Origin: Limnohabitans sp. T6-5 | GTDB lineage: Bacteria; Pseudomonadota; Gammaproteobacteria; Burkholderiales; Burkholderiaceae_C | Assembly (NCBI RefSeq): GCF_003063315.1 | Contig: NZ_NERV01000001.1 | Span: forward strand, 558,001 to 622,000 | Reading direction: 5' to 3' | Length of the DNA: 64,000 nt | Translations under genes and position numbers: made by a program | Part shown: piece by piece, positions 1 through 64,000 of the stretch | How positions within the stretch are numbered: the first letter of the stretch is position 1 | Layout: every line of letters starts with the position of its first letter | Notes under the pieces: generated by a model | The model's database searches: none | The model's input: only the letters and a program-made list of their open reading frames with translations | Told to the model about the DNA's origin: nothing

Positions 1-845
1 TCGTACTCCGAATAGATCAGAAAAGGCGTGAGCGTCAGGGTTTTGCCCTGCTCGCCGCGCCATTGCAAACGGGCATTGGCGTGAATCGCCTTTCGATGCC
101 CGACAGCCTTGACATCTTTTTGACGCTCATCGCCTGTATCGGTCTCGGTCAGCGTGTGGCTCTCGTCGGGGCGGTACTGGTCCATGGCCGACAAAGTGAA
201 GGTGCCCCCCAGGGGCTCGGTCTTGAGGTTGTGCACCCAATTGACTTGAGACGAGCCCTCGCCATGCTCCTGGGTGCGTGTGATCTTCAAATCATCGGGG
301 TTGGCCTTTTGCCCCTCACGCAAAACGATGTTGATGGTGCCTGCAATCGCACGGGCTCCCGTTTCGGCTGTGGGTGCCCGCATGATTTCGATCTTCTCGA
401 CCTGCTCAGGCGTGAGCGAATCAATGGAAAAGCCCGGCGGCACACGCTCGCCGTCCATCAGGATCTGGGTATAACCGCCGCCCAGGCCACGCATGCGGAT
501 CGCCCCACCCCGCCCAGGTGCCCCACCAAGGGTCACGCCAGGCAGACGCTTGAGCACCTCACCCAGGGTGGCATCGCCTTGTTTTTCGATTTCTTCACGA
601 CCAATCACGATCTTGGCAGCGGTGGACTCACGGCGAACTTCCGTGTCGTTGTCGCGGTTGCCGCGGATTTCAATCCGGCCCAGATCGGTGGCGGGGGTAC
701 TTGGTTGAGCCGTTTGTGCCTGCGCCCAGCTCGGAAAAAACGTGGCCCCGCAACTGGCGGCCAACAACAAACGAGATACGGGCGTCAAAGTCCAGGAGGC
801 AGGCCGAACGACGCGGGGAATGGTGGGCAAAATTTGAGAGCGCAT
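1..845 (-). CDS. TonB-dependent outer membrane receptor, N-terminal part
   Basis: Outer-membrane receptor for TonB-dependent uptake of a ligand (siderophore, cofactor or other) that cannot be named here. The gene reads leftwards and is cut by the window edge, so only about 281 residues are visible. The start is the ATG at 845; a stop lies a little upstream in frame. Residues 1-48 carry a hydrophobic segment ending in WAQAQ, a plausible signal peptide. The plug domain follows, with the recognisable stretches GREEIEKQGDATLGEVLKRL, RMRGLGGGYTQILMDGERV and QVEKIEIMRAPTAE, then the start of the barrel. No strong ribosome binding site is seen. The family is sure; the substrate is unknown. Confidence 0.85.
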   Translation of the reverse strand, partial: MRSQILPTIPRVVRPASWTLTPVSRLLLAASCGATFFPSWAQAQTAQPSTPATDLGRIEIRGNRDNDTEVRRESTAAKIVIGREEIEKQGDATLGEVLKRLPGVTLGGAPGRGGAIRMRGLGGGYTQILMDGERVPPGFSIDSLTPEQVEKIEIMRAPTAETGARAIAGTINIVLREGQKANPDDLKITRTQEHGEGSSQVNWVHNLKTEPLGGTFTLSAMDQYRPDESHTLTETDTGDERQKDVKAVGHRKAIHANARLQWRGEQGKTLTLTPFLIYSEY

Positions 846-922
846 GTGCCGATTTTGACAGCGCCTCAAGTCAGTTTCTTGAAGCCCGGGTAAAGACCAT
901 GCCCCGGAGCTCCGCCAAAAGA

Positions 923-2371
923 TCAATCGCCCGATTTGAACAAGGCTGCCACCTTGCGCTTGGGCTTGATGTTGGCCGAAATTGACGAGCGCACGGGCTT
1001 GGGGCCGCTGGGCTCCCAGCTGGGCGCCACATCGGTTTGCGGGGCCTCGTAGGGTTTTTCAAAAAACGGATCACGGCTGACCGGCGCGGGCCGGAAGCCC
1101 CCACGACGCGGAGATTCGAGTGCATCACGCGGATCAAACTCTTCGCGGCGACGGCCTTCGTAGGGGCGCGCACGGGGCCTGTCTTCGGGGCGCTCGCCCC
1201 ATTTTCCTGCGGAAGGGGCTGCGGGCCGTGTGTCCAGTTGCAGGGTTTCGACCTCCAGCTTTTTCTTGATCAGCTTTTCAATGTCACCCACCAAACGCGT
1301 GTCGGAAGGACTGACCAAAGTCACGGCCAAGCCGGAAGCCCCGGCGCGGCCGGTGCGGCCAATGCGGTGCACGTAGTCTTCGGCGTTGAAAGGCACATCG
1401 AAGTTGAACACCGCAGGCACATCCTTGATGTCCAGACCGCGTGCGGCCACATCGGTACACACCAGTAAATCGACCTCGCCTTGTTTGAAGGCTTCAAGCG
1501 CTTTCAGGCGCTCGTCCTGGCTCTTGTCGCCGTGCAAAGCGGCAGTGCGCAGGCCTTCACGCTCCAGCGAACGGGCCAAGCGGCCGCAGCCGAGCTTGCT
1601 GTTCACAAAGATGAACGCCTGCTTGATGCCCCGGTCGTCCAGCACTTTGCGGATCACGCGGCGCTTGTCGTCGTCTTGCGCGGCGTAAAAACGCTGCTCC
1701 ACCGTGGAGGCGGTCTCGTTGGGACGGGCTACTTCGATGGTGATGGGGTTTTGCAGGTAGCTGCCAGCCAGTCGCTTGATTTCAGGCGAGAAAGTGGCAG
1801 AGAACAGCAGCGTGGTGCGTTGCTTGGGCAGATAGCTCAAGATGCGCTGCAAGTCGGGCAAAAAGCCGATGTCCAGCATGCGGTCGGCTTCGTCCAGCAC
1901 CACATATTCGACTTGGTTGAGCACCGCGTTTTTGGCTTCGATATGGTCCAACAAACGGCCTGGCGTGGCCACCAGCACCTCAACGCCTTTTTTCAGCTCC
2001 AGCGTCTGGGGCTTCATGTCCATGCCGCCAAACACCACCGCGCTGCGCAGCTGGGTGTACTTGGCGTACATCTTGATTTGTTGGGCCACTTGGTCGGCCA
2101 GCTCACGCGTGGGAAGCAGCACCAAAGCGCGCACCGGATGGCGGGCGGGCGAGGTAGAGGGGTTTTCATGCTTGAGCAGGCGCTGCAGCAAAGGCAACGA
2201 AAACGCCGCCGTCTTGCCTGTGCCTGTTTGGGCTGCGCCCATGACATCCTGGCCTGTCAACACCACCGGAATGGCTTGGGCCTGGATAGGGGTCATGGAT
2301 TCGTAGCCCATTTCGGCTACGGCTCGTGCCAGCGTGGGCGCCAGCGATAAATTGGAAAAAGAGTCGGTCAT
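923..2371 (-). CDS. rhlE: DEAD-box ATP-dependent RNA helicase RhlE
   Basis: Cytoplasmic RNA helicase acting in ribosome assembly or RNA turnover. The 482-residue protein has the canonical motifs in order: Q motif TPIQAQAIP (about 28-36), motif I AAQTGTGKT, PTRELADQ, DEAD (about 157), SAT, and HRIGRTGRAG (about 335). A basic, proline-rich C-terminal tail ends in NIKPKRKVAALFKSGD, which is typical of the RhlE group in Burkholderiales. The length fits the family. It reads away from dcd with a 54-bp gap and is probably transcribed on its own or with dcd. RhlE versus another DEAD-box paralogue is judged from the tail. Confidence 0.92.
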   Translation of the reverse strand: MTDSFSNLSLAPTLARAVAEMGYESMTPIQAQAIPVVLTGQDVMGAAQTGTGKTAAFSLPLLQRLLKHENPSTSPARHPVRALVLLPTRELADQVAQQIKMYAKYTQLRSAVVFGGMDMKPQTLELKKGVEVLVATPGRLLDHIEAKNAVLNQVEYVVLDEADRMLDIGFLPDLQRILSYLPKQRTTLLFSATFSPEIKRLAGSYLQNPITIEVARPNETASTVEQRFYAAQDDDKRRVIRKVLDDRGIKQAFIFVNSKLGCGRLARSLEREGLRTAALHGDKSQDERLKALEAFKQGEVDLLVCTDVAARGLDIKDVPAVFNFDVPFNAEDYVHRIGRTGRAGASGLAVTLVSPSDTRLVGDIEKLIKKKLEVETLQLDTRPAAPSAGKWGERPEDRPRARPYEGRRREEFDPRDALESPRRGGFRPAPVSRDPFFEKPYEAPQTDVAPSWEPSGPKPVRSSISANIKPKRKVAALFKSGD

Positions 2372-2425
2372 TAACCCGCTATTGTCGCATTTTGGGCTGA
2401 CAGGCCAAAAAACGGGTTTTGGACC

Positions 2426-2995
2426 TCAGGTTTTGGGCAGCGTGACACCGACCTGGCCCTGATACTTGCCGCCCCGGTCTTTGTAGCTGGTTTCGCACAC
2501 TTCGTCGCTCTCCAGGAACAACACTTGGGCACAACCCTCGCCTGCATAAATCTTGGCGGGGAGGGGCGTGGTGTTGCTGAATTCAAGGGTCACGTAGCCC
2601 TCCCACTCGGGCTCAAAAGGTGTCACGTTGACGATGATGCCGCAACGGGCGTAGGTGCTTTTGCCCAGGCAAATGGTCAGCACATTGCGCGGAATGCGGA
2701 AATATTCGACCGTGCGCGCCAGTGCGAAACTGTTGGGCGGGATGATGCAGACATCGCCTTCGATGTCCACAAAGCTGCGCTCATCGAAGTTTTTTGGGTC
2801 CACCACCGTGCTGTAGATGTTGGTGAACACCTTGAACTCGGGCGCGCAGCGGATGTCGTAGCCGTAACTGCTGGTGCCGTAGCTCACGATTTTCTGACCG
2901 GCCGCGTTTTGACGGATCTGGCCGGGCTCAAAGGGCTCGATCATCCCGTGCTCTTCGGCCATGCGGCGGATCCATTTGTCGCTCTTGATGCTCAT
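2426..2995 (-). CDS. dcd: dCTP deaminase
   Basis: Converts dCTP to dUTP, the first step from dCTP towards dTTP, in the cytosol. The 189-residue length matches the trimeric Dcd family. Visible features are the N-terminal [19 protein letters not shown], the conserved [11 protein letters not shown] segment and [20 protein letters not shown], which carries the catalytic glutamate, followed by the glycine-rich closing tail. The ATG at 2995 is preceded by AAAGG at a normal distance. The gene lies between rhlE and a BMP-type binding protein, all on the same strand. Confidence 0.95.
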
Positions 2996-3090
2996 GGTGT
3001 GCCTTTAAGTCAAATCTTCTTATTTTAGGGTCTCCGCCAACCCCTGGCTGGAGACGACCAGCACCACCCGTCAGGCGCCAAGCCGTGTGA

Positions 3091-4188
3091 TCAGCGGCTG
3101 ATGCGCCCCACCACGCCCTGCACCAAGTAGTTCATGTTCAGGATCTGGGCATCGCTCAGGCTTTGGCCTGCGGGCAAAACCAGTTTGCCTTCGTTGTCCG
3201 AGATCGGGCCAGCGAACGGCCGCAATTGGCCCGATCCGACAGCCTTTTGCTTGGCTGCAATTTCATCCTGAACCTTCTTGGGCACCTTGGAGCCAAAGTC
3301 GCCCACGCGGATCATGCCTTCCTTGACACCGCCCCACACGCTGCCTGAAGTCCAGGTGCCATTCATGGCCGCCTTGACGCGTGCGGTGTAGTAATCGCCC
3401 CACTGGTGGGTCACGGCGATGATTTGGGCATCCGGCCCGATCTTGCGCATGTCCGAGTGGTAAGCCACGGCCATCTTGCCGCGCTCTTGCGCCGCCGCCA
3501 TCACCGCGGTGGAGCCGGTGTGGAACGCGATCACATCCACATCCTGGTTGAACAATGCCATGGCCGCTTCGCGCTCTTTCGGTGGGTCAAACCAGGCGTT
3601 GAGCCAGACCACTTTGACAGTGGCTTTTGGGTTGACCGAGCGCATCCCAAGCGTGAAGGCATTGATGCCTTGCAGCACCTCGGGGATCGGGAAACCCGCC
3701 ACATAACCGGCCACGTTGGACTTCGTCATGCGCCCAGCGGCGATGCCTGCCAAATAGCGGCCTTCGTAATAGCGGGCGTTGGACGCGGCCACGTTGGGGG
3801 CCGTTTTGAAACCGGTGACCGACTCGAACTTCACATTTGGAAACTCTTTGGCCACCTTGAGCGTGGGCTCCATGTAACCAAAGCTGGGCGTGAAGATGAT
3901 CTGGTTGCCCTGTTGGGCCAGATCGCGGATCACGCGCTCCGCGTCAGCGCCCTCCGCCACATCGGCCACAAAGGTGGTCTTGACCTGATCGCCCAAAGCC
4001 CGCTCAACCGCCTTGCGGCCCTCGTCGTGCTGCTTGGTCCAGCCCGCCTCGGTGATGGGCGAGACATAAACAAAACCTGCCTTGATAGGCTCGGGGGATG
4101 GTTTGGGTGTTTGTGCTGAGATTTGGCCCTGTGCGGCCGAAAGAAAAAAGCAGGCGGCCACGAGCGTGGCAGCGAGGTTTTTATACAT
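3091..4188 (-). CDS. BMP family substrate-binding protein (nucleoside/purine-type ABC uptake)
   Basis: Periplasmic solute-binding protein of the basic membrane protein (BMP/PnrA) family, whose characterised members bind nucleosides or related purine ligands for an ABC importer. The 365-residue protein starts with a signal-peptide-like hydrophobic stretch (residues 4-24). The BMP signatures KAGFVYVSPITEAGWTKQHD, a GYMEP segment and YYEGRYLAGIAAGRM follow. No permease or ATPase gene adjoins it in this window, which is unusual for the family. Its position a few kilobases from purine catabolic genes suggests a purine ligand; that is inference. Confidence 0.85.
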   Translation of the reverse strand: MYKNLAATLVAACFFLSAAQGQISAQTPKPSPEPIKAGFVYVSPITEAGWTKQHDEGRKAVERALGDQVKTTFVADVAEGADAERVIRDLAQQGNQIIFTPSFGYMEPTLKVAKEFPNVKFESVTGFKTAPNVAASNARYYEGRYLAGIAAGRMTKSNVAGYVAGFPIPEVLQGINAFTLGMRSVNPKATVKVVWLNAWFDPPKEREAAMALFNQDVDVIAFHTGSTAVMAAAQERGKMAVAYHSDMRKIGPDAQIIAVTHQWGDYYTARVKAAMNGTWTSGSVWGGVKEGMIRVGDFGSKVPKKVQDEIAAKQKAVGSGQLRPFAGPISDNEGKLVLPAGQSLSDAQILNMNYLVQGVVGRISR

Positions 4189-4214
4189 GGTAGTCCTCTA
4201 CATGGCCCCGGGAT

Positions 4215-4250
4215 TGAAAAAACGAAGCCCGCCGGGGCAGCGGGCTTCGG
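4215..4250 (-). terminator. Rho-independent terminator after hom
   Basis: Read on the minus strand, a GAAGCCCGC / GCGGGCTTC stem (arms at 4224-4232 and 4240-4248) is followed by six T residues. It sits between the homoserine dehydrogenase stop and the BMP gene start, so it should end the hom transcript and separate the two genes. Confidence 0.85.
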
Positions 4251-4332
4251 GGTGGGATTCTAACTGGAGCATAAAGGCCTTGTTCAGCCCTTTCATTGGG
4301 CCTCATGCCGATCCATCACCCACAAGAACAGC

Positions 4333-5709
4333 TCAAGCCAAATCTTCCACCCGATAAATTGCAGCGACTGCGGGGCCGCCTGTCCCCTGAGACAGCAAGG
4401 CCAAAGCGCGGGTCAAATCGTCACCCCGCACGCTTGACGTCAAGGCCACCCAAGCCTTGCGGTGCGGTTGATCCGTGTGTGGCACTTGCAACATGTCTTG
4501 CACCTCTACGCCATGCGCCTGCAGCCACCTAGGCCATTCAGCTTGAAGCGCTGGGTCATCCACCCACTCAAACCGCAGGTAATGCCTGGAGGCCACCTGG
4601 CCAATGGGTTGGACGGGCCAGCGGCGAACCGCACTCGCTTTCACAGAACGGTGCGGCACTCGCAACGCCGCCCGCCCGGCGTCACCCGCAGCACCGCAAC
4701 GGGCCACATCCATCAAGTCAGCCACCACAGCAGACGCCGTGGTCTGCGAACCCGCACCGGCACCGTAATGAAAGGTCGGCCCTGCCGCATCGGTGTTCAC
4801 CCAGATGCCGTTCATTGAACCCTGCACCTGGGCCAGCCAATGCGACTGCGGCACTAGGGTCGGGTGCACCCGCACCTCGATGGCATCCGCCACTTGCCGG
4901 GCAATGCCCATCAATTTGATGCGGTAGCCCAGCGCTTGGGCACACACCATGTCATAAGGGTCCAAAGCCGTGATGCCCTGCGCGTGCACCTGACCAAACG
5001 GCACATCGGCCCCAAAAGCATTGGCCGCCAGCAAGGCGGTTTTGTGGGCGGCATCGATGCCCTCCACATCGAAAGACGGATCGGCCTCGGCATAACCCAG
5101 CGCAGTGGCCAGGCTCAAAGCCGCAGCAAAATCCAAGCCTTCGTCCTGCATTTTGGACAGGATGAAATTGCTCGTGCCGTTCACAACACCCACCACCTCG
5201 TGGATGCGGTTGGCCGCCAAACCCTCGCGCAAAGCCTTGATGATGGGGATGCTTACCGCCACAGCAGCTTCATAGGCCACCACCACGCCACAGGCATCTG
5301 CGGCGGCAAAAATTTCGGCCCCATGCTCGGCCAGCAAGGCCTTGTTGGCCGTGACCACATGCTTGCCTTGGGCGATGGCTTCCAGCACCAAGTCTTTGGC
5401 CAGACCCACACCGCCCATGACCTCCACCACCACATCGATGTCCGGGTGCCTCACCAAAACCCAGGGGTCACGCACCAAGGCCACATCGGGCCCGACCACC
5501 TGCGCGGCCTTGTGCAAGTTGCGCGCTGCGGCCATGACCAAGCGGATGCGCCGCCCGGCACGCTGGGCAATCAATTCGGCATTGCGTTCAAGCACTTGGC
5601 AAGTGCCAGAGCCGACCACACCGGTGCCAATCAAACCCACACGCAAAGCGCCAAGGCCTGAGGAATCCCAAGCGTGAGGCAAGACAGAGGGACAAGAATT
5701 TTGAAACAT
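4333..5709 (-). CDS. hom: Homoserine dehydrogenase
   Basis: NAD(P)-dependent reduction of aspartate semialdehyde to homoserine, the branch point to threonine and methionine. The protein is 458 residues if it starts at the ATG at 5709, which is preceded by GGAG. The Rossmann motif VGLIGTGVVGSGT lies near residue 25, TANKALLAEHG near 120, and the NGTSNFILSKMQ and AEADPSFDVEGIDAAHK signatures of the catalytic domain follow. A C-terminal domain resembling a degenerate ACT region completes it. The usual EAAVAGGIPI reads EAAVAVSIPI here. It stands alone, without thrB or thrC beside it. A Thr-rich leader peptide and hairpins upstream point to attenuation, so it is probably the threonine-regulated copy. 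Confidence 0.9.
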   Translation of the reverse strand: MFQNSCPSVLPHAWDSSGLGALRVGLIGTGVVGSGTCQVLERNAELIAQRAGRRIRLVMAAARNLHKAAQVVGPDVALVRDPWVLVRHPDIDVVVEVMGGVGLAKDLVLEAIAQGKHVVTANKALLAEHGAEIFAAADACGVVVAYEAAVAVSIPIIKALREGLAANRIHEVVGVVNGTSNFILSKMQDEGLDFAAALSLATALGYAEADPSFDVEGIDAAHKTALLAANAFGADVPFGQVHAQGITALDPYDMVCAQALGYRIKLMGIARQVADAIEVRVHPTLVPQSHWLAQVQGSMNGIWVNTDAAGPTFHYGAGAGSQTTASAVVADLMDVARCGAAGDAGRAALRVPHRSVKASAVRRWPVQPIGQVASRHYLRFEWVDDPALQAEWPRWLQAHGVEVQDMLQVPHTDQPHRKAWVALTSSVRGDDLTRALALLSQGTGGPAVAAIYRVEDLA

Positions 5710-5728
5710 GCAAATCTCCAAACAGTAG

Positions 5729-5808
5729 AAACCAGCTGCCGGGGCTGGTTTGTTTGGAAATCCACCAGGGGGCAGCCAGGAAGGCCACCCGCGCGAACTC
5801 AGGTGGCC
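5729..5808 (-). promoter_or_regulatory. Threonine attenuator hairpins upstream of hom
   Basis: Between the leader peptide and hom, reading on the minus strand, there is first a stem GGCCACC/GGTGGCC (arms at 5802-5808 and 5783-5789) that includes the last leader codons. A CCTGG-type stem follows, then AAACCAGC/GCTGGTTT (arms at 5744-5751 and 5729-5736) with a short T stretch. This order (Thr-codon run, early hairpin, later terminator-like hairpin) is that of a ribosome-stalling attenuator. The T run is weak, so the terminator itself is an inference. Confidence 0.65.
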
Positions 5809-5831
5809 GCGTTGGTTGTGGTGGTAATCAT
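5799..5831 (-). CDS. Threonine leader peptide MITTTTNAAT
   Basis: A 10-codon reading frame, ATG ATT ACC ACC ACA ACC AAC GCG GCC ACC TGA, encodes MITTTTNAAT. Four consecutive threonine codons and a fifth near the end make it a control peptide rather than a functional protein. When Thr-tRNA is scarce the ribosome would stall in the run and let transcription proceed into hom, as for thrL of enteric bacteria. It starts 122 bp upstream of the hom start codon and its stop overlaps the first hairpin. Translation initiation is weak by eye (AAGTGG upstream). Confidence 0.8.
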   Translation of the reverse strand: MITTTTNAAT

Positions 5832-5939
5832 GTTGAACCACTTACGCAAACAAACCCATGAAGACATGCCACGCGCTGATTGAGCGCAGAACATGCTCAC
5901 AAGATTAATAGCTACAAAAGTATTCAACATGTTTGGAGT

Positions 5940-6273
5940 TTATCCCAGACCACGGTCAAGCCAGCGTCGACCTGCTTGAGTCAGTCTGTATTTTTGAAGA
6001 CGACTCTGGGGTTTATCGGGCACCGACATCTCCAGCACGCTCAAGGTCAAAGCCGTTTGCTGGTAGTGGAGGTGGAAGTGTTTTTAGTCTTTCAGACCCA
6101 AATCGATCATCAATTCAACGCGGCTCATCTCGCCATTGACCAGTTTGACCTTTGTCATTCACCCTCAGCAGCAAACGCTCGCCTTGCGCATTGGCAAAGC
6201 CACACACCCAGCGCAGGTAGTCACCGCGCCAGATTTCTTTCCATTCGGTGTGCTGGGATTCTTGCTTGAGCAT
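5940..6273 (-). pseudogene. Remnant of an AlbA_2-type DNA-binding / RecG-like regulator
   Basis: From the ATG at 6273 the minus strand encodes an N-terminal AlbA_2 stretch, QESQHTEWKEIWRGDYLRW then VCGFANAQGERLL, up to NDKGQTGQ, and stops at 6115. In another frame the sequence continues directly with GEMSRVELMIDLGLKD, a TAA stop at 6084-6086, then HFHLHYQQTALTLSVLEMS and VPDKPQSRLQKYRLTQAGRR, ending at 5940. These are the first and last domains of a family that normally runs to about 450-500 residues. The middle is deleted, the frame is shifted and an internal stop is present, so the gene is dead. Family assignment is from remembered motif patterns. Confidence 0.7.
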
Positions 6274-6298
6274 CGTGCAATTTTGACAGGCACAGCCC

Positions 6299-7381
<1,083 letters not shown>

Positions 7382-7419
7382 TTAATCCGAGAGCCCCAAC
7401 CCTGACGACCCCTTGCGGC

Positions 7420-7545
7420 AAGAATTCACACGGATTGTGGACGGCGACACGCTGGCGCCATCCGCAAAGCGCGTGTGCCAATCGACATCTCAAACCGCCC
7501 GAGCTTGCCCGCACATGGGGCCAGCAAGCCGCAACAGCTCAGGAA
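7420..7545 (+). pseudogene. Relic of a staphylococcal-nuclease-like gene
   Basis: On the plus strand, one frame reads RQEFTRIVDGDTLA and a neighbouring frame continues with PPELARTWGQQAATAQ. Together these match the two active-site segments of SNase-like nucleases (VDGDTL and, later, APELAQ.WG.QA). The frame is broken between them and there is no C-terminal half. The piece is wedged between the deaminase and puuD genes, 12 kb from the nuclease array at 19.3-23.4 kb. The assignment rests on two short motifs. Confidence 0.5.
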
Positions 7546-7548
7546 CGG

Positions 7549-8760
7549 TCAATCCACCTTGGCACCCGCCTGGAACCAACGGCCGATCAAGGCGCGTTCG
7601 TCATCGGTGATGCCGGTGGCGTTGTTCATGGGCATTTGTTTGGTCACCACCATTTGCTGGTAGACGTTTTGGGCGTTTTGTTTGACCAACTCCGGGTTGT
7701 CCAAACGGATGTTTTTCATTTGCACTTGCTCGCCATGGCACATGTAGCAGCGTTGGGCCAAAACGGTTTTGACTTCAGCAAAAGCCACAGGCGCAGTCGG
7801 CGCGGCTGACACAACAGGCGCGGCGGGCTTCAATGCCACGATGACCGCCAGCAAGAGCGCCACACCCACAGCCGCAAACGGCCAGGGGTTGGCAGCGCGG
7901 CCCAGGTGGTAGCCGTGGCGCTGCACAAAGAACTGGCGGATCAAGGCGCCGGCAAACATCATCACAAACAACAGCACCCAACGGTGCTCGTGCGTGTACA
8001 AGAAGCTGTAGTGGTTGCTCAGCATCGCAAAGATGACGGGCAGCGTGAAATAGGTGTTGTGCACGCTGCGCTGTTTGCCGCGCTTGCCGTGGATGGCCAG
8101 GGCATTGGCGTCATAGGCCGCGCCGCTGGTCATGGCCGCCACGACTTTGCGCTGGCCAGGGATGATCCAGAAAAACACGTTGGCGCTCATGCTGGTGGCG
8201 ATCATTGCGCCCACAAGCAAAAATGCAGCCCGGCCAGCAAACAGGTGGTTGGCCAACCAAGAGGCAAAAGCGATGACCACGATCATCAGGCCCGCCACGA
8301 TCAACTCGCCATTTTTGCGAAAACCGAACACGCGGCAGACGACGTCGTAGACGATCCAGAAAGCGGCCAAAAAGCCCACTGCCGCCGCACCCGCGACCGC
8401 CGGAGACCAGTCCATCAGTGATTTGTCGATCAGGAAGGTGCCCGCATTCCAGAGGTAGAGCACCGTGAACAGCGCAAAACCGCTGAGCCAGGTGGAATAG
8501 CTTTCCCAATAAAACCAGTGCAGTTTGGTGTGGATGATTTTGGGGGCCACCATGTACTTTTGGGGGTTGTAAAAACCACCGCCATGCACGGCCCACATCG
8601 CACCGCCAACGCCTTTTTCGAGCAAGTCGGGCGAGTTGGGTTTTTGCAGGTTGTTGTCGAGAAAGACGAAATAAAACGAGGAGCCAATCCAGGCGATGGC
8701 GGTGATGACATGCACCCATCGCAACAAGAGATTGGCCCAGTCCAGCAGATAAGTTTCCAT
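7549..8760 (-). CDS. puuD: Membrane-bound urate hydroxylase (urate oxidase) PuuD with C-terminal cytochrome c domain
   Basis: Oxidises urate to 5-hydroxyisourate in the cytoplasmic membrane and passes electrons to cytochromes. The 403-residue protein begins with LLLRWVHVITAIAWIGSSFY, the hallmark of PuuD. Eight or so hydrophobic helices follow (to about residue 310), then a periplasmic haem-binding motif CYMCH near residue 340, with MKNIRLDNPELV after it. The ATG at 8760 is preceded by GGAGATCC. A predicted GntR operator lies 98 bp upstream. UraH and UraD, encoded at 24-28 kb, would process the product. Confidence 0.93.
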   Translation of the reverse strand: METYLLDWANLLLRWVHVITAIAWIGSSFYFVFLDNNLQKPNSPDLLEKGVGGAMWAVHGGGFYNPQKYMVAPKIIHTKLHWFYWESYSTWLSGFALFTVLYLWNAGTFLIDKSLMDWSPAVAGAAAVGFLAAFWIVYDVVCRVFGFRKNGELIVAGLMIVVIAFASWLANHLFAGRAAFLLVGAMIATSMSANVFFWIIPGQRKVVAAMTSGAAYDANALAIHGKRGKQRSVHNTYFTLPVIFAMLSNHYSFLYTHEHRWVLLFVMMFAGALIRQFFVQRHGYHLGRAANPWPFAAVGVALLLAVIVALKPAAPVVSAAPTAPVAFAEVKTVLAQRCYMCHGEQVQMKNIRLDNPELVKQNAQNVYQQMVVTKQMPMNNATGITDDERALIGRWFQAGAKVD

Positions 8761-8857
8761 GAAGGATCTCCAACCAGCTCACCACCGCGGGCCCTGTGAG
8801 CGGTCATTCGGTCGCGAACATGAACCTCAAGGGTTCTTGCGCCGCTGCGACCAGTGC

Positions 8858-8877
8858 ACCGAAGTGTATACAGTTTT
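8858..8877. promoter_or_regulatory. Predicted GntR operator upstream of puuD
   Basis: The sequence ACCGAAGTGTATACAGTTTT contains the palindrome TGTATACA (8865-8872). It matches, over 19 of 20 bases, the site at 24178-24197 between uraH and the GntR gene. It lies between the xdhC stop and the puuD start, where the puuD promoter must be. FCD-type GntR proteins commonly bind TNGTNNNACNA-like palindromes of this form. Confidence 0.65.
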
Positions 8878-8936
8878 AACCCATGAATCCAGCACATCCC
8901 GCCCTGATGGACTCAGGGAAAACCAGAGCGCGTGGC

Positions 8937-9734
8937 TCAGAGTGTTTGCAAGAGTTGTGCCGCCACTGCGACAGCAATGACTTCGGGCTCTTTGCCCGTG
9001 ATGCCCGCCACCCCGATGGGGCAAGTGATGTGCGCGATCTCTTCGGCGCTGAAGCCCCGGTCTTCGAGGCGATGGCGGAATGTGGCCCATTTGGTGGCGC
9101 TGCCAATCAGGCCAACGAAGGGCAAATCGGCCTGCTCACGCAGGCGTTTGAGGCAGGCCATGACGACGTCCAGGTCTTCTGCGTGGCTAAAGCTCATGAT
9201 GAGCACGCGGCTACCGGGGGCCAGATCAGCCACGGCGGCTTGCACCGGGTTGGAGTGCTCGCAGTCCACGCCATCAGGCACGTCAGTGGGGAAAATTTCA
9301 TCCCGGCTGTCGATCCAGCGCACGGCAAAAGGCAAGGGGGCCAGGGCATTGACCAAGGCTTTGCCGACATGCCCGCCGCCAAACAGCGCCAGCGGGATGC
9401 GAACCGGGTTCAGTTGCTCACGCAGGCGGGCCGCGTCACTGGCGCTGACCCGCTCAAAGTGCAAATCGAGCGCACCCCCACAGCACTGCCCCAAACTGGG
9501 GCCCAGCACCTGGCGCAGCCGCGCTTGGGTGGTCTGACCACTCAGCCACAAGCGGGCATGGGCCAGCGCTTGAAACTCCAGATGCCCACCCCCAATGGTG
9601 CCCGCTTCGCCTTGGGCAAAAACAACCATGCGGGTGCCCGGACCTCGGGGAACGGAGCCCTGTGTGGCCATCACGGTCACCACCACGGCGATTTCTGCGT
9701 TCAACCGCTGGAGCGCTTGTTCAATCCAATTCAC
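8937..9734 (-). CDS. xdhC: Xanthine dehydrogenase accessory protein XdhC
   Basis: Binds molybdenum cofactor, promotes its sulfuration and loads it into XdhB. The protein has about 265 residues with the XdhC order: an N-terminal CoxI-like domain (VVTVMATQGSVPRGPGTRM, GGGHLE, QCCGGALDL) and a C-terminal Rossmann domain (LFGGGHVGKALVNAL, MSFSHAEDLDVV, FVGLIGSATK). A GTG at 9734 with CGGAAC upstream is preferred here; a TTG five codons earlier is also open. It is separated from xdhAB by four genes, and lies next to puuD. Confidence 0.92.
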   Translation of the reverse strand: MNWIEQALQRLNAEIAVVVTVMATQGSVPRGPGTRMVVFAQGEAGTIGGGHLEFQALAHARLWLSGQTTQARLRQVLGPSLGQCCGGALDLHFERVSASDAARLREQLNPVRIPLALFGGGHVGKALVNALAPLPFAVRWIDSRDEIFPTDVPDGVDCEHSNPVQAAVADLAPGSRVLIMSFSHAEDLDVVMACLKRLREQADLPFVGLIGSATKWATFRHRLEDRGFSAEEIAHITCPIGVAGITGKEPEVIAVAVAAQLLQTL

Positions 9735-9852
9735 TGTTGTTCCGTTCAAGGGTCTTACGACTGCGTGGTGTGCCCCAAGTTGGGCAAGTCAATGCCACAA
9801 TGGCGGCCAACTTCAGAGTATGCCAACGAAAATGGTGAACCGTCTGCCCGCC

Positions 9853-10395
9853 ATGAATCAAGTTTTGAAAACACTGCAACGCAAAACGTCAGCGCCAGGA
9901 CGCGCAGCTGGACTGGCCATGTGGGCCGCGCTCTTGTCTTTGCTGCACGCCTGCACGGCCCCCCCTACGGCAACTGCACCTGAAACCCAAAGCACCGCCC
10001 AGACCCACACAGGCGGGACTTTGCGGGAGACGCTGAACTCTGGCGCGGCAGCATCATCAATCGCCCACAGTGCCAAAGAGTACCGCGTGGACGCTGCCAG
10101 CCATTTGTACGGCCTGAACAAACAACGCATTTACAAAGGTCGCCTGCCCCCCATGCTGATGGCTGTGGGAGTTCTCGACGTGGACATTGACCACCAGGGC
10201 AAGGTCAAGGCCTTGAAATGGAAACGTGCACCGAACCATGCCCCCCAGGTGATGGCCGAGATCGAACGCCTGGTCAAAGCCGCTGCACCCTACCCCACCC
10301 CCAGAAACCTCAGTCAAGTGACCTACACCGACGTGTGGCTGTGGCACCAAAGCGGCCAATTCCAGCTCGACACCCTCACAGAAGGCCAGGACTGA
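9853..10395 (+). CDS. Putative lipoprotein with TonB-C-like domain
   Basis: A 180-residue protein of unknown role. Its N-terminus is basic, then hydrophobic, and ends in LLSLLHAC, a reasonable lipobox with cysteine near residue 35. The C-terminal part (YKGRLPPMLMAVGVLDVDI, then the region up to YTDVWLWHQSGQFQLDTL) resembles the small beta-alpha-beta fold of energy transducer (TonB C-terminal) proteins. It is divergent from xdhC and convergent with the MFS gene downstream. An in-frame ATG seven codons earlier is an alternative start. Function is not assigned. Confidence 0.65.
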   Translation: MNQVLKTLQRKTSAPGRAAGLAMWAALLSLLHACTAPPTATAPETQSTAQTHTGGTLRETLNSGAAASSIAHSAKEYRVDAASHLYGLNKQRIYKGRLPPMLMAVGVLDVDIDHQGKVKALKWKRAPNHAPQVMAEIERLVKAAAPYPTPRNLSQVTYTDVWLWHQSGQFQLDTLTEGQD

Positions 10396-10416
10396 AGCCC
10401 TGAGCTACTACCCGCT

Positions 10417-11643
10417 TCAACCGACAGGCGCTTGCTCGTGCGCGGCCCCAGGCAGCAAAGTCAAAATCAAGGTCGTGGCCACCGAAAAGCCTGCCAACAG
10501 CAAGAGCGAGCTGCCAAAGCCCATGGCCTTGACCACCGGCCCCAAGGCCCAGACCGACAAGGAGCTGACCGCAAACGACACGCCCAGGCGCATGCCCGAC
10601 ACGCGCGAGCGCAGGCGGTCGTCTACATAGCGGGCGATCATGAAATCGGTGAAAGGAATCGCCCCGAAGATGAACACCATCACCCCAATCAGCGCCGCAA
10701 ACAGCCACCAGCCCTGCGCCTGAGAGGCCAGCACCAGCATGGGAATCTGCGCCATCACCATGAACATGAAAAAGCGCTTGAGCGGAAAACGGTTGATCAG
10801 GTGCCCCACCACCACCTGGGCCACCGATGCCACGGCGTAGACCAGCGCCAACAACAAGCCCAAAGCGGCAGGGTCTTCCATCACGCCTTTGAAGCGCTCG
10901 GTGATCAAAGGTCCATTGCCATTGGTGGTGAAGTTGAACAACACGCTGCTGGTGATGGCCGCTGCCGTCATGACCACCAAGGCCCGTGCCAGCATGGGCG
11001 CGGGCAGGCTGACCTTGGCACCGCCCTTGCGCTTGGCGGGCGACGACAGCTCTTGCGGACAAGCGCGGGCAAACACCCAGCCGCAGACCAAGGCCAACAC
11101 ACCCGGCACCACAAAGGCCGCACGCCAACCCTGCCACTGGATCAAAAAGCCCGTGAGCAAAGCCGCCACCGCCACACCCAGGTTGCCCGCCAGGCCATTG
11201 AAGCCAATGGTGGCCCCCGGGTTGGAAGATCGCTCCAGCAGCATGGGAATGCCCACCGGGTGGTAGATCGAGGCGAAAAAGCCGATCAGCGTCAGGCTGG
11301 CTGCCAGTTGCCAAGGCGTTTGTGTGAACGCCGTGAGGATGGACGCCGCGCCAATGCCCAAAAAGAAGATCAGCATCATGCTGCGGCGACCCCACAGATC
11401 ACCCAGCCGCCCAGCAGGCAAGGAGCCCAGTCCGAACATGAAAAACGCCCCCGCGCCATAGGGCATGAGGTCTTGCCATTGGGCCAGTCCCATATCGGCC
11501 GCGATGGTGCTGACTGCCGCCGCAAAAATCAGCAAAAACAAATGATCCAGCGCGTGCGCGATGTTGAGCAAACCCCTCACCACACGGGGGTGGTCAGCGT
11601 CGGGATGAGCAGCTGGGGCAGATGAAGAAGTTGAGGTCGTCAT
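10417..11643 (-). CDS. MFS transporter
   Basis: Twelve-helix major facilitator protein of about 408 residues in the cytoplasmic membrane. The helix 2-3 loop motif GRLGDLWGRRSMML (about 85) is the classic MFS signature A. Helix 5 has the antiporter-like GFNGLAGNLGVAVAALLTGF. The start is the ATG at 11643; an upstream in-frame start at 11697 would add 18 unlikely residues. The substrate is unknown. Its place between xdhC and xdhAB makes a purine or related metabolite possible, but this is only context. Confidence 0.85.
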   Translation of the reverse strand: MTTSTSSSAPAAHPDADHPRVVRGLLNIAHALDHLFLLIFAAAVSTIAADMGLAQWQDLMPYGAGAFFMFGLGSLPAGRLGDLWGRRSMMLIFFLGIGAASILTAFTQTPWQLAASLTLIGFFASIYHPVGIPMLLERSSNPGATIGFNGLAGNLGVAVAALLTGFLIQWQGWRAAFVVPGVLALVCGWVFARACPQELSSPAKRKGGAKVSLPAPMLARALVVMTAAAITSSVLFNFTTNGNGPLITERFKGVMEDPAALGLLLALVYAVASVAQVVVGHLINRFPLKRFFMFMVMAQIPMLVLASQAQGWWLFAALIGVMVFIFGAIPFTDFMIARYVDDRLRSRVSGMRLGVSFAVSSLSVWALGPVVKAMGFGSSLLLLAGFSVATTLILTLLPGAAHEQAPVG

Positions 11644-11766
11644 GGTCGGTTTTCGCTGGCAGGCCAGACAGTGATTCACTGGGCCAAGGTGCCCCAATAA
11701 TGTGCGCCCAAGCGCAATTTGGCGCTGTCGCTTGCGTCACAGGGGGCCACGAGCCAAACAGCCCTG

Positions 11767-12996
11767 TTAAAGGGGCGCGTTGGCCGGAGCTTTGCGGTCC
11801 CAAATGTGCGCACGCCAGTGCACCGCCATGGCCCCGGTCAAGATCAGCCCCAAAGCCGAATACATGCCAGCTGTGGCGGCATAGCCCCAGCGGTCAATCA
11901 GCGGGCCCGACAAGAGCAAGCCCAATGGCAAACCCCAGATGGCCAGCATGCGCATGCCCATCACTCGGCCCCGGTAGGCGGGCTCTGTGGCGCGCAGCAT
12001 CACAGCGGCCAGCGGCGTCATGCTCAGGCTTTGCGCCAGGCCCGCCACCCACAGAAAGGCCATGCCCACGCCCAAACGTGTGCTGAAGGCGAACAGCACA
12101 TCCACCGCAAACCACACCGCCCCGGCCAGCACCATGGTTTGCGCAGCGCGAAACGCAAAGCGGTGCGAACTGAGCACCACCGAGCCCACCAGGCCCCCAA
12201 AGGCAAAGCTGGCGCCCAGCCAGCCCAGGCCCGTCTGGTCGGTCAGGTAAATGTTTTTGGCCACATAGGGCAGCAAGCCCAAAGAGAAGGGAAAGGCCAG
12301 CAGGTTGACCAAAAACGCCAGCGCCATGGCCGCCATCAGCACCGGGCGCGTCCACACATAGCCAAAAGCCAGCTGCAAATCGCGCACGGGCGAAAGGCGC
12401 ACCGTGTCATGGGCTGGGGCGGGCACGTCCGACACCCCGCGAGAGAGCACAAAGCTGAGCGTGTAAAGCGCCGTGATCAGGGCATAGGCCCAGGTCATGC
12501 CCAGCCAGGCGACCACACCCGTACCAGCCAAGGCCCCCGCGATGCGGGCCGAATCCGAGGTGATGCGCGAAATGCCCAAGGTGCCCAGCAAATGCCGGGG
12601 CGGCAAGGTCTGTGCAATCAAGGCGTTGCGCATCATCATGTCCGAGGGGCGCACCAGGCCCGCCAAGGCCGCCATGAACAACACGATCATGGGCGTGAGG
12701 GCTTGCAAGCAGGCCAGCAGCATGAAGGTGGCGGCCAGCGCCGCATAGAGGGCGCGCGACAGGACCAGCATGCGCCGATAACCGAGCCTGTCACCCACCA
12801 CGCCAAACATGGGCGAGACCAATGAGCCCAGGTACTGCAAGGAGCCAAACACCACCAGCATCATCACCGAGCCCGACTCGACCAAGATGAACCAGCCCAG
12901 CACGATGGACTCCATCTCGAAAGCCCAGGACGTGGCCAGGTCGGCAGGCCACTGGAAGCGAAAACTCCGGACCCGGAAAGGGTCTCGCCAGTGCAT
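11767..12996 (-). CDS. MFS transporter (MFS_3, enterobactin-exporter-like)
   Basis: A second major facilitator protein, about 409 residues from the ATG at 12996. A TTG start at 13035 is also open; neither has a clear ribosome binding site. The opening RDPFRVRSFRFQWPADLATS and ESIVLGWFILVESGSVMMLV resemble the EntS/MFS_3 branch, which exports small molecules. GVVGDRLGYRRMLVL is the signature loop. It follows xdhA, xdhB and the Cys-rich protein on the same strand. The substrate is not predictable. Confidence 0.8.
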   Translation of the reverse strand: MHWRDPFRVRSFRFQWPADLATSWAFEMESIVLGWFILVESGSVMMLVVFGSLQYLGSLVSPMFGVVGDRLGYRRMLVLSRALYAALAATFMLLACLQALTPMIVLFMAALAGLVRPSDMMMRNALIAQTLPPRHLLGTLGISRITSDSARIAGALAGTGVVAWLGMTWAYALITALYTLSFVLSRGVSDVPAPAHDTVRLSPVRDLQLAFGYVWTRPVLMAAMALAFLVNLLAFPFSLGLLPYVAKNIYLTDQTGLGWLGASFAFGGLVGSVVLSSHRFAFRAAQTMVLAGAVWFAVDVLFAFSTRLGVGMAFLWVAGLAQSLSMTPLAAVMLRATEPAYRGRVMGMRMLAIWGLPLGLLLSGPLIDRWGYAATAGMYSALGLILTGAMAVHWRAHIWDRKAPANAPL

Positions 12997-13112
12997 GGCG
13001 GGTGGGGATGGTGCAGGGGCGACTGAAGAGGTCAACGTGGCGGCCTTGTGCCCTGCTTCAAACTTTGCAAGACCTCACGCGGGCAGGTTCTGTGGGCCAT
13101 GCCTGAGCTGAG

Positions 13113-13295
13113 TCAGTCTTGCGCAGCGCGAGAGATCTGCGTGTTGGGCTGGGCGTTTTGAGGGCTCGTTTGCGCTGCCGCAGGCTCGGGCATGAAACAC
13201 ATCTTCTCGCCGTCCCAACGCTGGCCGCACCAGCACAGGCCTTCGGCGTTGATGATGCAAGTGCCAGTGCCGCAGCACCGTGGATCGTCTGACAT
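13113..13295 (-). CDS. Small cysteine-rich protein, probable metal-binding
   Basis: A 60-residue protein starting MSDDPRCCGTGTCIINAEGL and continuing CWCGQRWDGEKMCFMPE, with six cysteines in the first 33 residues and a polar tail rich in Ala, Gln and Asn. The Cys pattern (CC-x4-C, then C-x-C, then C) suggests metal or cluster binding, but no known motif fits exactly. There is no signal peptide. It lies 75 bp downstream of xdhB on the same strand and is probably cotranscribed. I recall similar short proteins in Burkholderiales without an assigned function. Confidence 0.7.
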   Translation of the reverse strand: MSDDPRCCGTGTCIINAEGLCWCGQRWDGEKMCFMPEPAAAQTSPQNAQPNTQISRAAQD

Positions 13296-13370
13296 GGGCC
13301 TGCTCCTGTGGGCTGGATGGATCAAAGTGACAAGATGCCTGAAACCGCTTCAGGCATCCGGCTCAAGCCA

Positions 13371-15731
13371 TCACAGCCCTGCAGTGGCCTTGGCTTTTTC
13401 ACACGCCATCAAGATGCGCTCGGGCGTAGCCGGGGCGTCCATGTAGACCACGGCTTTGTGGTCGGCGCTGGCCGCCACCGCATCGCGCAGTGCGAAGAAG
13501 GCCGAAAGACCCAACATCAAAGGCGGCTCGCCGGTGGCCTTGCTGTTGAAAGGCGTGGGTTTGAGGTTGGCGTTGTCGAACAAGCTCACCTTGAAGTGCT
13601 CAGGAATGTCGCCTGCCACTGGAATTTTGTAGGTGCTGGGGCCGTGCGTGAGCAGCTTGCCCTTTTTGTCCCAAATGCACTCTTCCATGGTGAGCCAGCC
13701 CATGCCTTGCACATACGCGCCTTCGATTTGGCCTTTGTCCAAAGCGGGGTTGATGCTGCGGCCCACATCGTGCACGATGTCCACGGCCTTGAGCCACCAC
13801 TCGCCGGTGCGGGTGTCGATTTCCACTTCGCTCACGGCAGCGCCGTAGCAGTAGTAATAGAAAGCACGGCCGTTCAGGGTGGTGAAGTCGTATTTGATTT
13901 CGGGCGTCATGTAGAAACCCGTGACCGACAAGCCCACACGCTCCATGTACGCTTGCTTGGTCAAGTCGGCCCACTTGACGGACTTGCCGCCGCCGTGGAC
14001 TTCGTTGTTCGCGAAAGTCACATCGCCTTCAGCGCAAGCCAATATGCGCGCCGCCACGGGCTTCAAGCGCTCGCGCATTTGCGCGGTCGCGTTCATGATG
14101 GCCGCGCCGTTGATGTCGGCACCGCTCGAAGCCGAAGTGGCCGAAGCGTTGGGCACTTTTTGCGAATCGGTGGCGGTGATGCGCACATGGTCCACGCTGA
14201 TGCCCAGGCCATCGGCACACACCTGCGCCATCTTGGTGTTCAGGCCCTGGCCCATCTCTGTGCCGCCGTGGTTGCAACTCACCGAGCCGTCCATGTACAC
14301 CGCCAGCAGCGCGCCGCCCTGGTTCAGGTGCGTGGCCGTAAAGCTGATGCCAAACTTCAAAGGCACCAGCGCCATGCCGCGCTTGCGGGTTTTGCTCTTG
14401 GCGTTGAAGGCTTGCACTGCGGCGCGGCGCTCGGCGTATTTGGATTCTTGTTCGACCTGATCGATCACTTTGTCGCCCACCCAGTCTTCGATGAGCTGGT
14501 TGTATTGGGTGGTCATGGTGTCGGGCGTGCCACTGATGGCCGGGTCTTTGTAGAGGTTGAGCTTGCGCACTTGCAGTGGGTCTTTGCCCAAAGTCATGGC
14601 AATCTCGTCCATCACCGTCTCGATGCCGAACATGCCTTGTGGGCCGCCGAAGCCACGGAATGCGGTGGCGCTTTGCGTGTTGGTTTTGCAGCGGTGGCTC
14701 ACCAGCTTGAGCGCAGGCAGGTGGTAGGTGTTGTCGATGTGCAAGCAAGCACGGTCGTTCACGGGGCCCGAGTAGTCGGTGCTGTAACCACAGCGCGACA
14801 TGAGGGTGATGTCAGCGCCCAAGACGCGGCCGCTGTCGTCAAAGCCCACTTCGTAGTCGATGCGGAAATCGTGGCGCTTGCCGGTGATGGTCATGTCGTC
14901 GTCGCGGTTCACGCGCAGCTTGACGGGCTTGCCCAGTTTGTGCGCGGCCAAGGCGGCGCTTTGGCTGAAGATGCTGGCGTTGCCTTCTTTGCCACCAAAG
15001 CCACCACCCATGCGGCGGCAAATCACCTCCACGTCGTTGGTGTGCAGGTTCAGGGCGTGCGCGGCTTCGCGCTGGTTGCCGTCGGGGTGCTGGGTCGACA
15101 CGTACAGCGTGAGCTGCCCGTCTTCCTTGGGCACCGCGTAGGTGATCTGGCCTTCCAAGTAGAACTGTTCTTGCTGGCCGGTGTTGGTGCTGCCTTTGAT
15201 CTTGTGGGGCGCGTTGGCAATGGCCGCTGCGGCGTCACCGCGCGTGATGCCCTTGGGCGGCATGATGAAACTGTTGGCGGCCATCGCGTCTTCGATCGTC
15301 AACACTGGCGTGAGCTCTTTCACCAGCACCTTGGCTTTTTTGGCGGCTTCGCGGGCGTAGAGCATCTCGCGCGCCACCACCACCGCCACGGCTTGGCCGA
15401 TGAACTCGACCTTGCCAGCGGCCAAGAACGGGTCGTCATGGATGATGGGGCCGCAGTTGTTTTCGCCAGGAATGTCTTTGGCTGTGTAGACCGCGACGAC
15501 GCCGTGCTCTTTCATAATCGCTGCGCGGTCGATTCCGTCGCCAATCAACTCGCCATGCGCCACGGGCGACAAGATGAGTGCGGCATACAAAGTGCCTGCG
15601 TGCTCAGGGATGTCGTCGATGTAGGTGGCAGAGCCGGTCACGTGCAAGTGCGCGGACTCGTGAACGATGTCGGTGCCTTGCTGGACGCCCGAAACAGGCA
15701 GCAGGTTTTTGAGTGCGGTAGGAGCGTTCAT
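13371..15731 (-). CDS. xdhB: Xanthine dehydrogenase, molybdopterin-binding subunit
   Basis: The large catalytic subunit that oxidises hypoxanthine to xanthine and urate at a molybdenum centre. The 786-residue length is normal for XdhB. Visible landmarks are the N-terminal LPVSGVQQGTDIVHESAHLH, AQRCTHPDGN-like TQHPDGNQREAA, the cofactor loop RRMGGGFGGKEGNAS near residue 235, TAFRGFGGPQGMFGIE near 350, and ASATSASSGADINGAAI near 525. Its ATG follows the xdhA TGA directly, so the two are translationally linked. Electrons pass to the FeS and FAD centres of XdhA. Confidence 0.96.
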   Translation of the reverse strand: MNAPTALKNLLPVSGVQQGTDIVHESAHLHVTGSATYIDDIPEHAGTLYAALILSPVAHGELIGDGIDRAAIMKEHGVVAVYTAKDIPGENNCGPIIHDDPFLAAGKVEFIGQAVAVVVAREMLYAREAAKKAKVLVKELTPVLTIEDAMAANSFIMPPKGITRGDAAAAIANAPHKIKGSTNTGQQEQFYLEGQITYAVPKEDGQLTLYVSTQHPDGNQREAAHALNLHTNDVEVICRRMGGGFGGKEGNASIFSQSAALAAHKLGKPVKLRVNRDDDMTITGKRHDFRIDYEVGFDDSGRVLGADITLMSRCGYSTDYSGPVNDRACLHIDNTYHLPALKLVSHRCKTNTQSATAFRGFGGPQGMFGIETVMDEIAMTLGKDPLQVRKLNLYKDPAISGTPDTMTTQYNQLIEDWVGDKVIDQVEQESKYAERRAAVQAFNAKSKTRKRGMALVPLKFGISFTATHLNQGGALLAVYMDGSVSCNHGGTEMGQGLNTKMAQVCADGLGISVDHVRITATDSQKVPNASATSASSGADINGAAIMNATAQMRERLKPVAARILACAEGDVTFANNEVHGGGKSVKWADLTKQAYMERVGLSVTGFYMTPEIKYDFTTLNGRAFYYYCYGAAVSEVEIDTRTGEWWLKAVDIVHDVGRSINPALDKGQIEGAYVQGMGWLTMEECIWDKKGKLLTHGPSTYKIPVAGDIPEHFKVSLFDNANLKPTPFNSKATGEPPLMLGLSAFFALRDAVAASADHKAVVYMDAPATPERILMACEKAKATAGL

Positions 15732-17204
15732 TCAAGCCACCTCTTTCTGTTCTTCGATGAATTCCAAAGCCAAGTTACGAGCCACCAATGCGCGATACCC
15801 CCAAGTGGCGCGCAGGCCGTCGCGAGCGGTGAAGCTGGCGGCAATCGCCGCGTCCAGGTCAGCCGCTTTCACGTCCGAAGGCGACTTGCCCTCGAGCACG
15901 GCTTCCAGCTTGGGGGCACGGCAAGGCGATGGGGCCAAGCCGTTGTAGGCGAGCTTCACGCCGCTCAACTTGCCGTCTTTCAGCGTGTAGCTGATGGCGG
16001 CGCAGGTGGCCGAAATGTCTTGCTCAAAACGCTTGCTCACCTTGTGGGCGCGGAACACCTGACCCGCCACGGGCTTGGGCAGCTCGACCGCTTCGATGAA
16101 CTCGCCGGGCTCCATCACGTTTTTCTTCATGCCGGTGTAGAAGTTGTCCAGCAGCACCTTGCGGGTCTTGTCGCCACGGCGCAGCACCAGGTTGGCGCCC
16201 AGCGCCATCAGGCAAGGCATGGTGTCGCCAATGGGTGAACCGTTGGCGATGTTGCCCGCCAAGGTGGCGGTGGAACGGATGGGGGGTGAGCCAAAGCGGC
16301 GCAGAACTTCGGCAAAGTCGGGATAAGCCTTGGCCACCAGCGCTTCGACTTGCGTGAGCGACACGGCCGCACCAATGCGCCAGGCGCTGGACGTTTCTAT
16401 CACCTGACGCAACTCGGCCACATTGCCCAAATACATGATGTGCTCGGGGCGGCTGAACTGCTTGTTCACCTGCAGACCGATTTCGGTGCTGCCTGCCAGC
16501 AGTGTTGTGGTGGGGTTCTTGACCAGATAGTCGGCCACCTCGGCGATGGTGGCGGGCGACACGAACTCGTTGCCCTTCTTGGTGCGCACGACGGGCTGGA
16601 CGATGATGTCGCCGTCCAGGCTCAGCGTGGGCACGCTGGAACGCTTGATTTCTTTCAGCAAGGGCACATCGGCGCTGTCGTCCAGTTTCAAGGCCTCAGG
16701 CTTGGCGCAGGCTTTGGTGGCCGACTCGATGATCGGCTTGTAGCCGGTGCAACGGCACAGGTTGCCGCTGAGCGAATCGGTGATCTGCTGGCGATTGGGC
16801 ATGGGCAAGACCTGCACCAGGTTCACCAGACTCATCACGATGCCGGGCGTGCAAAAACCGCACTGCGAGCCGTGGCACTTGACCATTTCGGCCTGCACCG
16901 GGTGCAGCGTGCCATCGGCTTTTTTCAGGCTCTCGACGGTTTTGACCGATTTGCCGTCCAGCGAAGGCAGCAACTGGATGCAGGCGTTGGTCGCCACGTA
17001 GTCCACGCCCGTGCCTGCAGCGTTGAGCTCACCCACCATGACCACACAAGCGCCGCAATCGCCTTCGGCGCAGCCCTCTTTGGTGCCGGTGCGGTGCATT
17101 TGCTCACGCAAATAGTCTAGAACAGTGGTGGTGCGGCGCTCGCCCTGGGCTTCGACGATGCGGCCGTCGAGCACAAAGCGCACGGTGTTGGTGACTTGGG
17201 TCAT
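15732..17204 (-). CDS. xdhA: Xanthine dehydrogenase, FeS/FAD subunit
   Basis: The small subunit that transfers electrons from the Mo centre to NAD. It has 490 residues from the ATG at 17204, and starts TQVTNTVRFVLDGRIVEA. The first 2Fe-2S motif is GCAEGDCGACVV (about 44-55); the second is HGSQCGFCTPG and GNLCRCTGYKPI (about 105-150). A CO-dehydrogenase-type FAD domain begins near residue 205 (LLAGSTEIGLQVNK; TLAGNIANGSPIGD). It is the first gene of the leftward xdhAB transcript. The 270 bp upstream hold one copy of the GGGGTCAGATC repeat. Confidence 0.96.
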   Translation of the reverse strand: MTQVTNTVRFVLDGRIVEAQGERRTTTVLDYLREQMHRTGTKEGCAEGDCGACVVMVGELNAAGTGVDYVATNACIQLLPSLDGKSVKTVESLKKADGTLHPVQAEMVKCHGSQCGFCTPGIVMSLVNLVQVLPMPNRQQITDSLSGNLCRCTGYKPIIESATKACAKPEALKLDDSADVPLLKEIKRSSVPTLSLDGDIIVQPVVRTKKGNEFVSPATIAEVADYLVKNPTTTLLAGSTEIGLQVNKQFSRPEHIMYLGNVAELRQVIETSSAWRIGAAVSLTQVEALVAKAYPDFAEVLRRFGSPPIRSTATLAGNIANGSPIGDTMPCLMALGANLVLRRGDKTRKVLLDNFYTGMKKNVMEPGEFIEAVELPKPVAGQVFRAHKVSKRFEQDISATCAAISYTLKDGKLSGVKLAYNGLAPSPCRAPKLEAVLEGKSPSDVKAADLDAAIAASFTARDGLRATWGYRALVARNLALEFIEEQKEVA

Positions 17205-17282
17205 GGTGCGGGGAGGTGGGTAAATAAACGGTAAGACTTGGATTCTAAAGAAGCATCGCCTGCATGGCAGGCTTTTTCGACG

Positions 17283-17302
17283 GATTAATCGGGATCTGAC
17301 CC
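17283..17302 (-). repeat. GGGGTCAGATC-family hairpin repeat, copy 1
   Basis: Reads GATTAATCGGGATCTGACCC, the inverse of the family core GGGGTCAGATCCCGATTAAT. It lies in the xdhA upstream region and marks the left end of the accessory zone. Confidence 0.75.
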
Positions 17303-17411
17303 ACATGTCGCCATTGACTATCCAACGCATAGTGGCTCGTGAACAGATCTTGGTTCAACATGCACAAGGTAGTGCCATAGGGATCTCGCTCCATTTCATT
17401 TTTGACAAATT

Positions 17412-17462
17412 TTCACAAATAAATTCATTACAAGTTACAATTTCAACGCACAATTGGTGCGT
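17412..17462 (+). promoter_or_regulatory. Putative promoter and operator-like inverted repeat before the 43-aa protein
   Basis: TTCACA (17412-17417) and TACAAT (17436-17441) are spaced by 18 bp, a fair sigma-70 promoter. Just downstream, ACGCAC and GTGCGT (17446-17451 and 17457-17462) form a 6-bp inverted repeat around AATTG that could be an operator or a 5' leader hairpin. The small gene starts at 17478. Confidence 0.45.
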
Positions 17463-17477
17463 CAAATGGAGAATCAT

Positions 17478-17609
17478 ATGAAAAAATTAGCTGTTGCAAT
17501 AGCTTTACTGGCTTACGGTGCTGTAGTTATGGCGTCATGCCCACCTAATGCCCCATATCGTTGCTACACGGCTTACAACGGCAAACAAGTTTGCGGTTGC
17601 GGCGTCTAA
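17478..17609 (+). CDS. Small secreted cysteine-containing protein
   Basis: A 43-residue product preceded by GGAG at good distance from the ATG at 17478. Residues 1-19 (MKKLAVAIALLAYGAVVMA) form a textbook signal peptide with a cleavage site after VMA. The mature part, SCPPNAPYRCYTAYNGKQ followed by VCGCGV, has four cysteines in about 24 residues, enough for two disulfides. Similar short periplasmic C-P-P-x-x-x-x-x-C proteins occur in Burkholderiales as hypotheticals. It has its own promoter-like region and a hairpin after it, so it looks like a real single-gene unit. Confidence 0.7.
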   Translation: MKKLAVAIALLAYGAVVMASCPPNAPYRCYTAYNGKQVCGCGV

Positions 17610-17631
17610 TTACGAAACTAAAAACGATAGT

Positions 17632-17652
17632 TCGAGGGACTCACTCCCTCGA
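17632..17652 (+). terminator. Hairpin after the 43-aa gene
   Basis: TCGAGGGA (17632-17639) and TCCCTCGA (17645-17652) form an 8-bp perfect stem with a 5-base loop 22 bp after the stop codon. There is no T run, so termination is uncertain. Confidence 0.45.
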
Positions 17653-17682
17653 CCTTCAACTTAAGCGGCAACTATTAATCAA

Positions 17683-17740
17683 GATTAATTGGCGTCAGTT
17701 CCCCATGGCAGGATTAATTAGGGTCAGATCTTAATTAATT
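17683..17740 (+). repeat. GGGGTCAGATC-family repeats, copies 2 and 3 (divergent)
   Basis: Two degenerate copies lie side by side: GATTAATTGGCGTCAGTTCC at 17683-17702, and a longer one at 17713-17740 with the inner sequence AGGGTCAGATCTTAATTAAT. They precede the membrane protein gene at 17821. Confidence 0.65.
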
Positions 17741-17820
17741 TCTTCGCGCAGTAATTTGCTGCTGCACGTCGATCACTTTTACGTTGAGCATCACTACACA
17801 ACACAATTAAGGAGCTATAT

Positions 17821-18237
17821 ATGAGTAGCAAAATCAAACTAGCCTTGGTGTATTTAGGAGCGATCTTTGCGAGTATTGTTTTATTAGCGGCTGTTCAGTC
17901 GCTCGCAACAGGTGGGCCAGGTGGCGCAACAATTATTGGTTACGTTATGGTTTTTGGCTATTTCATTTTGAGATGGAAGCTTGTGGCAGGAAAAATTGTG
18001 ATAAGAGACAAATGGGTATCTGGCTTGCTTCGAGGTTTTGTCCTGATATGTGCATTTGTTATTTTTACCGGTGTCAGTGGTTTCCATGGGGGCAGCGCGG
18101 AAGGAAAAATGTTTGCCGCAGTTATTGCCGTGGTCCTGGCGATAGAAGCGGGGAGGCAAGTTAAGCGACTATCTATCTTCCCAAGTGGACAATACAGAAG
18201 AAACCCAGCAAACGATAAAACCGCCAGAGTCGAATAA
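17821..18237 (+). CDS. Hypothetical membrane protein
   Basis: A 138-residue protein with four hydrophobic stretches: about residues 6-26, 36-52, 69-86 and 96-112. A basic cytoplasmic tail (RQVKRLSIFPSGQYRRN) follows. The start ATG has AAGGAG seven bases upstream, which strongly supports translation. The DNA is AT-richer than the flanking purine genes, consistent with acquired origin. The next gene starts 18 bp downstream, so they probably form an operon. No family recognised. Confidence 0.7.
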   Translation: MSSKIKLALVYLGAIFASIVLLAAVQSLATGGPGGATIIGYVMVFGYFILRWKLVAGKIVIRDKWVSGLLRGFVLICAFVIFTGVSGFHGGSAEGKMFAAVIAVVLAIEAGRQVKRLSIFPSGQYRRNPANDKTARVE

Positions 18238-18255
18238 ATTTTCAGAGAGTCGCTA

Positions 18256-18885
18256 GTGTTTAAGAAAGTGTCGAGATGGTTTTGCAGACCGAGAGACCCT
18301 TCAGGCCACGTCTACTACGCACGGCTAAAGGCTCCGCAAGGTACCTTTTACAAACTCGGCTACACATCAAAAACCAGCTTAGTTGACCGCATGCGCTTCG
18401 CGCAGCTTGGTGATGAGAAGTTGATCGAATGTGAGCTCTTGTTCGCATTCCGAAAGGATGCGTGGGATGTCGAACAAACTCTCCTTGATCATTTTGATAA
18501 GTATCGAACGTTTGGAAAGTTCAGTAACGATCCTCAGATGCCCCTGGCGGGAAGGGGGCAGTCTGAACTATTCCGAGACGACATTCTCGGCTTAGACAGC
18601 GATTTATACCACCCATCTGATGAAGAAGCCATAGACCTCAAGAAAGAGTTTGCCGAAACTGGCGAAGGTTGTCTGCTGACTCTTATCGGTCTTGCGCTTG
18701 TGCCATTCACATTTGGTCTTTCTCTATTGTTCATTGCAGGTGGCTTATCTGGCGTCTTTGGAAACGGGGTCAAGGTACCGCCGCTAAATAAACGGCCTCA
18801 ACACCCTCCACACATCAAATCACTTATTGACTCACTGGTCCAAGCGCATTCAGCTGATATTGGCTTGGCGCAGCCTAACCCTTGA
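18256..18885 (+). CDS. GIY-YIG-like (T5orf172/MUG113-type) protein with hydrophobic segment
   Basis: A 209-residue protein. Residues 17-75 (HVYYARLKAPQGTFYKLGYT, RMRFAQLGDEKLIECELLF) follow the pattern of the T5orf172/MUG113 branch of GIY-YIG nucleases, with YY near the start, YKLGYT as the second motif strand and a conserved Arg (R56-R58). WDVEQTLLDHFDKYR and GQSELF complete the domain. Around residues 135-165 a hydrophobic, glycine-rich stretch (LIGLALVPFTFGLSLLFIAG) could be a membrane hairpin, unusual for a nuclease. It is cotranscribed with the membrane protein upstream. The catalytic glutamate is not certain. Confidence 0.6.
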   Translation: MFKKVSRWFCRPRDPSGHVYYARLKAPQGTFYKLGYTSKTSLVDRMRFAQLGDEKLIECELLFAFRKDAWDVEQTLLDHFDKYRTFGKFSNDPQMPLAGRGQSELFRDDILGLDSDLYHPSDEEAIDLKKEFAETGEGCLLTLIGLALVPFTFGLSLLFIAGGLSGVFGNGVKVPPLNKRPQHPPHIKSLIDSLVQAHSADIGLAQPNP

Positions 18886-19017
18886 TTAATTTGTCGTCCC
18901 TGCAAAACCCCTGCAACCCGCATGAATGCTCGTGATCTGGGTGAATCCGGATGGCCAGAACTCTCAAATATATATTCAATGGAGCCTGTTTTCTGGGAGT
19001 ATTTGAAAGCAGCGCCA

Positions 19018-19271
19018 TGACCGATGACTTTTTCCGTAACCGCTTGGATCAGATGATCGATTTACGCCACCCATTGGCGGTGCTGGCCAACCGCATGCCT
19101 TGGCAAGAAATCGAAGCATCTCTGGCCCAGTGCTGGCCTCGCCAAGTCAAGGCGGGCAAGAAGATCGAGGATCTGGACTTGTTTGGTCTGGTCTCTGTGG
19201 TTGCCAGTGTCAGCATTTACAAGGCGGGCCGACCTCGTCTGCCGACCCGTCAGATGGTGGCCCTGCTGCAG
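19018..19271 (+). pseudogene. IS5-type transposase, N-terminal remnant
   Basis: The frame starts MTDDFFRNRLDQMIDLRHPL, then VLANRMPWQEIEASLA and GRPRLPTRQMVALLQ. This is the start of IS5-family transposases of the MPW...IEA type, which usually exceed 300 residues. After 85 codons it runs straight into repeat copy 4 at 19272 and a nuclease fragment. The DDE domain is absent and no terminal inverted repeats are obvious. The break coincides exactly with the repeat. Confidence 0.75.
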
Positions 19272-19298
19272 TTAATTGGGGTCAGATCCCGATTAATT
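19272..19298 (+). repeat. GGGGTCAGATC-family repeat, copy 4
   Basis: Full-length copy with the core GGGGTCAGATCCCGATTAAT and TTAATT on the left. It abuts the truncated transposase on one side and a nuclease 3' fragment on the other. It is identical by eye to copy 7 (21398-21424). Confidence 0.8.
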
Positions 19299-19461
19299 GG
19301 AAGCTGCGTCTCCGTTGGGGCACGAAGCCGGAACTTTGGCATCTACCCCGTTTCGAAAGATCCAGGGGGCCACTGCAGGTGCGGCCCACAAACCCTGCGC
19401 CGCCGCCTTGGCCGATGCCTGCGCGGCCGCAAAAGCCGTGCGCTGGTGGCTGTCGATCTCG
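19299..19461 (-). pseudogene. Nuclease gene fragment A1 (3' end only)
   Basis: These 163 bp match 21425-21587, the 3' third of the intact nuclease gene, with one difference seen by eye (C at 19304). With the adjoining repeat, 191 bp are duplicated. The fragment encodes only the C-terminal approximately 55 residues and is cut at both ends by repeat copies 4 and 5. The near identity indicates a recent copying event. Confidence 0.85.
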
Positions 19462-19462
19462 G

Positions 19463-19490
19463 ATTAATTGGGGTCAGATACCGATTAATT
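19463..19490 (+). repeat. GGGGTCAGATC-family repeat, copy 5
   Basis: Core reads GGGGTCAGATACCGATTAAT, a one-base variant. It has the same orientation as copy 4 and separates nuclease fragments A1 and A2. Confidence 0.8.
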
Positions 19491-19494
19491 TTTA

Positions 19495-19667
19495 GCCCCA
19501 CTTCCGTTGCGTTGTAACCAAGGAGCCACAGCATTGGTGGCGCACATACCTTTTTGGCTTTAGGTCCGCTGCACTTGTCGTTGCACACGCTTGGCGATGC
19601 CGGATGTCGATTTCGCATTCGCAAGCTTCATGAAGACCAATCCGCACCCGACGCGACTGGGTTCAAT
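19495..19667 (-). pseudogene. Nuclease gene fragment A2 (degraded)
   Basis: This stretch aligns over its whole length with the 3' part of fragment B (21016-21225), for example CTTGGCGATGCCGGATGTCG against CTTGGCGTTGCCGGATGTCA, and GACGCGACT-GGTTCAA near its right end. It has many substitutions and small gaps and no open frame. It is the oldest-looking copy of the nuclease family in this array. Confidence 0.65.
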
Positions 19668-19696
19668 CAGGGTCTTCGCCCAGCTCGTCAGTGCGG

Positions 19697-20599
19697 TCAG
19701 GGTTGGCGTCGCGCATCCATTTCCCGAATCAGCGCACGGGCCTCATCCCCCTCAGGAATCGGCTGGCCGCTGTCGCGCCACTGAACGGCCGACTTGAAGC
19801 CATGTTCCTGCGCATGGCGCCGGAACCAAACGCCCTCGGGGTTGTGGCGCGTGATGCCGTCGAAGACCGTTGCCATTTGCTGGCTCTGCTCCAGGCCCAT
19901 GGCCAGCATCACTTGGTTGACCACCATCTTGTGCATGGCCAAGTGACTCGACGGCACACTGGCGATGCGACTGGCCAGTGCCATCGTGGCGGTTTCCAGT
20001 TCGCTCTGCGGCACCGCGTCGTTGGCCAAGCCCCAGGCCGCAGCGGTGCGCCCATCGATCACATTGCCGGTAAACATCATTTGCTTGGCCCGCGTGGGCC
20101 CCAGGCGGTAGGTCCACATGGCCGTGGTGGGGCAGCCCCAGACGCGGGTGGGCATGTAACCGATGCGGGCATCCTCGGCCATGACCAGCAAGTCGCAGCA
20201 CAGCGCGATGTCGCTGCCGCCGGCCACCGCCGCGCCATGCACCTTGGCAATGGTTGGTTTGGCGCTGCGCCACAGGCTCATGAAGTCCTCTGTGTTGCGC
20301 TTCATGTAGGCGTAGTCGACCATCGGGTCCCATGGCGTGCGCTCCTGCTGACAGGGGTGGTCGATGTCACCTTCTCCGAAAATGCTAAGGTCATAGCCGC
20401 CGGAAAAACCTTTGCCCGCCCCTTCAACCACGATGACGTGAATCGAGGGCTCGGCGTTCGCCCACTCCACTGCGGCGCGGATTTCCCGAGGCGTCTCTTC
20501 GTTGATGGCGTTCAGGCGCTCCGGCCGGTTGAGCAACAGGCGTGCCACGCGCGGGTTACCTTGGTCGGGTTGGATACTCAGAGTCGAAAAATCGGGCAT
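19697..20599 (-). CDS. Enoyl-CoA hydratase/isomerase (crotonase) family protein
   Basis: A 300-residue crotonase-fold enzyme acting on an acyl-CoA. The oxyanion-hole segments are [14 protein letters not shown] (about 64-77) and [20 protein letters not shown] (about 118-137). The first position usually held by Glu in hydratases (about residue 148) lies in [15 protein letters not shown], as in many crotonases of uncertain substrate. The ATG at 20599 has AGGAGAC upstream. It stands alone between nuclease remnants, so no pathway is suggested. Base composition is like the core genes. It may be an original resident gene of this interval. Confidence 0.85.
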
Positions 20600-20697
20600 G
20601 TTGTCTCCTGTTGGGAATGATGATGCCGGGTCGGTCACCTCAAGGCGAACGCGGCCAGCGGGATAACAGTGCGCTTGACTATAGTGCTTGGCATGAG

Positions 20698-20931
20698 CCT
20701 AGAAAACGCAGTTGACCGCTTTGAACCCGCAGGAAACCCTTACATATCCTGAACTCCGTGATCACGAAGACGCTCACCTTGTGGGTGATACCGCTACGCA
20801 CCCGATGGCACAGCCCTGGGGGGCACTGGCGGTGTTGCTCGTCGTTGCAGGGGTGCAGCCTGCGTCCTCCTCGCGCCTGGCCATTGCCCCCAGGACTGCA
20901 CCCTCGGGCGCGTTCAACTGCGTTTTCTAGG
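20698..20931. mobile_element. 234-bp MITE-like element with 18-bp perfect terminal inverted repeats
   Basis: CCTAGAAAACGCAGTTGA at 20698-20715 is repeated exactly in inverse at 20914-20931 (TCAACTGCGTTTTCTAGG), enclosing 198 bp without a credible gene. Perfect 18-bp ends are the hallmark of a non-autonomous IS derivative. I see no clear target duplication at the borders. The rest of 20600-20992 outside the element holds nothing I can recognise. Confidence 0.6.
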
Positions 20932-20992
20932 TTGAATTGGCACTGAATTTCGGGTGAACGGGGACAGGCACTGATTCGGCATTCATGAAAAC

Positions 20993-21014
20993 GGGGTCAG
21001 ATCAGCAATTAATT
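20993..21014 (+). repeat. GGGGTCAGATC-family repeat, copy 6 (variant)
   Basis: Reads GGGGTCAGATCAGCAATTAA at its core. It overlaps the stop codon of nuclease fragment B at 21009-21011. Confidence 0.7.
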
Positions 21015-21395
21015 TGAAGCCCCATCCCCGTTGGGGCATGAAGCGGGCACTTTGGCCTCCACCCCGTTGCGATGCACCCAAGGGGCAACTGCGGTGGTGG
21101 CCCACAAACCTTTTTTGACTGCATGGGCCGCTGCGTGTGCAGATGCATAAGCTTGGCGTTGCCGGATGTCAATTTCGCATTTGTAAGCTTCGTAATACCA
21201 AGCCGCACCTGACGCGACTTGGTTCAAGTTGACCTGACTGCAATCGGGCTTGAAAACGGTGCCCAACACCCGGTCGTACTGGTCTTTTCGGCATAAGTGA
21301 CGGTGACACTTTGACCCAAGACCATGGCGGCCAAATGTGCACGCGAAGATAGACCATAGGCTTGATCCAGTTCGGGGGCGTCGATGCTGGCCAGT
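21009..21395 (-). pseudogene. Nuclease gene fragment B (5'-truncated and frameshifted)
   Basis: From 21269 down to the stop at 21009 the minus strand encodes LGTVFKPDCSQVNLNQVASG, AAWYYEAYKCEIDIRQ and, at the C-terminus, VEAKVPASCPNGDGASN, closely matching the intact copies. Upstream the frame is lost: where copy D has TTTTT in GGTCTTTTTCGG, this copy has TTTT at about 21285, a one-base deletion. The 5' part ends abruptly at 21395 inside the SIDAPEL region, where repeat copy 7 starts. It cannot yield an active enzyme. Confidence 0.85.
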
Positions 21396-21397
21396 CG

Positions 21398-21424
21398 TTA
21401 ATTGGGGTCAGATCCCGATTAATT
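21398..21424 (+). repeat. GGGGTCAGATC-family repeat, copy 7
   Basis: Full copy identical to copy 4. It truncates fragment B on its left and supplies the TAA stop codon (21419-21421) of the intact nuclease gene on its right. Confidence 0.85.
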
Positions 21425-21994
21425 GGAAGGTGCGTCTCCGTTGGGGCACGAAGCCGGAACTTTGGCATCTACCCCGTTTCGAAAGATCCAGGGGGCCACT
21501 GCAGGTGCGGCCCACAAACCCTGCGCCGCCGCCTTGGCCGATGCCTGCGCGGCCGCAAAAGCCGTGCGCTGGTGGCTGTCGATCTCGCACTTGTAGGCCT
21601 CGTAATACCAGGCGGCACCGGAAGCCACTTGGCTCAAGTTCACGTTGCTGCAATCGGGCTTGAACACCGTGCCCAACACCCGGTCGTACTGGTCTTTTTG
21701 CGCATATGTGACGGTGACTTGCTGACCCAGTACCAGCGCCGACAAATGTTCGCGTGACTGCGCGCCATAAGCTTGCGCCAATTCCGGGGCGTCGATGCTG
21801 TCAAGCCGGATGGACTGACCGTTTACTGTGATCGTGTCGCCGTCGTGCACCGATGTGACTTTGCCAGCGATGCGCTGCGCCCCCGTGACCGCGCCACAAT
21901 AAGTCGCGCCCGAAACAGACTCCGGGGACACACCATCTCCGCCGCCGCAGGCAGCCAAAAACAAACACCAAAGAATTAATAAAACGCAGCGCAT
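21419..21994 (-). CDS. Staphylococcal-nuclease-like lipoprotein, copy C
   Basis: Predicted exported thermonuclease-type phosphodiesterase. The 191-residue protein has a lipoprotein signal MRCVLLILWCLFLAACGGG (Cys16), so it should be anchored in the outer or inner membrane facing the periplasm. The SNase active-site segments are VHDGDTITV (about 49-57), IRLDSIDAPELAQAYG (Arg, Asp and Glu of the catalytic site) and YDRVLG, which gives the second arginine. A family-specific tail, FRNGVDAKVPASCPNGDAPS, follows. The stop codon lies within repeat copy 7, and an inverted repeat copy lies 43 bp upstream of the ATG, so the gene is bracketed by inverted copies. Confidence 0.88.
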   Translation of the reverse strand: MRCVLLILWCLFLAACGGGDGVSPESVSGATYCGAVTGAQRIAGKVTSVHDGDTITVNGQSIRLDSIDAPELAQAYGAQSREHLSALVLGQQVTVTYAQKDQYDRVLGTVFKPDCSNVNLSQVASGAAWYYEAYKCEIDSHQRTAFAAAQASAKAAAQGLWAAPAVAPWIFRNGVDAKVPASCPNGDAPSN

Positions 21995-22036
21995 GCAGCA
22001 TGGTAATCAAGCCTGAACTGCTCACAAAGAAGAAAC

Positions 22037-22061
22037 AATCGGTATCTGACCCCAATTAATT
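22037..22061 (-). repeat. GGGGTCAGATC-family repeat, copy 8 (inverted)
   Basis: Reads ATCGGTATCTGACCCCAATT on the plus strand, the inverse of copies 4-7. It lies just upstream of nuclease copy C. Confidence 0.8.
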
Positions 22062-22210
22062 CTGTTGGAGTGTTATGAATAATTTTGAAGGGAAACAATG
22101 TTCACACACTGCTGCAGGCAGACCCAACTTTCCAGCTGGGGTAGTGGCTTAAGTTCGATGGATTGCCCCCCGCGTGGGCTTTTTTACGATTCACCTCCTA
22201 AATCGCGTGA

Positions 22211-22239
22211 TTGACAGCACGATCAACAACACCGAGAAT
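22211..22239 (+). promoter_or_regulatory. Putative promoter of the toxin-antitoxin pair
   Basis: TTGACA (22211-22216) and GAGAAT (22234-22239) are separated by 17 bp. The -35 box is consensus, the -10 box weak. The antitoxin starts at 22271. Confidence 0.45.
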
Positions 22240-22270
22240 CACACCCTCTTCCGTTCAATATCATGATGCC

Positions 22271-22546
22271 ATGACACAACTCACAGCCAACGACCTCAAA
22301 GTGCGCGGCATAGCCGCCATTGAATCGGTGCTGACCGATCACACCGAGGCCACCATCTCGGTACGTGGCAAAGATCGGTTTGTCGTCATGGACATGGCGC
22401 AATACCACTACCTGCGTGAATGTGAGCTTGAAGCTGCACTGATGCAAAGCAAAGCTGACGTTGCAGCAGGCCGATCTGTGCAAGAAAGCGCGCAAGACCA
22501 CATGGCACGCCTAGACGCTTTGCTCAACGACACAGCAGCACACTAA
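22271..22546 (+). CDS. Type II antitoxin, Phd/RelB-like
   Basis: A 91-residue acidic protein starting MTQLTANDLKVRGIAAIESV, with the middle segment EATISVRGKDRFVVMDMAQY. This is the DNA-binding, dimer-forming half of prevent-host-death/RelB antitoxins. A variable C-terminal half (ADVAAGRSVQESAQDHMARL) would wrap the toxin. The ATG at 22271 was chosen because upstream in-frame codons have no homology-like sequence. The toxin starts 4 bp after the stop, the usual tight arrangement, and the pair is expected to repress its own promoter. The two genes sit between nuclease copies C and D. Confidence 0.82.
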   Translation: MTQLTANDLKVRGIAAIESVLTDHTEATISVRGKDRFVVMDMAQYHYLRECELEAALMQSKADVAAGRSVQESAQDHMARLDALLNDTAAH

Positions 22547-22550
22547 GGCC

Positions 22551-22826
22551 ATGCCCTACACGCTGGTCATCACTGACAGCTACATGCGCCGTGCGGTGCG
22601 TTTTCTCAAACGCCACCCCGAGCTGCGCAACCCCTACGCCAAAACACTAGGGCTACTTGAGCTCAACCCACACCACCCGTCTTTGCGTTTACATGCCTTA
22701 TCGGGTCGTCTGGCAAGCTTGCACTCGGTATCCATCAACCTGTCATACCGCATCACCTTAGAGCTGATCATTCAAGACCAGCAGATCATTCTCGTCAATG
22801 TGGGCGATCACGACACGGTGTATTGA
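22551..22826 (+). CDS. Type II toxin, RelE/ParE/YafQ-like
   Basis: A 91-residue basic protein. The RelE-fold pattern is clear: MRRAVRFLKRHPELRNPYAK, then LNPHHPSLRLHALSGRLASL, then SVSINLSYRITLELIIQDQQ and a final VGDHDTVY. The H-x-L-x-G and the closing G-x-H-D-x-V-Y are typical of ribosome-dependent mRNA interferases of the YafQ type. Start codon selection is fixed by the 4-bp gap from the antitoxin. The target is inferred from the fold only. Confidence 0.85.
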   Translation: MPYTLVITDSYMRRAVRFLKRHPELRNPYAKTLGLLELNPHHPSLRLHALSGRLASLHSVSINLSYRITLELIIQDQQIILVNVGDHDTVY

Positions 22827-22844
22827 CTCACATGAATTGGCATG

Positions 22845-22867
22845 AATTGGGGTCAGATCCCAATTAA
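22845..22867 (+). repeat. GGGGTCAGATC-family repeat, copy 9
   Basis: Here the hairpin arms AATTGGG and CCCAATT pair perfectly around GTCAGAT. It supplies the TAA stop codon (22864-22866) of nuclease copy D. Confidence 0.8.
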
Positions 22868-23439
22868 CCACTCGGTCCATCCCCATTCGGACACGAAGCT
22901 GGAACTTTGGCATCCACCCCATTGCGAAAAACCCAGGGTGCCATCGCAGGCGCAGCCCACAGCCCACGCGACGATGCCTTGGCCGTGGTCTGTGCCGTTG
23001 CATACGCCATCCGCAGCTGGATGTCGATCTCACACTTGTAAGCCTCGTAATACCACGCGGCCCCCGAGGCCACTTGGCTCAAGTTCACGTTGCTGCAATC
23101 GGGTGTGAACACGGTGCCCAGCACCCGGTCATACTGGTCTTTTTCGGCGTAGGTGACGGTGACTTGCTGCCCCAGCACCAGCGCAGACAAATGGTCGCGT
23201 GACTGCGAACCGTAGGCCTGCGCCAATTCCGGGGCGTCAATGCTGCCCAGTCGGATGGACTCACCATTCACAGTGATGGTGTCGCCGTCGTGCACCGATG
23301 TGACCTTGCCTGCGATGCGCTGCGCACCTGAGGGCATGCCGCAATAGCTCGCACCTGAAGCCGACAGTGAAGAGATGCCATCACTTCCGCCACAGGCCGT
23401 CAAAAACAAACACAGAAAAATGAATGAAAAACGCAACAT
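22864..23439 (-). CDS. Staphylococcal-nuclease-like lipoprotein, copy D
   Basis: A second intact copy, also 191 residues from the ATG at 23439. The signal MLRFSFIFLCLFLTACGG has a good lipobox (LTAC). Active-site segments are VHDGDTITV, IRLGSIDAPELAQAYG and YDRVLG, and the tail is FRNGVDAKVPASCPNGDGPS. All catalytic residues expected for SNase (two Asp, Glu, two Arg) are present. The protein is roughly 85-90% like copy C by eye. An upstream in-frame start at 23481 is less likely because it would bury the signal peptide. The stop lies in repeat copy 9, as for copies B and C. Confidence 0.88.
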   Translation of the reverse strand: MLRFSFIFLCLFLTACGGSDGISSLSASGASYCGMPSGAQRIAGKVTSVHDGDTITVNGESIRLGSIDAPELAQAYGSQSRDHLSALVLGQQVTVTYAEKDQYDRVLGTVFTPDCSNVNLSQVASGAAWYYEAYKCEIDIQLRMAYATAQTTAKASSRGLWAAPAMAPWVFRNGVDAKVPASCPNGDGPSG

Positions 23440-23577
23440 GCGGCATGGTATCGGAGCCGCCACTGCGGCGCAAAGTTTCAACGCTTAAGCATGGGTAGAC
23501 GCATGGCCAGCTGTGAAAGTTATCTATATTCGCCTGAGCGAATGCTCAATTCAAGTAAACAACTTCTACCCCACATC

Positions 23578-23636
23578 ATTCCGCATTTCACGGACTTACA
23601 TTCCGAATTTCACGGAGTCAAATTCCGAGATTTACG
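23578..23636. repeat. Three tandem ATTCCGNATTTCACGG repeats, 22-bp period
   Basis: ATTCCGCATTTCACGG at 23578, ATTCCGAATTTCACGG at 23600 and a weaker ATTCCGAGATTTACG at 23622 are spaced by exactly 22 bp. Multiple internal repeats of this kind are found at ends of IS21-type elements, so this may be an IS end remnant. The rest of 23440-23746 shows only a TGAGC/GCTCA palindrome near 23540. Confidence 0.55.
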
Positions 23637-23746
23637 ACGGCGATGAAACCCTGCCCTTGGGCAACAACATTTGGGCTGCGCCTTTATCGACACTGTGGGG
23701 CGCGTAATCAGCCCTGACAACGACAGTCACCCCACCCGCACCGACC

Positions 23747-24100
23747 TCAAGACCCCCGATAAGTCGAATAGCTCCAAGGACTGGCCAGCAGCGGCACGTG
23801 GTAGTGCTGGTCTTCGTGCGCCACACCGAAGTCCAGGCTCACTTTGTTCAAAAAGTTGGGCTCGGGCAGTTCCACGCCTTTGGCCTTGAAGTAGCCCGCC
23901 ACATCGAACACCAGGCGGTAAGTGCCTTTGCGAAGGCTGGCGTGGTCGTACAACATGCCGTCGGGGTTGCGGCCGTCGTGGTTGAGGGTGAAGCTTTTTA
24001 CCAAGGTGGCCTGCTCGCCTTGCGTGGTGTACAGCGCAACCTGCATGCCCGCAGCGGGGCAGCCGTGCATTGTGTCCAGAACGTGTGTGCTCAATCCCAT
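23747..24100 (-). CDS. uraH: 5-hydroxyisourate hydrolase
   Basis: Hydrolyses 5-hydroxyisourate made by PuuD to OHCU. The 117-residue, transthyretin-like protein starts MGLSTHVLDTMHGCPAAGM, has NHDGRNPDG in the middle and HYHVPLLASPWSYSTYRGS at the end. The C-terminal Y-R-G-S and the His and Arg in these segments form the active site. The start is the ATG at 24100; an open frame extends upstream but lacks family sequence. It is divergent from the GntR gene with a shared 170-bp control region. Confidence 0.95.
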   Translation of the reverse strand: MGLSTHVLDTMHGCPAAGMQVALYTTQGEQATLVKSFTLNHDGRNPDGMLYDHASLRKGTYRLVFDVAGYFKAKGVELPEPNFLNKVSLDFGVAHEDQHYHVPLLASPWSYSTYRGS

Positions 24101-24177
24101 GGTGTGGCTCGCTTGTGTTGGTGAAGGGTCAAAAGGGTGTTTTTGGCAGGGCTTTTGGAGCTCAGCCAAACCGGTCG

Positions 24178-24197
24178 ACCGAAGTGTATACAATTTT
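24178..24197. promoter_or_regulatory. Predicted GntR operator between uraH and gntR
   Basis: ACCGAAGTGTATACAATTTT, with the palindrome TGTATACA at 24185-24192. It is 78 bp upstream of uraH and 75 bp upstream of the GntR gene, so one site could serve both divergent promoters. It matches the site before puuD in 19 of 20 positions. A TATGAT at 24209-24214 could be the gntR -10 box. Confidence 0.7.
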
Positions 24198-24271
24198 GCA
24201 TTTAGTGGCTATGATTTGCGCCACAGGTCCAAAAACACCTATAAAAACACCCGTCAAAGGGACTGCGAGAC

Positions 24272-24937
24272 ATGGAAACCTCCACCACGCACCACATCGT
24301 CGAATCGCTGACCCGCGCCATCGTGGAGCACAGGCTTTTGCCCGGCTCCAAACTGGCCGAGCAAAAGCTGGCTGACCACTTTGGCGTGTCGCGCACTTTG
24401 GTCAGGCAGGCGCTGTTTCAGCTGTCGCAAAACCGCCTGATCCGACTGGAGCCCGCACGTGGCGCGTTTGTAGCAGCACCTTCAGTGGAAGAAGCCCAGC
24501 AGGTCTTTGCCGTGCGCCGCATGCTGGAGGCCGAAATGACCCGCGCTTTTGTGCAGCAGGTCACGCCTGAACAAATCACTGCGCTGAAAGAGCATATCAA
24601 GCAAGAACGCGAAGCCGTGACGCAAGGCGACGTGACGGGCCGCACAGAACTGCTGGGCGACTTTCATGTGCGCATGGCCGAGCTGATGCACAACGATGTG
24701 CTGGCCCAGGTGCTGGGTGAGCTGATCTCGCGCTGCGCCTTGATCACGCTGATGTACCAGTCGCGCAACGAGGCCGAGCATTCGACCGACGAGCATGTGG
24801 CCATCGTGGCCGCGCTGGAAGCACAGGACTCGGACTTGGCCGTGCAGCTGATGCACGAGCACCTGCTGCACGTCGAAGCCAGCCTGACCTTCGACCGCAA
24901 AGTCCCCACCCACGACATTTCCCTGGCCCTGGCCTGA
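24272..24937 (+). CDS. GntR family (FCD-type) transcriptional regulator of purine catabolism
   Basis: A 221-residue regulator. The N-terminal winged helix (residues 5-70) contains LPGSKLAEQKLADHFGVSRT and VRQALFQLSQNRLI. The C-terminal FCD ligand domain (about 77-205) has the metal/ligand positions in VRRMLEAEMTRAF, DFHVRMAELMHND and HEHLLHVEASL. It is divergent from uraH and lies 19 bp upstream of puuE. The shared palindrome at 24178 and 8858 suggests it controls uraH, its own operon and puuD. The effector is likely a pathway intermediate (inference). Confidence 0.88.
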   Translation: METSTTHHIVESLTRAIVEHRLLPGSKLAEQKLADHFGVSRTLVRQALFQLSQNRLIRLEPARGAFVAAPSVEEAQQVFAVRRMLEAEMTRAFVQQVTPEQITALKEHIKQEREAVTQGDVTGRTELLGDFHVRMAELMHNDVLAQVLGELISRCALITLMYQSRNEAEHSTDEHVAIVAALEAQDSDLAVQLMHEHLLHVEASLTFDRKVPTHDISLALA

Positions 24938-24956
24938 ACCCCTTTCATCGACTCAC

Positions 24957-25907
24957 ATGAGCACCTACGACAGCACCCTCCCCTACCCCCGCGACCTGAA
25001 AGGCTACGGCCGCCAAGTGCCGCACGCCCAATGGCCCGGCGACGCGCGCGTGGCGGTGCAGTTTGTCTTGAACTACGAAGAAGGCGGCGAAAACTCGGTG
25101 CTGCATGGCGATGCGGGTTCCGAGCAGTTTTTGTCCGAGATGTTCAACCCCGCGTCCTTCCCCGAGCGGCACATCAGCATGGAAGGCATCTACGAGTACG
25201 GTTCGCGTGCGGGCGTGTGGCGCATCTTGCGCGAGTTTGAAAAGCGCGGCCTGCCGCTCACCGTGTTTGGCGTGGCCACTGCGCTGCAAAAGCACCCCGA
25301 GTTGACCGCCGCCTTCCAGGAGCTGGGTTACGACATCGCCTGCCACGGCCTCAAGTGGATCCATTACCAAAACATCGACGAAGCCACCGAACGCGCCCAC
25401 ATGGCCGAGGCGATGGAGATCATCCAGAAGCTCACAGGCGAAAGACCCCTGGGCTGGTACACCGGGCGCGACAGCCCCAACACGCGGCGTCTCGTGGCCG
25501 ACTTTGGCGGCTTTGAATACGACAGCGACTACTACGGCGACGACCTGCCGTTTTGGATGAAAGTGAAGAAGAGCGACGGCACCGATGCGCCGCAACTCAT
25601 CGTGCCCTACACCCTGGACTGCAACGACATGCGCTTTGCGCTGCCCCAGGGCTATTCGCATGCCGACCCGTTTTTCCAGTACATGAAGGACACCTTTGAC
25701 GCACTGTATGCCGAGGGTGACCCGAGTGGTGACAACGCCCCCAAGATGATGAGCATCGGCATGCACTGCCGCCTGCTGGGGCGGCCTGGCCGCATCACCG
25801 CGCTGCAACGCTTTTTGGACCACATCCAGTCGCACGACAAGGTCTGGGTGGCGCGGCGCATCGACATTGCGCGGCATTGGAAAGCCACGCACCCGTATGC
25901 CGGCTAA
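24957..25907 (+). CDS. puuE: Allantoinase PuuE (polysaccharide deacetylase family)
   Basis: Hydrolyses allantoin to allantoate. The 316-residue protein belongs to the NodB-type PuuE branch, not to the amidohydrolase-type allantoinases. Landmarks are YPRDLKGYGRQVPHAQWPGD at the N-terminus, FVLNYEEGGENSVLHGD, GYDIACHGLKWIHYQ, GWYTGRDSPNTRRLV, and SIGMHCRLLGRPGR near the C-terminus. It follows the GntR gene by 19 bp. A REP-like inverted pair lies between it and the uraD fusion gene. Confidence 0.95.
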   Translation: MSTYDSTLPYPRDLKGYGRQVPHAQWPGDARVAVQFVLNYEEGGENSVLHGDAGSEQFLSEMFNPASFPERHISMEGIYEYGSRAGVWRILREFEKRGLPLTVFGVATALQKHPELTAAFQELGYDIACHGLKWIHYQNIDEATERAHMAEAMEIIQKLTGERPLGWYTGRDSPNTRRLVADFGGFEYDSDYYGDDLPFWMKVKKSDGTDAPQLIVPYTLDCNDMRFALPQGYSHADPFFQYMKDTFDALYAEGDPSGDNAPKMMSIGMHCRLLGRPGRITALQRFLDHIQSHDKVWVARRIDIARHWKATHPYAG

Positions 25908-25918
25908 ATCCATCCCCC

Positions 25919-25992
25919 TGTAGGAGCGGCGCCCCCGCCGCGAAGAATCCTCGCAGACCACGAGACATCGCCCCGAGGGCGGGGCTCCCACA
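25919..25992. repeat. REP-like inverted pair (REPIN-type)
   Basis: TGTAGGAGCGGCGCCCCCGC at 25919 and its mirror-type partner ending GGGGCTCCCACA at 25992 face each other across 24 bp. Both have an internal GC-rich hairpin. The pattern resembles the TGTRGGAGC REP family described in pseudomonads. It lies within the purine operon without blocking it. Confidence 0.65.
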
Positions 25993-26019
25993 AAAGTCTA
26001 AAACAGCACCAGGACACAA

Positions 26020-27795
26020 ATGACACTGACCTTGGAACAACTCAACAGCGCATCGCACGCCGACGCCGCGCAGATGCTCGACGGCCTCTACGAGCACTCG
26101 CCTTGGATCGCCGAGCAGGCGCTCAACGAACGTCCCTTCACCTCGCTGGCTCACTTGAAGCACGCCATGTGCGAAGTGCTGGCGCACGCCGGGCGCGACG
26201 CGCAGCTGGGCCTGATCCGCGCTCACCCGGAGCTGGCGGGCAAGGCCATGGTCAGCAAAACGCTGACCGCCGAATCCACCAACGAACAAACCAAGGCGGG
26301 TCTGACCGACTGCACGCCCGAAGAGTTCGCCAAGATACAAAAGCTCAACGCCGACTACAACGCCAAATTCGGCTGGCCCTTCATCCTGGCCGTGCGCGGC
26401 CCACGGGGCGTGGGCTACAACAAGCAGCAGATCATCGACGCCTTTGAGCGCCGCCTGCACGGTCACCCAGAATTTGAATTGCAAGAGTGCCTGCGCAACA
26501 TCCACCGCATCGTCGAAATCCGCCTGAACGACAAGTTTGGCGTGGAGCCCACGCTGGGCCACCAGGTCTGGGACTGGCAAGAAAAGCTGGCCCAACACTC
26601 TGACCCCGGCTTTGCCGAACTGGGCCAACTCACCGTCACTTATCTGACCGACGCGCACCGGGCCTGCGCCCAACGCATCACGCAAAACATGCGCGACTGC
26701 GGCTTTGACGAGGTCTACACCGACGCTGTGGGCAATGTGGTGGGCCGCTACCACCCGGCCGCTGCAGGTGGCAAATACCTGCTCACGGGATCGCACTACG
26801 ACACCGTGCGCAACGGCGGCAAGTACGACGGGCGCTTGGGCATCTTTGTGCCCATGGCCTGCGTGAGCGAGCTGCACAAACAAGCCATGCGCCTGCCCTT
26901 CGGGATCGAAGTCGTCGCCTTTGCCGAAGAAGAAGGCCAGCGCTACAAAGCCACCTTCCTCGGCTCGGGCGCGCTCATTGGCCAGTTCAACCCCACCTGG
27001 CTGGACCAGCAAGACGCCGACGGCATCACCATGCGTGCGGCCATGCAGCACGCTGGCCTGTGCATCGACGACATCGCCAAAATCCAGCGCGACCCGGCGC
27101 AGTACCTGGGCTTTATCGAAGTGCACATCGAGCAAGGCCCGGTGCTGAATGAAGTGAACATCCCGCTGGGCGTGGTCACATCCATCAACGGCAGCGTGCG
27201 CTACCTGTGCGAAATCATCGGCACCGCCAGCCACGCGGGCACCACCCCCATGGACCGCCGCCGCGACGCGGCCTGCGCCGTGGCGGAACTGGCGCTCTAC
27301 ATGGAACAACGCGCCGCGAAAGACGGCGACTCGGTCGCAACGATTGGCCAGCTGCAAGTACCCAACGGTTCCATCAACGTGGTGCCGGGCCGCTGCCTGT
27401 TCAGCCTGGACATGCGCGCCCCGACCGATGCACAGCGCGACGCGCTGGTGGCCGATGTGATGGCGCAACTCGACCAAATTGCCGAGCGCCGTGGCGTGCG
27501 CGTCAAAGCCGAACTGACCATGAGCGCCGCCGCTGCCCCCAGCGCCCCCGAGTGGCAAGCCCGCTGGGAACGCGCAGTCAGCGCCTTGGGCGTGCCGCTG
27601 TTCAAGCTGCCCAGCGGCGCAGGCCACGACGCGATGAAGCTGCACGAAGTCATGCCGCAAGCCATGCTCTTTGTGCGTGGCGAAAACGCGGGCATCAGCC
27701 ACAACCCGCTCGAATCCACCACCAGCGACGACATGCAACTCTGTGTCGACGCCTTCACCCATGTTTTGAACCAACTCTCTCAGGAATTGTCATGA
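26020..27795 (+). CDS. uraD: Fusion of OHCU decarboxylase (UraD) and allantoate amidohydrolase
   Basis: A 591-residue bifunctional protein. Residues 1-165 are UraD, which converts OHCU to S-allantoin: HSPWIAEQALNERPFTSLAH, IRAHPELAGKAM with the catalytic His, and FGWPFILAVRGP. Residues about 175-590 are an M20-type Zn/Mn amidohydrolase that releases ammonia from allantoate: LTGSHYDTVRNGGKYDGRLG, VVAFAEEEGQRY, GFIEVHIEQGPVLNE, and SGAGHDAM with a closing GISHNP. All metal ligands appear present. The two activities act before and after PuuE, so the fusion flanks the allantoinase step. The stop overlaps the start of the next gene by 4 bp. Confidence 0.95.
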   Translation: MTLTLEQLNSASHADAAQMLDGLYEHSPWIAEQALNERPFTSLAHLKHAMCEVLAHAGRDAQLGLIRAHPELAGKAMVSKTLTAESTNEQTKAGLTDCTPEEFAKIQKLNADYNAKFGWPFILAVRGPRGVGYNKQQIIDAFERRLHGHPEFELQECLRNIHRIVEIRLNDKFGVEPTLGHQVWDWQEKLAQHSDPGFAELGQLTVTYLTDAHRACAQRITQNMRDCGFDEVYTDAVGNVVGRYHPAAAGGKYLLTGSHYDTVRNGGKYDGRLGIFVPMACVSELHKQAMRLPFGIEVVAFAEEEGQRYKATFLGSGALIGQFNPTWLDQQDADGITMRAAMQHAGLCIDDIAKIQRDPAQYLGFIEVHIEQGPVLNEVNIPLGVVTSINGSVRYLCEIIGTASHAGTTPMDRRRDAACAVAELALYMEQRAAKDGDSVATIGQLQVPNGSINVVPGRCLFSLDMRAPTDAQRDALVADVMAQLDQIAERRGVRVKAELTMSAAAAPSAPEWQARWERAVSALGVPLFKLPSGAGHDAMKLHEVMPQAMLFVRGENAGISHNPLESTTSDDMQLCVDAFTHVLNQLSQELS

Positions 27796-28088
27796 GCAAT
27801 CATCTTGCAATTCATTCGCTATTGCAGTGGCTTCCGTGGCTAGGTTGGGCGCTTGTGTTTGCAGGATGGATCGGCCAACGTAAAACCACGCAACATTGGG
27901 TCAACAAAATTCAAACTATCGGCTGGGGTAACCACGTTCACAACGAAGTCAACTTTTCGCAAACAGCAGCAAGCTCCGACGAAAAAACGGGCGATAGTCT
28001 TGGCCGTTGGAGCAATTGGGCCACGATTGCAGGTCTCTTTGTCTCCCTCTTTCCCCTGTTGCAAAGTGCTTTTCAAAAAACGCCTTAG
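27792..28088 (+). CDS. Small two-helix membrane protein, putative effector partner
   Basis: A 98-residue protein whose ATG overlaps the preceding TGA (ATGA), so it is translationally coupled to the uraD fusion gene. Hydrophobic helix 1 covers about residues 9-27 and helix 2 about 74-93. Between them, residues 38-57 read NKIQTIGWGNHVHNEVNFSQ, followed by a polar, acidic linker. This segment resembles residues 11-30 of the STAND protein encoded 25 bp downstream, at identical spacing. The gene ends in an A6 run before its stop. No family recognised; a membrane-acting effector is an inference. Confidence 0.65.
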   Translation: MSNHLAIHSLLQWLPWLGWALVFAGWIGQRKTTQHWVNKIQTIGWGNHVHNEVNFSQTAASSDEKTGDSLGRWSNWATIAGLFVSLFPLLQSAFQKTP

Positions 28089-28113
28089 GCGTCAGCAACG
28101 CGAAAGACAAAAT

Positions 28114-30552
28114 ATGTTCGGCCTAGCGCAAAGCAAATTCCTAAACAGTATCCGTATTTGGGGTTTCGGCAATTCGATGACCAACATCGTCACGATACAA
28201 GGCCAGCGCCCATTGAATGCCGGAGTGCCATGGGATGCCCCTGCTAGCAACCAAAGCTTCTCGACTCGACTGACATGGCGCAGCCGTTGGAGCAAATTCC
28301 TTGGCCGCGATGCCGAAATGGCAGAGCTGCGAAATTGGGCAAATACCCCCCAGCCATGCTCGATCTGCATCATTGAAGCTGATGGCGGCTATGGCAAAAC
28401 ACGTTTGGCCGCTGAATTTGCAACTGCACTACAAGTTGAAAAGAAACACAACGGACAATGCTGGCAAACCCTATGGATTAGTCAACTCGAAGACTTTTCT
28501 GAAAGCTTGAGCTTGCAATGGGGCAAGGGTCATGTTCTTGTGGTGGTGGACTACCCTGAACACTCGCCTGATCGGATGGCGTTGCTCTTGCGTTGTGTGG
28601 CCAGCACAGCACAGGCCTTGGGCCACGAAACAAATCAGAAAAACATCAAACGTCTGCGCTTGCTGTTGTTATGCCGCCAAAGCGCCCCAGTTAAAACCTT
28701 GCTTGAGCGCAACGATTGCAACGCCTACACCCTGCAGCAACCTTTGCAGTTGCAGGCATTACCCGAAATATCTGCCCTGGCTTTGTTGTACGAAAGCTTG
28801 CCTATCGAAAAGCAAGCATGGGTCACTGCACCCGAGAATCGCCCCCACCTAACACAATGGTTGAACAATAGCCCTCTGCATTCCACGCCTCTGTTTTTGG
28901 CTGCATTGGCTCTGTGTTGGAGTGAGCAGGCTCAAGCCGTTTGGCACACTGGCAGCCCATTGCTGCAAGCAGTGATTGAGCACGAAGCTAAGCACTGGTC
29001 CCGCGCGGCCCAAGGACAAGGGATGAACCCAGTGGAGGGTGAACACGCCATGATGCAAGTGCACGCCTTCGCTACGCTGATGAGCGGACTAGACCACGGA
29101 CAACTGCAACTACTCGCACATAGCTGGGGATGGACATCTCAGAAGCACAAACAAGTCCTCAATGCCCTTGGGCAAGTGTTTCCCAGTACATCTAACAAGA
29201 TTAACTTTGCCAGCGCAAAAGCCTACTCACCCATGCAGCCCGACCTGCTGGCGGCCCAGCTTTTAGTCCATTGGCAAAGCATCCGTCACCCCGCCCAAGC
29301 GACGGCCAGTCACATCCATTTCGATCACAAAGGACATGATGCCCAAGCACTTCATCAACTGCTGACTACTCTTGAGCCAGTGCATGCCGCCCCTCTGCTG
29401 CAACGCTGGAACATGCTTTGCTACGACCAAACTGTGCGCTTGCAAACAGCTGACCAATTAGAAAATTGGCTGATAACAGTTCTTCAACCGCCTTTTGGAA
29501 CTGAAAAACAAGCCCATATCTGGCGTAACGCCACGACCACTCAAACCACTTGGCACGGCATGCCACGTTTGGCTGTGGTTTTGAGCCAACCCCAAGGGAT
29601 TCAAACTACAGATCAATCGTCAGATGATGCCGTCATCTCAGCACGGGTCCAACGCGCACAAGAATTGAATAAACACGCTTATTTTTTGGCTAATTCAGGC
29701 GCGCGCGAAAACGCCCTAACCGTGGCGCAAGAGGCGGTGGACATTTACTTGGACTTGCTTCAGGCGCAACCCCAAACGTTTAGGCCAGACTTGGCCCAAA
29801 GCCTGAGGAATCTAGCTGCCCGTTGGAGCGACCTGGGCCAGCACGAAAATGCCCTAGACAATGCGCATGCAGCGTTGAACATTAATCGCCAACTACATCA
29901 GGCATATCCGCAATCATTTGCGCCCCACTTGGCCGCGAACCTGGGCGATTTGGCCAACTATATGAGCGCGCTGGGGCAGCGCGAAAATGCCTTGGCTGCG
30001 GCGCAAGAGGCAGTTGACATCTTTCGTCTAATGGCCCAGAAAAATCCCAACGCGTTTGAGAAGGACTTGACCGGGTACCTGAGCAACCTAGCCAATCGTT
30101 TGAGCGAACTGGGCAATCACGAAAAGGCCCTGCCGGTAGCACAAGAAGCGATTGATATTCGCCGCCGTCTAGCCTTGGAACAGCCGCACGCTTTTGAACC
30201 GGACTTGGCAGCAAGTCTGAACAACCTTGCCATTCTTTTGATCAAACTAGGTCAGCGCAAAAACGCCCTGGCGTTGTCACAAGAGTCGGTAACCATTCGC
30301 CGCCGATTAGCCATGGCACAACCCGAAGCATTTGAACCTGTCTTAGCTAGGAGCCTGAAAAACCAGGCAGAACTTTTAAGCGAGCTGGACGAGCGAGAAA
30401 ACGCCATGGAATTGGCGCAAGAAGCGGTGGGCCTTTATCAGAGCCTGTCGAATCGATACCCACAAGCTTTTTCGGAACAATTAGTCAATGCTCAGCGCAT
30501 CTTGCACCGTCTTCAAAACACTTCGCCTTTATCCATTCCCCCCAACCTTTGA
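28114..30552 (+). CDS. STAND-like P-loop NTPase with C-terminal TPR repeats
   Basis: An 812-residue NLR-like protein. Residues 11-30 carry a G-F-G-N segment shared with the upstream membrane protein. A FLGRDAEM motif at about 62-69 is the usual entry to STAND NTPase modules. Walker A is EADGGYGKT (88-96) and Walker B is VLVVVD (141-146). A helical region follows to about residue 515. From there to the end there are about six TPR-type repeats of 46 residues (L-x-N-L-A...L-S-x-L-G-x-x-E-x-A-L-x-x-A-Q-E-A-V-x-I). Typical STAND action is TPR sensing, ATP-driven assembly and effector firing. The DNA is AT-richer than its operon neighbours. The ribosome binding site is weak; an ATG at 28177 is an alternative. 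Confidence 0.82.
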   Translation: MFGLAQSKFLNSIRIWGFGNSMTNIVTIQGQRPLNAGVPWDAPASNQSFSTRLTWRSRWSKFLGRDAEMAELRNWANTPQPCSICIIEADGGYGKTRLAAEFATALQVEKKHNGQCWQTLWISQLEDFSESLSLQWGKGHVLVVVDYPEHSPDRMALLLRCVASTAQALGHETNQKNIKRLRLLLLCRQSAPVKTLLERNDCNAYTLQQPLQLQALPEISALALLYESLPIEKQAWVTAPENRPHLTQWLNNSPLHSTPLFLAALALCWSEQAQAVWHTGSPLLQAVIEHEAKHWSRAAQGQGMNPVEGEHAMMQVHAFATLMSGLDHGQLQLLAHSWGWTSQKHKQVLNALGQVFPSTSNKINFASAKAYSPMQPDLLAAQLLVHWQSIRHPAQATASHIHFDHKGHDAQALHQLLTTLEPVHAAPLLQRWNMLCYDQTVRLQTADQLENWLITVLQPPFGTEKQAHIWRNATTTQTTWHGMPRLAVVLSQPQGIQTTDQSSDDAVISARVQRAQELNKHAYFLANSGARENALTVAQEAVDIYLDLLQAQPQTFRPDLAQSLRNLAARWSDLGQHENALDNAHAALNINRQLHQAYPQSFAPHLAANLGDLANYMSALGQRENALAAAQEAVDIFRLMAQKNPNAFEKDLTGYLSNLANRLSELGNHEKALPVAQEAIDIRRRLALEQPHAFEPDLAASLNNLAILLIKLGQRKNALALSQESVTIRRRLAMAQPEAFEPVLARSLKNQAELLSELDERENAMELAQEAVGLYQSLSNRYPQAFSEQLVNAQRILHRLQNTSPLSIPPNL

Positions 30553-30573
30553 ACGACTTGGATTGACATCACC

Positions 30574-31830
30574 ATGAACACTCCTACACAACAACAATAC
30601 CAACAACTCGACGCCTGGATCGACGCGCACTTCGACGAACAGGTGAAGTTCCTGCAAGCGCTGGTGCAAGTGCCGACCGACACCCCACCCGGCAACAACG
30701 CCCCGCACGCCGAGCGCACAGCCGAACTGCTCAAGCCCATGGGCTTTGAGGCTGAAAAACACGCTGTGCCCGCCGCCGAAGTCAAGGCCTATGGTCTGGA
30801 GTCGATCACCAACCTGATCGTGCGCCGCAAATATGGCGAAGGCAAAACCATTGCCCTGAACGCCCACGGCGACGTGGTGCCGCCCGGCGAAGGCTGGACA
30901 CACCCGCCCTACGGCGGCGAAATCCACAACGGCGCGATGTACGGCCGCGCCACCGCCGTGAGCAAGTGCGACTTCTCCACCTTCACCTTTGCCACGCGGG
31001 CGCTCGAATCACTCAAGGCCCCCCTCAAAGGCGGCGTGGAACTGCACTTCACCTACGACGAAGAGTTTGGCGGCGAAATGGGCCCCGGCTGGTTGCTGGC
31101 CAAAGGCCTGACCAAGCCCGACCTGATGATCGCCGCAGGCTTCAGCTACCAAGTGGTCACCGCACACAACGGCTGCCTGCAAATGGAAGTCACCGTGCAA
31201 GGCGAGATGTCGCACGCCGCCATCCCCGACAGCGGCACCGACGCGCTGCAAGGCGCGGTGCACATCCTGAGCGCCCTGCTCGCGCTCAACACGCAATACC
31301 TGCAAGTGACTTCCAAGGTCGAGGGCATCACCCACCCCTATCTGAACGTGGGCCTGATCGAAGGCGGCACCAACACCAACGTGGTGCCCGGCAAAGTCAG
31401 CTTCAAGCTCGACCGCCGCATGATCCCCGAAGAGAACCCGGCCGAAGTGGAAGCCAGCATCCGCCAAACCATTGCCGACGCCGCTGCCAGCTTCAAGCCC
31501 CCACGCGGTGGCCATGCGCTGAAAGTGGACGTGCGCCGCATGCTGCTGGCCAACGCCATGAAGCCGCTGGCGGGCAACCAACCGCTGGTGAGCGCCATCC
31601 AAAAACACGGTGAACAAGTCTTCGGCGAAGCCATCCCCGCCTTGGGCACGCCGCTCTACACCGACGTGCGCCTGTACGTGGAGCGCGGCATCCCTGGCGT
31701 GATCTACGGCGCAGGGCCGCGCACCGTGCTCGAATCCAACGCCAAACGCGCCGACGAGCATGTGCAGCTCGATGACCTGCGCCGGGCGACCAAGGTGGTG
31801 GCGCGGACGTTGCTGGATTTGCTGGCCTGA
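30574..31830 (+). CDS. M20 family amidohydrolase/peptidase of the purine cluster
   Basis: A 418-residue ArgE/DapE-type zinc hydrolase. NAHGDVVPPGEGWTHPP contains the first metal histidine and the Asp that follows; GAMYGRATAVSKCDFSTFTF would normally hold a G-R-G-x-x-D-x-K motif and here reads GRATAVSKCD. FTYDEEFGGEMGPG has the catalytic Glu pair. It lies 21 bp after the STAND gene, and without that insertion it would follow the uraD fusion directly. A ureide or N-carbamoyl substrate is plausible from context, but the reaction cannot be named. Confidence 0.82.
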   Translation: MNTPTQQQYQQLDAWIDAHFDEQVKFLQALVQVPTDTPPGNNAPHAERTAELLKPMGFEAEKHAVPAAEVKAYGLESITNLIVRRKYGEGKTIALNAHGDVVPPGEGWTHPPYGGEIHNGAMYGRATAVSKCDFSTFTFATRALESLKAPLKGGVELHFTYDEEFGGEMGPGWLLAKGLTKPDLMIAAGFSYQVVTAHNGCLQMEVTVQGEMSHAAIPDSGTDALQGAVHILSALLALNTQYLQVTSKVEGITHPYLNVGLIEGGTNTNVVPGKVSFKLDRRMIPEENPAEVEASIRQTIADAAASFKPPRGGHALKVDVRRMLLANAMKPLAGNQPLVSAIQKHGEQVFGEAIPALGTPLYTDVRLYVERGIPGVIYGAGPRTVLESNAKRADEHVQLDDLRRATKVVARTLLDLLA

Positions 31831-31881
31831 GTTACTAAACGTTGAAGCACGGAGACCGTCTCAAACGACGGGGCTCTGAGC

Positions 31882-31918
31882 TTGACGTGGGAAACCTTGC
31901 AATGCTACATTTGTAGCA
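31882..31918 (+). promoter_or_regulatory. Promoter with autoregulatory palindrome for the ParD-like pair
   Basis: TTGACG (31882-31887) and TACATT (31906-31911) are 18 bp apart. The palindrome TGCTACATTTGTAGCA (31903-31918, 7-bp perfect arms) covers the -10 box. An operator here is expected for antitoxin-mediated autorepression. Confidence 0.65.
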
Positions 31919-31939
31919 ATTAACTTCAAGGTGAATCTC

Positions 31940-32167
31940 ATGGGCATGCCCGTACGCATCGACGACACGCTTTACGAACAGGCCAAAGCACACGCCAGTG
32001 CTGAACGGCGCACCATTGCCGGACAGATCGAATTCTGGGCCATGGTCGGCAAAGCTGCTTTGGACAACCCGGATTTGCCCATCGATTTTGTGCGCGAACT
32101 CATGATCGCTCGGGCAGAAGGCCCCGTTCTGGCAACGCCATTTGTGCCCCAATCCCGCGCAGCATGA
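31940..32167 (+). CDS. ParD-like antitoxin
   Basis: A 75-residue protein, MGMPVRIDDTLYEQAKAHAS then ERRTIAGQIEFWAMVGKAAL, matching the ParD-like antitoxin family (ribbon-helix-helix type) in length and sequence pattern. The ATG at 31940 has AAGGTG six bases upstream; a GTG at 31931 and an ATG at 31946 are alternatives. Its stop overlaps the toxin start by 4 bp. The palindrome over its promoter is the likely binding site. Confidence 0.85.
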   Translation: MGMPVRIDDTLYEQAKAHASAERRTIAGQIEFWAMVGKAALDNPDLPIDFVRELMIARAEGPVLATPFVPQSRAA

Positions 32168-32439
32168 GCCCAGTCCAGGTTCTTCAAAGTGCGGGTTTTG
32201 CGCGCGCCTACAAAAAACTCCACGCCCCTCAGCAGGCCGATGCAGACAGCGCGGTCGAAGCCATCGTCAACGACCCCGGCTTGGGTGAGGCCAAAAAGGG
32301 CGACTTATCGGGCGTTTTTGTCTACAAATACCGCAGCCAACAGCAACTGATGCTGCTGGCCTACGAATACGACCCCGGCACGCGCATGCTCCTGCTGTTG
32401 GGATCACACGAAAACTTTTATCAAAAACTCAAGCGGTGA
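32164..32439 (+). CDS. RelE-like toxin
   Basis: A 91-residue protein with the RelE/YafQ pattern: FARAYKKLHAPQQADADSAV, GEAKKGDLSGVFVYKYRSQQ and QLMLLAYEYDPGTRMLLLLG, ending in HENFYQKLKR. The final E-N-F-Y-x-x-L is typical of the group that pairs with ParD-like antitoxins. Translation is coupled to the antitoxin through an ATGA overlap. Activity is predicted as mRNA cleavage or related growth inhibition. Confidence 0.83.
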   Translation: MSPVQVLQSAGFARAYKKLHAPQQADADSAVEAIVNDPGLGEAKKGDLSGVFVYKYRSQQQLMLLAYEYDPGTRMLLLLGSHENFYQKLKR

Positions 32440-32491
32440 ACGGCTTATCGCACAGCGCTTGTTCTCTCGTTAAACAGATATCTTCACCGAC

Positions 32492-33337
32492 ATGACTAAC
32501 CCAGCCCTCGCCACCCTGCGCCAACGAGTTCAAGCCTGCACCACCGACCAAGACGTGGCCGATTACCAGCGCGACGGCGCGGTGTGCATCCGCAACTTGT
32601 TTACGCCCGAAGAAGTGGCCCTGCTGCGGGACGGCATCGAGGCCAATCTGGCCCACCCCAGCCCGCGCGGCATGGTGGCCAGCAGGCCGGACGACCCGGG
32701 GCGCTTTTTTGAAGACTTTTGCAACTGGCAAGACATCCCGCAGTACAAGCGCTTCATCTTTGACACGCCCTTGGCCGCCCTGGCCCAGCGCCTGATGCAA
32801 AGTCAGACGGTGCGCCTGTACCACGACCACCTGTTGGTCAAAGAGCCCGGCACGCGCCAGCGCACACCCTGGCACCAGGACCAGCCTTATTACAACGTGG
32901 ATGGTCTGCAAAACATCAGTTTCTGGATTCCGGTGGACCCGGTGTCTCGCCCGTCCACGCTGGAGTTCATCGCGGGCTCACACCGTGGCCCCTGGCTCAT
33001 GCCGCGCACCTTCATGACGAACCAAGCCAAATGGTTCCCTGAAGGCTCCCTGGCCGAGTTGCCCGACATCGAAAACCGCCGCCAAGACTTTCCCATCCTC
33101 GGCTGGGATTTGCAGCCCGGCGATCTGGTGTGTTTTCACATGCTCAGCCTGCACGCCTCGGCTGGGGTGGACGGCACGCAGCGCAGGCGCGTGTACTCGG
33201 TGCGTTTTTTGGGCGATGACATGACCCACGCGCCGCGCCCTTGGGTGACCTCGCCGCCCTTCTCCGGGCTGGACCAAGAATTGCCCGCCGGGGTGCCGAT
33301 GGACCATGCGCTTTTTCCCTTATTGATCAGGGGCTGA
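32492..33337 (+). CDS. Phytanoyl-CoA dioxygenase family protein
   Basis: A 281-residue Fe(II)/2-oxoglutarate-dependent oxygenase. The iron-binding facial triad is visible as WHQDQPYYNV (H-x-D, about residues 128-137) and a distal His in VCFHMLSLHASAG near residue 215. An Arg that would bind 2-oxoglutarate lies in RRRVYSVRFLGDD. The substrate is not known; the family covers hydroxylases of small metabolites. It starts 52 bp after the toxin gene and is probably transcribed separately. Confidence 0.85.
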   Translation: MTNPALATLRQRVQACTTDQDVADYQRDGAVCIRNLFTPEEVALLRDGIEANLAHPSPRGMVASRPDDPGRFFEDFCNWQDIPQYKRFIFDTPLAALAQRLMQSQTVRLYHDHLLVKEPGTRQRTPWHQDQPYYNVDGLQNISFWIPVDPVSRPSTLEFIAGSHRGPWLMPRTFMTNQAKWFPEGSLAELPDIENRRQDFPILGWDLQPGDLVCFHMLSLHASAGVDGTQRRRVYSVRFLGDDMTHAPRPWVTSPPFSGLDQELPAGVPMDHALFPLLIRG

Positions 33338-33524
33338 AGTTTGATTTTTTGTCTGAATTTCAACCCTTTCGCCGTCTTTGAAGCTGGTGGCCCTATGACT
33401 GCCGATTTAGAGGGCACGTTTGAAGCCCTTGGCAGGAGGCAAATCACACAAAAATGGCTCGATTACCCGGCTGATGTGAGTGCTGGTGATAGAGCAAGCT
33501 GAAGACTGAAATGTTCACCTCAGG

Positions 33525-33712
33525 TCACCCCGTTAGGTCGGTGGCTTCAGCCCCGACATGGGCCTGCGCAAAAACCAACACCGTTGGAGCTAATGCTCCG
33601 ACCTACGAAGAAGCACCTCCCCCCTTAGGTCACTGGTTTCAGCCCCGACATACCACCTGTGCTGAAGCCAGCCATGTCGGACCTGAAGGTTCGGCCCGCA
33701 CCACCTATGACA
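33525..33712. repeat. REP-like elements of the GTCGGNNNTTCAGCCCCGAC type
   Basis: Two units, AGGTCGGTGGCTTCAGCCCC (33535) and AGGTCACTGGTTTCAGCCCC (about 33626), alternate with inverse-type units (GGAGCTAATGCTCCGACCTA near 33586; TGTCGGACCTGAAGGTTCGG near 33674). Each can fold into a hairpin. The 33338-33760 gap holds no gene beyond these. Confidence 0.6.
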
Positions 33713-33764
33713 ATTGAATACTTCACAGGGCCGGCGCACTGATGCATAAAACCGAGCGCCCATG

Positions 33765-33803
33765 AAAAAACCGCTGTAAGTCATAGACTCACAGCGGTTT
33801 TTT
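33765..33803 (-). terminator. Terminator of the tRNA operon
   Basis: AAAAAACCGCTGT (33765-33777) and ACAGCGGTTTTTT (33791-33803) form a long stem with a 13-base loop. It has A/T tracts on both sides, so it can work in both directions. It ends the leftward tRNA-Ala/Glu/Asp transcript. Confidence 0.85.
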
Positions 33804-33809
33804 ACTTTT

Positions 33810-33886
33810 TGGCGGAGTGGACGGGACTCGAACCCGCGACCCCCGGCGTGACAGGCCGGTATTCTAACCAACTGAACTACCACTCC
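33810..33886 (-). tRNA. tRNA-Asp (GTC)
   Basis: A 77-nt cloverleaf on the minus strand. Acceptor GGAGTGG pairs with CCACTCC, the anticodon arm is GGCCTGTCACGCC, the T arm has GGTTCGAGTCC, and CCA is encoded. It is the third gene of a tRNA-Ala/Glu/Asp operon. Confidence 0.97.
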
Positions 33887-33935
33887 TGGTAGATAGCTTT
33901 GCTCTAACTTGCGTTAAAGCCAAGTGCTACAAACT

Positions 33936-34011
33936 TGGCGACCCTACGGGGATTCGAACCCCGGTACTCACCGTGAAAGGGTGATGTCCTAGGCCTCTAG
34001 ACGATAGGGTC
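33936..34011 (-). tRNA. tRNA-Glu (TTC)
   Basis: A 76-nt cloverleaf on the minus strand. Acceptor GACCCTA/TAGGGTC, anticodon loop CTTTCAC, T arm GGGGTTCGAATCCCC, encoded CCA. It lies close to gltX, the gene for the enzyme that charges it. Confidence 0.97.
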
Positions 34012-34049
34012 ATAACCTGGACTGATTCTTTCGAATCTTCTCGACACTT

Positions 34050-34125
<76 letters not shown>

Positions 34126-34186
34126 CTTTGGTACAACGTTTTGCATTTCTGCTTTACCGTTATGCCTCGTTGGTGTCGAGACTTGA

Positions 34187-34216
34187 ATTATAGACAGGTT
34201 TTTAGGCGTTTTGCAA
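34187..34216 (-). promoter_or_regulatory. Promoter of the tRNA operon
   Basis: On the minus strand, TTGCAA (34216-34211) and TATAAT (34192-34187) are 18 bp apart. The -35 box lies inside the last codons of gltX. A consensus -10 box fits strong tRNA transcription. No GC-rich discriminator is obvious. Confidence 0.75.
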
Positions 34217-35614
34217 ACTGGCGATAATTTTTTCTCTTTTATTCAAAAAAAGTACGGCATCCAGAGATGGCGTCTGGGCCGTGCCCATGACCAGCACGCG
34301 CACGGGCATGGCCAGCTGCGGCATTTTGAGTCCGCTTGCAGCCAGCACTTCTTTGATCGTTGCAGAGATGGATGCTTTGTCCCAAACACACAAAGCCAAC
34401 TTGTCTGCCAGCAATGCCAGCGCGGGTTTGACCGCCTCGGTCACGTGCTGGGCTTTCTCGTCGGCATTGGGCACTACATCGAGATAGAAAGCACTGACCC
34501 ACTTGGCCAGCGCCACCAGCGTGTCGCAGCGATCCTTGAACAAACCACAGATAGCCGTCAAGCGTTCATCGGCTGTCACACCCAGCCTGGCGAGGAATGG
34601 CTGCACCTTGACTGCCAGATCGGCATCGTCGATGGCCTTGAGGTGCTGGGCATTGACCCAGGCCAGTTTGGCCGCGTCCCACTGCGCTGGGCTCTTGGAC
34701 AGGTGGGTGCCGTCGAACCACTGCACCATCTGATCAAGGCTGAACAACTCGTCGTCGCCATGGCTCCAGCCCAGACGAGCCAGGTAGTTGTTCATGGCCT
34801 CGGGCAGGTAGCCCGCTTCGTCGTAGTTGGACACCGCCACCGCGCCGCGGCGCTTGGACAGCTTTTGGCCATCGTCGCCCAGGATGACGGGCAGGTGACC
34901 GAACTGCGGCAGCGCAGCGCCCAGAGCGCGGTAGATGTTGATCTGCCAAGGTGTGTTGTTGATGTGCTCGTCACCCCGGAAAACATGGCTGATGGCCATG
35001 TCCCAGTCGTCCACCACCACGGCAAAGTTGTAGGTCGGCACGCCCGGCGCGCCCTCAGGTGCGCCTTCTTCGGGTGCTCTTTGAATGATCAAGTCGTCGA
35101 TCTCGGTGTTGCTGATGCTGATCGGGCCCTTGACCAGATCGTCCCAGCTCACCACGCCGTCTACAGGGTTGGCAAAACGGATCACGGGCTTCACGCCCGC
35201 AGGCACAGGCGGCAGCAACTTGCCCGGCGCGGGGCGCCAGGTGCGGTCGTACAAACGCTTTTCGCCACGCGCTTCCTGCGCGGCTTTCATGGCCTCCAGG
35301 TCTTCGGGTGTGCAGTAGCAGCGGTAAGCGGTGCCTGCGGCCAGCATCTGATCAATCACCGCTTGGTAGCGGTCCAGGCGCTGCATTTGATAGATTGGGC
35401 CTTCATCGTAATTGAGGCCCAGCCAATGCATGGACTCCAGAATCTGGTCCACCGAGTCTTGTGTGGAACGGGCCACATCGGTGTCTTCGATGCGCAGGAC
35501 AAACTCACCGCCATAGTGACGGGCATAGGCCCAGGAATACAAAGCGGTGCGGGCGGTGCCCAAATGAAGAAACCCCGTGGGAGACGGGGCGATGCGGGTG
35601 CGGATTTTCGTCAT
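34202..35614 (-). CDS. gltX: Glutamyl-tRNA synthetase
   Basis: Attaches glutamate to tRNA-Glu. The 470-residue class I synthetase has the HIGH-type motif in [20 protein letters not shown] (residues 6-25) and the KMSKS-type motif in [15 protein letters not shown] near residue 255. [20 protein letters not shown] and [20 protein letters not shown] are family segments. The tRNA-Glu gene lies 190 bp downstream in the same orientation. A paralogue acting on tRNA-Gln is not excluded, but length and sequence fit GltX. Confidence 0.96.
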
Positions 35615-35658
35615 GGTTTCAGCTCAAGAGAGGGCCACTGTCGGCCCCCGTTCAAATA

Positions 35659-36870
35659 TCAAAAGGTTTCGAGGCCGCGGGCCAGATCGGTCTGGACGTC
35701 TTGCGGGTACTCCAACCCCACGGCCACGCGGATCAGGCCCTGGCCAATGCCTGCGGCCTGACGCTGGGCTTCGGTCAGGCGACCGTGCGAGGTGCTGGCG
35801 GGGTGCGCCACCATGGTTTTGGTGTCGCCCAAGTTCGTGGCCAGCGACAGCATTTGCATTTGATCCATCACATGGAAAGCACGTTGACGCGATTGCTCGG
35901 GGCCCTCGGATTTCACTTCAAAGGACAAGACTGCGCCACCGAGGCCCGACATCTGGCGCATGGCCAAATCGTGCTGTGGGTGGCTGGCCAGGCCCGGGTA
36001 ATACACCCGCGCCACCGAGGGGTGCTTTTCCAGCCACTCGGCCAAGATTTGCGCACGCGCGGTTTGGGCACGCATGCGCAAGTCCAGGGTTTCCAGGCCC
36101 TTGAGCACCACCCAGGCGTTGAAGGGGGCCAGCGTCATGCCGCCGCTTTTGAGCACAGGCAAGAATTTTTCGGTGATGAGTTGTTGCGAGGCGCACAGAG
36201 CGCCCGCCATGACGCGGCCCTGCCCGTCCAGGTATTTGGTGCCCGAGTGCATGATGATGTCGGCACCAATGGCCGCAGGTCGCTGCAGCGCAGGCGTGGC
36301 AAAGCAATTGTCCACTGCCAGCAAAGCGCCTGCGTTGTGGGCCATGTCGGCCAGGGCCTGGATGTCGCACACCTCGGTCAGCGGGTTGGTGGGCGTCTCG
36401 GCAAACAGCAAACGCGTGTTGGGGCGAACCGCCTCTTGCCACTCTTTCAAGTCGGTTTGAGAGACAAAACTGGACTCCACCCCAAACTTGGCAAGGTCTG
36501 AACCAACAAGTTTGATGGTCGAGCCGAACATCGACTGCGAGCACACCACATGATCACCCGCCTTCAAGAGGCCCATGCACATCATCAAAATGGCCGACAT
36601 GCCAGACGCCGTGCCCATGGCCGCCTCAGTGCCCTCCAGAGCGGCCAGGCGCATTTCCATGCTGCTGACCGTGGGATTACCGTAGCGGCCGTAGGTGTAA
36701 CCCTCTTCGTCACCCGCAAAACGGGCAGCCGCAGCCGCGGCTGTGGGCTGCACGTAGCCGCTGGTCAGGTACAGGGCTTCGGAGTTCTCACCGTACTGGC
36801 TGCGTTCCACAGCGGCGCGCACGGCCAGGGTTTCAATGTGCAAATCGTCCCATCGTGAATTGGTGGTCAT
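35659..36870 (-). CDS. metZ: O-succinylhomoserine sulfhydrylase
   Basis: PLP enzyme that makes homocysteine from O-succinylhomoserine and sulfide in methionine synthesis. The protein is 403 residues from the ATG at 36870. Gly-rich phosphate-binding ASGMSAILMMCMGLLKAGDH, VDNCFATPALQRP and the PLP-lysine segment IMHSGTKYLDGQGRVMAG (about residue 210) are present. The GYTYGRYGNPT motif near residue 62 is typical of Cys/Met metabolism enzymes. It lies 8 bp after purF and should be cotranscribed, an arrangement common in Burkholderiales and pseudomonads. Confidence 0.95.
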   Translation of the reverse strand: MTTNSRWDDLHIETLAVRAAVERSQYGENSEALYLTSGYVQPTAAAAAARFAGDEEGYTYGRYGNPTVSSMEMRLAALEGTEAAMGTASGMSAILMMCMGLLKAGDHVVCSQSMFGSTIKLVGSDLAKFGVESSFVSQTDLKEWQEAVRPNTRLLFAETPTNPLTEVCDIQALADMAHNAGALLAVDNCFATPALQRPAAIGADIIMHSGTKYLDGQGRVMAGALCASQQLITEKFLPVLKSGGMTLAPFNAWVVLKGLETLDLRMRAQTARAQILAEWLEKHPSVARVYYPGLASHPQHDLAMRQMSGLGGAVLSFEVKSEGPEQSRQRAFHVMDQMQMLSLATNLGDTKTMVAHPASTSHGRLTEAQRQAAGIGQGLIRVAVGLEYPQDVQTDLARGLETF

Positions 36871-36878
36871 GCGGGTCC

Positions 36879-38393
36879 TCACTCGCTGGCGTTGGGCAAA
36901 GCCAAACGCGAATTGTCTTCGGCGCCCTCTTCGGTCTGAGGTCGCGACTCGTTCAAACGGCTGATGTCGTCCGCCGAGATGTCGCCGGTCACATACACGC
37001 CGTCAAAACACGAGGCGTCAAAGGCCGACAAAGCACCGGCACCCGAGACACGGGCCTGGGCCACGGCTGCTTTCATCGCATCCACGTCCTGATAAATCAG
37101 TGCGTCGCAGCCAATGATCTGCCGGATTTCTTCGATGCTCCGGCCATGCGCCACCAGCTCTTCCTTGGTGGGCATGTCGATGCCATACACATTGGGGTAC
37201 CGCACTGGCGGTGCCGCACTGGCCATGTAGACCTTGCGGGCACCCGCGTCACGCGCCATCTGCACGATCTCGCGGCTGGTGGTGCCGCGCACGATGGAAT
37301 CGTCCACCAGCAGCACATTGCGCCCCTTGAACTCGCTGACGATCACGTTGAGCTTTTGGCGCACTGATTTCTTGCGCACCGACTGGCCCGGCATGATGAA
37401 GGTGCGGCCCACGTAACGGTTTTTGACAAATCCCTCGCGGTACGGAATACCCAGCAAATGGGCCAACTGGGTTGCGCTGGGGCGGCTCGACTCGGGGATC
37501 GGGATCACCACATCAATGTCGCTGGGCGGCACGGTAGAAATCACGCGCTTAGCCAGCGTTTCACCCAAATTCAAGCGAGCCTGGTACACCGAAATACCGT
37601 CCATGGTCGAGTCCGGACGGGCCAAATAAACATATTCAAAAATGCAGGGGCTCAGCTGCGCTTTGTCCGAACAGGCCTGGCTGTGCAGCTTGCCTTGCAG
37701 GTCCACAAAAATCGCTTCGCCCGGAGCCACATCACGCTCGAACTGGTGCATGGTGCCGTCCAACGCCACCGATTCGCTGGCCAGCATGATGCTGCCGTCG
37801 GCGCCTCGGCCCAGGCACAGGGGGCGGATGCCGTGCGGGTCACGGAAAGCCAGCAGGCCATGGCCCGCGATCAGGGCGATCACGGCATATGAGCCTTTGA
37901 TGCGGCGGTTCACTCCGCGCACGGCCTCGAACACATCGGCAGGCTTGAGGGGCAAGCCACGCGTGGTTTTTTCCAGCTCGTGGGCCAGCACGTTGAGCAG
38001 CACCTCGGAATCGCTCTCGGTGTTGATGTGGCGGTGGTCGTTGGAAAACAACTCGGCCTTGAGCGCATGGGCGTTGGTCAGGTTGCCGTTGTGCACCAGC
38101 ACCAAGCCAAACGGGGCATTCACATAAAAAGGCTGGGCCTCTTCTTCGCTGAAGGCGTTGCCCGCTGTGGGGTAGCGCACCTGGCCCAATCCGCAGTTAC
38201 CCGGCAGGGCCCGCATGTTGCGGGTACGAAACACGTCCCGTACCATGCCCTTGGCCTTGTGCATGAAAAACTTGCGGTCCAGCTGCGTGACGATGCCTGC
38301 CGCATCTTGGCCGCGGTGCTGCAAGAGCAACAAGGCGTCATAAATGAGCTGATTGACCGGTGCGCTGCTCACAACGCCAACAATTCCACACAT
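36879..38393 (-). CDS. purF: Amidophosphoribosyltransferase
   Basis: First committed step of de novo purine synthesis: PRPP and glutamine to phosphoribosylamine. The 504-residue protein starts MCGIVGVVSSAPVNQLIYDA. Cys2 becomes the catalytic N-terminal nucleophile of the Ntn glutaminase domain (residues 2 to about 240). The phosphoribosyltransferase domain has the PRPP loop VLLVDDSIVRGTTSREIVQM near residue 360. It lies between cvpA and metZ on the minus strand. Confidence 0.97.
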   Translation of the reverse strand: MCGIVGVVSSAPVNQLIYDALLLLQHRGQDAAGIVTQLDRKFFMHKAKGMVRDVFRTRNMRALPGNCGLGQVRYPTAGNAFSEEEAQPFYVNAPFGLVLVHNGNLTNAHALKAELFSNDHRHINTESDSEVLLNVLAHELEKTTRGLPLKPADVFEAVRGVNRRIKGSYAVIALIAGHGLLAFRDPHGIRPLCLGRGADGSIMLASESVALDGTMHQFERDVAPGEAIFVDLQGKLHSQACSDKAQLSPCIFEYVYLARPDSTMDGISVYQARLNLGETLAKRVISTVPPSDIDVVIPIPESSRPSATQLAHLLGIPYREGFVKNRYVGRTFIMPGQSVRKKSVRQKLNVIVSEFKGRNVLLVDDSIVRGTTSREIVQMARDAGARKVYMASAAPPVRYPNVYGIDMPTKEELVAHGRSIEEIRQIIGCDALIYQDVDAMKAAVAQARVSGAGALSAFDASCFDGVYVTGDISADDISRLNESRPQTEEGAEDNSRLALPNASE

Positions 38394-38431
38394 ACTTATT
38401 TCCGTTCAAAAATCGAACCACCCCGAAACAC

Positions 38432-38926
38432 TCAGGGCAAATATTTCACAAAGGCTTCGGGCAATAAGGGCTTCAGCCCCTCAATCGTGATGTCCAGTAA
38501 GGCTGGGCCCCGGGCAGACTGCCACCAATCCCCTCGCGACAGCCCGGTGAGTTGCACCACCACGGTCAACGCCAGCAACAGCACCACGCCACGCGCCAAA
38601 CCAAAACCGGCCCCCAATACGCGGTCCACAGGGCGCAAACCCACGCTTTCCACCAGTTTTTTGATCAACCAGGTCAGCACCCCCACGGCGAGCAAAATGA
38701 ACACAAAAACCACCACAAAGGCGACGGCGTATTGCACTGCGCCGGGCGCACCATTCACAAAGGGCAACCAAGCGATCACATCGGCAGCCAACCACTGCGC
38801 ACCAACAAAAGCCGCCACCCAGCCTGCCAGGGACAGCACCTCAAACACAAAGCCACGCCAAAGCCCGAGCAACATGGAAAGCGTGAGCACGCCCAGCAAC
38901 AACCAATCGGTCAGAACAAGCGCCAT
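38432..38926 (-). CDS. cvpA: CvpA family membrane protein
   Basis: A 164-residue inner-membrane protein with four hydrophobic helices (about 5-24, 29-50, 63-85, 103-125). LLLGVLTLSMLLGLWRGFVF and GFGLARGVVLLLALTVVVQL are characteristic segments. In enteric bacteria cvpA precedes purF, as here (38 bp). Its role includes envelope homeostasis and colicin V export; the exact function is unclear. Confidence 0.93.
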   Translation of the reverse strand: MALVLTDWLLLGVLTLSMLLGLWRGFVFEVLSLAGWVAAFVGAQWLAADVIAWLPFVNGAPGAVQYAVAFVVVFVFILLAVGVLTWLIKKLVESVGLRPVDRVLGAGFGLARGVVLLLALTVVVQLTGLSRGDWWQSARGPALLDITIEGLKPLLPEAFVKYLP

Positions 38927-38927
38927 C

Positions 38928-39752
38928 TCAAATTTTCAGAATCGAAGGCGCGAAATCGAGCTTGCGAATACGGGCCGCAGCCTTCTCCGCCTCATCACGG
39001 TTGTCAAAAGGCCCCACGCGCACGCGTGTGGTTTTCTTGCCCTCTTTGCCATCCACCACCTGGGTGTAGGTCTTGAATCCTGACTGCTCCAGTTTGCGAC
39101 GCACCTCGTGCACCTTGTCTGCATCCGAGAAAGCGCCCACTTGAATGACGACGCGTTCTGGCACAGCTTTGGCGGGTTTGCCCTCCAGCAAGGCATGCGC
39201 CTTGCTGCCATCGTCTTTGGGCTTGGCGGGCGTCGCCGGTGCCACTGGTTTTTCGGATTTTGCAGGTGCCGCAGCCTTGACCTCTGGCTTGGGACTTGTG
39301 TCTTTGGCTTTCTCAACAGATGTCTCAGGTGCAGCCGCCGTTTTAGGGGCGAGGGCTTTGGCAGATGGGGACATGACAGCCGCAGGCTCAGGCACCGGCA
39401 AAACCACCTCCTCACGCGGATCCAGACTGGCTTGAGCGGGCACAGCACCCGATGCGGCCAACAAGGGTTTGGCCGGGGCTTGCGGGGCGGGCACCGCCTG
39501 TGGACTGGTCAATGGTGATGCCGTTTGCCGATCAGGAATCACGATCGGTGTGTCCACCGCCACCGGTCTGGGCTGGGTGTCAAACAGCAAGGGAAAGCCC
39601 ACCACAGCCACCAGCACCAACACCACTGCGCCCATCAGGCGATGCCGTGCACGCCTGCGAACGATGTCGATGTTTTGGCTGGGCCCGGAGGGGACCGCAT
39701 CGACCGAAGCAGAGGCGGCTTGACCGGGAAAACGGAACTTGAAAAAGGCCAT
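38928..39752 (-). CDS. SPOR domain protein (DedD-like)
   Basis: Division-associated membrane protein of 274 residues from the ATG at 39752 (an in-frame start further upstream is less likely). A single helix lies at about residues 39-56 (LMGAVVLVLVAVVGFPLLF). A long Pro/Ala/Lys-rich periplasmic linker follows, then the C-terminal SPOR domain RVVIQVGAFSDADKVHEVRR (about 197 onwards), which binds denuded septal peptidoglycan. The folC / this gene / cvpA / purF order is conserved. The cvpA start follows its stop by 1 bp. Confidence 0.92.
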   Translation of the reverse strand: MAFFKFRFPGQAASASVDAVPSGPSQNIDIVRRRARHRLMGAVVLVLVAVVGFPLLFDTQPRPVAVDTPIVIPDRQTASPLTSPQAVPAPQAPAKPLLAASGAVPAQASLDPREEVVLPVPEPAAVMSPSAKALAPKTAAAPETSVEKAKDTSPKPEVKAAAPAKSEKPVAPATPAKPKDDGSKAHALLEGKPAKAVPERVVIQVGAFSDADKVHEVRRKLEQSGFKTYTQVVDGKEGKKTTRVRVGPFDNRDEAEKAAARIRKLDFAPSILKI

Positions 39753-39762
39753 GGCTGAGTAT

Positions 39763-41052
39763 TCAGGGGCTGAGGTGTTTGGCTTGAAGACGGGGAATTC
39801 CCTCTTGCAAAACACCGCCCACGGTATGGAAGGAGCCAAAGACAACGATTCTATCAGCCGGGTTGGCCGCCTGAATGGCCGCTTGCAGCGCTGTCATGGG
39901 GTCTGGATGAACGCTGGACGAGGCATCTGCACGCGCGTTTTGCGACGTCCAAGTCTTCTGCAAATCCACCGCCTTGGCCGCCCGAGGCAAGGGCAAATCG
40001 GTGAAATACCAACGGTCAATCATGGGATTGACCCGCTGCAACATGGGCAGCAAGTCCTTGTCGGCCATGGCCCCCATGACCGCGTGAGTCGTCGGATAAA
40101 AACCCATGGCGTCCAGGTTGGCAGCCAAAGCCGCCACTGAATGGGGGTTGTGCGCCACATCCAGCACCAGCACCGGTTCGCCGGGCACAATTTGAAAGCG
40201 CCCCGGCAACTCGACCATGGCCAGCCCGTTGCGCACAGCCTGGGCGGTGACGGGAATGCGCGGGCGCAGGGCGTCGAGCGCCGCCAAAACGCCCGAGGCA
40301 TTGACCAGCTGATTGGCCCCGCGCAAGGCCGGATAGGCCATGCCGCTGTAACGACGCCCGCGTCCGGCCCAGGACCATTGCAGCTTGTCCCCCGAGAAAT
40401 TGAAATCCTGCCCAAACCGCCACAGGTCAGCGCCAATGGCTGCTACATGGTCCAGCACGCTTTGGGGCGGCACCGGGTCGCTGACCACCACAGGGCGACC
40501 GGCGCGCATGATGCCGGCCTTTTCAAAACCAATGCTTTCTCGGTCTTTGCCCAAAATGGCGGTGTGGTCAATGTCGATGCTGGTGATCACCGCGCAATCG
40601 GCGTCGATGATGTTGACCGCATCCAGTCGTCCGCCCAGGCCCACTTCCAGAATGGCCACATCCAGAGCGGACTTCGCCATCAAATGCAGGATGGCCAGGG
40701 TGCTGAACTCGAAATAAGTCAGGGAGACATCGCCACGTACCGCATCGACCGCCGCAAAAGCTTCGGCCAGCGCCGGGGCAGAGGCCGACTCACCATGCAA
40801 ACGACAACGCTCTTCAAAGCGCACCAAATGCGGCGAGGTGTAAACGCCCGTACGGTAACCCGCTTGCAACAAAATGGCCTCCAGCATGGCACAGGTCGAG
40901 CCCTTGCCGTTGGTGCCTGCGACGGTGATGACCGGGCAGTCGAAGCGCAAAGCCATCCGGTCCGCCACGGTTTTCACGCGGTCCAGCCCCATGTCAATGG
41001 CCACGGGGTGTAGTTGCTCGCACCAGTCGAGCCATTCCTGTAGAGTCTTCAT
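39763..41052 (-). CDS. folC: Bifunctional folylpolyglutamate synthase/dihydrofolate synthase
   Basis: Adds glutamate to dihydropteroate and folates. The protein is 429 residues from the ATG at 41052; the open frame upstream is not family sequence. The P-loop is ITVAGTNGKGSTCAMLEAIL (about 43-62), followed by YTSPHLVRFEERC, ILEVGLGGRLDAVN and the C-terminal ligase segment VLDVAHNPHSVAALAANL. It heads the folC / SPOR protein / cvpA / purF / metZ transcript. Confidence 0.96.
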   Translation of the reverse strand: MKTLQEWLDWCEQLHPVAIDMGLDRVKTVADRMALRFDCPVITVAGTNGKGSTCAMLEAILLQAGYRTGVYTSPHLVRFEERCRLHGESASAPALAEAFAAVDAVRGDVSLTYFEFSTLAILHLMAKSALDVAILEVGLGGRLDAVNIIDADCAVITSIDIDHTAILGKDRESIGFEKAGIMRAGRPVVVSDPVPPQSVLDHVAAIGADLWRFGQDFNFSGDKLQWSWAGRGRRYSGMAYPALRGANQLVNASGVLAALDALRPRIPVTAQAVRNGLAMVELPGRFQIVPGEPVLVLDVAHNPHSVAALAANLDAMGFYPTTHAVMGAMADKDLLPMLQRVNPMIDRWYFTDLPLPRAAKAVDLQKTWTSQNARADASSSVHPDPMTALQAAIQAANPADRIVVFGSFHTVGGVLQEGIPRLQAKHLSP

Positions 41053-41103
41053 AGGCGGCGATTGTCGCCCACTCCCGACCTTTTCATCTTGAACAAAGAC
41101 CCC

Positions 41104-41448
41104 ATGGAACTGACTGTTTACGGCATCCCCAACTGCGACAGCGTGAAAAAAGCACGCACCTGGCTCACCGACCAAGGCCTGAGCTACACCTTCCACGATT
41201 TCAAAAAGCAAGGCGTGCCCGCCGCAGAGCTGGCCCAGTGGGTCGCCGCAGCGGGCTGGGAAACCGTGCTCAACCGCAAAGGCACCACCTGGCGCAAGCT
41301 CGACGCCGCAGTCCAAAGCAGCGTGACCGACAGCGCCAGCGCCCAGCAAGTGATGCAAGAACACGCCAGCACCATCAAACGTCCGGTCATCGCCTGGCCA
41401 TCGGGCCAATTCACCGTGGGTCATGTCCCGGAGCAATGGCCGGCATGA
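41104..41448 (+). CDS. ArsC/Spx family protein (YffB-like)
   Basis: A 114-residue thioredoxin-fold protein: LTVYGIPNCDSVKKARTWLT with a single Cys near residue 11 (C-D-S-V-K-K-A), then HDFKKQGVPAAELAQWVAAA and HASTIKRPVIAWPSGQFTVG. The single cysteine and the I-K-R-P motif place it in the arsenate-reductase-related YffB/MgsR branch rather than true detoxifying ArsC. It is divergent from folC. The substrate is unknown. Confidence 0.88.
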   Translation: MELTVYGIPNCDSVKKARTWLTDQGLSYTFHDFKKQGVPAAELAQWVAAAGWETVLNRKGTTWRKLDAAVQSSVTDSASAQQVMQEHASTIKRPVIAWPSGQFTVGHVPEQWPA

Positions 41449-41537
41449 ATTTTTTGTAAAGGTTCTTTACCTGACAGCCACGCGCCAGCGCAGGCTCACC
41501 AGTTAAACTTCTTTCAAATTTGACGGAGATCCTCAAC

Positions 41538-42179
41538 ATGAAAACACTGACAAGCATCCTATTGCTGGTCACCGCCGGATGGGCACAAGCCCAGGAGGTC
41601 GGCCAGGTGATTTCGCGAGCAGCGGTTTACCAACAAGTGGCCGTTCCGCGTCAAAGCTGTAGCCAGGCCCAAGTGGCCGTGCAAAACCCATCAACGGGTG
41701 CGGGTGCCTTGATGGGCGCCATTGCCGGGGGTGCCGTCGGTAGCCAGATTGGCGGCGGCTCGGGTCAAGCCCTGGCCACCATGGTCGGCGTGATTGGCGG
41801 CGCGGTGATGGGCGACAAGATTGAAAACCCCGGCAGCCAACTGCAAAACCAGACCACCTGCACCACCCAGAACGTGTATGAAAACCGCTTGGTGGGCTAC
41901 AACGTGGTCTATGAATATGCGGGCAAACAATACAACGTGCAATTGCCGCAAGACCCCGGCCCCACCATCCAGCTGCAAGTCACCCCCCTGGGCGCAACAC
42001 GATCCGAGGCACCGGCTGTCGGACCGACCGTGGTCACCGCCCCCAGCACCACCGTGGTCACCCAACCTTCGGTGGTGTATGTGCCTGCGCCGGTTTACCG
42101 CACTTACCCGCCCATTTACACCAACCTCAACCTGGGTTGGGGCTGGGGTGGCGGCTACCGCCATGGCCACTGGCGCTGA
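41538..42179 (+). CDS. Glycine-zipper 2TM domain protein, exported
   Basis: A 213-residue envelope protein. Residues 1-18 (KTLTSILLLVTAGWAQAQ) form a signal peptide. Residues 52-93 (GAGALMGAIAGGAVGSQIGG, MVGVIGGAVMGDKIE) are a glycine-zipper 2TM domain as in SlyB/Rick_17kDa-type proteins. YENRLVGYNVVYEYAGKQYN and a Pro/Val-rich, Tyr-rich end (YVPAPVYRTYPPIY, GWGWGGGYRHGHWR) follow. There is no lipobox. Likely membrane or peptidoglycan associated; the function is not established. Confidence 0.85.
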   Translation: MKTLTSILLLVTAGWAQAQEVGQVISRAAVYQQVAVPRQSCSQAQVAVQNPSTGAGALMGAIAGGAVGSQIGGGSGQALATMVGVIGGAVMGDKIENPGSQLQNQTTCTTQNVYENRLVGYNVVYEYAGKQYNVQLPQDPGPTIQLQVTPLGATRSEAPAVGPTVVTAPSTTVVTQPSVVYVPAPVYRTYPPIYTNLNLGWGWGGGYRHGHWR

Positions 42180-42243
42180 ACACAGCAGGGGCAAAGCCCC
42201 GCAACTGACCTAAAATCGCGGGTTGATCGTTTGACCCAAGAGC

Positions 42244-42276
42244 ACAGGGGCCGCATCAGGCCCCTGTTTCATTTTC
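42244..42276 (+). terminator. Terminator after the glycine-zipper gene
   Basis: ACAGGGGCC (42244-42252) and GGCCCCTGT (42258-42266) form a 9-bp stem with a short loop, followed by TTTCATTTTC. Confidence 0.8.
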
Positions 42277-42301
42277 AGACTCGTTCTACCCGATACACAC
42301 C

Positions 42302-43973
<1,672 letters not shown>

Positions 43974-43995
43974 AGTGGGTGTCGCTTCAAATGGG

Positions 43996-44018
43996 AAACG
44001 GCCCTCGGGCCGTTTTTT
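43996..44018 (+). terminator. Terminator after argG
   Basis: AAACGGCCC and GGGCCGTTT form a 9-bp stem with a 2-base loop and run into TTTTTT. It is a strong intrinsic terminator 22 bp after the argG stop. Confidence 0.9.
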
Positions 44019-44056
44019 GTTGTCTTGCTTGGTTTGGTGGTGTTTTCCGCCCCGGT

Positions 44057-44125
44057 GCGGGCGCCTGCCGGCTCGCCTCATAACTCGCTTCGCTCGCCAA
44101 ATCGGCGAGTCCGGCAGGCGCCCGC
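44057..44125. repeat. Long palindrome with conserved core, copy 1
   Basis: GCGGGCGCCTGCCGG (44057-44071) pairs perfectly with CCGGCAGGCGCCCGC (44111-44125). The 39-bp centre contains ACTCGCTTCGCTCGCC, itself a small hairpin. The inverse of this centre recurs at 45913-45950 with different outer arms. Confidence 0.75.
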
Positions 44126-44189
44126 GCCAAGGCTGCGTTGCTGACGCATTCATCGTGACCAACTTCAATTCAACCCATACAATCCGCCC

Positions 44190-44459
44190 ATGCCCACCAT
44201 CAGCATGTTTTACGGAATCCTGGTCTCCATGTTCTTTGAGGACACGGACAGGCATCACCTCGCCCACATCCATGTGCGCTACGCAGGCGATAAAGCGGCC
44301 ATTGCCATTGACGATGGCCGAGTGTTGGCTGGAGGCTTTCCACCCAAACAACTGAAGATGGTTCAAGCTTGGATCGAAATCCACAAAGATGAACTGCTGG
44401 CCGACTGGGAACTTGCCAAGGCTGGTGAGCAGCCCTATCCGATTGACCCTTTGCGTTGA
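44190..44459 (+). CDS. DUF4160 domain protein
   Basis: An 89-residue protein: MPTISMFYGILVSMFFEDTD then HHLAHIHVRYAGDKAAIAID and PKQLKMVQAWIEIHKDELLA. The start (P-T-I-x-x-F-Y-G-I-x-I-x-M) and the H-H-x-x-H-I-H-x-x-Y pattern define DUF4160. It is followed at 11 bp by a DUF2442 gene; this pairing recurs in bacteria and is often viewed as toxin-antitoxin-like, without firm proof known to me. Confidence 0.85.
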   Translation: MPTISMFYGILVSMFFEDTDRHHLAHIHVRYAGDKAAIAIDDGRVLAGGFPPKQLKMVQAWIEIHKDELLADWELAKAGEQPYPIDPLR

Positions 44460-44470
44460 GGAGCAGGACC

Positions 44471-44713
44471 ATGCATGACTTGTTGGACGTGGTCTTTGTC
44501 AAACCCATGCAAGACCATTGGCTGGCTTTGTCGTTTGAAAACGGTGAAAACCGTTTGTTCGATGTCAAACCACTGCTGAACAAGAAGCCCTTTAAGGCAT
44601 TGCAGCAAAGGCATGTTTTTGAGCAAGCTTATGTGTTTGCCGGCACAGTGAACTGGCCCGGTAACATCGACATTGCCCCAGAGACCTTGTACGAGAGATC
44701 TGTAGCTGTCTGA
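44471..44713 (+). CDS. DUF2442 domain protein
   Basis: An 80-residue protein, MHDLLDVVFVKPMQDHWLAL then FENGENRLFDVKPLL and VFAGTVNWPGNIDIAPETLY. The W-x-x-x-I-D-I-x-P-E-x-L-Y ending is the DUF2442 signature. The ATG at 44471 has GAGGAG upstream (GAGGAGCAGGACC). It is partner to the DUF4160 gene. A terminator-like hairpin follows. Confidence 0.85.
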   Translation: MHDLLDVVFVKPMQDHWLALSFENGENRLFDVKPLLNKKPFKALQQRHVFEQAYVFAGTVNWPGNIDIAPETLYERSVAV

Positions 44714-44728
44714 CTGAATTGAGCATCA

Positions 44729-44753
44729 AAACGGCCTTCAGGCCGTATTTATT
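44729..44753 (+). terminator. Terminator after the DUF2442 gene
   Basis: ACGGCC and GGCCGT (44731-44736 and 44741-44746) around TTCA, flanked by AAA and ATTTATTT. A short but plausible intrinsic terminator, shared by the convergent XRE gene. Confidence 0.65.
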
Positions 44754-44764
44754 TACGAGATCAA

Positions 44765-45037
44765 TTACTTGTCTGAATTTGGCGCTGCTGGCGATTTAAG
44801 CAAAACCCAGGGCTCCAATTCCAGCGCCAAAGCAAAACGCTCTATGTTAGACAGCGACACATTCCAACGGGCACGTTCTACAGCAGACACATAGGTCCTG
44901 TCCAACTCGCACTCCAAAGCCAAATCCTCTTGTGACCACCCTTTGGTCACTCTCGCCACACGGATGTTGTAGGCCAAAACCTCCCGCAAGTTATCGCTTG
45001 CAGGCAATTTTTTGGGCAACGAGGGCTTTGCAGACAT
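44765..45037 (-). CDS. XRE-family helix-turn-helix regulator
   Basis: A 90-residue DNA-binding protein. The HTH spans about residues 19-75: LAYNIRVARVTKGWSQEDLA, LECELDRTYVSAVERARWNV, SLSNIERFALALELEPWVLL. There is no other domain. Such single-domain XRE proteins often control restriction-modification or mobile-element genes. It converges on the DUF4160/DUF2442 pair and is divergent from the lipoprotein gene with a 102-bp spacer, so either could be its target. Confidence 0.85.
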   Translation of the reverse strand: MSAKPSLPKKLPASDNLREVLAYNIRVARVTKGWSQEDLALECELDRTYVSAVERARWNVSLSNIERFALALELEPWVLLKSPAAPNSDK

Positions 45038-45139
45038 CCCTCAAATATGTTTTCTTGTATAGTTTGCATCTACGGAGTTTGCTTCACATATTTGATGCAG
45101 CCAACGTAACCCAGCCAACTTATCAAACGAAGGGTAAAA

Positions 45140-45865
45140 ATGAACACGAAATTCAAATTCAGTCTGATCGCCTGCGCTGCTGCGGTCTTGACGGCATGTG
45201 GTGGCGGAGGCGGCAGCACTTCCGTGAATACGGCCGAAGGTCTATGGCAAGGCCCATCCTCTACGGGCGCCAATGTCACAGTGGCGGTACTTGAAAACGG
45301 CGAAGCTTGGGGTGGCGCAACCTTTGGCAATACGCTCATCAGTGCCATTGCAGGAACCGCCACCGGAAATGGCACTTCATTTTCAGCATCCGGCTCCGAA
45401 TTTGCGTTCAGCTCAAACAGCGTTGGTACAGGCACTTACACCGGAACAGTGACGCAAAAACAGCGCATTCAGGCCACCAGCAACAATGGCAGCACAATCA
45501 ACCTTGCCTACAACCCCTATTACGACCAAGGCGTCACGGCTGCGGAAATCGCTGGAAACTACACACTGTCTGGCAGAACCGCTCGTTATTCGATCACGAA
45601 CATGACCTTCACCATTGGCGCCAATGGAAATTTCACGATTGTGGACAACGGGTGCATTACCACAGGCACAGCAACACCAAGAGCATCGGGCAAAGCCATC
45701 GTGAATGTGACCGCGACAGGAACTGGCACTTGTGCTCTTGGCAACGGTGTTTCACTCAGTGGCATCGCAGTTTTAGACAAAACAACAACGCCGAACACGC
45801 TCTCTGTCATTGCATTGAACAGTGGCAAGACGGATGGTTTGTTCTTGCTAGGTCGCAAAAACTGA
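45140..45865 (+). CDS. Putative lipoprotein, beta-rich
   Basis: A 241-residue protein with lipoprotein signal MNTKFKFSLIACAAAVLTAC (Cys20) and a GGGGGS linker. The mature part is low in charge and rich in Gly, Thr, Ser and Asn (for example SAIAGTATGNGTSFSASGSE, GTGTYTGTVTQKQRIQATSN), suggesting a repetitive beta structure. It contains two cysteines (C174 and C193 region) in the C-terminal third. No family recognised; similar low-complexity lipoproteins are common in Burkholderiales. Confidence 0.75.
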   Translation: MNTKFKFSLIACAAAVLTACGGGGGSTSVNTAEGLWQGPSSTGANVTVAVLENGEAWGGATFGNTLISAIAGTATGNGTSFSASGSEFAFSSNSVGTGTYTGTVTQKQRIQATSNNGSTINLAYNPYYDQGVTAAEIAGNYTLSGRTARYSITNMTFTIGANGNFTIVDNGCITTGTATPRASGKAIVNVTATGTGTCALGNGVSLSGIAVLDKTTTPNTLSVIALNSGKTDGLFLLGRKN

Positions 45866-45890
45866 CCTGATGAACGCATCCCCAACGTAG

Positions 45891-45972
45891 CGCCGGGTTG
45901 GGGCCTGAGCGGATCGGCCGATTTGGCGAGCGAAGCGAGTATGAGGCCGACCGCTCAGGCCACAACCCGGCG
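45891..45972. repeat. Long palindrome with conserved core, copy 2
   Basis: A 22-base arm at 45891-45912 pairs with 45951-45972 with one mismatch. The centre, GGCCGATTTGGCGAGCGAAG followed by CGAGTATGAGGCC, matches the inverse of the centre of copy 1, while the arms differ completely. It sits between the lipoprotein gene and the 3' end of murB, where both transcripts must end. Confidence 0.75.
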
Positions 45973-45995
45973 CGACAAACCACCACGAACAAGCC

Positions 45996-47048
45996 TCAAA
46001 TCACCACAGGCTCCGGCTCCAGCCGAATCCCGAACCGCTCATACACGCTGGTCTGAATCGCCTTGGCCAGCGTCATCACCTCGCCCCCCGTGCAAGGATT
46101 CTCGCGCCCACCCCGGTTGACCAGCACCAGCGCCTGCTTTTCATAGACCCCGGCGTGGCCCACGGTTTTGCCTTTCCAGCCGCAGGCGTCGATCAACCAG
46201 CCTGCCGCCAGCTTGATCGTGCCGTCGGCCATGGGGTAATGCACCACCTTGGGGTCGCGGGCGATGATGTCGGCGCATTGCTCGGGGGTCACGGTGGGGT
46301 TTTTGAAGAAGCTGCCCGCATTGCCGATCACAGCCGGGTCGGGCAGTTTGGCGCGGCGGATCGCCACCACCCAGTCAAAAATCTGGCGGGCATCGGGGCT
46401 GTGGATGCCGGTCTCGGCCATCTTGCGCTCCAGGTCCAGATAGCCCAGCTCGGGCTTCCAGCGCTTGGGTAGCGCAAAGCGCACCCGCAAAATCACCGCA
46501 CGGCCCGCCAGGCCCAGGCCATCCGCCCCCCCCGATGCGTGTTTGAACACCGAATCACGGTAACTGAAACCGCACTGCGCGGCGTTCAGGCTGAACAGCT
46601 CGCCCGTGAACATGTCCATGGCGTCGAGCGAGTCAAAGCGGTCTTGCAACTCCACACCATAGGCACCGATGTTTTGCACGGGCGACGCGCCCACGGTGCC
46701 GGGGATCAGGGCCATGTTTTCGAGGCCCGGATAACCATGATCGAGCGTCCAGGCCACCAGCTCGTGCCAATCCACACCGGCTCCGACTTCGACGATCCAA
46801 TGTTTGTCGGTCTCAGACGCCAGGCGCAAGCCCGGCACCTCCACCTTGAGCACCAGCGCCTTGACGTCGCCCGTGAGCACAATGTTGCTGCCGCCGCCCA
46901 GCACTTGGCGCGGCAAGGTGGCCAGTTGGGGGTCGGCCAACACGGCCCGCAGGTCGGCCTCTGAGCGCACCCGCACCAAAGCCTGGGCTTTGGCGGCGAT
47001 GCCGAACGTGTTGTAAGGCTGCAGGGGGACATTTTTCTCCAGGATCAT
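45996..47048 (-). CDS. murB: UDP-N-acetylenolpyruvoylglucosamine reductase
   Basis: NADPH/FAD-dependent reduction giving UDP-MurNAc for peptidoglycan. The 350-residue length fits type I Mur[21 protein letters not shown] opens the FAD domain. [20 protein letters not shown] carries the flavin-binding glycines, [10 protein letters not shown] the active-site Arg, and [17 protein letters not shown] the catalytic Ser. The ATG at 47048 is 40 bp from the divergent yajQ start. Confidence 0.96.
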
Positions 47049-47088
47049 GGGAGAATTGTCGCATTCTCAACCTTTGATTTTTTCCAAC

Positions 47089-47574
47089 ATGCCCTCGTTT
47101 GATACCGTTTGCGAACCCAATATGGTCGAAGTGCGCAACGCCGTTGACACCTCCGCCAAGGAAATCGGCACCCGTTTCGACTTCAAAGGCACCTCCGCCG
47201 CCATCGAGCTCAAGGACAAAGAGATCACGATGTTCGGCGATGCCGACTTTCAGCTCACGCAGGTCGAAGACATCCTGCGCAACAAGCTCACCAAGCGCAA
47301 TGTGGACGTGCGCTTTCTGGACATTGGCAAGGTCGAAAAAATCGGCGGCGACAAGGTCAAGCAGGTGATCAAGGTCAAAAACGGCATCGAAACCGAAGAC
47401 GCCAAGAAGATCACCCGCCTCATCAAGGACAGCAAGATCAAGGTGCAAGCGTCCATCCAGGGCGACGCGGTGCGCGTCACCGGCGCCAAGCGCGATGACC
47501 TGCAAGCGGCCATGGCGCTCTTGCGCAAGGACATGACCGAGCTGCCACTGTCGTTCGACAACTTCCGCGATTAA
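47089..47574 (+). CDS. yajQ: YajQ family nucleotide-binding protein
   Basis: A 161-residue cytoplasmic protein starting [20 protein letters not shown], with [20 protein letters not shown] and [20 protein letters not shown], ending in PLSFDNFRD. Family members bind RNA and, in some species, cyclic di-GMP as transcriptional co-regulators. It is divergent from murB. REP-like elements follow. Confidence 0.95.
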
Positions 47575-47579
47575 GGTCA

Positions 47580-47705
47580 ATCGCTTGCAGGGCAAGCTCC
47601 CACAAGGGTTGCGGCTACGTTGCCTGTTCGATGTGGGAGCCAGCCTTGCTGGCGATTTGATCAACAGCGGTACACGAGCGATCGCTGGCAGGGCAAGATC
47701 CTACA
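47580..47705. repeat. REP-like elements, TGTGGGAGC type, three units
   Basis: Units at 47580-47603 (ends AAGCTCCCACA), 47632-47656 (starts TGTGGGAGCCAGCCTTGCTG) and 47681-47705 (ends AAGATCCTACA) alternate in orientation. Each carries a small internal hairpin (TTGCAGGGCAAG, CAGCCTTGCTGG). They are related to the pair at 25919. Confidence 0.7.
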
Positions 47706-47732
47706 GAGAGCGGCCCTCCAAAGCCTGATGCG

Positions 47733-48362
47733 TCAGGCTTTTTTTGCGCCCAGTTTCGACTCGGTGCCCGCCAACAGGCGGTCGATGTTCTCGCGGTGAC
47801 GCCAGACCAGCAGCAAGGCCATCACGGCCAAGCACAGCACTTCGGCACCAGCGGCTTGCCAGGCCACGCCATCGCCAAACAGGAAAAACACCGGCGCAAA
47901 CACCGCCGCCACCATGGACGCCAGCGACACATAGCGGCTGAAATACACCACGATGGCAAAGGTGCCCACGGTGGCCAGCGCCAGCAGACCGTTCACGCCC
48001 ACCAGCACCCCCACCGCCGTGGCCACGCCCTTGCCGCCTTTGAAGCCAAAGAACACCGGGTACAAATGCCCCAGAAACGCCGCCAAGCCAGCCAAGGCGG
48101 CCACGCCAGAGCCCAAACCATAAGGCTGGCCCAAGGCCAACACCAGCGCCACAGGCAACCAGCCCTTGAAAGCGTCCAGCAGCAAGGTCAGGATGGCGGC
48201 TTTTTTACTGCCCGAGCGCAGCACATTGGTGGCGCCGGGGTTTTTGCTGCCGTAGCTGCGGGGGTCGTTCAGGCCCATCAGGCGGCTGACGATCACCGCA
48301 AAACTGAGCGAGCCCACAAGATACGCAGCAAAAACCGCGCCCACTTGAATCCACATCTCCAT
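47733..48362 (-). CDS. plsY: Glycerol-3-phosphate acyltransferase PlsY
   Basis: Acyl-phosphate:glycerol-3-phosphate acyltransferase in the inner membrane, making lysophosphatidate. The protein is 209 residues from the ATG at 48362, which has GGGAG upstream. Five to six helices are seen. [20 protein letters not shown] (about 38-57) and [20 protein letters not shown] (about 95-114) are the conserved cytoplasmic motifs. The open frame continues upstream but that part is antisense-like noise. Confidence 0.95.
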
Positions 48363-48390
48363 CTTGATCTCCCTTGTTTTTGAAGTGGCG

Positions 48391-48882
48391 TCATTCTGCC
48401 AGCGCGCAATGGACCGGCTTGGCGTCCAGTAGCTGCACGCACACCTGCGGGTCGATGCCCACCAGATAACCACGCCTGCCGCCGTTGATGCAGATGCGCG
48501 GCAAGGCGAGGATGGTCTCCTCGATGAACACCGGCATCTGCCTGCGCGTGGCAAAAGGCGAGGTGCCGCCCACCAGGTAACCACTGTGCCGGTTGGCCAC
48601 CTCGGGCGCACACGGCTCGATGGATTTGAGGCCCACTTGCCGCGCCAGGTTTTTGGTCGACACCTTGCGGTTGCCGTGCATCAGCACCACCAGCGGCTTG
48701 GCGTCTTGGTCCTGCATGATCAGGGTCTTGACCACGCTGAAGGGGTCCATGCCCAGCACCTGCGCGCTGTGCTGGGCACCGCCGTGCTCTAGGTACTCGT
48801 AAGGGTGCTCGGTAAAGCTCACCCCGTGCTGGCGCAAAAGCGCCGTGGCCGGGGTTTCACTGACTTTGTCTTTTTTGGCCAT
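48391..48882 (-). CDS. ybaK: Cys-tRNA(Pro)/aminoacyl-tRNA deacylase, YbaK/EbsC family
   Basis: Trans-editing enzyme that clears misacylated tRNA-Pro. The 163-residue protein has [40 protein letters not shown] with the conserved Lys near residue 76, and [20 protein letters not shown], which is the typical G-G-x-S-P-F-G-like loop with Ala for the usual Gly. It lies 28 bp upstream of plsY on the same strand. Confidence 0.92.
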
Positions 48883-48897
48883 GCGCCAAAACCCCCA

Positions 48898-49956
48898 TCA
48901 CAGGGATGGATCGCGGATTTCCCAGCGGATCTGGTCAATGGCCTTGAGCACCTCGGGCGAGAGTTGCACCGACCAAGCGGCCAGGTCTTCGTCCAGCTGC
49001 GCCAACGAAGTCACGCCAATGATGGTGCTGGTCACGTTCCAGCGGTGGTAGCAAAACGCCAAGGCCATTTCGGTGGGCGTCATGCCGTTGTCACGCGCCA
49101 GCTGGTTGTAGCGGCGCGCTGCGGCCAGAGACTCGGGGCGCGACCAGCGCTGCTTGCGCACCGACTCGTAGCGGGACACGCGGCCATCGGGGGCGCCAGG
49201 GCCTTCGAAGCCGGTTTCGTCGTACTTGCCAGTGAGCAAGCCAAAGCCCAGCGGCGAATAAGCCAGCAAGGACACATTCAGGCGGTGACAGGTCTCGTCC
49301 AACCCGTTGTCGTACACCCGGTTGACCAACGCATAAGGGTTTTGCACGGTGGCCACGCGGGGCAGGCCGTGCTGCTCGGCCAGGTGCACGAATTCATGCA
49401 CGCCGTAGGGTGTTTCGTTGGACAGGCCGATGTGGCGCACCTTGCCCGCCTTGACCAGCTGGGCCAAAGCATCCAGCTGCTCGTGGATGGAGGTGGCCGA
49501 CTTGTCCTTGCTCGGGTCGAAATAATGGAAGCCCAATGCCATCACATGGCGCTCGGGCCAGTGGATTTGGTACAGGTCAATCACATCGGTCTGCAGGCGG
49601 CGCAAACTGCCTTCGCACGAGGTCAAGATGTCTTGCGCCGTCATGCCCGTGCCCTCTCGCACCCAAGGCATGCCACGCGAGGGCCCCGCCACCTTGGTGG
49701 CCAGCACCAGCTTCTGGCGGGCGCCGGGGTTCTTGGCAAACCAGTTGCCGATGTAGGTTTCAGTCAGGCCACAGGTGTCGGCCGTGGCGGGCACGGCGTA
49801 CATCTCGGCGGTGTCGATGAAATTGATGCCAGCGGCCAAAGAACGGTCGAGGATGGCATGGGCCCCTTCTTCGCTCACTTGCTGGCCAAAGGTCATGGTG
49901 CCCAGGCAAATAGGGGTCACCTGCAGATCGGTTTGGCCAAGTTGGACAAGTTTCAT
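48898..49956 (-). CDS. Aldo/keto reductase (Tas-like)
   Basis: A 352-residue NADPH-dependent TIM-barrel reductase. GINFIDTAEMYAVPATADTC gives the catalytic Asp and Tyr, KLVLATKVAGP the Lys and IDLYQIHWPERHV the His. LAYSPLGFGLLTGKYDETGF and the C-terminal Gly/Ser/Arg region bind NADPH. The family resembles Tas of E. coli. Its substrate is unknown. It ends 15 bp before ybaK. Confidence 0.9.
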   Translation of the reverse strand: MKLVQLGQTDLQVTPICLGTMTFGQQVSEEGAHAILDRSLAAGINFIDTAEMYAVPATADTCGLTETYIGNWFAKNPGARQKLVLATKVAGPSRGMPWVREGTGMTAQDILTSCEGSLRRLQTDVIDLYQIHWPERHVMALGFHYFDPSKDKSATSIHEQLDALAQLVKAGKVRHIGLSNETPYGVHEFVHLAEQHGLPRVATVQNPYALVNRVYDNGLDETCHRLNVSLLAYSPLGFGLLTGKYDETGFEGPGAPDGRVSRYESVRKQRWSRPESLAAARRYNQLARDNGMTPTEMALAFCYHRWNVTSTIIGVTSLAQLDEDLAAWSVQLSPEVLKAIDQIRWEIRDPSL

Positions 49957-50074
49957 GGGGTTTCCTGTGAAGTTTTTTTATTCGGTCACTGCGGGCACAC
50001 ACTGCGCCCGGACAGATTGTGCTTATTTTGTCATGCCCGTTTATTGGGTCGCTGAGCTGACAGGTGTTCAATCA

Positions 50075-50446
50075 TCAGGGCTGTAGCAGCTTGTACCTTC
50101 GGGTCTGACGTTGGGGCCTCCGGCAAAGGCCCATGTCGGGGTCTTCGACCACCGACCTACAAATGCTCCCGTAGGTCGGTACTCGGAGAGTCCGACATCT
50201 CTGCGCGTCACAACCATCGCCAGCACCGGCGCCACTCGCCTGTCGGCCACCAAACGTCGGGGTCTTCGACCGCCGACCTACAAATGCCCCCCGTAGGTCG
50301 GTACTCGGAGAGTCCGACATCTCTGCGCGTCACAACCATCGCCAGCACCGGCGCCACTCGCCTGTCGGCCACCAAACGTCGGGGTCTTCGACCACCGACC
50401 TACAAGCCCCCTGTCTCCGTAGGTCGGCACTCGGAGAGTCCGACAT
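50075..50446. repeat. Array of alternating REP-like hairpins, about 122-126 bp period
   Basis: GTAGGTCGGTACTCGGAGAG begins at 50171 and 50293, and a one-base variant at 50419. Between them stand the same 60-bp filler and inverse-type units GTCGGGGTCTTCGACCACCG (or GCCG). The array starts with a half unit near 50075. The 49957-50465 gap holds no gene; open frames here follow the repeats. Confidence 0.8.
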
Positions 50447-50465
50447 GGACTTGTGTTCAGGCCTT

Positions 50466-52199
50466 TCAGGTCGCCGCGCCAGTGGCACGCGCCTCTTCCT
50501 GCAAGCGCAGCACGCGGCGCTGCACCTTGCCGGTGGTGGTCATCGGCAACTGGTCGATGAACTCGATCTCCTTGGGGTATTCATAAGGGGCCAGCAATGC
50601 ACGCACATGCAACTGCAGCGACTGGCGCACCTCGTCTTCAAACTGCGCGCTGCTGGCCGCGCGCGCACGTTGCGCCAGCGCGTCGGGCGACAGCACCACA
50701 TAGGCCTTCACCAACGCGCCCCGGTCCTGGTCCGGCTTGGGCACCACGGCGGCGTTGGCCACGGCCGGGTGTTTGACCAGGCAGTTCTCGATCTCGCCCG
50801 GCCCGATGCGGTAGCCCGCCGCCTTGAACATGTCGTCGGTGCGGCCTTGGTACCAAAGGTAGCCGTCCTCATCGCACACGGCCATGTCCCCCGTGCGGCA
50901 CCAGTCGCCCGTGTATTTAGCGGTGGTGGCCTTGTCTTTGTTCCAGTAGCCCAAAAAGAACACCGGGTCGAGGTGGCCGTGCACATCGAGCCGGTTCACC
51001 GCCACCTCGCCAGGCGTGCCTGCGGGGCACTCGCGCCCTGCCTCGTCGATCACTGCCACGCGGTGGCCGGGATAGCCCTTGCCCATGCTGCCGGGTTTGG
51101 CGGGCCACAGGCGCGCACAGTTGCCCACCACGTAGTTGATTTCGGTCTGGCCAAACATCTCGTTCACCGTCACGCCCAACTGCTCCTGGCAGTAGGCAAA
51201 CACCGCGTCACCCACCGCCTCGCCCGCGCTCATGATGGCCTGCAACTTCAGGCTGTAGCGCGATTTCGCATCGGGCACGGCCTTCATCATGGCCTTGAGC
51301 GCGGTCGGGAACAAAAAGGTGTGTGTCACCCCGTGGCTGTGCAAAATCTCGAACGCCGCTTCGGGCGAAAACCGCCCGTTGAAGGCCACGATGGGCCGTC
51401 CAAAGTACAAGCTGGGCAGCAAGGCGTCCATCAGCCCGCCGGTCCAGGCCCAGTCGGCGGGCGACCAGAACACCGCTTTCGACGGACGCTCGGCCTTGAA
51501 CGGGTCAAAACCAAACCAGTTTTGGCTGCACACAAAACCCGTGAGGTTGCCGATCATGGCGCGGTGCGGGATCAAGGCCCCCTTGGGGTTGCCGGTGGTA
51601 CCGCTGGTGTAGATCAGCACCGCCGGGTCTTCGGCCCGCGTGCTCACGGGCTTGAACTGGCCCGACTCTTCGGCCAGCGCCGTGTCGTAGTCCAGGTCGG
51701 CCTGTTGGGCTGCCTGCCCGACGCCAATCAGGGTCTGCAAGCCGGGGCAGTCGGGGCGCGCTTGCAGCACAGCGGCTACGGCCGCCTCGTCGCAAATGAC
51801 GACCCGTGACTGGCTGTCATTGATCCGAAATGACAGCGCCTCCGGCCCAAACAGCATCGACAGCGGCATGGCCACCGCACCCATTTGCAGCACCGCCATG
51901 TAGGCCACAGCCGTCTCAAAGCGCTGGGGCATGACGATGGCCACCCGGTCACCGCGCTGCACCCCTTGGCGAGCCAGCACCCGGCTCAGACGATTGGCCG
52001 CCTGCTGTAGCTGGGCAAACGTCCACTGCCGAGCAGCGCCCTCCTGCACATGTTCTCGGATCGCCACACGCCGCGCCGCATCGCCCCCCTGCGCCCAGCG
52101 GCCGCAGCACACCTGCGCAATGTTGAAACTTTTCGGCACCTTCCAGCCAAAACCCTGGTGCACGCTGGCGTAGTGGTCATGGGTGCGACTCTTTTTCAT
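50466..52199 (-). CDS. Acyl-CoA synthetase (AMP-binding, medium-chain/acetate-like)
   Basis: ATP-dependent ligase activating a carboxylic acid to acyl-CoA. The protein has about 577 residues from the ATG at 52199. The AMP-binding motif is AVLIYTSGTTGNPKGALIPH (about 190), NEMFGQTEINYVVGN follows, and DWCRTGDMAVCDEDGYLWYQ and RTDDMFKAAGYRIGPGEIE form the hinge. The C-terminal lysine lies in QLPMTTTGKVQRRVLR. Its acid substrate is not known. It is divergent from the alpha/beta hydrolase gene (27 bp between start codons). Confidence 0.9.
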   Translation of the reverse strand: MKKSRTHDHYASVHQGFGWKVPKSFNIAQVCCGRWAQGGDAARRVAIREHVQEGAARQWTFAQLQQAANRLSRVLARQGVQRGDRVAIVMPQRFETAVAYMAVLQMGAVAMPLSMLFGPEALSFRINDSQSRVVICDEAAVAAVLQARPDCPGLQTLIGVGQAAQQADLDYDTALAEESGQFKPVSTRAEDPAVLIYTSGTTGNPKGALIPHRAMIGNLTGFVCSQNWFGFDPFKAERPSKAVFWSPADWAWTGGLMDALLPSLYFGRPIVAFNGRFSPEAAFEILHSHGVTHTFLFPTALKAMMKAVPDAKSRYSLKLQAIMSAGEAVGDAVFAYCQEQLGVTVNEMFGQTEINYVVGNCARLWPAKPGSMGKGYPGHRVAVIDEAGRECPAGTPGEVAVNRLDVHGHLDPVFFLGYWNKDKATTAKYTGDWCRTGDMAVCDEDGYLWYQGRTDDMFKAAGYRIGPGEIENCLVKHPAVANAAVVPKPDQDRGALVKAYVVLSPDALAQRARAASSAQFEDEVRQSLQLHVRALLAPYEYPKEIEFIDQLPMTTTGKVQRRVLRLQEEARATGAAT

Positions 52200-52226
52200 C
52201 GTTTGTCTCCGTATGATGTGGCCCAT

Positions 52227-53141
52227 ATGTACCAAGTTTCCAGAGAATCCACGAGCACTTTGGTGTCACTGCGTGGCTGCCGCTACCACGTGCGCCACTG
52301 GGGCAAGCCCTCAGGCACCGCCACACCGCTGGTGCTGGCCCACGGCTGGATGGACGTGGCCGCGTCCTACCAGTTCATGATCGACGCCCTGAGCGACGCC
52401 TTTGTCCAGCAGCGCCCCATCATCGCCTTTGACTGGCGCGGCTACGGCCTGACCGAATCGCCCGCCACCGACAGCTACTGGCTGCCCGACTACCTGGGCG
52501 ACCTGGACGCCCTGCTCGACCACTTCTACCCCGGGCAAACCATTGATTTGGTGGGTCACAGCATGGGCGGCAACGTGGTCATGATGTACGCCGGGGCTCG
52601 GCCTGAGCGCATCCGCCGCCTGGTGAATCTCGAAGGCTTTGGCATGACCCCCACACGCCCGGCTCAGGCCCCGGGCCGCATGGCCCAGTGGCTGGACGAG
52701 CTCAAGGCCCAGCGCGAGGGCAAAAACGATCTCAAACCTTATGCCGAGGCTGCAGGTGTGGCGGCCCGCCTGATGAAAACCAACCGCCGCCTGCCCCAAG
52801 ACAAAGCCGACTGGCTGGCCCAGCACTGGGCCAGGCCCGGTGCGGACGGTCAGTGGCGCATCCTGGGTGACGGGGCGCACAAGGTGGTCAACCCCTATCT
52901 GTACCGGGTGGAAGAAGCGCTTGAGATGTACAAACGCATCAGTGCCCCTGTGCTGGCTGTCGAAGCCTCAGACGACTCTCTGGGTCAGTGGTGGAAGGGC
53001 ACTTACACCTTGGCCGACTACCACGAACGGCTGAAATCGGTACCGCAGGTGCGTGTGCAAGTGATCCAGGACGCCGGGCACATGCTGCACCACGACCAAC
53101 CCCAAGCACTGGCCGAGATGCTCGAAGCATTTCTGGCCTGA
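52227..53141 (+). CDS. Alpha/beta hydrolase
   Basis: A 304-residue serine hydrolase. The oxyanion loop VLAHGWMDVAASYQFMIDAL (about 37-56) and the nucleophile elbow DLVGHSMGGNVVMMYAGARP (Ser near 113) are clear. An Asp in AVEASDDSLGQWW and the His in VQVIQDAGHMLHHDQPQALA complete the triad. The ATG at 52227 was chosen because upstream codons overlap the divergent acyl-CoA synthetase. A thioesterase or ester hydrolase role is likely from context. Confidence 0.9.
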   Translation: MYQVSRESTSTLVSLRGCRYHVRHWGKPSGTATPLVLAHGWMDVAASYQFMIDALSDAFVQQRPIIAFDWRGYGLTESPATDSYWLPDYLGDLDALLDHFYPGQTIDLVGHSMGGNVVMMYAGARPERIRRLVNLEGFGMTPTRPAQAPGRMAQWLDELKAQREGKNDLKPYAEAAGVAARLMKTNRRLPQDKADWLAQHWARPGADGQWRILGDGAHKVVNPYLYRVEEALEMYKRISAPVLAVEASDDSLGQWWKGTYTLADYHERLKSVPQVRVQVIQDAGHMLHHDQPQALAEMLEAFLA

Positions 53142-53231
53142 TACGCCAACCCAAGACGCTGCGATGACTTTTTGTCACGTTTTGACGCTCGCGAGCCTCT
53201 AAAATCGCCCTTTTGTGTGTGGGAGCAGTGG

Positions 53232-53756
53232 GTGAAATATTTCATATCTTGGTGCGCGGGCTTGCTGTGGGTTCTGAACCCTTTTTTGGCGCAGGCTCAA
53301 ACCAATCAGTACTACTGCCCGGACTTTCTGGCCGTTCAAGGCGCCCCTGAACCTTCGCACAAGGGCGAGTTCACCTTCTCGCCTTTTACCCACCACTTCA
53401 GCTCCAGCCCGGAACACAAACCCGTGGTGATGGTGGCGCTGGATGAGCAACTGCCCGGTGGGCGCTTGTGCGGCATCAGCTTTTTCAGCAATTCCTTCGG
53501 CCAGCCCACGGTCTATGTGTACGCTGGCCAACAATTCAACGGCCTTTTGGGCAACCCCAATTTGTTTGTGAAGGTCACTGGCGGCATGCTTTACGGCTAT
53601 GTGGGCAAATACCAAAACAAGGTGCCCTATAACCACAACGGTTTTTCACCTGCCGTGATCCCGTCCATTGGCTACAACTTCAATGAACACGACTCGGTGC
53701 AAATGAAAATACTGGGCACTGCGGGGCTGATGTTCTCCTACGGCCGCAAGTTTTAA
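53232..53756 (+). CDS. Putative outer membrane protein with signal peptide
   Basis: A 174-residue protein from a GTG at 53232. Residues 1-22 (KYFISWCAGLLWVLNPFLAQ) form a signal peptide ending AQAQ. The mature part alternates polar and hydrophobic residues and ends in Phe (MFSYGRKF), as outer membrane barrels do. GRLCGISFFSNSFGQPTVYV and GGMLYGYVGKYQNKVPYNHN resemble small barrel enzymes such as PagP in spacing, but I cannot assign it. An earlier start at 53172 would hide the signal peptide. Confidence 0.6.
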   Translation: MKYFISWCAGLLWVLNPFLAQAQTNQYYCPDFLAVQGAPEPSHKGEFTFSPFTHHFSSSPEHKPVVMVALDEQLPGGRLCGISFFSNSFGQPTVYVYAGQQFNGLLGNPNLFVKVTGGMLYGYVGKYQNKVPYNHNGFSPAVIPSIGYNFNEHDSVQMKILGTAGLMFSYGRKF

Positions 53757-53833
53757 AGTCCTGCGCCCGGGGTTGCCTGCGGCAAGTCATGAGAAAATCG
53801 ACGGTTTAGTGAACCGCACAGAAAAGAATCCTC

Positions 53834-54938
53834 ATGGACGCAGAACACATCAACCAAATCGGCGCAACGCTTTCAGACCTGTCCGCTCGGACCCAAGAAC
53901 TTCGGGGGTATCTTTGACTACGATGCCAAATCTGAACGACTGAGAACCGTCAACGCATCGCTCGAAGACCCGGCCGTCTGGAACGACCCCAAGAAAGCCC
54001 AGGAACTGGGCAAAGAGAAAAAAGCCCTCGACGGCGTGGTGGTGACCATCACCAACCTGACCAGCGAGTTGGCAGACAACCTAGAACTCTTTGAGATGAG
54101 CAAGGAAGAAGGTGACGACGACGGCCTGCTCACCATCGAAGCCGAAGGCGCCAAGCTGTCCAAACTGGTGGAAGAGCTGGAGTTTCGTCGCATGTTCCGC
54201 CACGAAGCCGATCCGCTCAACTGTTTTGTCGACATCCAAGCCGGTGCCGGTGGCACCGAGGCCTGCGACTGGGCCAGCATGCTGCTGCGCCAGTACCTCA
54301 AATACGCCGAACGCAAAGGCTTCAAAGCCACTGTTGAAGAAGAAACCCCGGGCGACACCGCAGGCATCAAAAGCGCGACCATCAAGGTCGAAGGCGAGTA
54401 CGCCTATGGCCTGCTGCGCACCGAAACCGGTGTGCACCGCCTGGTGCGCAAGAGCCCGTTTGACTCGTCGGGCGGACGCCACACGTCTTTTGCCTCGCTG
54501 TTTGTGTACCCCGAGATCGACGACTCGATCGAGATCAACATCAACCCGTCCGACGTGCGCACCGACACCTACCGCGCCAGCGGAGCGGGTGGTCAGCACA
54601 TCAACAAGACCGACTCGGCCGTGCGTCTGACGCACATCCCCACGGGCATCGTGGTGCAGTGCCAAGACGGCCGCAGCCAGCACAGCAACCGCGATGTCGC
54701 TTGGCAGCGCTTGCGCTCGCGCCTGTACGACTACGAAATGCGCAAACGCCAGGAAGAGCAGCAAAAGCTCGAAGACACCAAGACCGATGTGGGCTGGGGT
54801 CACCAGATCCGCAGCTATGTGCTGGACAACAGCCGCATCAAGGACTTGCGCACCAACGTCGAAATTTCGGCCACCCAAAAAGTGCTCGATGGCGACCTCG
54901 ATGCGTTCATCGAAGCCTCACTGAAACAAGGCCTCTGA
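53834..54938 (+). CDS. prfB: Peptide chain release factor 2 (programmed +1 frameshift)
   Basis: Recognises UGA and UAA stop codons and releases the peptide. The gene starts at the ATG at 53834, reads [20 protein letters not shown], reaches an in-frame TGA at 53915-53917, and resumes one base forward at GAC (53916), giving about 367 residues. The anticodon-like tripeptide is SPF in [16 protein letters not shown] and the catalytic motif is [17 protein letters not shown]. Simple ORF finding misses the first 27 codons and sets the start too late. The downstream pepN gene follows by 33 bp. Confidence 0.96.
53902..53918 (+). promoter_or_regulatory. prfB +1 frameshift site
   Basis: CGGGGGTATCTTTGAC contains the Shine-Dalgarno-like GGGGG, the slippery CTT and the TGA followed by C, the poor-termination context conserved in prfB genes. 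Low RF2 favours slippage, so the site is autoregulatory. Confidence 0.95.
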
Positions 54939-54971
54939 GCTGCTCAGACCTCAACGAAAACGGAGTTAGTG

Positions 54972-57674
54972 ATGCGTGAAGGACAACCCCAGGCGATCGA
55001 GCGCGAGGCGTACACAGCCCCCGCGTTCTGGATCGACACCGTCGATCTGACGTTCGACCTCGACCCCACCAAGACCCGCGTGCTGAACAAAATGCGCCTG
55101 CGCCGCAACCCCGATGTGGCGGCCCAGCCGCTGCGTCTGGACGGCGAAGAGCTCAACCTGGCACGCGTGCTCGTCAACGGCGGCGGCACCTCGTTCAAGA
55201 TGGACGGTGATGTGCTGGTGCTCGAGAACCTGCCCGAAGGCCCTGAGGCTTTCGATCTGGAAATCTTCACCACCTGCAACCCCGAGAAAAACACCCAGTT
55301 GTCGGGCCTGTACGTCAGCCAGGGCACGTTTTTCACCCAGTGCGAGGCCGAGGGCTTTCGCCGCATCACCTACTTCCTGGACCGCCCGGATGTGATGGCC
55401 AGCTACACCGTCACGCTGCGCGCCGACAAGGCCAAGTACCCGGTGCTGCTGAGCAATGGCAACCTGGTCGAACAAGGCAACTTGGAAGACGGCCGCCACT
55501 TTGCCAAGTGGGTTGATCCGCACAAAAAGCCTTGCTACCTGTTCGCCCTGGTGGCCGGTCAGTTGGTCGCACGCGAGCAGCGCATCACCAGCCGCAGCGG
55601 CACCGAGCACTTGCTGCAGGTGTTCGTGCGCCCCGGCGACCTCGACAAGACCGAGCACGCGATGAACTCGCTCATGGCCAGCGTGGCCTGGGACGAAGCG
55701 CGCTTTGGCCTGCCGCTGGACTTGGAACGCTTCATGATCGTCGCCACCAGCGACTTCAACATGGGCGCGATGGAAAACAAGGGCCTGAACATCTTCAACA
55801 CCAAGTTCGTGTTGGCCAACCCGAACACCGCCACCGACGTGGACTTCGGCAACATCGAATCGGTCGTGGGCCACGAGTACTTCCACAACTGGACCGGCAA
55901 CCGCATCACCTGCCGCGACTGGTTCCAGCTCTCGCTCAAAGAAGGCCTGACGGTCTTCCGCGACCAAGAGTTCAGCCAGGACATGGCAGGCGTTGCCAGC
56001 GCCCGCGCGGTCAAACGCATCGAAGACGTGCGCGTGCTGCGCACCGTTCAGTTTGCCGAAGACGCCGGCCCCATGGCGCACCCGGTCCGCCCCGACAGCT
56101 ACGTCGAGATCAACAACTTCTACACCGTCACCATCTACGAAAAAGGCTCCGAAGTCGTTCGCATGATGCAGACCTTGGTGGCCAGCCCCGCTGACCTGCA
56201 AGGCCGCGATGGTTTTGCCAAAGGCATGAAGCTCTACTTTGAGCGCCACGATGGTCAAGCCGTGACCTGCGACGACTTTGCGCAAGCCATTGCAGACGCC
56301 AACCCCGGTAGCGCCCTGGCGCAAAACCTGAGCACCTTCAAGCGCTGGTACAGCCAAGCCGGTACACCGCGACTGCAAGCACGCGGTGCCTACAACGCTG
56401 CCGAACGCAGCTACACCCTCACACTGGCCCAGACCTGCCCCGCCACACCCGGCCAGGACAGCAAACAGCCCTTCGTGATCCCGGTCACGCTGGGCCTGCT
56501 CTCGCGTGAGGGCCATGCCCTGCCCCTGCAACAGGCCGGCAGCGCCGAGACCCTGCCCCAGCAAACTTTGGTCTTGACCGAAGCCAGCGCCAGCTACACC
56601 TTCGTCAACCTGGGCAGCGAACCCGTGCCTTCCTTGCTGCGCGGTTTCAGCGCCCCCGTGGTGCTTCAAGATGGCCTGAGCAGCGCCGACCTGCTGTGTC
56701 TGCTGGCCCACGACAGCGACCCCTTCAACCAATGGGAAGCCGGTCAGCGCCTGATGCTGCAAAGCGCGGTGCAAGCCCTCGCGCAAGACCAAACAGGCCC
56801 TGTGCTGTCCGACGAGCTGGTCTCTGCCCTGCGCAATGTGCTGCGCCACCCCGAGCTGGATGCGGCCTTCAAAGACCTGGCGCTCACCTTGCCGTCCGAG
56901 AACTACATCGCTGACCAGCTGAGTGTGGTAGACCCGCAACGCGTGCACGCCTTGCGCGAAGCCATGCGCCTGCAACTGGCCACCGCATTGCAAGCCGACT
57001 GGCAATGGGCTTGGGATGCCCACAAAAACAATGGTGCCTACTCGCCCGATGCGCAATCCAGCGGCCGCCGCGCCCTGGCCGGTCTGGCCATGAGCATGTT
57101 GTGCATCGCCGCCGTGCAGGCGGGTGACGACGTGACGCCGGGCCGCGTGTACCAGCAGTTCAAGGACGCGGGCAACATGACCGACCGCTTCAACGCGCTG
57201 TCGGCCCTGGTGGTCAGTGGCCATGCTTTGGCCAACGACGCGCTGGCGCTGTTCCACAAACTCTTCCAGCACGAAGCCCTGGTCATCGACAAATGGTTTG
57301 CCCTGCAAGCCGGTGCGCCCGACCGCGCTGGCGACGTGCTGCCGCGTGTTCGCCAGCTCATGCAGCATGCCGACTTCAGCCTGCGCAACCCCAACCGCGC
57401 CCGCAGCCTGATCTTCAGCTACTGCACCGCCAACCCGGCCGCCTTCCACCGCACCGACGCCGCAGGCTATGTGTACTGGAGCGAGCAGGTGCTGGCCCTG
57501 GATGCGATCAACCCGCAAGTGGCCGCCCGCCTGGCCCGTGCCATGGACCGCTGGAGCAGCTTGGCCGAGCCCTACCGCAGCGCGGCCAAAGTGGCCATCG
57601 AACGCGTGGCCGCCAAAGCCGACCTGTCCAACGACGTTCGCGAAGTCATCAGCCGTGCATTGAATGCGGCCTGA
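54972..57674 (+). CDS. pepN: Aminopeptidase N (M1 family)
   Basis: Cytoplasmic zinc aminopeptidase of 900 residues, normal for the PepN branch. The substrate-recognition motif GAMEN lies in [20 protein letters not shown] near residue 265, and the zinc site HEYFHNW with a downstream Glu in [17 protein letters not shown] near 300-325. The N-terminal saddle and C-terminal helical domain are complete. The ATG at 54972 has GGAG six bases upstream; a GTG codon just before it is an alternative. It precedes fbp. Confidence 0.95.
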
Positions 57675-57723
57675 ACATACGCCGCTTGAACACGCGCCGC
57701 CTGAACCGAATCAAGGAAACCCC

Positions 57724-58728
57724 ATGAGCAAAATCTCACTCTCCCGCTACCTGGTGGAGCAGCAACGCGACAAAGGCCACATCCCGGCTGATTTGCGCCT
57801 GCTGCTCGAAGTCGTAGCCCGCGCCTGCAAAAGCATCAGCCACGCCGTCAACAAAGGCGCTTTGGGTGGTGTGCTCGGCAGCGCTGAAAGCGAAAACGTG
57901 CAAGGCGAAGTCCAGAAAAAACTGGACATCATCGCCAACGAAGTGCTGCTCGAAGCCAACGAATGGGGCGGCCACCTTGCGGCCATGGCCTCCGAAGAAA
58001 TGGACAGCATCTACCTGGTGCCCAACCGCTATCCGCAAGGCGAATACCTGCTGCTGTTTGATCCTTTGGACGGGTCTTCGAACATCGATGTCAACGTCAG
58101 CATCGGCACCATCTTCAGCGTGCTGAAAAAGCCCGAAGGCAGCCAAGGCGTGACCGAGCAGGACTTCCTGCAACCGGGCAAGCAGCAAGTGGCCGCAGGC
58201 TACTGCGTCTATGGCCCGCAAACCACGCTGGTGCTCACCGTGGGCGACGGCGTGGCCATGTTCACCCTCGACCGCGAGCAAGGCTCCTTTGTGCTCACGC
58301 AAGAAAACCTGCAAGTGCCCACCGACACCAAAGAATTCGCCATCAACATGAGCAATATGCGCCACTGGGACGAACCCGTGCGCCGCTACATCGACGAATG
58401 CCTGCAGGGCAAGGAAGGCCCCCGCGGCAAGGACTTCAACATGCGCTGGATCGCCAGCATGGTGGCCGATGTGCACCGCATTCTGACCCGTGGCGGCGTC
58501 TTCATGTACCCCTGGGACAAGCGCGAGCCGCACAAACCCGGCAAGCTGCGCCTGATGTACGAAGCCAACCCCATGAGCTGGCTGATCGAACAAGCCGGTG
58601 GCGCCGCCACCAACGGCAAAGAGCGCATACTCGACCTGCAACCCACCCAACTGCACGAACGTGTGAGCGTCATGCTGGGCTCGAAAAACGAAGTCGAGCG
58701 CGTGACCAGCTACCACGCAAAGGTATAA
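57724..58728 (+). CDS. fbp: Fructose-1,6-bisphosphatase, class I
   Basis: Gluconeogenic phosphatase of 334 residues. The metal-binding motif is [20 protein letters not shown] near residue 115. [20 protein letters not shown] and [20 protein letters not shown] near residue 270 form the sugar-phosphate site. The ATG at 57724 has AAGGAAACC upstream; the frame is open earlier but is not conserved sequence. It ends 13 bp before tRNA-Thr. Confidence 0.96.
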
Positions 58729-58741
58729 TTTTGGAAGGTTA

Positions 58742-58817
58742 GCCGGTGTAGCTCAGTCGGTAGAGCAGCTCATTCGTAATGAGAAGGTCGGGTGTTCGAT
58801 TCATCTCTCCGGCACCA
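58742..58817 (+). tRNA. tRNA-Thr (CGT)
   Basis: A 76-nt cloverleaf with anticodon loop TTCGTAA, T arm GGTGTTCGATTC and encoded CCA. In the acceptor, GCCGGTG faces CTCCGGC with a T-T mismatch at pair 6 (TCTCCGGC where CACCGGC would be perfect). It marks the border to the element on its right. Confidence 0.93.
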
Positions 58818-58825
58818 TTCACATC

Positions 58826-58857
58826 AAGCCCTGATTCGCAAGAGTCAAGGCTTTTTT
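58826..58857 (+). terminator. Terminator after tRNA-Thr
   Basis: AAGCC-C-TGA pairs with TCA-A-GGCTT (one mismatch), followed by TTTTTT. It ends the fbp/tRNA-Thr region. Confidence 0.7.
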
Positions 58858-58956
58858 GTTGAATCAAATATCCCCATGGGTCAAATTTCATGAAGCACCG
58901 TCTCAGGCGGCTATTGGTCAATAATTTTATTGCCTGACAGCCTAAACCCGCATGCA

Positions 58957-59280
58957 TTACGCCTTGCAGTCGGGCATGGAACACACCCCAAAAGCCATGG
59001 AATGGCTCAGCATCTTGAGTTCATGCTGTTGCGTGATTGATTCTTGCAAGACTTCATTTGGACATCGATAAAAGTCGACGGCCGCCCCATAAACGACGTA
59101 TTTCAAATCATCATGATGGCCGCCTTCGGTGAGCTCCAAAGTTGCCTTGGCCGCCTCAAAATGGTTTGAGACCAAAATGCCGACATCGCACAGTTGTGTC
59201 GAAAAAACGATAAACCGTTGCCACCTTACATCGTGCATCTCCCAGCGATTGAGAATGGAGAAAAACCATATACCGTTCAC
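58957..59280 (-). CDS. Hypothetical protein
   Basis: A 107-residue frame from a GTG at 59280; an ATG at 59238 would give 93 residues but has its GGGAG directly abutting it. The sequence (RWQRFIVFSTQLCDVGILVS, DDLKYVVYGAAVDFYRCPNE) looks protein-like and soluble, ends in CSMPDCKA and has no recognised family. It is the only credible frame between tRNA-Thr and the iteron region. Confidence 0.45.
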   Translation of the reverse strand: MNGIWFFSILNRWEMHDVRWQRFIVFSTQLCDVGILVSNHFEAAKATLELTEGGHHDDLKYVVYGAAVDFYRCPNEVLQESITQQHELKMLSHSMAFGVCSMPDCKA

Positions 59281-59345
59281 GCCTTACTTTGGCTGTCAAC
59301 GAACCGCAATGAACGCCCCTGCACTGCAAACCCTTGATTTACCAA

Positions 59346-59383
59346 AGAAAAAGGGCGTTTACTGGAAGCCAGCGAACGCCCTT
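59346..59383 (-). terminator. Terminator facing left
   Basis: On the minus strand, AAGGGCGTT (59383-59375) and AACGCCCTT (59359-59351) form a 9-bp stem with a 15-base loop, followed by TTTTCTTT. It would end leftward transcription from the glycosyltransferase/primase side. No gene is seen between 59384 and 60457. Confidence 0.6.
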
Positions 59384-59464
59384 GAACTTGCATATGGGCT
59401 GGGGGACTTAGAACGATCACCTGAAACCCTCATGAATGCTAGCTTTTACAAATTACCGCTTAAT

Positions 59465-59486
59465 TTTGTTCCCCGATTTGTTCCCC
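59465..59486. repeat. Tandem TTTGTTCCCC repeats
   Basis: TTTGTTCCCC occurs at 59465-59474 and 59477-59486, and an inverse GGGGAACAA lies near 59938. Paired short repeats at an element end can be integrase or replication-protein sites, but nothing else supports this here. Confidence 0.4.
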
Positions 59487-59989
59487 GGTTTGGTCTTTGC
59501 TACCCCCCTTTTTCAGGTCATCATCGGTCGATCAACACCAGGCCAAAATCCGGCCATAAAAAAAGGGTTGTCTCATTCATGCACCAGGCGGGCAAGCACA
59601 CACCCGGCGAACAGGGGGGGGGCTTGAAGGCGTACACCCTGCCCGGCCATGCGCTCACCGTTCACCGTTCGCCTTTTCCAAAACTCGCCCGCTAGAAAAA
59701 ATGCACGGCATGAATCACCAACACCCCAAAACGCCTCAGGGGTACATCGACAGGAGGGCAATCGGTAAATGGTTAAGACAAGTCAACCCCCTAAGTAAAA
59801 CCATGCAACAGTCCGGTTTCATGCTCGCTTCGACCCGTGTGGGCTTTTCCCCAGGAGGACCCAACACGGGCGGGGGGGTATGGCCCAAACAGACCCAGCC
59901 ACACCCCAGACAGGCAAAGGGAAAGCGGCCAAACCGGGGAACAATCGGCGGGGTGTTTGTGTGTTTTGCTTCCGCTATCGTTATTTTGT

Positions 59990-60119
59990 GCGGGGACAAG
60001 CGGGGACAGCGGGGACACCGCATAAACAGGGGCTTGTAGCTGTCCCCGCAACTTTGAGGGCAGCGGGGACAGCGGGGACAAAATGACACTTACCCACAGC
60101 ACAAAACAAGTTATCAACA
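59990..60119. other. Candidate replication origin: GCGGGGACA iterons and DnaA-like boxes
   Basis: The 9-mer GCGGGGACA occurs at 59990, 60000, 60009, 60063 and 60072, and inverted at 60041-60049. Copies at 60000-60010 and 60039-60049 form an 11-bp perfect inverted repeat. TTACCCACA (60090-60098) and TTATCAACA (60111-60119) each differ by one base from the DnaA box TTATCCACA. An AT-rich stretch follows. Iterons, DnaA boxes and AT-rich DNA next to a primase-helicase gene suggest an origin. Confidence 0.55.
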
Positions 60120-60457
60120 GATTTTGCTTAAATAATGCGCAACTCGCTTGAATCCTTGCAGTGCAAGTCACCATTACAAGTGGATTCGAAGCCTAGCCCG
60201 TTAACGTCCAGGCACCGGGCACCCGTGGCCCCCGCAAGATCGGACAGCAGCGCCAGCAGGGACAGGCCAAACGCTGGCGCTGCCCACCAGATCGGCGGGC
60301 ACCGGGTGGGCGTGGGTATGGCACCAGGTCAAGGGCTTGGCTTTTCCCTTGCTTGGTGCGAGCCTCGCCTACCAGTTGCAGCGCGAAAGGAAACCCCGCC
60401 CGCCCCCTTATCGGGCGGCACAGCGGGTGGGCCTTCATGCCCACAGCATTGACGCTC

Positions 60458-61189
60458 TCATAAACAGCGCCGCCGCGTTTCAGCTTGCAGGGCGTTCATC
60501 GAATCAAACCCCAGCGCCAGGGCCGCATGGGTAAAGCTTTCCTGTTCAAAGTATCGGCTCCCGTTGGTGTCATGTTGCCGCCACAGCCTGCCCACCATGG
60601 GCACATGCACGGGCCACGATGTGGGCGGGGGGTTGGTATAGGGCTTCACAATGGCCAGGTCTAAATAAAACTCGCAAGCCTGCCCCACTGTTCGCATTGC
60701 AGGCAGGTGGGGCGTGACCTGTTCACGGCGATACAGCTTCACGCCGTGAACGTGCGTCCCCCTGCATACGTGTAGCAGCGGGTCATAACCCCCGGGCCAC
60801 AGATTGGGGCGCACTGGCCAGGCTTCCAGCCTCTCATTCACCATTTGCTCACCAGCCCATGCAAAAGGTGCGCCCGGGTTGTCTTGCAGCACCTTCAACA
60901 GCGCGGCAAACGTGCCCGGGTTTATTCGGTCATCGGGATCAACCGAAGTCACTAAAGGGGCGCGGCCCAAAGCAAAGCCACAGGCCCGGGCCTCACCTAA
61001 CTGGCCATCAATGCCGGGCAACCAATGTTGATTCACGGGCTGGGTGTCAAGGTCTGCCCGCATCTCGTTGACCCAGCCAGGGTGAAAGCGCGGCAATTCC
61101 AACACGTGGCAGTCTATGAGGTGCGGCAAAGCCGGGGCGGGGCTGTCTTGCTCGTTGCATGGGGTGGGCGTGGTCATGTTGGTGGTCAT
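60458..61189 (-). CDS. GT-A fold glycosyltransferase-like protein
   Basis: A 243-residue protein that starts 3 bp after the primase/helicase stop, so the two are cotranscribed. GFALGRAPLVTSVDPDDRIN contains a D-P-D-D in the place of the metal-binding D-x-D of GT-A glycosyltransferases, preceded by a G-x-A-R-x-x-G-x-A-L-x stretch that also fits the nucleotide-sugar domain. FAWAGEQMVNERLEAWPVRP and CRGTHVHGVKLYRREQVTPH follow. There are no membrane segments. It may modify DNA, a phage-like product or the cell surface; the acceptor is unknown. Confidence 0.65.
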   Translation of the reverse strand: MTTNMTTPTPCNEQDSPAPALPHLIDCHVLELPRFHPGWVNEMRADLDTQPVNQHWLPGIDGQLGEARACGFALGRAPLVTSVDPDDRINPGTFAALLKVLQDNPGAPFAWAGEQMVNERLEAWPVRPNLWPGGYDPLLHVCRGTHVHGVKLYRREQVTPHLPAMRTVGQACEFYLDLAIVKPYTNPPPTSWPVHVPMVGRLWRQHDTNGSRYFEQESFTHAALALGFDSMNALQAETRRRCL

Positions 61190-61192
61190 GGC

Positions 61193-64000
61193 TCACAAGT
61201 CCAATGCAAAGATAGCCGGGCTGATTCGGTAGCAGCGTGAAAGCCCTATCCCCGGCAATCGGGGTTTGCAGTCATGCCGCCCTTTAGCCTCAGGGATCAA
61301 GCAACCATGGTCAACCAACACCCGGGCCACAGCGCCAGCATCAAAGCCCCTGCACACCTCAGCCTTGAACACCTCAGCGTGAACGAAATATTCGGTACTG
61401 ACTGATTCGGCCATGGTTGACGCCATGCGCTCCCCGTATTCCCGTTGGTGTTCAGCATCGTTCTTGATCGGCTTACCGTCCTCGCTCACCATGCGCCGGA
61501 ACCCGGCCCGGTTCAGGGTCTTGGCTGCATGGTCATCCCCTGCCCTGTGCCACCAGGTGAACCGCCCTTCACCGTGCGATTCAAGGAATGCCCGCACTTG
61601 TCGCAGCATGGCGGTCACTTCACCGTCACCAGACCCGCCCCGTGAGGCCATCCAGGCATTGAAACAGGTGATCGCGGCCCGTTCGCTCTCGCCCGGCTCC
61701 CAGCCTGTCAGGCCCGCCTTTGTGGCCATCTCGCCCGCTGCACCCACCAGGGCAAAGCGCAGGCCCACCCTGTGAACCTGCCCGCCCCCGGATTCGGGGA
61801 TCATGCGGGCTTCTATCGCCTGCACCCGCTGGCGTATGTCAGCTTTCAGCGTGTGGGCGTTGTCGGTCAACCACTGCAACCAGGCACGGCCCGGGCCACC
61901 GTAGCAGCGGCCCGCCTGTTCAACGATGTGGCGTGAAAACGCAGACCCGCCGCCCTCGATCCCGTGCAGGTTTTCCAGCATCCCCAAACCAGCGCCAGCA
62001 TCGGCGGGAATATCGGCCATTCGCACTTCTTGCCCTGTTCGCGCCCGCTTCATGCCTTCGGCCATGTGATCGGCCAAACCCAATTCACCAGCAGACAAAA
62101 ACAGCAGCCGCCATGAAAGCCGGGGCCGTGGTGCGCCGTTACGGGTTGCCCGTGCCTTGCTTGATTCATTGGCCAGCATGTAGGCGCACTCGCCCGCCGT
62201 TTTGGGGTCCACCTGTGCCAGTTCATCCAGCACCAGCAGCGAATCGCAGTGCTGGGCTGCAATCGCTTCAAGGGCGTTATCGGTGGTGCGCCAGCGTTGC
62301 AGGTAATTGGGGCCACCGTTCACGCTTGCCGCTACTTTCAGGGCCGTGGTTTTGCCCGTTGACGATCCACCGCGAAAGTGAAAACCGCCCGATTCAACAC
62401 ACCCAGGGCGCAGCAAAGGCCCGGCAAAGGCGCTGGCCACAGCGAACACCAGGCGCGAATTACCCGCACACATCGCGCCCACACGGTCACGCCATTGGTC
62501 AGCAGTACCTTTGACTGTGAAAGTGTTTTCCATGGCTTGGTCACTTTGGAAAACGATCTTTTCGGCTTCATCGCCCATGGTTTCGCGTGGCAAAACAAAG
62601 GCCAGGCCGTGCCACCCTATGCGGTCGGTGCAGGTGGTGAAATCTTCGGGCTGGCGCGTTTGAATGTATTGGGTCAGCAGGTTTCGGGCGCGTGGTGAAG
62701 TGCCAATTCTCAGACCCTGCCCCATCAAAAATGCTCGGTATTCGCCACCGTCACCCGCCAGCATACGGGCGGGCATGGCCCATGTTTTGACGTGCCCCAA
62801 TGGATCGGCAAAGCGCAGGTGATAACCCCAGCCGCCGCCATCATGGTCACGGGTCAATGCCAGCACGTCCAAACGACTGCACAGCCATTCGGCCTTGGTG
62901 GGTTCGCCGTCCTTGTCCACACCAGCATAAAACACACCTTCATCGGTCACGCTGAATCTGTCCCACTCGTTCGCAGCTTTGCCGCCCGTGTGGCCACCGT
63001 CACCGCCGTGGCCACCATCGCCACCAGCAGCGCCAGCACTGGCCCCGCTTGAAGGCTTTTTGTTTCGTGCTGGGGGCTTGGTCTTGCCAGGCGCGTTTGT
63101 TTGGTGCGTGGCCCCGTCTGGTGCGTCCTGTGCGCCATCGTGCGCCGCCATCGCTGCCAGTTCGTGATCGGCAATCGCGGACAACACACAGTCACGCACA
63201 GCGTCAAGGCCGTGGGCTTGGTGCATGTCGTTGAAATCGCTTTGATTCGCTGCCAGGTCAACCGGGAACACGGCCAAACCCTTCACGGCCAAAGCCGCCG
63301 CCGTGGCTTTGATCTTGCCGGGGTTGTTGCCTGTTTTGATGAACGTGGCTTGGTCATCGTCACCACACAGCACCAGCAGCGCAGCGGGGTAAAGCTGGCG
63401 CAGGGCGTGGGCCACCTTGTCCATGTTGCCCGCATCAAAGGCCACCGCCACCGGATATCCCGTGGCTTCGTGCAGGCTTGCCGCCGTGGCGTAACCCTCA
63501 GCCACCAAAATGACGCGCACAGCCGCCCCTTGATCGCCCGCATGATCGCCCGCTTGATCGCCATCCCGGCCACCAGCGCCAGCTACAGCAGCCGGGGCAG
63601 GCACCGCACCCAGCAAGTGCCAAAGGCCCGATTTACGGCCATCCTTCAAAAATCGTTTTGTGCCCTCAGCGGTCACGCCTTGCAGGTTCCACAGCTTGCC
63701 CGCACCGTCAAACAGCGGGATCATCAAAGCGCCATCCACCGCACCAAAGCGCAGGCCGTGGGCCTTCACGCCTTTTCGCACCAGGTAAGCGGATTCGCCT
63801 TGATCGCTGCCCGCCTCCCATGCCTTCACAGCAGCAGCCGCCGCCGTTTCATGTCGCTGGCGCTGGGCTTCGGCTTCGCGGGTTTGTAGTTCGTGGTGAT
63901 CGCGCTGCCTTTGTGCCAGCACTTCGGGCGAAGGTTTGGCCGCTGCCTGCCCGTCTTTGGGCACGGTGTAGCCGTGTTGTTTGGCGAGGTGGATCAATGA
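61193..64000 (-). CDS. TOPRIM / DUF927 primase-helicase-like protein, partial
   Basis: The frame runs past the right window edge; 935 codons are visible. Counting from the first visible residue, a TOPRIM domain lies near 158-235 (VILVAEGYATAASLHEATGY and LLVLCGDDD, giving the Glu and D-x-D). A Gly/His/Asp-rich linker follows at 300-345. DUF927 comes next, with Walker A GGSSTGKTTALKVAAS near 542 and Walker B SLLVLDELAQVD near 588. A C-terminal helical region completes it. Such proteins prime and unwind DNA of integrated plasmids or phage satellites. The small repeat GDQAGDHAGDQ near 145 is encoded by short tandem DNA repeats. Confidence 0.85.
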   Translation of the reverse strand, partial: SLIHLAKQHGYTVPKDGQAAAKPSPEVLAQRQRDHHELQTREAEAQRQRHETAAAAAVKAWEAGSDQGESAYLVRKGVKAHGLRFGAVDGALMIPLFDGAGKLWNLQGVTAEGTKRFLKDGRKSGLWHLLGAVPAPAAVAGAGGRDGDQAGDHAGDQGAAVRVILVAEGYATAASLHEATGYPVAVAFDAGNMDKVAHALRQLYPAALLVLCGDDDQATFIKTGNNPGKIKATAAALAVKGLAVFPVDLAANQSDFNDMHQAHGLDAVRDCVLSAIADHELAAMAAHDGAQDAPDGATHQTNAPGKTKPPARNKKPSSGASAGAAGGDGGHGGDGGHTGGKAANEWDRFSVTDEGVFYAGVDKDGEPTKAEWLCSRLDVLALTRDHDGGGWGYHLRFADPLGHVKTWAMPARMLAGDGGEYRAFLMGQGLRIGTSPRARNLLTQYIQTRQPEDFTTCTDRIGWHGLAFVLPRETMGDEAEKIVFQSDQAMENTFTVKGTADQWRDRVGAMCAGNSRLVFAVASAFAGPLLRPGCVESGGFHFRGGSSTGKTTALKVAASVNGGPNYLQRWRTTDNALEAIAAQHCDSLLVLDELAQVDPKTAGECAYMLANESSKARATRNGAPRPRLSWRLLFLSAGELGLADHMAEGMKRARTGQEVRMADIPADAGAGLGMLENLHGIEGGGSAFSRHIVEQAGRCYGGPGRAWLQWLTDNAHTLKADIRQRVQAIEARMIPESGGGQVHRVGLRFALVGAAGEMATKAGLTGWEPGESERAAITCFNAWMASRGGSGDGEVTAMLRQVRAFLESHGEGRFTWWHRAGDDHAAKTLNRAGFRRMVSEDGKPIKNDAEHQREYGERMASTMAESVSTEYFVHAEVFKAEVCRGFDAGAVARVLVDHGCLIPEAKGRHDCKPRLPGIGLSRCYRISPAIFALDL

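Follow-up and report, generated by a model that had tools for sequence, protein, structure and literature searches.

Hairpins of a RAYT/TIRYT-type transposase at the gene ends of an SNase array in Limnohabitans sp. T6-5

In chromosomal integrons, small genes, often of toxin-antitoxin type, are lined up in one direction with a folded repeat between them. RAYT-like transposases are widespread, and it has long been asked what makes bacteria retain them. Their functions have been called largely unknown (PMC6006769). The repeats associated with TIRYT and RAYT enzymes are scattered over the genome, alone, as dimers, or in groups (Di Nocera et al. 2013, PMC3733652; PMC6006769); REPs lie close to the 3' ends of ORFs, and those of the GTAG type have been reported to supply stop codons (PMC3733652). 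TnpA_REP of E. coli cuts and joins single strands at hairpins in vitro (PMC8266576).

The window analysed here is a stretch of 64,000 nucleotides of DNA from the freshwater bacterium Limnohabitans sp. T6-5, in which five whole or broken copies of a putatively secreted nuclease (SNase) gene lie side by side (Table 1). ORFs, Pfam matches, and DNA alignment bear out the preliminary description of this array as containing both live and dead genes, with C and D intact and A1, A2, and B broken. Both intact copies exceed the PF00565 SNase gathering score of 21 (C, 69.9 bits; D, 69.2 bits), and since they are both open at 191 aa, match SNase, and show a dN/dS of 0.14 (at 80.6% DNA identity), they look maintained. 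Copy B consists of two pieces in different frames, one of them with a stop, and its 5' end directly abuts the hairpin of C (0 nt). The 5' end of A1, which is 99.5% identical to C at the DNA level, lies 2 nt from the neighbouring hairpin, and A2 is absent from the matches of the protein search that recovered B and A1. The window SNase resembles staphylococcal-nuclease-like proteins (PF00565) in its domain match and in the Arg, Glu, and Arg that align with the catalytic residues of staphylococcal nuclease; its scores against the two named nuclease equivalogs that it matched are far under their cut-offs. The motifs LAAC and LTAC near residue 16 of the intact copies, noted by eye only, may contain a lipobox Cys.

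Table 1. Features of the SNase array and its surroundings (positions in the window)
Feature	Position	Strand	Remarks
Remnant hairpin, 6 mismatches	17283-17309	-	xdhA side; adjoining terminator-like stretch follows SNase in relatives
Degenerate hairpin, 8 mismatches	17685-17711	+	
Degenerate hairpin, 4 mismatches	17714-17740	+	
IS5-family transposase N-terminal fragment	18951-19271	+	Ends at hairpin; NCBIfam NF033578 1.4e-12, partial, below whole-protein cut-off
SNase copy A1 with its hairpin	19271-19461	-	Covers last 56 residues of C
Hairpin at A1 3' end	19272-19298	+	Identical to hairpin of C
Hairpin adjoining A2	19464-19490	+	
SNase remnant A2	19504-19666	-	163 nt, 79% identical to B (DNA comparison)
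Enoyl-CoA hydratase/isomerase gene	19697-20605	-	Between SNase and xdhA in 4/18 relatives too
SNase copy B	20993-21397 (approximate)	-	Residues 61-191; degenerate hairpin at 3' end; allele clade II
Hairpin supplying stop codon of C	21398-21424	+	
SNase copy C	21419-21994	-	Intact ORF, 191 aa; Pfam SNase 2.9e-19; allele clade I with L053
Hairpin upstream of C	22033-22059	-	Inverted to 3' hairpin of C
Antitoxin, weak Phd/YefM match	22274-22546	+	4.4e-4, below curated cut-off
Toxin, weak YafQ-family match	22551-22826	+	2.9e-4, below curated cut-off
Hairpin supplying stop codon of D	22843-22869	+	Also 3' of toxin gene
SNase copy D	22864-23439	-	Intact ORF, 191 aa; Pfam SNase 4.8e-19; adjoins hiuH as in relatives

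The repeat at these genes is a hairpin of approximately 27 to 28 nt, TTAATTGGGGTCAGATCCCRATTGTTTT or close variants. As described previously, the stop codons of B (21009), C (21419), and D (22864) all fall inside a hairpin copy, that of B being degenerate and not recovered at ≤8 mismatches to the 27-mer, and inverted copies bracket C. The 17-base core, searched with ≤2 mismatches, occurs at 18 places of the 4.17-Mb genome; since 7 of these fall in the 5.2 kb between 17685 and 22859 and the reversed control gave 0, the clustering of hairpins in the window is not chance.

This repeat belongs to a RAYT/TIRYT-type HUH tyrosine transposase, of which it forms the terminal hairpin. Inverted copies flank the transposase gene in 23 of the 28 loci examined, 27 of which have the HUH motif and the catalytic Tyr (30 loci were labelled; L279 and L280, with 143-aa products and IS200-like scores, were left out). 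The enzyme matches NCBIfam REP_Tyr_transpos at 2e-22 (79.6 bits, cut-off 80) and TnpA_REP of PDB 4er8 at 3.2e-4, and usually occurs as one copy per genome apart from the arrays described below. Hairpin pairs at the transposase spacing of 780 to 820 bp are +/- in 14 of 16 cases. The consensus of 93 hairpin copies ends T-rich and contains GGGGTCAG, fitting the TIR motif GGGGWSAS (PMC3733652); it has neither the GTAG nor the CGTC tag of classical REPs, and the flanks look random. The exact hairpin pattern gave 0 matches in viral contigs, and a literature search with the literal sequence returned only unrelated titles among the matches listed. In a sample of 299 family genomes, of which 4 belong to this genus, 96 contain the core. 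Among the matches listed from outside the genus, hairpins 760 to 860 bp apart are invariably +/- (11/11), copies <150 bp apart are +/- doublets in 14 of 18 cases, and neighbours 150 to 6000 bp apart (760 to 860 left out) share direction in 7 of 10.

Elsewhere in the genus, the hairpins of the genomes sampled (several of them drafts or metagenome bins) form gene-spaced, same-direction arrays rich in toxin-antitoxin modules. Direction is shared by 64 of 72 neighbours that lie 150 to 6000 bp apart, leaving out the transposase-spacing bin of 780 to 820 bp, and by 17 of 40 beyond 6 kb. This count covers 18 genomes, 12 with places among the matches listed and 6 picked for high counts, and includes 34 of the 35 hairpin places of G308; where copies lay <150 nt apart, only the first was kept for cluster calling. 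For 99 array ORFs chosen by eye, the description contains the word toxin, antitoxin, or addiction in 8 of the 25 most frequent Pfam families, compared to 1 of 25 (AAA_21) for 94 control ORFs, which were left from 98 drawn after 4 of the longest had been dropped and which passed a codon-score filter favouring longer genes. Array direction matches the GC skew of the flanks in 11 of 12 arrays (12 of 16 clusters entered this test) and the majority gene direction in 6 of 12, and skew agreement is at chance for loci other than these 12 (14/27). The window hairpins, mostly +, run against the window GC skew of -0.047. As a separate observation, 5'-truncated asnB fragments are found in L194, L197, and L265, for which integration of circles by a single crossover is one possible source.

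Some modules are common to different genomes hairpin-to-hairpin and in changed order, and the relatives appear to swap hairpin-separated toxin-antitoxin genes in an integron-like manner but without an integron enzyme. Across 23 between-genome homologous segments, which are not all independent because the same locus or genome pair recurs, 26 of 92 ends lie ≤25 nt from a hairpin (shifted controls, 6.4 ± 2.6, with 0/2000 reaching 26), and all four ends are at hairpins in only 2 segments. A shared ParDE unit is 93% identical with all four ends 3 nt from hairpins, and a shared HigBA-like unit is 97% identical with ends 0, 1, 0, and 0 nt from hairpins; in L196, the shared HigBA-like unit lacks a hairpin at one end, with 722 nt separating that end from the nearest one. 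A HigBA-like unit in G312 (93%) has no end hairpins, its nearest being a 4-mismatch match at 274 nt, and no hairpin was found at 12 homologues of the window toxin-antitoxin pair within loci of approximately 3.5 kb (one of 2.9 kb) from other genomes, so modules also exist without hairpins.

Such hairpin-free modules would be expected if solo hairpins had inserted with strand bias into non-essential intergenic gaps and the toxin-antitoxin islands had come in through ordinary transfer and been rearranged by homologous recombination at hairpins and other repeats, with no cassette mechanism involved. This alternative is possible and also agrees with other repeats of roughly 110 nt that are likewise common to L195 and L196, as well as with the typical position of hairpins at ORF 3' ends in other genomes according to Di Nocera 2013 (PMC3733652). 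It is harder to reconcile with whole modules being common hairpin-to-hairpin in changed order and with the G312 copy that lacks end hairpins, yet stops within approximately 7 nt of the L195 hairpin positions. A repeat of 27 nt is, moreover, short for efficient RecA exchange.

That the hairpins are merely transcription terminators or mRNA 3' stabilisers kept as gene ends, as the T-rich end of the consensus and the frequent location of stop codons at or just before hairpins might indicate, seems unlikely. Genes and hairpins run in the same direction in L195 and L269 but in opposite directions in L193, L267, and L270, and this variation among arrays led us to reject terminator function as the sole cause. 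Five of 18 close relatives have a hairpin upstream of SNase as well, the transposase gene is bracketed by hairpins, and the transcript strand of C folds poorly at its hairpin (-2.3 kcal/mol, z -0.4, calculated with DNA parameters only).

The preliminary description had further proposed that the nuclease gene travels or is copied together with the repeat, and only copying held up. SNase is located between hiuH and xdhA in 18 of the 18 closest loci (L053-L070, with a partial hiuH match in L060), and hiuH and/or xdhA are found within each short stretch of 24 further same-genus loci (L133-L156); these two sets overlap, and more distant matches such as L157-L161 stand outside the count. The T6-5 genome contains no close SNase copy elsewhere, its sole other match being distant (33% identity). 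It is therefore quite improbable that SNase and its two hairpins are a mobile unit in itself, and a roaming gene was rejected as largely refuted, although block C and both of its hairpins match a hairpin-SNase-hairpin block of Limnohabitans sp. Jir72 over the full length (89%) and a + ... - bracket surrounds the gene also in L053, L054, and L055 as well as the transposase. Local copying of the gene with its repeat is instead evident from this shared block and from A1, a fresh copy of the 3' end of C with its hairpin, while the breaks of B and A1 at or next to the neighbouring hairpin argue that hairpins were the breakpoints. The repeat had also been seen as the gene's 3' end, which is true of 11 of 18 close orthologues, with a hairpin at the stop codon, and of 0 of 12 more distant ones.

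The hiuH-xdhA interval spans approximately 6.5 kb in this strain compared to approximately 0.8 kb in its nearest relative, L053. A second SNase duplication (PBBC1, L201) has no hairpin between its copies. The SNase tree, built without A2 and A1, is split (100/100) into clade I (C, D, L053, L054, L055, L059, and L061) and clade II (B and 14 other rows), and the strains are grouped differently in the trees of xdhA and of hiuH+gntR. Many forks are weak, so that exchange of SNase alleles is likely rather than proven.

A chromosomal integron with unusual-looking attC sites, brought to mind by small genes or gene pairs that each have approximately one repeat in the same direction and by the toxin-antitoxin cargo, is extremely improbable and was rejected, since the integrase model TIGR02249 scores over its cut-off in 2 of 90 genus genomes (G362 and G331) and in none of the array genomes studied, with only fragments below the cut-off in G308 and G366, and since the repeat, a hairpin of 28 nt, is found on either side of a transposase gene.

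The best explanation overall, which we hold with slightly better than even confidence, is a resident SNase gene that was copied locally at hairpin breakpoints. SNase would be a long-standing resident of the hiuH-xdhA interval, with the hairpin fixed at its 3' end and supplying or closely following the stop codon. The interval may have grown in this strain through the acquisition of alleles from two deep lineages and through local copying with hairpins as points of breakage, leaving C and D as live genes and B and A1 as 5'-truncated corpses that start at a hairpin. The locus would then be a small, decayed case of the hairpin-unit arrays of the genus, in which one-direction, gene-spaced hairpins separate toxin-antitoxin or other accessory modules that may be exchangeable as hairpin-to-hairpin units. 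We infer the route by which SNase alleles came in, and likewise a mobilisation of hairpin units by the transposase, which would cut and join single strands at hairpins and so make or spread these units.

Going further, Limnohabitans might have domesticated its RAYT/TIRYT transposase and 28-nt hairpin into an integrase-free cassette system whose hairpin-plus-gene units, mostly for toxin-antitoxin or phage-defence functions, would be cut and joined as single strands on one replication strand, collected in the same direction, and exchanged between strains. We put this forward tentatively and consider it rather doubtful. If true, it would be a second, independent solution to the integron task and give a purpose to a conserved transposase family of approximately one copy per genome. 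With hairpins as cassette boundaries, the question of why RAYT-like enzymes are kept would become directly testable, and a transposase route to toxin-antitoxin and defence islands would exist beside integrons. A more modest reading still accounts for the five nuclease copies, and the data provide a testable rule, that array direction follows GC skew, to which the window itself is an exception.

Among known systems, the TIRYT/TIRtron and RAYT/REPtron elements resemble this one in that inverted palindromic repeats flank a gene for a tyrosine HUH transposase, in their dispersed repeats, and in the location of repeats near ORF 3' ends; same-direction arrays that hold accessory genes and an exchange of modules at repeats are not part of the TIRtron and REPtron descriptions as far as their accessible text goes (PMC3733652, PMC6006769). 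IS200/IS605 elements, whose single-strand transposition is strand-specific (PMC8266576), are alike in their palindromic ends, their expected strand bias, and an HUH/Tyr enzyme that belongs to the same superfamily; unlike in these elements, the transposase here usually sits as one copy per genome apart from the arrays, and no guide tetranucleotide was identified. Integron cassette arrays have in common with the Limnohabitans arrays that small genes are lined up in the same direction with a folded repeat and that units are shared and reordered, but here this occurs in genomes without an integrase over the cut-off and with a repeat that is shorter and owned by a transposase.

The interval between hiuH and xdhA in the window, whose source genome comprises 4.17 Mb in 7 contigs, contains two intact SNase genes (C and D, both with a lipobox-like N-terminus as judged by eye) and three fragments (B, A2, and A1), as the preliminary description had stated, and the stop codons of B, C, and D do all lie inside the hairpin repeat. 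The dN/dS ratio is 0.14 for C versus D and 0.127 for C versus the nearest relative (L053). The proposal that this gene travels could not be upheld, given that it is found between hiuH and xdhA at 18/18 of the closest loci (retained from 80 SNase loci for the synteny check; 64-90% identical) and in the same place, to the extent that the available sequence reaches, at the 24 unnamed loci L133-L156, a set overlapping the first. Copy number does vary: within the stretches examined, strain PBBC1 (L060) has two copies and the window five, with a single copy at the other 17 of the 18 closest loci. As to whether the repeat always flanks the gene, this holds for close relatives in part: 11 of these 18 loci have a hairpin that overlaps the SNase stop codon or begins no more than 15 nt beyond it, 5 of the 18 have one upstream of the gene, and three of the seven loci without a hairpin at the stop show decayed versions (L057, L061, and L065; by eye), but none was found at the loci of 12 more distant homologues (L071-L082). 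In L068-L070, another hairpin-like stretch (GGGC...GCCC, by eye) directly follows the SNase stop in place of the GGGGTCAG hairpin. One of these loci, L069, lies on a contig labelled as an Akkermansia muciniphila bin, yet has the hiuH-SNase-xdhA arrangement with neighboring proteins 93-97% identical to those of the window, and is probably a mislabelled bin.

The block formed by C and both its hairpins aligns at 89% with positions 3930-4597 of the Limnohabitans sp. Jir72 locus. Fragment B, which starts at the hairpin of C, matches the alleles of L056, L058, and L060 at 86-88% identity and C at 76%, while A1 is 99.5% identical to the end of C and stops 2 nt short of the hairpin of A2. In the SNase tree, C and D fall into clade I and B into clade II (split support 100/100); the xdhA and hiuH+gntR trees group the strains differently, though many of their forks are weak. 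Together, the clade split, the identities, and the junctions at hairpins suggest that the interval combines alleles of two deep lineages with recent local copying, the hairpins acting as breakpoints. The Jir72 match and these breakpoints favor, for this locus, the earlier idea that the gene is copied along with the repeat, but in PBBC1 (L201) the second SNase copy is separated from the first by a partial hiuH and no hairpin, so duplication also occurs without an intervening one. At L194, L197, and L265, 5'-truncated 3' ends of asparagine-synthase genes, each followed by a hairpin, recur between modules and resemble SNase fragments A1 and B.

Coordinates of features in the window and its genome and of units shared between genomes
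Feature	Position	Identity	Remarks
Tyrosine transposase gene, intact	L014:1731-2426		same genome as the window; between inverted repeat copies
22-nt inverted repeat	window 20698-20719 / 20910-20931	95%	encloses ~190 nt between the enoyl-CoA hydratase/isomerase gene and B; small-MITE-like
GC-rich repeat	window 25919-25992	84-85% (L197)	also beside hairpins in L197
209-aa protein	window 18256-18885		flanked by the IS5 fragment and a small membrane-like protein; no match in Pfam or NCBIfam
ParDE unit (Pfam)	L193:6357-7223 / L267:3797-2939	93%	hairpin 3 nt from each of the four ends
HigBA-like unit (named by eye)	L194:3734-4633 / L271:4645-3746	97%	ends 0, 1, 0, and 0 nt from a hairpin
Second HigBA-like unit	L195 / L196	97%	neighbor order differs; hairpins at 3/4 ends
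UPF0175/DUF3368 unit	L193 / L267	98-99%, two pieces	middle missing in L267

The repeat is associated with a tyrosine transposase. Of 30 loci that match a Y1 transposase, we examined 28 (L011 of the window's own genome plus L281-L307) and found the HUH and Tyr motifs in 27 of them and a plus-strand hairpin to the left with a minus-strand hairpin to the right of the gene in 23. The transposase reaches 79.6 bits with the NCBIfam profile for REP-associated tyrosine transposases, slightly below the cut-off of 80, and the sole solved structure that it matches is TnpA_REP (4er8; 3.2e-4). Y1 matches occur in 85 of 90 genomes of the genus (one in 57, two to four in 28, and none in 5). Derived from 93 array copies, the consensus reads TTAATTGGGGTCAGATCCC[A/G]ATTGTTTT, and the bases on either side of it are random. 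Folding of its G-rich strand gives -5.4 kcal/mol (z -2.9, DNA parameters).

The hairpin core pattern is present in 84 of the 90 genomes, compared to 2 matches in total for the reversed control. Among 292 hairpins in 18 genomes, neighbors 150-6000 bp apart share their direction in 64/72 cases when the 780-820 bin is excluded; this bin reflects the transposase spacing and is dominated by inverted pairs (14/16). Neighbors more than 6 kb apart share it in 17/40 cases, and 15 of 16 clusters of at least three hairpins are uniform in direction (copies less than 150 nt apart collapsed). Several arrays adjoin surface-polysaccharide-like genes (by eye). Another dispersed repeat of ~110 nt, with many copies within and around the arrays of L195 and L196, may also be a recombination substrate.

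Pfam analysis of 99 array ORFs (commonest 25 of 79 families considered) recovered, among others, HTH_3 (10), Gp49 (6), ParE (5), HI1420 antidote (4), UPF0175, AbiEii, and Asn_synthase (3 each), and BrnT, BrnA, PIN, Phd, TumE, and DUF218 (2 each). The descriptions of 8 of these 25 families name a toxin, antitoxin, or addiction, against a single one of the commonest 25 in 94 control ORFs (AAA_21, which mentions AbiEii). When 30 array ORFs were scanned singly, 9 exceeded the cut-off for a family described in such terms, and 20 are of toxin-antitoxin type once Gp49, HTH_3, UPF0175, DUF3368, DUF433, Fic, and small nucleotidyltransferases, which we take to be typical of toxin-antitoxin pairs, are counted in. 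PADLOC additionally identifies AbiE, AbiL, PDC-S01, PDC-S70, and RmrA.

Some of this cargo is shared between genomes (see table). At 98-99% identity, the UPF0175/DUF3368 unit is closer than the compared core regions of its genomes (87.8-90.8%), and L193 and L267 carry this unit and ParDE in opposite orders; likewise, L194 and L271 share their HigBA-like unit at a higher identity (97%) than these genomes do their YdcF-like gene (86%, L198/L271). When 23 segments homologous between genomes were compared with hairpin positions, 26 of their 92 ends lay at most 25 nt from a hairpin, compared to 6.4 +/- 2.6 (maximum 22) under circular shifts, none of 2000 reaching the observed count, and two segments have hairpins at all four ends. 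Two observations count against hairpin-bounded units: the loci of 12 homologues (73-90%) of the window's toxin-antitoxin pair between C and D contain no hairpin, and no hairpin lies at the ends of a HigBA-like unit in genome G312 (93%), the closest match, with 4 mismatches, being 274 nt off. Even so, this G312 unit terminates about 7 nt or less from the places that hairpins occupy in L195.

The direction of the arrays follows local GC skew. In 11 of 12 arrays of at least three hairpins, the local excess of G in the pooled flanks falls on the GGGGTCAG strand, as it does in 36/37 inter-hairpin segments, while hairpin direction agrees with majority gene direction in 6/12 arrays. Flanks agree with hairpin direction in 16 of all 19 loci of the skew analysis, and the two flanks of L330 and of L335 are opposite in skew sign. 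At 27 loci beyond the arrays, agreement is at chance level (14/27), with the window among the disagreeing loci. If skew marks the leading strand, the direction of the arrays would fit the mode that PMC8266576 describes for IS200/IS605, which insert as single strands in a strand-specific manner.

Classical REPs have a GTAG or CGTC tag, whereas the repeat here carries neither and fits the GGGGWSAS motif of the TIRs that flank some TIRYT genes, as given in PMC3733652. In the same study, REPs occur at distances below 20 bp from the 3' ends of ORFs, and GTAG REPs are reported to supply stop codons, so a stop codon within the repeat has a precedent in kind. Among the titles and abstract starts of the literature matches listed, no work joined RAYT/TIRYT repeats with arrays of toxin-antitoxin cassettes. 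An integron-like system would be the bolder reading of the arrays.
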